Below are positions 1-35,666 of a DNA stretch of 35,666 nt, in pieces; position 1 is the stretch's first letter; every line of letters starts with the position of its first letter. The position numbers and the translations under genes were made by a program. Location of the stretch: assembly GCA_020061305.1 (NCBI GenBank), contig JAGUYM010000007.1:1-35666 (forward strand), written 5' to 3'. Source of the DNA: Candidatus Woesebacteria bacterium (GTDB taxonomy: Bacteria; Patescibacteriota; Microgenomatia; UBA8517). The notes under the pieces were generated by a model, which saw only the letters and a program-made list of their open reading frames with translations, made no database searches and was not told where the DNA came from.

Positions 1-2
1 GG

Positions 3-73
3 AGCGGGTGAGCAGAATTGAACTGCCTACTCATCCTTGGGAAGGATGTATTTTACCGGTAAACTACACCCGC
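3..73 (-). tRNA. tRNA-Gly (CCC anticodon)
   Basis: Reverse complement folds as a cloverleaf: acceptor GCGGGTG/CACCCGC, anticodon stem-loop CATCC-TTCCCAA-GGATG (anticodon CCC), T arm GGCAG-TTCAATT-CTGCT. Window edge lies at the CCA end. Confidence 0.93.
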
Positions 74-121
74 CTACATTTCGTTTTGACTGTAGGTTTC
101 GCCTACCGACATATTATACCA

Positions 122-658
122 CTACCTTGGTAGCACCAAAATGTTTCCAGAATGAATTAGGTTAGGGTGAATAAGATTATTTGCCTTTGCAATTTCCAAC
201 CATTTATAACCATCTCCATATGCTCTCACAGCGATATCCCAAAGATTATCTCCCTTTTGTACTTCATAAGTTGATGAGTCAATTGTATTGGTTTTATCCG
301 CTGTTTCGTCATCCAAATTAGGAATAACCAGTTCTTGTCCTTCTTCAATGATACTTGCGTTTGCTAGTTTATTTTCTGTGGCTATATCAACCCATTTAAA
401 ACCGTCTCCGTAATATTTAACTGCTATATTCCAAAGGTTTTCGTCTTTTTCTACCCTGTGTGTTTTTTGTGTAGCTTCAATAGAATTGGTTTCTGTTAAT
501 AATTCTTCCGGTATTTTTCCTGTCGAATTTTTAATAAACTTTACAGCAAGACTAGCTACAGTTATTAAAACCAAAATTCCCAAAAAAAGAGAAATAGAGG
601 ATTCATTTAGTTTTATAATTTTTAATGTTTTTTTAAGATTTAAATTCAATGCTATCAC
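122..658 (-). CDS. Membrane-anchored protein with two LysM domains
   Basis: N-terminal TM segment (LFLGILVLITVASLAVKFI), then two repeats of the form 'V.KGDNLWDIAVRAYGDGYKWLEIAKANNL...GNILVLP'. Confidence 0.88.
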   Translation of the reverse strand: MIALNLNLKKTLKIIKLNESSISLFLGILVLITVASLAVKFIKNSTGKIPEELLTETNSIEATQKTHRVEKDENLWNIAVKYYGDGFKWVDIATENKLANASIIEEGQELVIPNLDDETADKTNTIDSSTYEVQKGDNLWDIAVRAYGDGYKWLEIAKANNLIHPNLIHSGNILVLPR

Positions 659-755
659 CCCAATTTCTTCAGGGCAGAAGTATATGAAACAATTTAGAGG
701 AATTTGAATTTGAAGTCAAGAGGAAATTAGTCTAAAATACATTAGTTTACAATGT

Positions 756-830
756 GGGGTCGTGGTGTAATTGGTTAACACATCTCCCTGTCACGGAGAA
801 GACTTGCGAGTTCGAGTCTCGTCGATCCCG
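756..830 (+). tRNA. tRNA-Asp (GTC anticodon)
   Basis: Acceptor GGGGTCG/CGATCCC, anticodon stem-loop TCTCC-CTGTCAC-GGAGA, T loop TTCGAGT; CCA not encoded. Confidence 0.95.
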
Positions 831-855
831 CTTTGTAAATTCAGGTCTACACATT

Positions 856-1062
856 TTAGTCAGAGTATTTTTTAGTTAGTTTTAGACCTTTTTCGTACTT
901 TCTCCCTAAAACATCAATTGTTAGTATCTCGTGTTCTGTTGGAGTTGCCGTTAAAAATTGAGGAGTCCCAATGTGTGTTTCTGTACGATTTATTATCTGA
1001 ACAAGATCATCTTGTTTGCCAGTATCCTGCCCAATTACAACTCCACAGTTATTACAAATCAC
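856..1062 (-). CDS. Small hypothetical protein (68 aa) with N-terminal CxxC
   Basis: Intact ORF filling the gap between tRNA-Asp and the next gene; starts MICNNCG. Confidence 0.45.
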   Translation of the reverse strand: MICNNCGVVIGQDTGKQDDLVQIINRTETHIGTPQFLTATPTEHEILTIDVLGRKYEKGLKLTKKYSD

Positions 1063-1135
1063 AACAGATAAACCTCCTCCGAGATTTCAGTTAAACCCTC
1101 TTTTCTTATTATCATTTGGGTATTATAGTTGATTA

Positions 1136-1438
1136 ATGTCGAAATATAAAAAATTTCAAAAAGATAAAAATAATAATGGGGTGGATGATAGGCTTGACTT
1201 AATTACAAACATTTGTGCGGTTGTATTGCCTTTTACTACCATTGATCAACTTTATATTATTTACATAAATAAACAAACTGTGGGTGTATCTTCAATTACT
1301 TGGCTTCTTTATGGACTTTTATCTATCCCTTTACTTGTTTACTCCATAAAAAGAAAAGAAGTTCCAATGATAATTTTAAATGGTTTATGGGTTATTGTTG
1401 ACTTTGCAGTCTGGTTTGGTGTTGTGCTATATTCATAG
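1136..1438 (+). CDS. SemiSWEET/PQ-loop-like small membrane protein
   Basis: 100 aa, three TM segments; 'GVSSITWLLYGLLSIPLLVYSIKRKEVPMIILNGLWVIVD' resembles SemiSWEET transporters. Confidence 0.6.
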   Translation: MSKYKKFQKDKNNNGVDDRLDLITNICAVVLPFTTIDQLYIIYINKQTVGVSSITWLLYGLLSIPLLVYSIKRKEVPMIILNGLWVIVDFAVWFGVVLYS

Positions 1439-1442
1439 TTAG

Positions 1443-3134
1443 ATGACAAATGTAGAGGTTGCTGAATTATTGAGACAGGTAGCGTCTGCATATCAATACA
1501 AAGATGAATCTAAATATAAATTTCAAATAATCGCGTATAACCGTGCAGCAGATTCTATTGAGCATGCAACTTCTGAACTTAAAGACCTTTGGGATGATGG
1601 AAAATTAGACGAAATTCCTTCAATTGGTTCTTCAATCGCCTCACATTTAGATGAACTTTTTAAAACTGGTAAATCAAAACATTTTGATGAGATCATGAAT
1701 GGAATTCCTAAAGAAGCATTTGTTTTAATGGCATTACCTAAGGTTGGTCTTAAAACAGCATTAAAAATGTTAAATGAGTTGCCAAAATCCGAAATTAAAA
1801 AACACTTAGATCAAGCCATAAAGCTTAAGGCTAAAAACTTAAGACATTTATTGCCTTATGCCGAAAAACTAGCGTATGAGGTTGTAGAATGGCTTAAGGC
1901 CTGTGGATTGGTTGAAAAAATAGATGTATTGGGGTCACTTCGTAGAAAAACGGCAACAGTAGGGGATATAGATATACTGGTTTCGCCAAAGAACTCCAAA
2001 AACCAAGAACTTCAAAAATCAAAATTAATAGAGCATTTTACAAAATACCCCAAAACACAAAAAATAATAGAGGCTGGAACAAAAACAGCGTCAATTTTGC
2101 TTCCTAATAATGTTCAAGTTGATATTTTGGTTACTGACCTCAACGCCTATGGTAACGCTCTCCAACACTTTACAGGTAGCAAATTTCATAATATTGCCCT
2201 GCGTGAACACTCACTTAAAAAGGGTTGGAGCATGAATGAATTTAGATTAAAACCAACTAAGAACGAAAAGATAAGAGCTAAGAGATTTAGAACAGAAAAA
2301 GAACTTTATGAATTTTTGGACTTGAGATATATAGAGCCGGAATTAAGAGAAGATCTGGGAGAAATAGAAGCTTCAAAAAACAATACTTTACCAAATCTTG
2401 TTAAATTGGAGGATATCAAAGGTGATTTACAAATACATAGTAACTTTGATATTGAAACAAGCCATGACTTGGGGGTAAGTAGTATGGAGGAAATAGTAAA
2501 GAGGGGTGAGGAATTAGGATATGAATATATTGCCTTTACTGAACACAACCCAAGTAAAAAGAACCATGATGCTAAACGGATAATAGAATTACTCAAATTA
2601 AAGAGTGAAAAGATTCGTGAAAAAGATTGGGGTATTAAAGTATTCAATAGTTTAGAGATAGATATAAATAAAGATGGCAGTTTGCCAGTTCCAGACAAAG
2701 GTTTAGAACTTTTAGACTTCGCGTTAGTTTCCATTCATGGGGTTTTTGACCTTCCTCGCTCTGCTCAAACAGAACGAGTTTTAAATGCTCTCAATCATCC
2801 CAAAGTTAAAATATTCGCTCACCCTACTGCAAGAAAAATTAATGAAAGAGAAGGCGTGGAACTTGATTGGGAAAAGATATTTGATTTTTGTCTTAAAAAC
2901 AATAAGTGGATAGAAATAAATGCTGATCCGATGAGGCTTGATTTACCGGATGTTTTAGTCAGGGATGCTGTGAAAAAAGGTGTGAAATTAACAATTGGAA
3001 CAGACACTCATGAGGTATCAATGATGGATAATATGAAATATGGGGTATATGTGGCGAGAAGAGGATGGTGTGAAGATAAAAATATAATAAATACGCTTCC
3101 CTTTATTGACCTGATTAACCTAATTACTAATTGA
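1443..3134 (+). CDS. polX: DNA polymerase/3'-5' exonuclease PolX (Pol beta domain + PHP domain)
   Basis: HhH 'LPKVGLKTA', nucleotidyltransferase 'GSLRRKTATVGDIDILV', C-terminal PHP 'LQIHSNFD...AFTEHN...IGTDTH'. Confidence 0.93.
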   Translation: MTNVEVAELLRQVASAYQYKDESKYKFQIIAYNRAADSIEHATSELKDLWDDGKLDEIPSIGSSIASHLDELFKTGKSKHFDEIMNGIPKEAFVLMALPKVGLKTALKMLNELPKSEIKKHLDQAIKLKAKNLRHLLPYAEKLAYEVVEWLKACGLVEKIDVLGSLRRKTATVGDIDILVSPKNSKNQELQKSKLIEHFTKYPKTQKIIEAGTKTASILLPNNVQVDILVTDLNAYGNALQHFTGSKFHNIALREHSLKKGWSMNEFRLKPTKNEKIRAKRFRTEKELYEFLDLRYIEPELREDLGEIEASKNNTLPNLVKLEDIKGDLQIHSNFDIETSHDLGVSSMEEIVKRGEELGYEYIAFTEHNPSKKNHDAKRIIELLKLKSEKIREKDWGIKVFNSLEIDINKDGSLPVPDKGLELLDFALVSIHGVFDLPRSAQTERVLNALNHPKVKIFAHPTARKINEREGVELDWEKIFDFCLKNNKWIEINADPMRLDLPDVLVRDAVKKGVKLTIGTDTHEVSMMDNMKYGVYVARRGWCEDKNIINTLPFIDLINLITN

Positions 3135-3163
3135 CCTAAATTGGGATTTGGTAATTGGAATTT
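3122..3163. repeat. Degenerate 7-nt-period array across the polX stop codon
   Basis: aattact aattgac ctaaatt gggattt ggtaatt ggaattt; stop TGA at 3132-3134. Confidence 0.45.
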
Positions 3164-3208
3164 GTTTAGAATAATTAGTACAATTAGAATTAGAATAATT
3201 AGAAATTA

Positions 3209-3790
3209 TTGAAGGGTGGTGATAATGAAATGAATATTTTATACATATTATTGGCAATAGGAGCGATTTTGATTGGTTGGGTAATTTCTCAATACAATTT
3301 TTTTGTATCAAGTAAAGCAAGAATTAAAGCTTCGATTCAAGAGATTGGAAATCAACTTAAAAGGCAGGCAGACCTTATTCCAAATCTTGAAGCTTCAGTC
3401 AAAGGATACTTAAAGCATGAAAAGGGAATACTGGAAATGCTTTCAGAAGCTCGCAAGCTTGTTTCTAAGGGACAAGATGCTTCGAAACAAATTGGTCAAG
3501 CTTTGTCTGGTTTAAAAATAGTAGTTGAGAGTAATCCTGAACTTAAAGCAAACACTGTTGTTGAAAACTTAATGGGGGAACTTAGAGACACAGCAGACAA
3601 GGTAATGTATGCAAGAAGACTGATGATTGACTTAACTGCAGATTACAATGTTAAAAGGGCAACTTTTCCAACAAATTTAGTAGCACAGATGTTTAAGTTT
3701 GATGAACTAAAAGGCTTGGAAACTGAAGAAGGTGGCGACTTTTTAAAAGTAACTGCAACTGAAATGAAAAGTACTAAAATTAATCTTTAA
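3209..3790 (+). CDS. LemA family protein
   Basis: N-terminal TM, 'RQADLIPNLEASVKGYLKHEKGILEMLSEAR' and 'ARRLMIDLTADYN'; next to htpX as commonly seen. Start may be the internal ATG at 3230. Confidence 0.9.
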   Translation: MKGGDNEMNILYILLAIGAILIGWVISQYNFFVSSKARIKASIQEIGNQLKRQADLIPNLEASVKGYLKHEKGILEMLSEARKLVSKGQDASKQIGQALSGLKIVVESNPELKANTVVENLMGELRDTADKVMYARRLMIDLTADYNVKRATFPTNLVAQMFKFDELKGLETEEGGDFLKVTATEMKSTKINL

Positions 3791-3818
3791 TTAATTTATG
3801 CTTAAGTAAGCCTGTGAT

Positions 3819-4745
3819 ATGCAAAATATATATGAGGTGCAACAGAGTAATAAGATAAAAAGCGGTGTTATTACTGCTTTGTTTCTGGTATTTTCTTTTA
3901 TTGCTATTTATATATTGGGTCAAGCGTTCGGATATTACATGGGCTATGATGTTGGAGGCCTGGGTTATATAGGGATTGCATTTATAGTTTCAGGAATTTC
4001 TACATTTATAAGTTATTACAATTCAGACAAAATAGTTCTTTCAATTTCTGGGGCAAGGCCAGCAAATAAAGAAGAAGATAAAATATTTAAACAAGTTGGG
4101 GAGAATTTATCAATTGGAACCGGTCTACCTCTACCTAAACTTTATGTCATTGAAGATACTGCTCCAAATGCTTTTGCAACAGGGAGAGATCCGGAACACG
4201 CAGTGGTTTGTGTTACATCCGGTTTACTTTCAAAACTAAATAGAAGTGAACTTGAAGCAGTTGTGGCCCATGAGATGGGGCATATCAAAAATTATGATAT
4301 AAGGCTTATGAGTATCGTTTCTGTGATGGTTGGTTTAGTCGCACTTTTGGCTGATTGGCTTTTACATATTGGAATGAGGACAAGAGGAAGGAGGGATGAG
4401 TCGGGTAATGCGGGAGCGATAATCGTGGTATTGGGGGTAATTTTTGCTTTAATTTCCCCAATTATTGCGACAATGATACAACTTGCAATTTCAAGAAGGA
4501 GAGAATTTTTTGCAGATAGTGAAGCAGTGATGTTTACCAGAAACCCTCAGGGGCTAATAAATGCACTTACTAAAATATCAAATGACCATGAACCATTGGA
4601 AGCTGCAAATAAAGCAACAGCTCATTTGTATATAGTTACTCCTTTTAAAGACAAAGTCAGGTCCTCAGTGGGGATGTTTGCAAATTTGTTTAATACTCAC
4701 CCACCAATTAAAGAAAGAATTCAAGCCCTTCAAAAAATGAGTTAA
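3819..4745 (+). CDS. htpX: M48 family zinc metalloprotease HtpX
   Basis: 'VVAHEMGHIKNYD' zinc motif, 'SRRREFFADSEAV', TM segments. Confidence 0.95.
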   Translation: MQNIYEVQQSNKIKSGVITALFLVFSFIAIYILGQAFGYYMGYDVGGLGYIGIAFIVSGISTFISYYNSDKIVLSISGARPANKEEDKIFKQVGENLSIGTGLPLPKLYVIEDTAPNAFATGRDPEHAVVCVTSGLLSKLNRSELEAVVAHEMGHIKNYDIRLMSIVSVMVGLVALLADWLLHIGMRTRGRRDESGNAGAIIVVLGVIFALISPIIATMIQLAISRRREFFADSEAVMFTRNPQGLINALTKISNDHEPLEAANKATAHLYIVTPFKDKVRSSVGMFANLFNTHPPIKERIQALQKMS

Positions 4746-4757
4746 ACAAAGTATTAT

Positions 4758-5069
4758 ATGGATATGGCTAAATTAACTAAGGGTGATGTCTTGCACGTCG
4801 CGAGACTTTCGAATTTGAATTTAACAGAAGATGAATTGGAGATGTTTACGCTACAACTTTCAAAAATAGTTGATTTTTTTAGTGAACTATCTGAAATTGA
4901 TACAACAAATATTAAACCAACCAGTCAAACTACAGGACTTATAAATATATTAAGAGATGATATGGTAATGAGTGACAGGATGTTAACACAGAACGAAGCT
5001 TTATCTGGAACTGACAACACATATAATGGCATGTTTAGGGTTCCAAAAGTACTTAAAAACAAGATTTAG
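4758..5069 (+). CDS. gatC: Asp-tRNA(Asn)/Glu-tRNA(Gln) amidotransferase subunit C
   Basis: 'VARLSNLNLTEDELEMFTLQLSKIVDFFSELSEIDT', 'FRVPKVL' C-terminus; directly upstream of gatA. Confidence 0.93.
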   Translation: MDMAKLTKGDVLHVARLSNLNLTEDELEMFTLQLSKIVDFFSELSEIDTTNIKPTSQTTGLINILRDDMVMSDRMLTQNEALSGTDNTYNGMFRVPKVLKNKI

Positions 5070-5088
5070 GATGCAAGATTTAAGATTT
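5061..5088. repeat. Heptamer array at the gatC/gatA junction
   Basis: aagattt aggatgc aagattt aagattt. Confidence 0.6.
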
Positions 5089-6477
5089 ATGACTAACAAC
5101 AATATACCATTAACAATTAAGGAGACACAGGAAGGATTGAAAGCTAAAAAGTTTTTGGCCGTTGAATTGGTTGATGCTTATTTGGAAAGAATTAAAAAGT
5201 TTAATCCTGAGTATAATATATTTTTGACAATTACAGAGGAAGAGGCTTACAAGAAAGCCAGAGAGTTAGATAAAGTGGGATTGTATGATAAACCTTTGTC
5301 TGGAGTTACAGCTTCATATAAAGATATATTCCTTACTAAAAATATTAGAACTACAGCTGCTTCTAAAATATTAGATAATTATATTCCTGCTTACAGTGCA
5401 ACAAGTGTCAAAAAAATTGAAGATGCTGGGGCAATACCACTTGGAAAACTCAATTGCGACGCCTTTGCGCATGGAGCATCTGGAGAGAATTCAGATTATG
5501 GTTCAACTAAAAATCCTTGGAACAAAGAATTTGTTCCAGGCGGATCATCTAGTGGATCTGCTGCTGCATTGGCTGCTGGAATGTCTTTGGTTTCATTGGG
5601 TAGTGATACTGGAGGTTCTACTAGACAACCTGCCAATTTTTGCAATTTAGTCGGTTTAAAGCCTACACGAGGTGTGATATCGAGATATGGTGTTATAGCT
5701 ATGAGTTCATCAATTGACACAGTTGGAACATTTACACATACAGTAGATGATATGGAAATAATGTTTGATGTTTTAAAGGGAGAAGATGGCTTTGATGGAA
5801 TTGTTAAAAATTTTGAAAAGCCACAAATTAAAGAAGAGTTTAAATTAGGTATTGCAAAAGAATTTTTTAAAGAGGGTCTAGATAGAGAGGTTGAGGAAAT
5901 GATTGAGGGTGTTAGAAAAACCTTTGAAAGTATAAATATTGAAATTGTCGATATAAGCTTACCTCATACTAAATATGCAGTTCCTATTTATTATATAATT
6001 CAACCTGCAGAAGTATCAAGTAATTTAGGCAGATTTGATGGAATTAGATATGGGAACAATAGAGATCGTTTTGGAAGCGAAGCTAAAAGAAGAATAATGC
6101 TTGGAAGTTATGTTTTATCAAGTGGTTATTATGATGCCTATTTTGATAAGGCCCAAAGAGTACGGACAAAACTTATTGAAGATTTTAACTTGGCTTTCGA
6201 AAAAGTAGATGCCATTCTTTCCCCTGTATCTCCAACTCCACCATTTAAATTGGGCGAAAACACAAATGACCCACTGAAAATGTATTTGGAGGATGTATAT
6301 ACAGCATCAATTAATCTTGTTGGGGTTCCCTCACTTGCTTTACCTACTATGTTTTCTGAGGGTGGATTACCGATTGGGTTTCAATTAATTGGCCCCAATT
6401 TTTCTGAGCATAATTTATTTGAACTTGGAAGACGATATCATCAAGAAATAAATTACAAACCAAAAATTGCTTTATGA
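5089..6477 (+). CDS. gatA: Asp-tRNA(Asn)/Glu-tRNA(Gln) amidotransferase subunit A
   Basis: Amidase signature 'GGSSSGSAAALAAGMSLVSLGSDTGGSTRQPANFCNLVGLKPTRGVISRYG'. ORF is open from 5026; 5071 or 5089 is the likely start because upstream sequence overlaps gatC. Confidence 0.94.
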   Translation: MTNNNIPLTIKETQEGLKAKKFLAVELVDAYLERIKKFNPEYNIFLTITEEEAYKKARELDKVGLYDKPLSGVTASYKDIFLTKNIRTTAASKILDNYIPAYSATSVKKIEDAGAIPLGKLNCDAFAHGASGENSDYGSTKNPWNKEFVPGGSSSGSAAALAAGMSLVSLGSDTGGSTRQPANFCNLVGLKPTRGVISRYGVIAMSSSIDTVGTFTHTVDDMEIMFDVLKGEDGFDGIVKNFEKPQIKEEFKLGIAKEFFKEGLDREVEEMIEGVRKTFESINIEIVDISLPHTKYAVPIYYIIQPAEVSSNLGRFDGIRYGNNRDRFGSEAKRRIMLGSYVLSSGYYDAYFDKAQRVRTKLIEDFNLAFEKVDAILSPVSPTPPFKLGENTNDPLKMYLEDVYTASINLVGVPSLALPTMFSEGGLPIGFQLIGPNFSEHNLFELGRRYHQEINYKPKIAL

Positions 6478-7775
6478 AATATACACCAATAATCGGACTA
6501 GAGGTTCATATAGAACCAAATACAAAATCAAAAATGTTTTGTGGATGCAGTCAAGATCATTTTGGCAAAAAGCCAAATACCAATACTTGCCCTATTTGCT
6601 TGGGACTTCCTGGGGCGTTGCCTTATGCAAACAAAGAAGCCATAAAAAAAACTATTTTACTAGGTCTTGCGTTGGGATCTGAAATTTCAAAATCAAGCAG
6701 ATTTTACAGAAAGCATTATTTTTACCCTGACCTTCCTAAAAGCTATCAAACAAGCCAAAAAGAAAACCCGTTTTGTATAGGCGGTGAACTTCTTGGCAAA
6801 AAGATAAACCATATTCATCTAGAGGAAGATGCTGGTAAACTTATTCACGCTGATGATGGCTCACTTATTGATTTTAATCGTTCTGGATGTGCTTTAATCG
6901 AGCTTGTAACTGAGCCTGTTTTTCATTCTATTGATGAAGTTTTAAAATTCTTAAAAGAACTTCAACTAATTGCAAGATACTTGGATATCAGTTCTTGTGA
7001 TATGGAAAAGGGAACTATGAGGCTAGAGGCAAACGTTTCTTTAGGCACTAGACAACAGGTACCGGGCAATGGGTTGCCCGATTACAAGGTAGAACTTAAA
7101 AACATAAATAGTTTCAGGTTCTTGGAAAAGGCAATTGAAGTAGAAATTAGGAGACAGGAGTTAGAGCTCAGTAAAGGCAGGGAGCCTATACAGGAAACGA
7201 GAGGATATGATGAAGCTAAAAAAACAACTTTTAGTCAAAGGTCTAAAGAAGAAGCTCATGATTACAGATACTTTCCAGAAGCTGATTTACCGCCTGTTGT
7301 GATAGATAGATCTATTATCTTAGATCTTAGATCTAAGATGGTGGAACTGCCACAACAAAAGAGGGAGAGATTTGAAGAACAATATAAAATTTCAAAAGAA
7401 TTTATAGAGATTTTGGTAAGTGATAAAAAAAGAGCAGATTATTTTGAGGAAGTGGCAAAATTAGATAGCAACTACAAAACTATTGCTGATTTGATAGTTA
7501 ACAAAAGATTTGACCAAAAATATCCTGAACCCGCTGGACTTGCGAGAGAAATTTATAACTTAAGCCACATGCAATATGCAACTGATACCGAAACTGCAGA
7601 AATAATATCAAAAGTAATTGCAGGTAATACTGATATAGTTACCAAATATAATAATGGACAGACTCAAGTATTGGGATTTTTAATTGGTCAAGTACAAAAA
7701 TTGCTTAAAGGCACGGGTAACCCAAAACTTATTTCTAGATTATTGATTGAAAAACTTGAGAATGATCAAAAGTAG
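6474..7775 (+). CDS. gatB: Asp-tRNA(Asn)/Glu-tRNA(Gln) amidotransferase subunit B
   Basis: 'PIIGLEVHIEPNTKSKMFCGC', 'CPICLGLPGALP', 'DYRYFPEADLPP'; C-terminal YqeY-like tail. Confidence 0.96.
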   Translation: MKYTPIIGLEVHIEPNTKSKMFCGCSQDHFGKKPNTNTCPICLGLPGALPYANKEAIKKTILLGLALGSEISKSSRFYRKHYFYPDLPKSYQTSQKENPFCIGGELLGKKINHIHLEEDAGKLIHADDGSLIDFNRSGCALIELVTEPVFHSIDEVLKFLKELQLIARYLDISSCDMEKGTMRLEANVSLGTRQQVPGNGLPDYKVELKNINSFRFLEKAIEVEIRRQELELSKGREPIQETRGYDEAKKTTFSQRSKEEAHDYRYFPEADLPPVVIDRSIILDLRSKMVELPQQKRERFEEQYKISKEFIEILVSDKKRADYFEEVAKLDSNYKTIADLIVNKRFDQKYPEPAGLAREIYNLSHMQYATDTETAEIISKVIAGNTDIVTKYNNGQTQVLGFLIGQVQKLLKGTGNPKLISRLLIEKLENDQK

Positions 7776-8967
7776 AAACTTCATTTATCTTTTTATCTCA
7801 CAAATATTGTCACAGATGACAGTAAACATAATGAATTTTTTACTTTTAGCCCGACTTTTCAATTCAACAGGCTCTTCTATTGCCACATCCCTATTGTGGG
7901 TAAGTTATGCATTGCCAGCTATTTTTTTTGGTCCCATTGGGGCAGGAATTGTTGACCTTTTTGATAGAAGGAAAATACTAATATTTTCAAACCTAATCCA
8001 AGCTCTAATTGTTTTTATGTATATTTTTTCCCACAGTTATTCAATATTTTTACTCTTTGCTGTAGTAACTGGTTATTCTTTCATGAATCAATTTTATGTA
8101 CCTGCAGAATCTGCAGCCTTACCATCGGTTGTTAACAAGAAAGTCTTAGCTAAAGCGAATAGTATTTTTTTTATAACACAACAACTAGCAGTTTTAATTG
8201 GGTTTGGCTTTGCAGGGATATTGGAAAAGCTGATTGGATTTAAAGGATCGCTAATTTTATGTTCAATATTTTTGTTTATGGCAACTACGAGCGTATACTT
8301 TTTACCAAAATTAACAGTAACATCTAAAGTTAAAATTGATTGGGAAAATGTATTGAACAATTTATTTTCCCATATTTTAGACGGTTATAGATTTATAAAA
8401 CATAACGGAAACATTCTTTACCCACTAGGGCTATTGTTTGTCATCCAAGCGGGGCTTGCCGTAATTACCGCCAACTTACCACAATTTGCGAAAGAAATAT
8501 TTAGCGTTTCATCTAACTATATTGGACTTTTAGTTGTAGTTCCTGCCGGAATTGGTGCATTATTTGGATCAATTTTCTTGAATAAAGTAGCTTTAAATAA
8601 AATTAGAAAAAAGAAAATAATTGAAACAGGCCTATTATTATTGGCTTTGTCATTATTAGTGTTGATTTTGGCACCTATTTATTTTTCATCAATAGCAGTT
8701 TTAATTTTAGGTGTTGGATTTGCATTTATAAACATAACTACAATTACATATCTGCAGCAGGTTACGCCACTCTTTTTAAGAGGAAGAGTTTTTGGAAATT
8801 TGTGGTTTTTGGTTACAATTGCAAGTATTTTGCCCGTAATTTTTTCTGGGGTGGTGTCAGAATTTTTTGGAACAAAAACCTTATTAACAATAATCGCATT
8901 GGGTGCTATTCTAATTCTGAGTTGCTCAATAACTAAAGGTCAAAAATTTATAGAGGAAAAATTTTAA
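7762..8967 (+). CDS. MFS transporter
   Basis: About 12 hydrophobic segments, 'DLFDRRKILIFSNLIQA' loop after TM2, 'PLFLRGRVFG' motif. ATG at 7762 preferred to TTG at 7747. Confidence 0.85.
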   Translation: MIKSRNFIYLFISQILSQMTVNIMNFLLLARLFNSTGSSIATSLLWVSYALPAIFFGPIGAGIVDLFDRRKILIFSNLIQALIVFMYIFSHSYSIFLLFAVVTGYSFMNQFYVPAESAALPSVVNKKVLAKANSIFFITQQLAVLIGFGFAGILEKLIGFKGSLILCSIFLFMATTSVYFLPKLTVTSKVKIDWENVLNNLFSHILDGYRFIKHNGNILYPLGLLFVIQAGLAVITANLPQFAKEIFSVSSNYIGLLVVVPAGIGALFGSIFLNKVALNKIRKKKIIETGLLLLALSLLVLILAPIYFSSIAVLILGVGFAFINITTITYLQQVTPLFLRGRVFGNLWFLVTIASILPVIFSGVVSEFFGTKTLLTIIALGAILILSCSITKGQKFIEEKF

Positions 8968-8969
8968 AT

Positions 8970-9539
8970 ATGGAAGAAAAAAGACACGATTATTGGACAA
9001 AATGGATTGAGAATAAATCTCCAGAAGAAATAGCAAAAATGTTGGCTGACATTGAGTATGAATCAGAACATGATGGCTTGACCGGATTATTAAATCGAAA
9101 AGGTTGGAATCGTCAATTGTCAAATTTTGAAGTCTTATCTGATCGAGAAGGTAAAGAACTAAGCTTTTTGATTATAGACATAAATGATTTCAAAAGAATT
9201 AATGATAGTTTTGGCCACAACGTTGGTGATGAAGTACTACAATTTGTGTCTAGAATTTTCAAATCGGTGGATCGCTCAAGTGATATTCAGGCAAGAATTG
9301 GTGGTGATGAGTTTGCGATTTTATTACCGTTTACAAATTTTGAAGAAGCCGAGAAATTAAAAGATAGAATAATACATAAAATGACAGAAGAAATTGATGA
9401 ATTACCAGATAATAATAATTTAGTGAAAGTAAATCCTTCTGTATCAATTGGAACAGGAACAAGGAAACCTTATGGTGATAGTACGATTGCTATCAAACAA
9501 GCAGATGATAATATGTACACGATCAAAAGAAATAAATAA
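8970..9539 (+). CDS. GGDEF-domain diguanylate cyclase
   Basis: 'DGLTGLLNRKGW', 'LIIDINDFKRINDSFGHNVGDEVL', 'RIGGDEFAILLP'; RSSD lies five residues before GGDEF (I-site). Confidence 0.93.
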   Translation: MEEKRHDYWTKWIENKSPEEIAKMLADIEYESEHDGLTGLLNRKGWNRQLSNFEVLSDREGKELSFLIIDINDFKRINDSFGHNVGDEVLQFVSRIFKSVDRSSDIQARIGGDEFAILLPFTNFEEAEKLKDRIIHKMTEEIDELPDNNNLVKVNPSVSIGTGTRKPYGDSTIAIKQADDNMYTIKRNK

Positions 9540-12500
9540 TGACAAAATTTGTACATCTTCATAATCACACAGAGTATTCGCTTCTTGATGGGCTTTCTAG
9601 GATTAAGAAGTTGATTTCATATACCAAAGAACTTGGTATGAATGCAATTGCCATAACTGACCATGGCGTGATGTATGGAGCCATTGAATTTTATAAAGAA
9701 GCGAAAAAACAAGAAGTAAAGCCGATAATTGGAATGGAAGGTTATGTGACTGAAAGTTTTGATAAAAAAATTAAAGACAATTATCACATTACACTTCTGG
9801 CCAAAAATTACACAGGTTATAAAAATTTAATGAAATTGACTTCAATTGCAAATATCGAAGGTTTCTATTACAGACCTAGAATAACAAAAGAAATTTTAGA
9901 AAAATACAAAGAAGGTTTAATTTGCCTTTCTGGTTGCCCTAAGGCTGAAATCCCACAGCTTATTATTAATGAAGAATATGACAAAGCAAAAATATTGACC
10001 ACTTGGTACGCAGATACTTTTAAAGAAGATTTTTATTTAGAAATCCAAAGACACAATGATGATGAAATTTTGACCAAAATAACCGATCCTGAGATTAAAG
10101 ATCATATGGCTAAAGTGGCAATGAATTCCAAGCTTTTTCAAACTGGAGTTATTAAATTAAGTAGAGAATTGGGAATACCGATGGTTGCCACAAATGACAA
10201 CCACTATATTAAAAAAGAAGATGCCTTGGCTCAAGATGCATTGGTCTGCATAGCAACTGGCAAAAATATGAGCGACACCAAAAGACTTCGCTATATAGAT
10301 AATCCTGATTTTTATGTTAAATCCCCTGAAGAAATGGAAAGGAATTTTTTAGATTTACCTGATGCCATTGAAAATAGCGTAAAGATAGCCGAAAAATGTG
10401 AACTTGAAATACCAATTGGCTCATGGTTTTTCCCTAAATTTAATTTGCCAGAAGGTAAGAGTGATAAAGAATATTTGGAGGAATTGGCTTGGGAAAAATT
10501 ACCACAAAGGGTCGAAAAAATTACTTCAGAATTGAAAGAAAGATTAAAATATGAGCTTGAGATTATAAACACCAAAGGTTATGCTCCATATTTTTTGATA
10601 GTTATGGACATGGTTAATTGGGCGAATAGAAACGGGGTTATTACAAATACCAGGGGGTCGGCCGCTGGAAGTCTTGTGTCATATGTTTTAGGTATTACTA
10701 CAGTTAACCCGATTACTTATAATCTTCCTTTTGAGCGATTTTTAAACCCATATAGACCTTCTCCTCCCGATATTGATTTTGATATTTCTGACAATAGAAG
10801 GGATGAGGTTATAAGATATATCGCCAAAACTTATGGTGAAGAAAAAACTGCCCAAATTTGTACATTTGGAAGAATGTTAACCAAGGCTAGCGTTCGTGAT
10901 ATTGCAAGAGTAATGGGTTATCCTTATGCAGTTGGAGATAAAATTGCAAAACTTATTCCAGAAGGCTCGCAGGGTTTCCCTATGACTTTTGAAAGGGCTC
11001 TTGAAGAAGCACCTGAACTTAAGAATGCCTATAATAATGACCCAGATGCAAAAAAGATTATTGATTTAGCAAAAAACATTGAGGGCAATGCCAGGCATTT
11101 ATCAGTTCATGCCGCGGGAGTAGTTGTTTCTCCATCTGAACTAACTGACTTTGCTCCTATCCAAAAGGAGCCTAAGGGAGAAAAGATTGTTACTCAATAT
11201 GAAATGCATGCTTGTGAGGATGTGGGCTTGATCAAGTTTGATGTTCTTGGAATTAGAAATTTATCAATTTTGGGTGAGTCCATCAAAATAGTGAAGAAAA
11301 CAAAAAGTATTGAAATTGATCTTCATAAAATTCCACTTGATGATAAAAAAACTTTTGACATGCTTTCTCGCGGTGAAACAATGGGAACATTTCAATTATC
11401 GGGGGGTGGTATGACAAAGTTTTTAAAGGACTTAAAGCCTAGTAGGGTTGAAGATTTAATGGCAATGGTCGCGCTTTATAGGCCTGGGCCAATGGCTGTA
11501 ATTCCGGAATATATTGAAAGAAAAAATAATCCTAAACTAATCAAATACTTAGATCCTAGAATGGAAAAATTTTTAGATAAATCATACGGCCTTTTGGTTT
11601 ATCAAGACGATTTATTGTTTTGTGCATTAGAGCTGGCAGGATATAGTTGGGAGGAGGTAGATAAATTTAGGAAAGCCGTGGGTAAAAAAATTCCTGAAGA
11701 AATGGCTGCTCAAAAGGAAAAGCTAACCAAGGGTTTAATCGCAAATGGGCAAACTAAAGAATTCGCAGAAAAATTGTGGAAATTATTTGAGCCATTTCAG
11801 GCGTATGGGTTTAATAAAGCACATGCGGCTTCATACGGAATGGTAGCCTACTACACTGCCTATATGAAAGCAAATTACCCTGTCGAATACATGACAGCTT
11901 TGATGACTGCGGAAAGTGGTGATAATGAAAAGGTGGCTCAAGCCGTAAATGAATGTAGAAGAATGGGGATAGCTGTTTTACCTCCCGATATAAACGAGTC
12001 GGGGCTTAATTTTACAATTGTAAATAGTAAAGATATCAGGTTTGGGCTTTCTGCTATTAAAAATGTAGGAAGTGTGGCGATAGAAGTTATATTGAAGGCA
12101 AGGAAGCAAGGTGAATTTAAGACGTTTTCAGATTTTATAAACAGAGTTGATGGTAGGAAAGTAAATAAAAAGGTCTTGGAAAGTTTAATTAAAGTTGGCG
12201 CAATGAAAAATTTTGGCAAAAGAACTGCATTGCTTTCAGCGATTGACTTGATAAAATCAAAACTTGGAAAGCCAAAAGAAAATAATGGTCAATCGGGTCT
12301 TTTTAGTGATGATGAAGCACAGAAAACTTCAGTATTAGTGAGTGATATTGACTTGATTGATAACACCCAGGACGAGTTTACAGACGAAGAGATTGAGAAC
12401 TTTGAAAGAGAATTGTTGGGTTTTTCAATTTCAGCAAAACCTATTGATGAACTACTAATGCCATATAAAGATTTGGCAACTGCAACAATTTCAGAGATTG

Positions 12501-12967
12501 AAGCAGAGAAACATTTGGGAAAACTAATCAAACTTGTAGGGCTTATTAAGGAACCCAGAATAATATTTACAAAAAAGAACAACAGTGAAATGTCTTTTTG
12601 TAAACTTGAAGATACTACTGGTAGGGTTGACATGGTAATTTTCCCCAAAGTTTATATGGAATGCAAAAATCTCTTGTTAGATGGAAAAGTTGTGATTATA
12701 ACTGGTAAAGTTGATCAAAGGGATGGAGAAATAAACATATTAGTTGAAAAAATAGAAGAGCCGGGTAAAAACACAAAGTATCAAATAGTAATTCCAGCAG
12801 ATGTAACAAGAGAAAAGTTATTACAATTAAAAAAATTTTTTGAAGAAAACAGTGGAAATGATGAAATTAGTCTATATTTTGAAAAAGATGGAAAAGTGGT
12901 CATACCTAAACAGAAAGTAAGGTGGGGTGGAGAATTATCACTTCAAATTAATAAAATTTTAGAGTAA
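9539..12967 (+). CDS. dnaE: DNA polymerase III subunit alpha
   Basis: 1142 aa; PHP 'HLHNHTEYSLLDG', catalytic 'PDIDFDISDNRR', 'YRPGPM', C-terminal OB-fold 'ITGKVDQRDGEINILVEKIE'. Confidence 0.97.
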   Translation: MTKFVHLHNHTEYSLLDGLSRIKKLISYTKELGMNAIAITDHGVMYGAIEFYKEAKKQEVKPIIGMEGYVTESFDKKIKDNYHITLLAKNYTGYKNLMKLTSIANIEGFYYRPRITKEILEKYKEGLICLSGCPKAEIPQLIINEEYDKAKILTTWYADTFKEDFYLEIQRHNDDEILTKITDPEIKDHMAKVAMNSKLFQTGVIKLSRELGIPMVATNDNHYIKKEDALAQDALVCIATGKNMSDTKRLRYIDNPDFYVKSPEEMERNFLDLPDAIENSVKIAEKCELEIPIGSWFFPKFNLPEGKSDKEYLEELAWEKLPQRVEKITSELKERLKYELEIINTKGYAPYFLIVMDMVNWANRNGVITNTRGSAAGSLVSYVLGITTVNPITYNLPFERFLNPYRPSPPDIDFDISDNRRDEVIRYIAKTYGEEKTAQICTFGRMLTKASVRDIARVMGYPYAVGDKIAKLIPEGSQGFPMTFERALEEAPELKNAYNNDPDAKKIIDLAKNIEGNARHLSVHAAGVVVSPSELTDFAPIQKEPKGEKIVTQYEMHACEDVGLIKFDVLGIRNLSILGESIKIVKKTKSIEIDLHKIPLDDKKTFDMLSRGETMGTFQLSGGGMTKFLKDLKPSRVEDLMAMVALYRPGPMAVIPEYIERKNNPKLIKYLDPRMEKFLDKSYGLLVYQDDLLFCALELAGYSWEEVDKFRKAVGKKIPEEMAAQKEKLTKGLIANGQTKEFAEKLWKLFEPFQAYGFNKAHAASYGMVAYYTAYMKANYPVEYMTALMTAESGDNEKVAQAVNECRRMGIAVLPPDINESGLNFTIVNSKDIRFGLSAIKNVGSVAIEVILKARKQGEFKTFSDFINRVDGRKVNKKVLESLIKVGAMKNFGKRTALLSAIDLIKSKLGKPKENNGQSGLFSDDEAQKTSVLVSDIDLIDNTQDEFTDEEIENFERELLGFSISAKPIDELLMPYKDLATATISEIEAEKHLGKLIKLVGLIKEPRIIFTKKNNSEMSFCKLEDTTGRVDMVIFPKVYMECKNLLLDGKVVIITGKVDQRDGEINILVEKIEEPGKNTKYQIVIPADVTREKLLQLKKFFEENSGNDEISLYFEKDGKVVIPKQKVRWGGELSLQINKILE

Positions 12968-12976
12968 AATACCATT

Positions 12977-13387
12977 ATGGCTTTAAGGATTAGACATAAA
13001 GAAGTAGAGTTTGGAGTTGGAGATTTGGTCAAAGTTTATCAAAGGATAAAAGAGGGTGAGAAGTCTCGTCTTGGATTTTTTGAAGGAATTGTGATAAAAA
13101 TTTCAGGTGAACTTAACAGGAAAACTTTTACAGTAAGAAGAGTGGGGGAGGCTGGAGTTGGTATTGAAAAGATTTATCCTGTAAGCCTACCTACTGTTGA
13201 AAAAATTGAGATTGTAAAAAAAGGAGTTAGGGGTGTAAGAAGGTCAAAACTTTATTATATTCGTGAAAAATCTCCTAAGGAAATTGATTTAATTTACTCA
13301 AGATCAAAGAAAAGAGAACAGGCAAGGGTAGGACAGGTAGGAAAAGTAGTAAAGGTAAAGAAGGCGAAGAAATCTGCTTCAAAATAA
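12977..13387 (+). CDS. rplS: 50S ribosomal protein L19 with Lys-rich C-terminal extension
   Basis: 'FGVGDLVKVYQRIKEGEKSRLGFFEGIVIKISG...TFTVRRVGEAGVGIEKIYPV...VRRSKLYYIRE'. Confidence 0.96.
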   Translation: MALRIRHKEVEFGVGDLVKVYQRIKEGEKSRLGFFEGIVIKISGELNRKTFTVRRVGEAGVGIEKIYPVSLPTVEKIEIVKKGVRGVRRSKLYYIREKSPKEIDLIYSRSKKREQARVGQVGKVVKVKKAKKSASK

Positions 13388-13411
13388 TCCAGCTTCTGTT
13401 ATACTTATTCC

Positions 13412-13906
13412 ATGTTAATTCTTGGTATTGATCCGGGGACTGCGACGACTGGTTATGGTCTGGTGCAAGTTACAAGTGACGGATTACGAGTTGTAAGTTG
13501 GGGACTTATTGAAACTGATAAAAATGGTTTGAAAGAAAATCGTCTAAATATTATTTATGAAAAGACGCTTGAACTTATAAATTTACATAAACCTGATTGT
13601 TTTGTAATTGAAAAAATATTCTTTGCAACAAATGCCAAGACGGCAATCGCCGTAGGCCAAGCACAAGGTGTACTGCTTTTGGCCGCTTCAAAATGTAGTG
13701 TTTCAGTTTTTGAATATGCTCCTGGAACAATTAAAAAAATGATTACAGGCTCAGGAAAATCTAATAAAAAGGAAGTTCAAAAACATGTAAAAAATATTTT
13801 GGGAAACAAAGTCAAAAGCGTAAAAGGTAAGAGGACACATTTTGATAATGAAGCAGATGCACTTGCCATTGCCTTAACTCACGCAATGACTATTAACAAT
13901 GTTTAA
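13412..13906 (+). CDS. ruvC: Holliday junction resolvase RuvC
   Basis: 'ILGIDPGTATTGYGLV', 'VIEKIFFATNAKTAIAVGQAQGVLLLA', 'DNEADALAIALTH'. Confidence 0.96.
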   Translation: MLILGIDPGTATTGYGLVQVTSDGLRVVSWGLIETDKNGLKENRLNIIYEKTLELINLHKPDCFVIEKIFFATNAKTAIAVGQAQGVLLLAASKCSVSVFEYAPGTIKKMITGSGKSNKKEVQKHVKNILGNKVKSVKGKRTHFDNEADALAIALTHAMTINNV

Positions 13907-14147
13907 ACTTGGAACTGTTATAAATTTTTTTGAAAAGACGGGAGTTTGTGTCGTTGAATTAATTCAAGACATTGATATTAATTTTAAATTAAAGGCCATG
14001 CATGAATATAAAGATACGACTGATATTAGCATTGAATTTATACAAATCGGTTCTAAAAAGACAGATTTTGCTACAAAGGACCAAATAGTAATTATTAAAT
14101 TTGATAAAGCTTTAAGAAAGGGAACAGAAATATACAAAAATGGTTAA
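13899..14147 (+). CDS. Translation elongation factor-like small protein (beta-barrel)
   Basis: 'KLGTVINFFEKTGVCVVEL...IEFIQIGSKKTDFATKDQIVIIKFDKALRKGTEIYK' resembles EF-Tu domain-2-like proteins common in CPR genomes. Confidence 0.7.
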   Translation: MFKLGTVINFFEKTGVCVVELIQDIDINFKLKAMHEYKDTTDISIEFIQIGSKKTDFATKDQIVIIKFDKALRKGTEIYKNG

Positions 14148-14523
14148 ATGGGAAGTGGCTGATGATTTACAGCTTGTAACAGAGGGATTAATAGAAAAAC
14201 TTGATCTGGAATGGCTAAAATATGGGAGGTTGTTTTTTTACCGATCAACTGGAAGTAAAGCTAGAGCATACGCGAGAACCTGGGGTTTGCCTCGCCTTTG
14301 GCAAAGAAGCTTAAAAGTAGAGCCAGCTTATATCATTGAAGTTATTAGTGAACATTTTGACAAACTCTCCCAGAGAAAGCAGATTGAGGTAATTCTTCAT
14401 GAGCTCTCTCATATCCCTAAAAATTTTTCTGGTAGTTTAACACCACACACAAGGTCAGGGCACAATAATTTCCTAAAGAAATTAAAGGGGATGATATCAA
14501 AACTTGATACCATTAAAGTATGA
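14140..14523 (+). CDS. Putative metallopeptidase (phage-metallopeptidase-like)
   Basis: 'QIEVILHELSHIPKNFSGSLTPH' HExxH-type motif with further His residues. Confidence 0.7.
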   Translation: MVKWEVADDLQLVTEGLIEKLDLEWLKYGRLFFYRSTGSKARAYARTWGLPRLWQRSLKVEPAYIIEVISEHFDKLSQRKQIEVILHELSHIPKNFSGSLTPHTRSGHNNFLKKLKGMISKLDTIKV

Positions 14524-15068
14524 AAATAATTTTATTACATGGAGACGATACAAAAAAAAGCTATGAAAGGCTTACTAAGTTCATTAATGAGGCCAAAAAA
14601 AGAGGTTGGGAAATTGTTAATGATAAGATCGAAGATACAAGATCACTTTTTGATTTAGAAAAATTGATAATTATTAGAGATATTAAATTAGTTGATGAAA
14701 AAAGTATTAATTTAATAAATAAATTAGCTGGAACTTTGGTAATTTATTCAGAAAAAAGGTTGTCTCAAAATTTTCTTAAGATATTACCGAATGATGCAAA
14801 AATTGAAAAATTTGAGTTACCAATTTTAATTTGGAAGTTTTTGGACAATTTCAATATTAAATTATTTCATGAGCTTTTAAAAACAACTACACCTGAATAT
14901 TTACTTGCCATGATTTCTTGGAAGTTAAAGAAAAATTACTTAAAAAACCAAAATGAAAAAACTGCCAGTCAAATACAAGAATTATCTGAGATTGATATAA
15001 AAGCAAAAACAACAGATAGTAATTTACTTGATTTACTTGATTTATTTCTGATTAAAAACTATTCTTGA
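14520..15068 (+). CDS. Short DNA polymerase III delta subunit-like protein
   Basis: 'IILLHGDDTKKSYERLTKFI...DLEKLIIIRD...TLVIYSEKRL...KIEKFELP' follows the HolA pattern; only 182 aa. Confidence 0.6.
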   Translation: MKIILLHGDDTKKSYERLTKFINEAKKRGWEIVNDKIEDTRSLFDLEKLIIIRDIKLVDEKSINLINKLAGTLVIYSEKRLSQNFLKILPNDAKIEKFELPILIWKFLDNFNIKLFHELLKTTTPEYLLAMISWKLKKNYLKNQNEKTASQIQELSEIDIKAKTTDSNLLDLLDLFLIKNYS

Positions 15069-15075
15069 TATATAG

Positions 15076-15861
15076 ATGAAACCTCTATCAAGCTTGACCA
15101 AAGAAGATATCAAAGATTTAAAGTTGGTTGTTTTTGATGTTGATGGAGTTACTATCAAAAAAGGGACTCAAATTCAGGAAATTAAAACTACTGATAAAAC
15201 CAAATTTACGATTTCTACAAACAATTTAACTAAAGAGATGAAAGATGCCTTGTTTGAGCTTAAAAAGCATTTTTTTGTCGCTATTTGTAGTGGTCGAAGC
15301 AGTCTTTACTTAACCGATGTTTTTAATGATTTGCTTTGGGATAATTTTGCCTTAATTAGTGAAATTGGAATATTTACATTAAGAGACGGTGAACTCAAAC
15401 AAAATAAAAAGTTTGATCGTCACTATCTGGAAAAAATGAAGCTTTTAAAAGCAGATATAAGTATGTTAGTGGGAGATAAACCCGAAATGGCTGATTTTGA
15501 ATTAAAACAGTTTTTAATTACACTTCATGCTAGTTATGAAATTCCAGAAGTTTATGAAATTATGAAAAGACATGACCCGGAGGAAGAGTTTTATTGTTTA
15601 TGGAATGGTGAGGCGTTTGATATCGCTCCTAAGATATTGGACAAAGGAGCTTCGATTAAGTTTTTGGCCAAAGAACTTGAAATTGGAATTCATCAAACAA
15701 TGGCCAGTGGGAATGGTCCAAACGATAAATCAATGATAGATGCTGCAGGAATTGGGATAACTACCGATAAAAAGTCGGTAGAGGCAGATTATTATACTGA
15801 GGGTGACGAAGAGCTTGGTGGTTTTGAAATAATTAACAAACTCTTAGAATTAAAAAAATGA
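15076..15861 (+). CDS. HAD superfamily hydrolase
   Basis: 'LKLVVFDVDGVTI' motif I, 'AICSGRSSLY', 'ASGNGPNDKSMIDAAGIGI' motif IV. Confidence 0.85.
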   Translation: MKPLSSLTKEDIKDLKLVVFDVDGVTIKKGTQIQEIKTTDKTKFTISTNNLTKEMKDALFELKKHFFVAICSGRSSLYLTDVFNDLLWDNFALISEIGIFTLRDGELKQNKKFDRHYLEKMKLLKADISMLVGDKPEMADFELKQFLITLHASYEIPEVYEIMKRHDPEEEFYCLWNGEAFDIAPKILDKGASIKFLAKELEIGIHQTMASGNGPNDKSMIDAAGIGITTDKKSVEADYYTEGDEELGGFEIINKLLELKK

Positions 15862-16286
15862 AAGACACTGGCAAATTTAAAATAGAACCCTATGTCATGA
15901 AAATAGAAAAGCCATGGGGATTTGAGTTGATTTTCTCTGATGGAACTTCTAAAGTGACAAGCAAAATACTTCACATAACAAGGGGTAGAAGATCAAGTCT
16001 TCAATATCACGAAATCAAAGAAGAAATACTTACACTTTTGAGCGGAGATGGTATTCTAGAATTAGAAGATCAAAATGGACAATTGCAAAAATTTAATATG
16101 GAACTAAGAAAAAGTTATATTATTGCGCCCAATCAGATTCATAGATTTTCTGCAGGAGCTGACGACTGTGAAATCATGGAATCTTCAACTCCAGAAGAAG
16201 GTAACACTGTAAGACTTGAAGATGACTACGGTCGCGGGACTGAAACAGATGATGATAGAAAAAGGGATAGAGAAAAACTCAATTGA
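15858..16286 (+). CDS. Cupin-domain sugar-phosphate isomerase-like protein (mannose-6-phosphate isomerase type II cupin)
   Basis: 'KPWGFELIFSDG...LHITRGRRSSLQYHEIKEEILTLLSGDGILELE...YIIAPNQIHRFSAGADDCEIMESSTPE'. Confidence 0.83.
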   Translation: MKDTGKFKIEPYVMKIEKPWGFELIFSDGTSKVTSKILHITRGRRSSLQYHEIKEEILTLLSGDGILELEDQNGQLQKFNMELRKSYIIAPNQIHRFSAGADDCEIMESSTPEEGNTVRLEDDYGRGTETDDDRKRDREKLN

Positions 16287-16302
16287 ATGATATAGTGAAT
16301 AT

Positions 16303-18576
16303 ATGACAAATCTGCCCTTAGTTGTTGATTTTAAAAATATTGATAAGGATGACCTCTCTTTGGTTGGGGGGAAGGGCGCGAATCTTGGGGAAATGACTAA
16401 GGCGGGTTTCCCTGTTCCAAACGGCTTTGCAGTCACAGTGCCCTCGTATGAATTGTTTTTGAAGGAAAATGATATATCCAAAAAGATTTATGAAATTTTA
16501 GATCAAACTGATGTAGAAGACCCTAGCCAGCTCGAGCTGGCCTCTAAAGAAATTCAGAAAATTGTTTCAAGTGGAAAATTTCCGATACAAGTATTCAATG
16601 AGTTAAGGAAAGCTTACAGAAAGTTGTCTGGTCCTTTTAGCAAAGCTCTAGTGGCAGTTAGATCATCGGCAACGGCAGAGGATCTTCCTGGCATGAGCTT
16701 TGCCGGTCAGCAGGCGACATTTTTAAATATTAAAGGCGACAATAACTTACAAATTGCCGTTAGAGATTGTTGGGCATCTCTTTTTACCCCCCGTGCAATT
16801 TATTATAGAGTGCACAACAAAATTAGGCATGAAAAAGTGGGGATTTCAGTAATTGTACAAAAAATGATTCAAAGTGAAGTTTCAGGAATAATGTTTTCAA
16901 TTGACCCTGTTACAAACCTTAAAGATAGAGTTGTTATCGATGCTGTTTGGGGATTGGGTGAAATGATAGTTCAGGGAGCATATGTTCCCGATCATTATGT
17001 TGTTCAAAAAGAGTCGTTTTCAATTCTTTCAAAAGAGGTGAACGACCAAAAAAAACAATTAATTAGAGTTGGAACTGTAACAAAAGAAGTAAATGTCTCC
17101 AGTAAAAATGTCGGCAAAATTAAACTTTCCGAAGACCAAATAATTAGTCTTGCAAAAATAGCCCAAAAACTTCAAGAGCATTATTACTATCCACAAGATA
17201 TTGAGTGGGCCATGGAAAAAAACAAACTTTATATTGTCCAAACAAGGCCGATTACTACACTAGAAAAAGTCACAAGTCAGAAGTCACAAGTCACAAGTGA
17301 AAATACGGCACCTATCCTGAAGGGGATACCTGCCAGTCCGGGAATTGGAACAGGTAAGGTTGTGATTCTTAAGAGTCCAAAAGAAATTGACAGAGTGGAA
17401 AAAGGGGATGTGTTAGTTGCTCCAATGACTTCACCTGATTATGTTCCAGCCATGAAAAAGGCTTCTGCAATTATTACAAATGAAGGGGGGATGACGAGCC
17501 ATGCTGCAATTGTTTCAAGAGAAATGGGAACCCCATGTGTTGTTGGAACAAAAACTGCAACAAAAGACCTAAAAGAAGGCGATATTGTAACTGTAAACGG
17601 AAAGACGGGAGATGTGTTTGCGGGACAAAACCGGTCGCTAGTCGCTGGTCAGCGGTCATTAGAAAGACCAAAGACTAAAGACCAAGGACTAAAGACTGCG
17701 ACGAAGTTGTATGTTAACCTTGCTGAACCAGATAGAGCTAAAGAGGTAGCTAAAATGAATGTTGACGGTGTAGGTCTTTTGAGGGCAGAATTTATTATTG
17801 CCGATATTGGGCTACATCCGAAAGAGGCAATAAGGCTTAAAAAACAGGATCTTTTTGTAGAAAGGTTAGTAAAAGGTTTGACTATCTTTTGTGACGCCTT
17901 TAATCCAAGGCAAGTAGTATATAGGACAACAGATTTTAAAACAAATGAGTACAGAAGTCTTGAGGGCGGTAAACATTGGGAACCGATTGAACCCAATCCA
18001 ATGCTGGGATATAGAGGTGCATTTAGATATGTTTCAGACCCAGAGGTCTTTACTTTAGAATTAAGAGCTATTCGAAAAGTTAGGGAAAAATATAAAAATT
18101 TACAAATAATGATACCTTTTGTACGAAGTCCCGAAGAATTAAGGAGGGTAAGGAGGTTGGTTTCGGCAGAAGGTTTGTTTGACGATTCTACATTTAAATT
18201 TTGGATGATGGTGGAGCTTCCTGTTAATGTAATTTTACTTGATAAATTTATAGAAGTAGGAATTGATGGTGTATCAATTGGTAGTAATGATTTAACCATG
18301 CTTTTTCAGGGAACAGACAGGGATAATTCAACAGTCGCCAGTTCCTTCAATGAAATGCAACCTGAGGTTATTTGGGCCCTGAAAAAAGTAATTAAAACTT
18401 GCAATAAATATGGGATAACAAGTTCAATTTGTGGTCAGGCAGCAAGTACATATCAAGAAATGGCAGAAATTTTGGTTAAAGCTGGAATAACAAGCATTTC
18501 GGTTAATCCTGATGCAATTGATAGAACTAGACAAATGATATATGAAACTGAAAGGCTTGTGGTAAGCAGAAAATAA
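16303..18576 (+). CDS. ppsA: Phosphoenolpyruvate synthase
   Basis: 'LVGGKGANLGEMTKAGFPVPNGFAVT', 'GGMTSHAAIVSREMGTPCVVG', 'RAEFIIADIGLHP', 'SIGSNDLTMLFQGTDRDN'. Confidence 0.96.
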   Translation: MTNLPLVVDFKNIDKDDLSLVGGKGANLGEMTKAGFPVPNGFAVTVPSYELFLKENDISKKIYEILDQTDVEDPSQLELASKEIQKIVSSGKFPIQVFNELRKAYRKLSGPFSKALVAVRSSATAEDLPGMSFAGQQATFLNIKGDNNLQIAVRDCWASLFTPRAIYYRVHNKIRHEKVGISVIVQKMIQSEVSGIMFSIDPVTNLKDRVVIDAVWGLGEMIVQGAYVPDHYVVQKESFSILSKEVNDQKKQLIRVGTVTKEVNVSSKNVGKIKLSEDQIISLAKIAQKLQEHYYYPQDIEWAMEKNKLYIVQTRPITTLEKVTSQKSQVTSENTAPILKGIPASPGIGTGKVVILKSPKEIDRVEKGDVLVAPMTSPDYVPAMKKASAIITNEGGMTSHAAIVSREMGTPCVVGTKTATKDLKEGDIVTVNGKTGDVFAGQNRSLVAGQRSLERPKTKDQGLKTATKLYVNLAEPDRAKEVAKMNVDGVGLLRAEFIIADIGLHPKEAIRLKKQDLFVERLVKGLTIFCDAFNPRQVVYRTTDFKTNEYRSLEGGKHWEPIEPNPMLGYRGAFRYVSDPEVFTLELRAIRKVREKYKNLQIMIPFVRSPEELRRVRRLVSAEGLFDDSTFKFWMMVELPVNVILLDKFIEVGIDGVSIGSNDLTMLFQGTDRDNSTVASSFNEMQPEVIWALKKVIKTCNKYGITSSICGQAASTYQEMAEILVKAGITSISVNPDAIDRTRQMIYETERLVVSRK
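17267..17301. repeat. Heptamer array inside ppsA (unit AAGTCAC)
   Basis: aagtcac aagtcag aagtcac aagtcac aagtgaa. Confidence 0.85.
17633..17660. repeat. Heptamer array inside ppsA (unit RGTCGCT)
   Basis: ggtcgct agtcgct ggtcagc ggtcatt. Confidence 0.75.
17663..17697. repeat. Heptamer array inside ppsA (unit AAAGACY)
   Basis: aaagacc aaagact aaagacc aaggact aaagact. Confidence 0.88.
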
Positions 18577-18584
18577 TATCTAGT

Positions 18585-19865
18585 ATGGCGTTGATAAAAA
18601 AAGTTTGGGCCAGAGAAATTTTAGACAGCCGAGGTATTCCTACAGTTGAGTCCTACTGTTTATTGGATGACGGTAGGTTTGCAACTGCCTCCGTGCCTGC
18701 GGGCACATCAACTGGTAGTCATGAAGCATTGGAACTGAGGGACAAAGATCAAACAAGATATTTTGGTGAAGGAGTATTAAAGGCCGTCGATAATATAAAT
18801 AATATAATAGGTCCTGTAATTGCAGGAATGGACCCTCTTAAACAGTCGCAAATTGATCAGAAGATTATCGAAACCGATGGTACCGAAAATAAGACAAGAT
18901 TGGGAGCAAACGCTACGCTTGCGGTATCTGTAGCTGTTTGTAAAGTAGCTGCAGTTTCTCAAGGCAAAGCTCATTATACCTGGATAAATGAACTTGGGGT
19001 AGAAATAGGGATGGCTAAGGGAGTAAAGATACCAACACCTTTGATGAATATGATAAATGGTGGTCTTCATGGTGCTGGCAATCTGGATTTCCAAGAGTTT
19101 TGGATGATTCCTGCTAGCTTTAAAAAATTTTCAGAGGGACTTCAAATGGGGGCAGAAGTATATCATTCCATTGGTCAAAATTTATCAAGAAGAGGAGCGA
19201 TTCATTCTGTGGGTCAAGAGGGAGGATATGCCCCAAATTTGTTTACCAACGCTGACGCATTTGAAGTTTTTGTCGAATCAGTTAAGCAAACAAATTATTC
19301 ACTGGGAAGGGATGTTTTTTTGGGTCTCGATATAGCTGCCAACAGTTTCTATAAAAGTGGCGAGTACACTATTAGAGATAGGTCGTCAGTACTATCCGAT
19401 GATCAACTTTTGGACTATTATAAAGATCTGGTCGATAATTACAGGCTTGCAATTTTAGAGGATGCGTTTCAAGAAGATGCTTGGGATTCGTGGAAGAAGC
19501 TTTATAATGAACTTTCTGGTACTGCTATAATTGTAGGAGATGATTTGCTTGTCACAAACCCAAAAAGAGTTCAAAAAGCAATTAGTGAAAAGGCTTGTAA
19601 TTGCGCAGTAATTAAGCCAAATCAAATTGGGACAATAACTGAAACTTTACAGGTTGTTAAAATGGTAAAAGATGCAGGTTGGAAAGTTTTGGCATCTCAT
19701 AGAAGTGGGGAGACTAATGATACATTTATTGCCGATTTTGCGGTTGGAATAGCTGCTGATTACGCAAAATTTGGCGCCCCTGCAAGAGGGGAAAGGGTTT
19801 CGAAATATAATAGGTTGTCAGCTATTGAAATTGAGCTTGATTTCTTCAAAACACAAACAAAATGA
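18585..19865 (+). CDS. eno: Enolase
   Basis: 'AREILDSRGIPTVE', 'ASVPAGTSTGSHEALELRD', 'CAVIKPNQIGTITETL', 'ASHRSGETNDTFIADFAVG'. Confidence 0.97.
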   Translation: MALIKKVWAREILDSRGIPTVESYCLLDDGRFATASVPAGTSTGSHEALELRDKDQTRYFGEGVLKAVDNINNIIGPVIAGMDPLKQSQIDQKIIETDGTENKTRLGANATLAVSVAVCKVAAVSQGKAHYTWINELGVEIGMAKGVKIPTPLMNMINGGLHGAGNLDFQEFWMIPASFKKFSEGLQMGAEVYHSIGQNLSRRGAIHSVGQEGGYAPNLFTNADAFEVFVESVKQTNYSLGRDVFLGLDIAANSFYKSGEYTIRDRSSVLSDDQLLDYYKDLVDNYRLAILEDAFQEDAWDSWKKLYNELSGTAIIVGDDLLVTNPKRVQKAISEKACNCAVIKPNQIGTITETLQVVKMVKDAGWKVLASHRSGETNDTFIADFAVGIAADYAKFGAPARGERVSKYNRLSAIEIELDFFKTQTK

Positions 19866-21502
19866 AATTAAATAAAAGTTCAGATTTTGTGATTTTAGGG
19901 ATCCTTGATGGGTGGGGTATTTCTGCTCCAAGTGCAGGAAATGCTATATCATTAGCAAATCCGATAAATTTTAATAGATTTTGGGCAAGCTATCCCCATA
20001 CACAACTCCAAGCCGCAGGCGCTTCTGTTGGACTTCCTCAAGGAGAAGCTGGAAATACTGAGACTGGACATCTAAATATTGGGGCAGGGAGAATCGTTTA
20101 TCAAGATTTGGTTAGAATAAATATGTCGATAGCCGATGGAACTTTTTTTAATAACCCTGTTTTAAACGGAGCGATTGACCACGCAGAAAAAAATAATTCA
20201 AACCTGCACATTATGGGATTGGTTGGAGCGGGGGGTGTACATAGTAACATTGAGCATTTATTTGCCTTAATTCAACTTTGCGAAAGGAGAAGTTTCAATA
20301 GGGTTTTTTTACATCTTTTTACAGACGGAAGGGATTCTCCGCCAACTGCGGCTAAGATTTATATCGATAAAATAAGGAGTGTTTGCAGAAACGAAGGTGT
20401 TGGAGTAATAGCCTCAATAATGGGTAGGTACTGGGCAATGGATAGGGATCATAGATGGGAAAGAACTGAAAAAGCGTATAACGCTCTAACAAGGGGTGAA
20501 GGAAATCAGTTTAAGACACCTGAGGAAGCTGTTGAGAGCTCCTATGATAACGGCAAAACGGACGAATTTATTGAACCAAGTATTTTTCCTGAATTTAAAG
20601 AAATAAGTCAAAACGATTCTGTAATCTTTTTTAATTTTAGAATTGATCGACCAAGACAGCTTTCTCGAGCCTTTGTCTATGAAAATTTCTCAAAGGTAGA
20701 AAATATTCATTCTTTTGATCCTTACTTAATTAAATATCAAAAATCCCATGTTGAGAAAAAAAATATTAGCACATCTAAAACATTTGAAAGGGGACCAAAA
20801 TTATCAAATTTATATTTTACAACAATGACCTTATATGAAAAGCCGCTTGAAGATGAGGGTTGTAAAGTTGCGTTTTTGCCTGAAACAGTTGATATGCCGT
20901 TAGGTAGAGTTATATCTGAACATGGGTATAAACAATTAAGAGTTTCTGAAAGCGAAAAGGAGAGGTTCGTTACTTTTTATTTTAATGGTCAGCAAGAAAC
21001 TCCAATGGAACAGGAAGAAAGATTGATTGTCCCATCCCCAAAGATAGCCACATACGATTTAAAACCTCAAATGAGTGCGGTTGAATTAACTGATGCACTT
21101 TTAAATAAACTAAATAACTCACCTGATTATAAGCTAGTAGTAGTTAACTATGCCAATCCTGACATGGTTGGGCACACAGGAAATATTGGTGCGGCTGTTC
21201 AAGCCATACAAACAGCTGACGAGTGTATTGCTAGATTAGCAAATTTTGTACTTGCCTATGATGGCAGCTTAATTATCACAGCCGACCATGGAAATGTTGA
21301 AGATATGATTGATTCTCAAACAGGTCAAGTTTCAACAGAACATAGTAGTAATCCTGTGCCGTTTATTATAATAAATAAGGAATTTACGGGTCATGGAGAA
21401 ATGCTTCCTGCCGGAATCTTGGCAGATATAGCCCCAACTTGTCTTAGCCTTTTAGGCATGCAAATACCTACTCAGATGACAGGTAGAAATTTATTGGAAT
21501 AA
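19862..21502 (+). CDS. gpmI: 2,3-bisphosphoglycerate-independent phosphoglycerate mutase
   Basis: 'ILDGWGISAPSAGNAI', 'GEAGNTETGHLNIGAGRIVYQDLVRI', 'HLFTDGRDSPP', 'ITADHGNVEDM'. Confidence 0.97.
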   Translation: MKLNKSSDFVILGILDGWGISAPSAGNAISLANPINFNRFWASYPHTQLQAAGASVGLPQGEAGNTETGHLNIGAGRIVYQDLVRINMSIADGTFFNNPVLNGAIDHAEKNNSNLHIMGLVGAGGVHSNIEHLFALIQLCERRSFNRVFLHLFTDGRDSPPTAAKIYIDKIRSVCRNEGVGVIASIMGRYWAMDRDHRWERTEKAYNALTRGEGNQFKTPEEAVESSYDNGKTDEFIEPSIFPEFKEISQNDSVIFFNFRIDRPRQLSRAFVYENFSKVENIHSFDPYLIKYQKSHVEKKNISTSKTFERGPKLSNLYFTTMTLYEKPLEDEGCKVAFLPETVDMPLGRVISEHGYKQLRVSESEKERFVTFYFNGQQETPMEQEERLIVPSPKIATYDLKPQMSAVELTDALLNKLNNSPDYKLVVVNYANPDMVGHTGNIGAAVQAIQTADECIARLANFVLAYDGSLIITADHGNVEDMIDSQTGQVSTEHSSNPVPFIIINKEFTGHGEMLPAGILADIAPTCLSLLGMQIPTQMTGRNLLE

Positions 21503-21504
21503 AA

Positions 21505-22140
21505 TTAAACCCTTGCGTATTTCCGGATTAAACCAACAACTCTCCCCTGTATTACAACTTCTTTAGCGAAAATTGGTTTCATCATAGAATTCGCAGGTTC
21601 CAACCTGATCCTTGTTGCTTCCTTAAAGTATCTTTTCAGTGTTGCAAAGCCCGATTTCAGAAGTGCAACAACAATATCGCCATTGTTTGCATCTTCAACC
21701 TGTTCACAAATTACAAAATCACCATCATCAATATGGTCCTCAATCATAGATTGCCCCTTAACTTGTAAAACATAAACCCTTTTGCCACCTTTAGTAAAGG
21801 CTGGAGGAATAGAAATTGTTGCATTTGGGTCGGTCATTGGTTCAATCGGAGCGCCAGCTGCGATGTAGCCCAAAATCGGAACAGTTACCCCTTCATTATT
21901 AATACTAATTGGTGTAGTAAGCTCCATTTTTCTAAGCCTACCTGAAGTTCTTTTTAGAAGTCCTTTTTCAACCAAACTTGTAACATGTTCATGGACAGTG
22001 GCCAGACTTCTAACACCGATGGCATTTGCAATGTCGCGAAGAGTTGGGGCAAAACCGGTAGCTTCAATCGATTGCCTAATAAAATCCAATATTTGTGCTT
22101 GCCTTTTATAAATTACCGGTGCAGTTCGACTGGGTGCCAT
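21505..22140 (-). CDS. lexA: LexA repressor
   Basis: N-terminal wHTH 'RQAQILDFIRQSIEATGFAPTLRDIANAIGV'; cleavage site 'YIAAGAPIE'; catalytic Ser 'VKGQSMIEDHI' and Lys 'ATLKRYF'. Confidence 0.96.
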   Translation of the reverse strand: MAPSRTAPVIYKRQAQILDFIRQSIEATGFAPTLRDIANAIGVRSLATVHEHVTSLVEKGLLKRTSGRLRKMELTTPISINNEGVTVPILGYIAAGAPIEPMTDPNATISIPPAFTKGGKRVYVLQVKGQSMIEDHIDDGDFVICEQVEDANNGDIVVALLKSGFATLKRYFKEATRIRLEPANSMMKPIFAKEVVIQGRVVGLIRKYARV

Positions 22141-22149
22141 AATAAAGCC

Positions 22150-22178
22150 ATGTTACGAAGTGTTACCGAATATGTCAA
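22150..22178 (-). promoter_or_regulatory. Putative lexA promoter
   Basis: Minus strand TTGACA (22178-22173), 17 nt, TAACAT (22155-22150), 9 nt before lexA ATG at 22140. Confidence 0.55.
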
Positions 22179-22204
22179 CTATATCTTTGTGATACAATCT
22201 AGCA

Positions 22205-24223
22205 ATGCAGTTTAAAATAAACTCGGTAAATAAGCCAATCTCTGCCCAAGATGAGGCAATTAAAAATATTGTTAATAATTTCAACAACAGCCAAAAATAC
22301 CAAACCCTAGTAGGAGTTACGGGGAGTGGTAAAACGTATGTTACGGCCAAAGTTATAGAGACTTTGCAAAAACCGACTTTGATAATCAGTCACAATAAAA
22401 CCTTAGCTGCACAGCTTTATCAAGAAATGCGTGAATTATTTCCTGATGCGGCCGTTTCCTATTTTGTGTCATATTATGATTATTTCCAACCGGAAAGTTA
22501 TATTCCATCAACAGATACATATATAGAGAAGGACTCTGCAATAAATGAATTGATTGACAAATTAAGACTTTCAACAACAGCCAACTTGTTGACCAGAAAG
22601 GATGTGATTGTGGTTGCTTCAGTGTCTGCAATTTATAACATAGGATCACCTGATGAATATGGAAAATTCGCATTTGAAATGATCGAAGGGATGAAAATTA
22701 CCAGAGAACAAATAATGGATAGAATTATTGATTTACAGTACGAGAGAAGTGAATTTGGATTTAATAGGGGTACATTTAGGATAAGGGGAGATATAATCGA
22801 TGTTTATCCGGCATATGAGGATACGGGAGTTAGAATTGAGGAATCAGGTGGGGTGATAAAATCAATAAAATCAATAAATACAGTAACCGGTGAATTGATT
22901 AATGACTTTAAACATGGGACTGATAACTATGTTCTTTATCCTGCCAAACATTTCATGACAGACCCAACTACTCACGAACACGCCTTTCAGGCTATTCGTA
23001 GAGATTTGGAGATCAGAGTAGAAGAGTTGAAGAAAAAAGATAAACTATTAGAGGTACAGAGATTAAAACAGAGAGTTAATTATGATTTGGAAATGATTAA
23101 AGAGTTGGGCTATGTCAAAGGAATTGAAAATTATTCTAGATATTTTGACGGGAGAAACGAAGGGGATCCTCCCTTTTCCTTAATTGATTATTTCAAAGCA
23201 AGAAACAATGATAATTTTTTGGTTGTGATTGATGAGAGTCATATTACCTTTCCACAAATAAGGGGCATGTATAATGGGGACAGGAGTAGAAAAGAGACTT
23301 TAATAGAATATGGATTTAGGCTCCCATCAGCTCTTGACAATAGACCTCTAAAGTTTGATGAGTTTATGCGTAAAATTCCAAATTTCTTGGCACTTAGTGC
23401 TACACCAAACGAATGGGAACTCGGTATATCTGACTCAAAAACTGAGCTTTTGGTAAGGCCAACAGGCATACCTGACCCTAAAGTTATAATTAAACCGACC
23501 ACTAATCAAGTCAAGGATGTGATTGAAGAAAGTAAGAATGAAATAGAAAATAAAAAGAGAGTTTTAATTACTACGCTTACTAAAAAAACCGCAGAGGATT
23601 TAGCCTCTTATTTGCAAGAGAAAAAATTTAGAGTAGCTTATTTGCATAGTGATGTGGATACTTTAGATAGAACAGATATTTTAGATAATTTGAGAAAAGG
23701 AAATTACGATATACTGGTAGGGATAAATTTACTACGTGAAGGTCTAGATTTACCTGAAGTAGGATTAGTTGCAATCCTTGACGCAGATAAAGAGGGGTTT
23801 TTGAGGTCTGAAACAAGTCTTATTCAAACAATGGGAAGGGCCGCAAGGCATGTTGAAGGGAGGGTTATTATGTATGCAGATAAAATAACTGGTTCAATTG
23901 AAAAAGCGTTAAAAGAGGTTGAAAGGAGAAGGGAATATCAGCTGGAATACAACAAAACATATAGTATAACTCCAAAGTCAATAACTAAGCCGTTTCGTGA
24001 TAAATTAATTGACCAGCCGGGTATGAGTAAAACTGAGTCAGCATTGGGTTATGGTTTAGAAACTTTTGCCAGATTTACTGAGATTGAGCTAGATAGCTTA
24101 ACCCCAATTGACAAAAAGATGTTGATTAAAAACTTACAAAAAGAGATGCAAATTGCCGCTCATGACTTAAACTTCGAACTGGCTATAGAAATAAGGAATA
24201 GAATTAAATTGCTACTGCCTTGA
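22205..24223 (+). CDS. uvrB: Excinuclease ABC subunit B
   Basis: 'GVTGSGKTYVTAKVI', 'YYDYFQPESYIPSTDTYIEKD', 'DESHITFPQIRGMYNGDRSRKETLIEYGFRLPSALDNRPL', C-terminal UVR motif. Confidence 0.98.
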   Translation: MQFKINSVNKPISAQDEAIKNIVNNFNNSQKYQTLVGVTGSGKTYVTAKVIETLQKPTLIISHNKTLAAQLYQEMRELFPDAAVSYFVSYYDYFQPESYIPSTDTYIEKDSAINELIDKLRLSTTANLLTRKDVIVVASVSAIYNIGSPDEYGKFAFEMIEGMKITREQIMDRIIDLQYERSEFGFNRGTFRIRGDIIDVYPAYEDTGVRIEESGGVIKSIKSINTVTGELINDFKHGTDNYVLYPAKHFMTDPTTHEHAFQAIRRDLEIRVEELKKKDKLLEVQRLKQRVNYDLEMIKELGYVKGIENYSRYFDGRNEGDPPFSLIDYFKARNNDNFLVVIDESHITFPQIRGMYNGDRSRKETLIEYGFRLPSALDNRPLKFDEFMRKIPNFLALSATPNEWELGISDSKTELLVRPTGIPDPKVIIKPTTNQVKDVIEESKNEIENKKRVLITTLTKKTAEDLASYLQEKKFRVAYLHSDVDTLDRTDILDNLRKGNYDILVGINLLREGLDLPEVGLVAILDADKEGFLRSETSLIQTMGRAARHVEGRVIMYADKITGSIEKALKEVERRREYQLEYNKTYSITPKSITKPFRDKLIDQPGMSKTESALGYGLETFARFTEIELDSLTPIDKKMLIKNLQKEMQIAAHDLNFELAIEIRNRIKLLLP

Positions 24224-24592
24224 TTTGAATCTTGTTGTTGTATTAGGCTCTAATTCTGCAAGATGATAATCTGATCTTAACTCTGGATCTCCTACTGTCC
24301 CACTATGTAGATAGTATATAAAGAAAAACTCTTGATTAGAACCTTGGACAAGCCACCCTTCCAATTCTTTTTCATCGTTCACCCAATTGGCAAAAAGGAA
24401 GTCGCCACTTCCAGGCATAACAGAAACTTTTACCCCAAACTTGTTTTCTGATAAGAAGCCATTGAGTTCATTTTTATCACCAATTCTACCGTTTCGAGGC
24501 AATATTAATTCATTTGCAACTTCGACCTTTTCAAGTTTCGGGTAAATTTCCCTAGCTGTTAGACTAACTAATACACGCTCTGATTCGATCAT
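24212..24592 (-). CDS. Hypothetical protein (126 aa)
   Basis: Intact ORF, convergent with uvrB and upstream of uppP; family not recognised. Confidence 0.6.
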   Translation of the reverse strand: MIESERVLVSLTAREIYPKLEKVEVANELILPRNGRIGDKNELNGFLSENKFGVKVSVMPGSGDFLFANWVNDEKELEGWLVQGSNQEFFFIYYLHSGTVGDPELRSDYHLAELEPNTTTRFKSRQ

Positions 24593-24602
24593 GGTGAGCC
24601 AA

Positions 24603-25358
24603 TTATAGTACTAAAAATATAAAAATCAAGGTAAGGATGACTCTATACCATCCAAAGATTCTAAAATCATGTTCTTGTACATATTTGATAAGCCATTTGA
24701 CTACAATATAGGCAGTCATGAAACTCCCAACAAAACCGATAGCTAATAGTTTATAATTAATAGTTGACCATTCATAAACCTCGGTTTTGATAAGATCAAG
24801 AGCGGAGGCGGCAAGCATGGTTGGAATCGCCAAGAAAAATGAAAACTCAGTAGCCTCTTTTCTATTTAGTCCAACAATCATTCCACCAAAGATAGTTGCA
24901 AATGCTCTAGACACACCAGGTATCATTGAAAGAACTTGAAATAGACCAATTACAAGATAGTGGATGGTGAACAGTGGACGGTGAACAGGTTTGAAATATT
25001 TTTCAAAAAGAAGCATAATGATACCTCCAATTAATAAACTCCAAATAACCACCGTTGAATTACCAATTAAATACAATTTAATATTTTTGTAGAAAAATAG
25101 GCCAAAGATTGCAGACGGTAAAAAAGCAATTAATATATTTTTCCAAAGTTTAAAATTGCTGATAAGTTTTTTGGAATAGATAACAACTACGGCTAAAATT
25201 GCCCCAAGCTGTATTATTATCTCAAAGGATTTCACAAATTCTGTTTGTATAATCCCCAGTAAACTGGAAGTAAGTATCAAATGACCCGTGGATGATATTG
25301 GTAAAAACTCCGTTACCCCCTCAACAATTGAGAGAATGATTGTTTGTAATAGATTCAT
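24603..25358 (-). CDS. uppP: Undecaprenyl-diphosphatase
   Basis: 'SIVEGVTEFLPISSTGHLIL', 'FVKSFEIIIQLGAILAVVVIY', 'MIPGVSRAFATIFGGMIVGLNRKEATEFSFFLAIPTM'. Confidence 0.95.
   Translation of the reverse strand: MNLLQTIILSIVEGVTEFLPISSTGHLILTSSLLGIIQTEFVKSFEIIIQLGAILAVVVIYSKKLISNFKLWKNILIAFLPSAIFGLFFYKNIKLYLIGNSTVVIWSLLIGGIIMLLFEKYFKPVHRPLFTIHYLVIGLFQVLSMIPGVSRAFATIFGGMIVGLNRKEATEFSFFLAIPTMLAASALDLIKTEVYEWSTINYKLLAIGFVGSFMTAYIVVKWLIKYVQEHDFRIFGWYRVILTLIFIFLVL
24959..24986. repeat. Heptamer array inside uppP
   Basis: agtggat ggtgaac agtggac ggtgaac. Confidence 0.75.
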
Positions 25359-25384
25359 CAGTTAATTTTAACAACAAATCCTTG

Positions 25385-25420
25385 TCATTGCGAGGAAGTC
25401 ATTCGCTACGCTAGCAATGA
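25385..25420. repeat. Short palindromic element of the 'GTCATTGCGAGGA...GCAATGA' type
   Basis: TCATTGC (25385-25391) / GCAATGA (25414-25420), interior GAGGAAGTCATTCGCTACGCTA; related to the element inside uvrA at 27281-27364. Confidence 0.65.
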
Positions 25421-25445
25421 GAGCTTTCTTTTGTGTTATGTATGT

Positions 25446-25451
25446 TATAAT
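25446..25451 (+). promoter_or_regulatory. Putative uvrA extended -10 promoter (TGnTATAAT)
   Basis: TG at 25443-25444, one nt, then TATAAT; 34 nt before the uvrA ATG. Confidence 0.5.
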
Positions 25452-25458
25452 TTCTCAT

Positions 25459-25483
25459 CCGTCGGCAAACCGATGGGATTTTT
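25459..25483 (+). terminator. Terminator-like hairpin plus T run just upstream of the uvrA ATG
   Basis: CCGTCGG-CAAA-CCGATGG (7 bp, one G.T) followed by GATTTTT, ending 2 nt before ATG 25486. Confidence 0.5.
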
Positions 25484-25485
25484 AT

Positions 25486-28341
25486 ATGGATACAAATATC
25501 ATTTCAGTCAAAGGTGCGAGACAGCATAATCTCAAAAATGTATCTGTTGATATACCAAAGAATAAGCTTGTTGTATTAACAGGTGTATCAGGTAGTGGTA
25601 AAAGCTCGTTTGCTTTTGATACTTTATATGCAGAAGGCCAAAGAAGATATGTAGAAAGTTTGTCAACATATGCCAGGCAGTTTTTAGGCATCATGGAAAA
25701 ACCTGATGTTGATTCGATTACGGGTTTGTCGCCATCAATCTCAATCGATCAAAAAACAACTTCAAGAAATCCAAGATCAACAGTTGGAACAGTTACTGAA
25801 ATATATGACTATTTAAGACTACTCTACGCTCGAGTTGGTCATCCACATTGCCCTGTTTGCAATAGAGAAATTTCACAAATGTCCTTAGAACAAATTATTG
25901 ATAATGTTTTAAAACTAAAAGGCAAGTTTTATATCTTGGCACCAGTTGTTAAGGATAGAAAAGGAGAGTTTACAAGTCTATTTGATAATTTAAAATCAAA
26001 AGGATATACAAGGGTTAGAATTGACGGAATTTATAAAAATTTAAGTGATGACTTTGCACTTATTAAAACAAACAAACATACGATAGATGTTGTCGTAGAT
26101 AAGTTTGCAATACCGCAGGGTGACACCCTGCGGTCGAGACTTTTTGATTCTGTATCACAGGCATTAAATCTTGCTGGTGGGTATGTCATTTTGTCTGAAA
26201 TTAAGGATAAAGCATTTGACATTCCTGATAATCCTAAGGATTTTATTGACCATTTATATTCTGAGAAATTTTCATGCCCAATTGACAACATAAGCCTTCC
26301 TGAAATTGAACCCAGAAGCTTTTCGTTTAATTCACCTCATGGTGCTTGTCCAAGTTGCACTGGACTAGGCAAGATCTTAAAAGTAGACCCTAATTTAGTT
26401 TTTTCAAGCGAGCTTACCATCAAAGAAGGTGGAATAAGACCATTCGCTAACATGATTGAAAATGAAAGTTGGTTTGGTGGTCTAATTATAAAATTTTGTC
26501 AAAATAACGGGGTGGACATCCATAAACCGATTAAAGATTTATCTTATGACCAGATTAAAACAATTTTATATGGCGGAAAAGGATTTGAAGGGGTAGCTAA
26601 TAATTTGGAGCGAAGATACAAGGAAACTGAAAGTGAATGGTCAAGGGAAGAAATACAAAAATACATGAAGGAAATGATTTGTGAAGAATGTGGTGGTACA
26701 AGGCTTAAAAAAGAAGCCTTGTCAATAACTATTGATGGTAAAAACATATCAGAAATCTCCAAAATGTCTGTTTCAAGTTTGGTTTCATGGACTAGTCTCT
26801 TGATTCAAAATATTTTGAATGATAAAGAGGTACAAATTGGAAAACTAATAATTAAAGAGATTGAAACTAGGCTTAAATTTCTTCTTTCTGTGGGACTTGA
26901 ATATTTAACATTAGACAGGGTGGCAGGAACACTTTCAGGTGGTGAAGCACAAAGAATAAGATTGGCTTCTCAAATTGGGTCAGGTTTAACTGGAGTTTTA
27001 TATGTTTTAGATGAACCAACAATAGGTCTTCATCAAAAAGATAATCAGAAATTAATTGATACCTTAAAACACTTGAGAGATTTGGGAAATTCTGTGGTTG
27101 TTGTTGAGCATGACGAGGAAATGATGAAGCAAAGTGATTTTTTGTTAGATTTTGGACCGCAAGCAGGAAGACTGGGTGGAGAATTAGTCGCCAGTGGAAC
27201 ACCTATGCAAATCATGGATAATCCAAAATCTTTGACTGGGAAATATCTATCCGGCAAAAAGAGAATTGAAGTGAAAACGATGTCATTTCGAGAAGCATCG
27301 GCGACGAAGCAATCTAATTTCGAGATTGCTACCCGCGACACTTACGCTCGAGGTCGCAATGACAATTTAAAAATCTTTGGAGCTAGTCAGTTCAATCTTA
27401 AAAAAATAAATGTAGAATTTCCACTTGCTAAGTTAATTTGTATAACAGGAGTTTCAGGTAGTGGTAAATCAACACTTCTAGTTGAAACCCTATATCCCGC
27501 ATTACAAAGAGAATTTAATCCATTTTTCAAAGGCGAAGTTGGACAACATTTTCGTCTTGAGGGTGTTAATCTTATAGATAAGGCTATTTTAATTGATCAA
27601 TCTCCAATAGGTAGAACTCCTAGAAGTAACCCAGCAACTTATACAGGATTATTTGATCCAATTAGAGATTTGTTTGCCACAACTAAAGACGCCAAGCTAA
27701 AAGGATTTAAAAAGGGACAATTTTCATTTAATTTAAAGGGCGGAAGATGTGAAGCCTGTGAAGGACAGGGACAAACGAAAATAGAAATGCAGTTTATGCC
27801 AGATATCTGGATACCATGTGAGGTTTGTAAGGGAAAAAGATATAATTCACAAACGCTAGAGGTTACCTATAAAGACAAAAATATTTCAGAGGTTTTAGAT
27901 TTAACAATTGCAGAAAGCCTAGACTTTTTTGGTAATTTTTCAAAAATCAGGGAAAAACTTGAAACTCTTTTTGATGTAGGACTAGGTTATATGCAACTGG
28001 GACAACCTGCAACTACACTTTCAGGTGGAGAGGCCCAAAGAGTGAAATTGGCAACAGAACTTAGCAGGCGTCAAACAGGAAAAACATTTTATATTTTAGA
28101 TGAACCAACAACAGGACTTCACTTCGCGGATGTTGAAAGATTACTTAAAGTACTTAAACTTCTAGTAAATAAGGGTAATACTGTAGCAGTTATTGAGCAT
28201 AATTTGGATGTAATTAAAAACAGTGATTGGGTCATTGATTTGGGTCCAGGTGGTGGAGATAATGGTGGTGAAGTAATTGCAGTCGGAACTCCAAAGGATA
28301 TCAAAAACAACAAAAATTCAGTAACTGGAAGATATCTTTGA
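25486..28341 (+). CDS. uvrA: Excinuclease ABC subunit A
   Basis: 'VKGARQHNLKNVSVDIPKNKLVVLTGVSGSGKSSFAFDTLYAEGQRRYVESLSTYARQFL', two ABC signatures 'TLSGGEAQRI/V', zinc-finger CxxC pairs. Start at 25486 rather than 25417. Confidence 0.98.
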   Translation: MDTNIISVKGARQHNLKNVSVDIPKNKLVVLTGVSGSGKSSFAFDTLYAEGQRRYVESLSTYARQFLGIMEKPDVDSITGLSPSISIDQKTTSRNPRSTVGTVTEIYDYLRLLYARVGHPHCPVCNREISQMSLEQIIDNVLKLKGKFYILAPVVKDRKGEFTSLFDNLKSKGYTRVRIDGIYKNLSDDFALIKTNKHTIDVVVDKFAIPQGDTLRSRLFDSVSQALNLAGGYVILSEIKDKAFDIPDNPKDFIDHLYSEKFSCPIDNISLPEIEPRSFSFNSPHGACPSCTGLGKILKVDPNLVFSSELTIKEGGIRPFANMIENESWFGGLIIKFCQNNGVDIHKPIKDLSYDQIKTILYGGKGFEGVANNLERRYKETESEWSREEIQKYMKEMICEECGGTRLKKEALSITIDGKNISEISKMSVSSLVSWTSLLIQNILNDKEVQIGKLIIKEIETRLKFLLSVGLEYLTLDRVAGTLSGGEAQRIRLASQIGSGLTGVLYVLDEPTIGLHQKDNQKLIDTLKHLRDLGNSVVVVEHDEEMMKQSDFLLDFGPQAGRLGGELVASGTPMQIMDNPKSLTGKYLSGKKRIEVKTMSFREASATKQSNFEIATRDTYARGRNDNLKIFGASQFNLKKINVEFPLAKLICITGVSGSGKSTLLVETLYPALQREFNPFFKGEVGQHFRLEGVNLIDKAILIDQSPIGRTPRSNPATYTGLFDPIRDLFATTKDAKLKGFKKGQFSFNLKGGRCEACEGQGQTKIEMQFMPDIWIPCEVCKGKRYNSQTLEVTYKDKNISEVLDLTIAESLDFFGNFSKIREKLETLFDVGLGYMQLGQPATTLSGGEAQRVKLATELSRRQTGKTFYILDEPTTGLHFADVERLLKVLKLLVNKGNTVAVIEHNLDVIKNSDWVIDLGPGGGDNGGEVIAVGTPKDIKNNKNSVTGRYL
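27281..27364. repeat. 84-bp nested palindromic element inserted in frame within uvrA
   Basis: Outer arms TGTCATTTCGA / TCGCAATGACA (one mismatch); inner arms AGCAATCT (27308-27315) / AGATTGCT (27323-27330), perfect. Confidence 0.75.
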
Positions 28342-28369
28342 TACTAGTTTTTTGGTATAATATACATAA

Positions 28370-28606
28370 ATGTATAAACTTCCAAGTTTTTTAAATAAAT
28401 ACTTCTGGGGTGATGACTTAAATGATATAAACCTCAAAGATCATAAAAATTATATTGCTAAAACTATACTTTCCCACGGTGATTTGAAGGCGATAAAGTG
28501 GCTGCATGAAAATTTTGATAAGAGCTTTTTAAAGAGCCAGTTAGATTCGAAATTAATTGATCCTAAATCCAAAAACTTTTGGAATCTGTATTATTCATCA
28601 AACTAA
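28370..28606 (+). CDS. Small DUF6922-like protein, putative antitoxin partner
   Basis: 78 aa 'LPSFLNKYFWGDDLNDINLKDHKNYIAKTILSHGDLKAIKWLHENF'; stop is 1 nt before the AbiEii-like gene. Confidence 0.7.
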   Translation: MYKLPSFLNKYFWGDDLNDINLKDHKNYIAKTILSHGDLKAIKWLHENFDKSFLKSQLDSKLIDPKSKNFWNLYYSSN

Positions 28607-28607
28607 G

Positions 28608-29240
28608 ATGTATTTAAATATATTACCTACAGGACAGGAAGAAGTAATTAAAAAGTTATCGAATTACCCATTCATCAAAGATTTTTATTTAAGTGGTGGT
28701 ACTGCTCTTGCTTTACAATTAGGACATAGGGAGTCTGTCGATTTTGATTTTTTTGGTGAAAAAGATTTTGAACCTCAAGAATTATTAAACATATTGCAGA
28801 ATGATTTTGATGTTGAAGTTGATAAAATTGAAAGAGGAACTTTAAACTGCAGAATAAAAAATATCAAACTTCAATTTTTACATTATCCATATAAATTACT
28901 TGAAGAGTTTATAAATTGGGATGGCATTAATCTATCATCAATAGTAGATATTGCCTGCACAAAAATGATTACAGTATCTGTTCGCGGTAACAAAAAGGAT
29001 TACATAGATATTTACTTTTTGTTACAAAAATATGATCTAGGTGAATTATTTGCAAAGATGGAATTAAAATATACAGGATTGGATTTTAATGAAGCTCATA
29101 TAATAAAATCTCTAACTTATTTTAATGAGGCTGATGAACAGCCAATGCCAAGAATGCATATAGAAACAGATTGGGGAAATGTTAAAAAGGTTATTTCTTC
29201 AAAAGCAGTTGAGTATCTTAAGAAAGTTGACGTGTTTTGA
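28608..29240 (+). CDS. Nucleotidyltransferase, AbiEii/AbiGii-type toxin family
   Basis: 'FYLSGGTALALQLGHRESVDFDFFGEKDFEPQEL' and 'DIACTKMITVSVRGNKKDYIDIYFLLQKY'; ATG 28608. Confidence 0.82.
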   Translation: MYLNILPTGQEEVIKKLSNYPFIKDFYLSGGTALALQLGHRESVDFDFFGEKDFEPQELLNILQNDFDVEVDKIERGTLNCRIKNIKLQFLHYPYKLLEEFINWDGINLSSIVDIACTKMITVSVRGNKKDYIDIYFLLQKYDLGELFAKMELKYTGLDFNEAHIIKSLTYFNEADEQPMPRMHIETDWGNVKKVISSKAVEYLKKVDVF

Positions 29241-29288
29241 TATCAAGGAGAATATTTACAAACTTCAAAACAGTAGTAAATTGTAGTT

Positions 29289-29456
29289 ATGGCACATAAA
29301 ACATTTTGTGACATCTGTGATATCGAGGTTGATTGGTACGAGCTTGTAAATGTTGATATTAGGCGAGGCAAAAGAGGAGAATATTGCAAAAAGTGTTGGT
29401 ACGATGAAAAGAATTGGAAGGATATTCATGAGAAGCCTGCTTCTGATATGGAATAG
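29289..29456 (+). CDS. Small zinc-ribbon-like protein (55 aa), not in the supplied ORF track
   Basis: ATG 29289 to TAG 29454-29456: MAHKTFCDICDIEVDWYELVNVDIRRGKRGEYCKKCWYDEKNWKDIHEKPASDME; two CxxC pairs. Confidence 0.6.
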   Translation: MAHKTFCDICDIEVDWYELVNVDIRRGKRGEYCKKCWYDEKNWKDIHEKPASDME

Positions 29457-29465
29457 GTCGTATCA

Positions 29466-29525
29466 GGTCGTGCAGGGGTATCTTAAAGAAAAAAGTCTTT
29501 AAAATATTGTTCCCCCACACGGACC
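29466..29525. repeat. 60-nt imperfect inverted repeat
   Basis: GGTCGTGCAGGGG...TTAAAGA-AAAAAG-TCTTTAA...CCCCCACACGGACC; nested arms. Confidence 0.6.
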
Positions 29526-29540
29526 TGTAATTTTTTATAA

Positions 29541-29619
29541 GCCTAGCAAATTTATTGAACATCCCAAGCAATCTTGGTTGAAACACACATTGGTGTGCTG
29601 CTCAATACCCAAACTAGGC
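29541..29619. repeat. Nested inverted repeat forming a branched two-hairpin structure
   Basis: GCCTAG/CTAGGC; TATTGA/TCAATA; internal CCAAG-CAAT-CTTGG and CACAC-ATTG-GTGTG. Confidence 0.5.
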
Positions 29620-29669
29620 ATCCCCCTTGCAAAACAATTTCAATGAAAAAACAAAATAATTCCAAACCT

Positions 29670-29717
29670 CATGCGCGAGCGCCTTCAATCCGAAGATTGA
29701 GCCTCCAAGCCCGCATG
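29670..29717 (-). terminator. Stem-loop with UUCG tetraloop downstream of the minus-strand membrane gene
   Basis: Minus strand CATGCG...TCAATC-TTCG-GATTGA...CGCATG, 13 nt past the stop codon; the T-rich tract (TTTTGTTTTTT) is further downstream, so terminator function is uncertain. Confidence 0.4.
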
Positions 29718-29730
29718 GGTTCATTTCCCC

Positions 29731-30144
29731 TTATTGTCTTTTTTGACCCACGATGAAGGACAGACTGTTGCAGAGGTTCATAAGGCTGATGACGCCAAAG
29801 AACAATACGGCAAACTGCGCCGATACAACAAACCAGTAGTCCATGGCGATCCAGACGAACGCCGCCAAAAGGTTTGCCCCTGCAAACGCAACAGCCCATA
29901 ACACGCCATGCCATGTGAACCCGTCATTGTAGATGGCGGTAAGCACAGACAGCGGAATGAATAGGGTATGTGAAAGCAGGACCAGTGCTGTGTACATGGA
30001 CATGGTGCCGATGGCATCTTCGATGTAGAAGTCGCTCATGTATACCGCGCCGAAGGTGTTGCCGACGATGACATAGGTGTAATATGTCAGCAATCCAGCC
30101 AGGATCAAGTAGAACAATTTCAATGCTTTGATTGTATTACTCAT
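29731..30144 (-). CDS. Orphan membrane protein (137 aa, about four TM segments), GC-richer than surroundings
   Basis: Start at 30144 (MSNTIKALKLFYLILAGLL...) rather than 30369, supported by SD GGAGG 5 nt upstream; hydrophobic throughout. Confidence 0.75.
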   Translation of the reverse strand: MSNTIKALKLFYLILAGLLTYYTYVIVGNTFGAVYMSDFYIEDAIGTMSMYTALVLLSHTLFIPLSVLTAIYNDGFTWHGVLWAVAFAGANLLAAFVWIAMDYWFVVSAQFAVLFFGVISLMNLCNSLSFIVGQKRQ

Positions 30145-30169
30145 TTCATCCTCCGATGAAAATATTTTG

Positions 30170-30239
30170 GGTTTGATTTTAGCCGAAGCTAGACCCATTT
30201 TAGGCACATATTGTATGCGCAAAATGGGTCCATCAAACC
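30170..30239 (-). ncRNA. Putative structured cis-regulatory leader (three-way junction)
   Basis: Minus strand: GGTTTGAT-G-GACCCATTTT-GCGCATA-CAA-TATGTGC-CT-AAAATGGGTC-TAGC-TTCG-GCTA-AA-ATCAAACC; P1 8 bp, P2 10+7 bp, P3 4 bp capped by UUCG. Confidence 0.6.
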
Positions 30240-30325
30240 ACTTATTTTTGCAAGAGTTGTTAAGGTACAAGTCTAAAAACAAAAAATACTTCAAATGTCG
30301 CAATCGATATCTAAAGTATGTTTCC

Positions 30326-30354
30326 ACTATATCACTAACTATAGGTTTTGTCAA
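30326..30354 (-). promoter_or_regulatory. Sigma70-type promoter for the minus-strand membrane gene
   Basis: TTGACA (30354-30349), 17-nt spacer, TATAGT (30331-30326) on the minus strand. Confidence 0.7.
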
Positions 30355-30382
30355 GTTAAGTAGCTTCAATTACAATGATTTA

Positions 30383-32233
30383 ATGAGTCTATCTAAAAAG
30401 TTTTTTATTTTCTTGTTCTCACTATGTACTATGTACTTTGTACTTGGTACTACTGCTCACGCAGCAGGTGAATTTAACACTGATTTTGAAGTTACCTATA
30501 CTTTAAGAGAAAATGGAATTACTGAAGTTAAAAATAAAATTACCTTAACCAATATTTTTAGTAATTTATATGCCACTTCTTATTCTGTAGTTCTATCTGG
30601 AGTCAGCCCAAAAAACATTATTTCATACGGAAGTGATGGGGCAAGTTATATTGTAAACACCAAGCAGGATGAAGGTCAGACAAATATTAATATCGATTTT
30701 CCTGATACTGTAGTAGGTAAAGGCAACTCAAGAACTTTTTATTTAACTTATGATGAATCTTCATTTGCAGTGAAAACTGGTGAAGTTTGGGAAGTGACAA
30801 TTCCTAAGATTGGTGATGAAAACGCATTTTCAAGTTATTTTGTAAATTTAATTGTGCCTAAAAATTTAGGTCAGGAAGCATACATATCTCCAAGCCCTAG
30901 ATCAACTGATCACAATGAAAGCCATTTTGTGTATAGATTTACCAAAGATGATGTAAAAACATCAGGAGTTGTTGCCGGTTTTGGTCAATTTCAAGTTTTT
31001 AGTTTCACTTTAAATTATCATCTTGAAAATCCATTAAGTAAAACCGCTCAAACAGAAATTACACTTCCTCCGGATACTTCCTACCAAAAAATGTATTACA
31101 CCAATTTAAATCCACGGCCAAATAGTATGTATGTGGACCGAGACGGAAATTGGATAGCTAATTATGCCCTTAAACCAAGGGAAAGAGTAGATGTAATTGC
31201 GTCTGGTCAAGTTCAAATTTTTGCTTCGGTTCGGCCATTTCCTAAACCAAGTGAGGAAACCTTAAAAGATAATTTAAAACCAAATACATATTGGGAAGTT
31301 GATGATCCAAATATTAAAAATTTAGCCAACAACTTAAAAACTCCAAAAGCAATTTATGATTATGTATCAACTACACTAAAATATGATTATGGGAGGGTAA
31401 AGCCAAATGTTGAAAGATTGGGAGCTTCTCGCGCATTAAATGCCCCAAATAGTGCAATTTGTATGGAGTTTACAGATCTTTTTGTAGCCATAGCGCGAGC
31501 GGCAGGAATTCCTGCCAGAGAAGTAAACGGATATGCTTATACGGAAAATCCCGAAATACAACCGCTTTCGTTGGTAAACGATGTTTTACACGCTTGGCCT
31601 GAATATTATGATTATAAAAAAAACGCGTGGATACCTGTTGACCCTACATGGGCATCAACTACAGGTGGAATTGATTATTTTAGCAAACTTGACCTAAGAC
31701 ATTTTACATTTGTAATTCATGGTGTAGACTCGGTCAGACCATATCCAGCCGGATCTTATAAACTAGGAATTAACCCACAAAAAGATATATTTGTTTCATT
31801 TGGCAGTTTACCTCAAGAGAGAAATACAAAACTTCAGGCAACTGCTTATTTGGAGAGCTGGATTCCACTAGTTGCAAATAGAATGGATTTGGAAATTACT
31901 AACCCTGGCCCATCAGCTTATTATGATGTTTTACCCAAAATCTATTTTGACAAAAATGAAGTCAAATACGATAAGACGATCGAAACATTATTGCCGTTTC
32001 AAACCCACGAAACTTACATAGAAATTCCATTTTCTTTTTTGGGAACCAAAACACCTGAAATAGTAAGAGTATTGATAAATGGACAAGATTTAGAAGTTAA
32101 AACAGGTAAGACTCAGGTAATTGTCTATAATTTAATTTTTATATTTTTGCTGGCTATCGTTTTCTTGGTTACTATATTGATAAGACTTGGTAAAATATCT
32201 TTCCGATGGAAATTTCCAAAAAAGAATTCTTAA
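30383..32233 (+). CDS. Secreted/membrane transglutaminase-like protein
   Basis: Signal peptide 'KKFFIFLFSLCTMYFVLGTTAHAAG', core 'NSAICMEFTDLFVAIARAAGIPAREVNGYAY...HAWPEYYD...WIPVDPTW', C-terminal TM. Start 30383 preferred to 30128. Confidence 0.88.
   Translation: MSLSKKFFIFLFSLCTMYFVLGTTAHAAGEFNTDFEVTYTLRENGITEVKNKITLTNIFSNLYATSYSVVLSGVSPKNIISYGSDGASYIVNTKQDEGQTNINIDFPDTVVGKGNSRTFYLTYDESSFAVKTGEVWEVTIPKIGDENAFSSYFVNLIVPKNLGQEAYISPSPRSTDHNESHFVYRFTKDDVKTSGVVAGFGQFQVFSFTLNYHLENPLSKTAQTEITLPPDTSYQKMYYTNLNPRPNSMYVDRDGNWIANYALKPRERVDVIASGQVQIFASVRPFPKPSEETLKDNLKPNTYWEVDDPNIKNLANNLKTPKAIYDYVSTTLKYDYGRVKPNVERLGASRALNAPNSAICMEFTDLFVAIARAAGIPAREVNGYAYTENPEIQPLSLVNDVLHAWPEYYDYKKNAWIPVDPTWASTTGGIDYFSKLDLRHFTFVIHGVDSVRPYPAGSYKLGINPQKDIFVSFGSLPQERNTKLQATAYLESWIPLVANRMDLEITNPGPSAYYDVLPKIYFDKNEVKYDKTIETLLPFQTHETYIEIPFSFLGTKTPEIVRVLINGQDLEVKTGKTQVIVYNLIFIFLLAIVFLVTILIRLGKISFRWKFPKKNS
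30421..30455. repeat. Heptamer array in the signal-peptide region of the transglutaminase-like gene
   Basis: actatgt actatgt actttgt acttggt actactg. Confidence 0.78.
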
Positions 32234-33504
32234 AATTACCCGTTAGTCCCGGTGTTTATATTTTTTATGCCAAAAATACCCCCATCTATATTGGCAAGGC
32301 AATAAATTTAAAAAACAGATTAAACAGCTATTTATCAAAAAATTTACTCCCAAAAACTAAAAAAATGGTAGCTTCAGCGAATTATGTAGAATATATTCTT
32401 GTCAATTCAGAGATTGAAAGTTTACTTTTAGAAGCAGAACTAATTAAAAAATACAAGCCAAAATACAACATAGTACTTAAAGATGACAAAAATCCACTTT
32501 ATATTGTAATTACAAAAGATGAATTTCCCCGCATTCTTACAGTTCGTAAACTTTTGACTTTTGACTATAGACTTGCAACTGTTTACGGTCCTTTCCCAAA
32601 TTCATCTGAAGTTAAAAAGATATTAAAAATAATTAGAAAAATTGTACCATTTTCTGACCACAAATTGGGCAAAAAACCATGTATTTATAGTCATTTGGGA
32701 CTGTGTAGTCCATGCCCTTCGGCTGTCGCCAGAATTAAGAATTATGAATTAAGAATTATGAATTTAAAACGATACACACAGAACATCAAAAAAATAAAGC
32801 AGATACTTTCAAGAAAGTTTAGTTTCGTTAGAAATCAACTTGTTAAGGAAATGAAAACGTTAAGTAAGCAAAATAAATTTGAAGAAGCATTGGTAATAAG
32901 AGAAAAAATAAAGACTCTTGATTATATTACTCAAGTTAAATCTAACATCAAATGGTATCTTGAAAATCCTAACCTAATTGAGGATATCAGAAGTCAGGAG
33001 TTGAGAGAGTTAAAAAAAATACTTTCTACATACTGTAGAATACATAATACTAATTTGGTTAGAATTGAGTGCTTTGACATTGCCCACCTGGCCGGGCTAC
33101 ACCCTACAGCGTCGATGGTTGTGTTCGAAAATGGACAGGAGCTAAAAAGTGCGTATAGACATTTTAAAATAAGGCAAAAGAAGTCAAATTCTGATTATGA
33201 TTCTATGAAAGAAGTTGCCATAAGAAGAGTTAAAAACCTTGAGAATTGGGGAAGACCTGATTTGATTATAGTCGATGGAGGATATGGTCAAGTCAAATTA
33301 TTTGATAATGAATTTAAAAGATATAATATCCCAGTTATAGGAATTGCCAAAAATCCAGATAGAATTGTATTTCCAAATGGTAATAAACTTAAATTGCAGG
33401 GCCCGGCCCAATTATTTCTTGAAAGAATTAGGGATGAAGCACATAGGTTTGCCAGACGGCTTCATCATAAGTTAATAAATAAATACTTGACACTTGACTC
33501 TTAA
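32206..33504 (+). CDS. uvrC: Excinuclease ABC subunit C (short, lacks C-terminal HhH region)
   Basis: GIY-YIG 'SPGVYIFYAKNTPIYIGKAINLKNRL', UVR motif 'EEALVIREKIKTLDYI', RNase H-like 'ECFDIAHLAG', 'LIIVDGGYGQV', 'RDEAHRFARRLHHKL'; 432 aa. Confidence 0.95.
   Translation: MEISKKEFLKLPVSPGVYIFYAKNTPIYIGKAINLKNRLNSYLSKNLLPKTKKMVASANYVEYILVNSEIESLLLEAELIKKYKPKYNIVLKDDKNPLYIVITKDEFPRILTVRKLLTFDYRLATVYGPFPNSSEVKKILKIIRKIVPFSDHKLGKKPCIYSHLGLCSPCPSAVARIKNYELRIMNLKRYTQNIKKIKQILSRKFSFVRNQLVKEMKTLSKQNKFEEALVIREKIKTLDYITQVKSNIKWYLENPNLIEDIRSQELRELKKILSTYCRIHNTNLVRIECFDIAHLAGLHPTASMVVFENGQELKSAYRHFKIRQKKSNSDYDSMKEVAIRRVKNLENWGRPDLIIVDGGYGQVKLFDNEFKRYNIPVIGIAKNPDRIVFPNGNKLKLQGPAQLFLERIRDEAHRFARRLHHKLINKYLTLDS
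32731..32765. repeat. Heptamer array inside uvrC (unit RGAATTA)
   Basis: agaatta agaatta tgaatta agaatta tgaattt. Confidence 0.85.
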
Positions 33505-33519
33505 CGCTTAATACTTAGA
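33485..33519. repeat. Heptamer array across the uvrC stop codon
   Basis: acttgac acttgac tcttaac gcttaat acttaga; TAA at 33502-33504. Confidence 0.75.
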
Positions 33520-33521
33520 TT

Positions 33522-33923
33522 ATGAAACGAATCCTGAGATATTTTGTTATAAGTACTGTTGCAATATTTTTAACCTCTTCGATTGCTTCTGGATTAAGGT
33601 TTGAAAAAGGACTAGAGACTCTTCTATATACTGGTTTAGGGCTGACACTGGCCTCTGTAATAGCAAAGCCCATTATTAATCTTTTACTACTGCCTGTTAA
33701 TCTTGTTACATTTGGTTTATTTAGATGGGTTTCGGCGGTTGCTGTTCTTTATATTGTAAGTTTTATAGTTCCCGGCTTTTCAATTTCTAATTTTCATTTT
33801 GGTGGATATACCAGTATGTGGATAGAACTTCCAGCAATAGCCTTTACAGGCTTTTTGGCCTATCTTGCCTTTTCGTTCTTATATTCATTTATCTCATCAT
33901 TTATTTATTGGCTTATTAAGTAG
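33522..33923 (+). CDS. YvlD/phage holin family membrane protein
   Basis: Four TM segments; 'ASVIAKPIINLLLLPVNLVTFGLFRWVSAVAVLYIVSFIVPGFSISNF' matches the YvlD-like pattern. Confidence 0.8.
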   Translation: MKRILRYFVISTVAIFLTSSIASGLRFEKGLETLLYTGLGLTLASVIAKPIINLLLLPVNLVTFGLFRWVSAVAVLYIVSFIVPGFSISNFHFGGYTSMWIELPAIAFTGFLAYLAFSFLYSFISSFIYWLIK

Positions 33924-33946
33924 ATTCTGGTGTATAATTAAGATAT

Positions 33947-34156
33947 ATGCAAGCAACTATTCAGGTAGTTCAGGTGGCGTCTGCTGCGGTTATTATTTTT
34001 TTTGTTTTGCTTCAAGTAAGGGGAACAGGTTTGGGTAGAAATGCATCATCGGCGTCATTTACCAGAAGGGGATTAGAAAAAACAATCTTTAAGGGAACAT
34101 TTTTGGTTGCATTTATATTTCTGTTATCATCATTTATAGCGCTTTTTATTAAATAA
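33947..34156 (+). CDS. secG: Preprotein translocase subunit SecG
   Basis: 69 aa, two TM segments, 'IIFFVLLQVRGTGLGRNASSASFTRRGLEKTIFKGTFLVAFIFLLSS'. Confidence 0.87.
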   Translation: MQATIQVVQVASAAVIIFFVLLQVRGTGLGRNASSASFTRRGLEKTIFKGTFLVAFIFLLSSFIALFIK

Positions 34157-34157
34157 A

Positions 34158-35450
34158 ATGCTTTCCTTTAGGTTTATAGTTAGATTTCTTAAGGCTTTTT
34201 TTGCAAGATTTAATACACTAATTATTATCGGCGTTTTTGTCGGATTTTTAATTTTTCTGACCATATCTATACTTTTACCAAACTTAATTATCACAACTCA
34301 AAGAGTTGGAATAATTGGTAGATTTACTCTTTCTAGCTTACCGTTGGAAATCTCAAGTCTAATAAGCAAGGGTTTAACTAAGGTTGCAAATAATGGGAGT
34401 GTTGAGCCTGATATAGCGAAGTCATGGCAAACCAGTGACGGTGGTAAGACCTGGACATTTGAACTTGACAGCTCATTAAAATGGCACGATGGTAAATCAC
34501 TGATATCCAAAGACTTAACCTATGAGTTTAGCGATGCCAAAATCGAATTCCCGTCTGATAACGCCATTCAATTTATACTTGATAGTAAATTTTCCGCATT
34601 CCCTTTAATTGTTAGCAAGCCTGCTTTTAAAAAGGGTCTTTTAGGTTTAAATGATTGGAAGGTAAAAAAATTAAATTTGGCAGGTGGTTATTTACAAAGT
34701 TTAACTATTCAAGATAAGGGTAAAAACAAAATTCAGTTTAAATTTTACCCATCGGAAGAAAGGGCAAAAATTGCATTCAAATTGGGTGAGATTGATACAA
34801 TCCAAAATTTACAGAATCCTGAGCCATTTAATTCATGGAAACAAATTGACTTAGGAAAAAATAAAAGTTATGACAATGTTGTCGTCCTATTTATTAACAC
34901 CCAAAAAGAGAAACTATCGGATAAAGCTGTTAGGCTATCTCTCAATTATGCAATTGATAAAAATTTGTTTAATGATGAAAGAGCAATAAGCCCAATATCC
35001 CCGCTTTCGTGGGCATATAACCCACAAGTAAAGGAATTTAATCAGGATTTAAATAAAACCAAGGAAGCAAAAGGCATGGAAATTAAAATATCAACTTTAC
35101 CTAATTTAACAAAGACTGCAGAAATAATTTCAGATAATTGGAGCGAAGTTGGCATAAAATCAGAGATTGAGGTGGTAACAACCATACCACAGGATTATGA
35201 TGTATTTTTGGCGACACTGGACATACCCAAAGATCCAGATCAATACAGCTTGTGGCATTCAACTCAGACCTCAACAAATATTTCTAAACTCAATAATCCT
35301 AGAATCGACAAACTTCTGGAGGATGGTAGAACAGAGCTGGATCAGGAAACAAGAAAAAAAATATATTTAGATTTTCAAAGATTTTTAGTTGAAGAAGTTC
35401 CAGCTATTTTCCTCTATCATCCTACACTATATACAATTTCAAGGAAATAA
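34158..35450 (+). CDS. ABC transporter substrate-binding protein, family 5 (peptide/nickel type)
   Basis: 'ISSLISKGLTKVANNGSVEPDIAKSWQTSDGGKTWTFELDSSLKWHDGKSL', 'LSLNYAIDKN', C-terminal 'RKKIYLDFQRFLVEEVPAIFLYHP'; N-terminal TM anchor. Confidence 0.9.
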   Translation: MLSFRFIVRFLKAFFARFNTLIIIGVFVGFLIFLTISILLPNLIITTQRVGIIGRFTLSSLPLEISSLISKGLTKVANNGSVEPDIAKSWQTSDGGKTWTFELDSSLKWHDGKSLISKDLTYEFSDAKIEFPSDNAIQFILDSKFSAFPLIVSKPAFKKGLLGLNDWKVKKLNLAGGYLQSLTIQDKGKNKIQFKFYPSEERAKIAFKLGEIDTIQNLQNPEPFNSWKQIDLGKNKSYDNVVVLFINTQKEKLSDKAVRLSLNYAIDKNLFNDERAISPISPLSWAYNPQVKEFNQDLNKTKEAKGMEIKISTLPNLTKTAEIISDNWSEVGIKSEIEVVTTIPQDYDVFLATLDIPKDPDQYSLWHSTQTSTNISKLNNPRIDKLLEDGRTELDQETRKKIYLDFQRFLVEEVPAIFLYHPTLYTISRK

Positions 35451-35481
35451 TCATACTCGAACAAGAGGGGTCGGGTGTATG

Positions 35482-35555
35482 GGTGATCGAGCAGAATTGA
35501 ACTGCCAACCCCTGCTTCCACAGAGCAGTGCTCTAACCGTTGAGCTACGATCACC
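35482..35555 (-). tRNA. tRNA-His (GTG anticodon) with encoded G-1
   Basis: Acceptor GTGATCG/CGATCAC with G-1 (35555) opposite C73 (35482); anticodon stem-loop CTGCT-CTGTGGA-AGCAG. Confidence 0.93.
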
Positions 35556-35666
35556 ATATTATAGTCTGGAGCCCATATACGACAGGGCTCGAAACTACTT
35601 CACAAACATAGTTTAACATGTTCGTTTGCATTCTCCAAGGGAGGGGTCAAAGGGGAAGGAATTGGA

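Follow-up and report, generated by a model that had tools for sequence, protein, structure and literature searches.

A putative folded mRNA leader carrying a boxA-like box precedes differing membrane genes between uvrA and a transglutaminase gene in Microgenomatia

The window analyzed in this work, that is, the whole stretch of 35,666 nucleotides taken from contig JAGUYM010000007.1 of a Candidatus Woesebacteria genome (hereafter G000) from an ultra-small bacterium, a Candidatus Microgenomatus, carries between uvrA and a transglutaminase gene an orphan gene, P0001 (29731–30144, minus strand), encoding a 137-aa membrane protein with four predicted helices. Its GC3 is 0.66, against 0.19–0.30 in seven other genes of the window, and P0001 therefore looks foreign by composition. 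No homologues were detected among 143 relatives, GTDB contigs, viral contigs, phages and plasmids, nor in Pfam, NCBIfam, PHROGs and PADLOC. The predicted structure contains four helices, with a mean pLDDT of 62, too poor for a fold search; P0001 is probably a membrane protein with four helices. Two further reading frames lie in this insert, at 28617–29458, namely a nucleotidyltransferase-like gene that resembles AbiEii by eye and a short ORF rich in cysteine; the congener G001 described below has neither of them at this place.

The leader of P0001 is read entirely on the minus strand. Its promoter, TTGACA-17-TATAGT (30326–30354), agrees with the consensus at 11 of 12 positions and is the best in the region. 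It is followed by a 5'-proximal hairpin, TACTTTAGATATCG..CATTTGAAGTA (30285–30320), by the boxA-like motif GTACCTTAACAA (30257–30268), and by TCTTGCAAAAATA (30243–30255), which is the conserved second half of the box as well as the left arm of an inverted repeat flanking the gene. Next come a three-way junction of helices P1, P2 and P3 (30170–30239) and the hairpin TTTCATC-GGAG-GATGAAA(ATG) (30142–30161), whose 7-bp stem holds the Shine-Dalgarno (SD) sequence in its loop. A preliminary description of this DNA had placed the promoter, a leader of ~175 nt, a 70-nt junction, the SD hairpin and an ATG at 30144 on one strand, and each of these lies where it was placed. The box segment 30268–30243 is the most conserved part over the three genomes compared below; that description had overlooked it, together with the downstream elements of the same island.

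In the junction, P1 has 8 bp, P2 has 10+7 bp with a 2-nt bulge, and P3 has 4 bp capped by UUCG, the joins being of 1, 0 and 2 nt. For the leader, a folding energy of -56.9 kcal/mol was obtained (z -6.2), with none of 200 shuffles as stable, and the junction module folded alone reaches z -6.0; in a 90-nt scan across the whole window, it ranks second for GC-corrected fold strength, behind a 3' hairpin termed H0. A three-way junction of such compactness was found at one site in the window, and three overlapping-frame matches occurred in four shuffled windows; the compact topology by itself is not very rare, and it is the stability of this junction that is rare. The fold had not been recognised as a known riboswitch class, and an Rfam search of the leader returned no family at gathering score or at E≤10; the only match, RF02650 (E 0.16), was far under its gathering score and located outside the leader. 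No alternative terminator was found near the junction. Regarding translation, the 16S rRNA carries a normal anti-SD although most starts in the window lack an SD, and the start of P0001 has one, unlike nearly all the others. The earlier remark that many other genes here appear leaderless stands in part: an SD-like motif accompanies only 2 of about 35 checked starts in the window, but this establishes the absence of an SD and not leaderlessness.

Comparison with relatives provided the wider context of this arrangement. Across the family, many genomes have uvrA and the transglutaminase gene close together, often abutting, with inserts in some. The leader was found at their junction in three genomes, namely G000, its congener G001 (contig DYGS01000001.1, Candidatus Microgenomatus sp. 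BE2012_5_35_30) and G009, which belongs to a different genus. At this locus, G001 carries a GC-rich membrane gene of 135 aa, for which BLASTP showed no similarity to P0001, and G009 a GC-rich membrane gene of 143 aa. These three genes (137, 135 and 143 aa) are mutually unrelated by BLASTP or Pfam, their proteins have no detectable homologues, and their GC3 of 0.58–0.70 stands against 0.19–0.30 in the neighbours. A global alignment of P0001 with P0002 scored 2 sd above shuffles, and P0003 was without similarity; a similar length and a four-helix layout are common to the membrane proteins. The promoter core, formed by the first 22 nt of the promoter, is identical, with one R position, between G000 and G009 at the same locus, and among 51 genomes of the family it occurs exactly only in these two. 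Genome G013 has a promoter core with two mismatches next to where uvrA ends; the site is empty, as no membrane gene of this type follows the core. The 5'-proximal hairpin has a similar counterpart in G001 and is absent from G009. Position, promoter and box are conserved, the paired structure is kept in two genera, and the genes differ.

The box, CTTTAACAA-TCTTGCAAAA, is present in all three leaders and occurs once per genome in G000 and G001, its boxA-like part reading GTACTTTAACAA in G001 and GTTCTTTAAAAA in G009. A search for the box pattern in 382 genomes of the class gave 14 matches, for which a reversed-pattern control is no null where coding sequence is concerned; only the three at the locus look real, and the other matches resemble coding sequence. 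The consensus GYTCTTTAANA was derived for gamma-proteobacteria (PMC5725501); relative to it, the motif has no mismatches in G009, one in G001 and two in the window. All three genomes have a gene for NusB. Their rRNA leaders bear a somewhat different box, which ruled out that the leader was copied from an rRNA operon.

Behind the box, G009 carries the same three-way junction as the window (L055:1231-1308, minus strand). Between the two, both partners differ in 11 base pairs, and pairing is kept in 58 of 59 cells, a count made on a structural alignment that was built by hand to fit the structure and so leans towards it; the junction proposed earlier shows compensatory changes in a homologue. In slid-partner controls, 0–3 two-sided changes and 17–48% pairing were obtained. 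Among 500 shuffles, one was as high, but with only two sequences this test says little; more weight falls on the slid controls and on the independent fold of the G009 sequence (z -8.0). In each of the two genomes, G-U pairs make the fold of the minus strand more stable than that of the plus strand (-31.5 vs -27.7 and -43.4 vs -32.5), pointing to a minus-strand RNA to which the junction would belong. At unpaired positions, the two junctions share no obvious core beyond the AA joiner at the P3-P1 join. The congener G001 lacks the junction and has a different, longer branched fold. With a covariance model (R1), confident matches among 382 genomes of the class were restricted to G000 and G009; a match in G338 (23.8 bits, E 0.04) had no leader-like context and was taken as chance. 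Only three leaders are known, and only two of them have the junction.

The 3' flank of the gene contributes further elements, all on the minus strand: a structured element E (29665–29721), the TTTTGCAAG region (29627–29634), which is the right arm of a 9-bp inverted repeat to 30243–30255, a branched hairpin J1 (GCCTAG..CTAGGC; 29541–29619), and the long hairpin H0 (29464–29528), the strongest fold of the window, in whose place G001 has a different hairpin. G001 matches the 70 bp surrounding element E at 90% identity, although the gene in front of them is a different one. A pattern search for element E in GTDB gave six matches, one being that of G001; the other five are apparently due to chance, and at least two of them, from Aminicenantes, lie inside a kinase ORF of annotated length. 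Read on the plus strand, H0 is followed by TAATTTTTTA and could terminate upstream genes. Among six cassettes, five have the gene enclosed by inverted repeats of 8–11 bp. That of the window is not significant alone, 26 of 300 shuffles being as good, and those of the second gene in G009 and in G041 are stronger (2/300 and 4/300). For the first gene of G009, the longest repeat has 11 bp and pairs the P2 region of the leader with the 3' hairpin; the 8-bp repeat located at the box ranks only third in the list, and its meaning is uncertain. Behind the two genes of G009 lie 3' elements that are 94% identical over 69 nt. Except for this hairpin, present twice within the G009 island, the elements are single copies, with none of the additional genomic copies expected of a mobile repeat (MITE/REP); the junction occurs once in G000 and is not a repeat found elsewhere in that genome.

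A second case of the same kind was found within genus g9, in G009 and G041 (L109 3100-3770 and L108 1568-2270). There, 65 nt of the promoter and early leader of the second gene are shared at 92%, and beyond them the leaders and the membrane genes are unrelated; a perfect 11-bp inverted repeat, TTGTCGCTAGC/GCTAGCGACAA, surrounds the gene. The same island in G041 holds a GC-rich gene for a 247-aa secreted-type protein with a T/P-rich linker, preceded by an SD (L108 659-1402). Another GC-rich stretch lies upstream of the rRNA operon in G009 (L086 1-1001, upstream of 16S), so that genes of foreign appearance also occur outside the uvrA island. The match to 16S in G013 (C1:671902-675175; L078, L081) is interrupted at about model position 873 and extends over ~3.3 kb, suggesting a 16S gene with insertions.

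The best explanation of these findings, which in our judgement could equally prove right or wrong, is that a transcribed and structured 5' leader, bearing a boxA-like motif, belongs to an island of variable genes located between uvrA and the transglutaminase gene, where membrane genes of foreign origin are exchanged. The strong promoter would yield a minus-strand RNA starting with the boxA-like box, which would fold into the three-way junction and then present the SD for a GC-rich foreign membrane gene; lineages would retain stretches of the leader and of the 3' flank while the intervening membrane gene is swapped. We infer that the box might recruit NusB/S10, making the polymerase resist termination in foreign sequence, that the folded ends, with the inverted repeat between 5' and 3', may stabilize or insulate the mRNA, and that the leader could in this way let polymerase and ribosomes express an unadapted foreign gene. 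A ligand for the leader is not needed. A bolder formulation, rather unlikely in our estimate, is that of a dedicated Microgenomates expression site, at which an rRNA-style leader (box, closing inverted repeat and folded junction) would serve as a docking platform and unrelated foreign envelope genes would be swapped, a matched inverted repeat flanking each of them and no classical integron being involved.

Several other readings compete with the exchange of genes behind a kept leader. The inverted repeats and hairpins may be DNA features, namely the ends of a mobile or invertible cassette, with the RNA fold being secondary. Flanks that persist while genes differ, the inverted repeats in five cassettes, the nearly identical ends of the two G009 cassettes, and the promoter left without a cassette in G013 would all agree with this; against it, pairing in the junction relies on G-U on the minus strand, the plus strand gives a poorer fold, the repeats vary between cassettes, and no recombinase gene was identified beside the island and no target duplication by eye. 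A canonical attC in element E was also discarded, since the RYYYAAC and GTTRRRY ends were absent on reading in both the window and G001. Altogether, we consider this reading possible though doubtful. It is unlikely, in turn, that the membrane genes are one ordinary orthologue evolving very fast behind an ordinary structured leader, with no cassette exchange. The similar length and four-helix layout and the weak similarity between P0001 and P0002 would allow the three short membrane proteins to be very divergent homologues, but P0003 shares no similarity, and their GC3, in genomes whose other genes mostly lie lower, would be hard to reach by divergence in place. Gene replacement is better supported than extreme divergence, but unproven.

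Readings in which the leader acts as a sensor appear weaker still. A metabolite riboswitch of a new class, in which ligand binding to the junction would control how accessible the SD of the membrane gene is, could draw on a compact junction whose helices are maintained in another genus and on an SD just downstream that is paired in two of the three leaders. Nevertheless, the ligand-sensing role suggested in the preliminary description fares poorly: the two junctions have no obviously conserved unpaired core beyond their AA joiner, the congener has replaced the junction, the genes behind the leader change between genomes, are mutually unrelated and belong to no known transporter or enzyme family, and no alternative terminator was found near the junction. 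We therefore regard it as quite improbable. An RNA thermometer, or a plain translational SD hairpin, takes its appeal from the position of the SD inside the loop of the 7-bp hairpin; this is extremely improbable, as the prediction for the window leaves the SD unpaired at 10–60 °C, whereas in G009 and G001 it is paired, with little change with temperature, so that exposure does not respond and masking is not conserved. Start-codon values for the window, which relate to an ATG triplet further upstream, were left out of this comparison. The thermosensor considered earlier is not supported.

Host-dependent bacteria such as these are difficult to cultivate, and their gene regulation and surface change are poorly understood. 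A conserved leader before changing envelope genes may serve as a marker for finding such genes, and also as a handle on foreign gene expression in reduced genomes; it is, moreover, a leader RNA not represented in Rfam.

Regarding known systems, riboswitches built on a compact three-way junction, such as TPP, purine and hammerhead-like folds, likewise place it in the 5' UTR before the SD, but the leader described here has no Rfam match, no obviously conserved core nucleotides and no metabolite-linked gene. Integron cassettes resemble the island in that one site is occupied by different genes, with a conserved imperfect palindrome behind each of them; here, in contrast, each gene has its own promoter and leader, element E lacks RYYYAAC/GTTRRRY, and no adjacent integrase was seen. 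Invertible, phase-variable segments also have a gene separated from its promoter by a short inverted repeat and followed by another; in our case neither an inverted copy nor an invertase was seen, and the repeats differ between cassettes of one genome. The comparison with Nus-factor boxA leaders has its own differences, as a foreign membrane gene stands behind the box, which is putative by sequence and has two mismatches in the window, and the junction is unknown in those leaders. Nonetheless, the leaders of rRNA operons and the suhB 5' UTR (PMC5725501) likewise combine a boxA-like motif near the transcript start, structure behind it and NusB in the genome, and in suhB the box works in an mRNA leader near the SD (PMC5725501).
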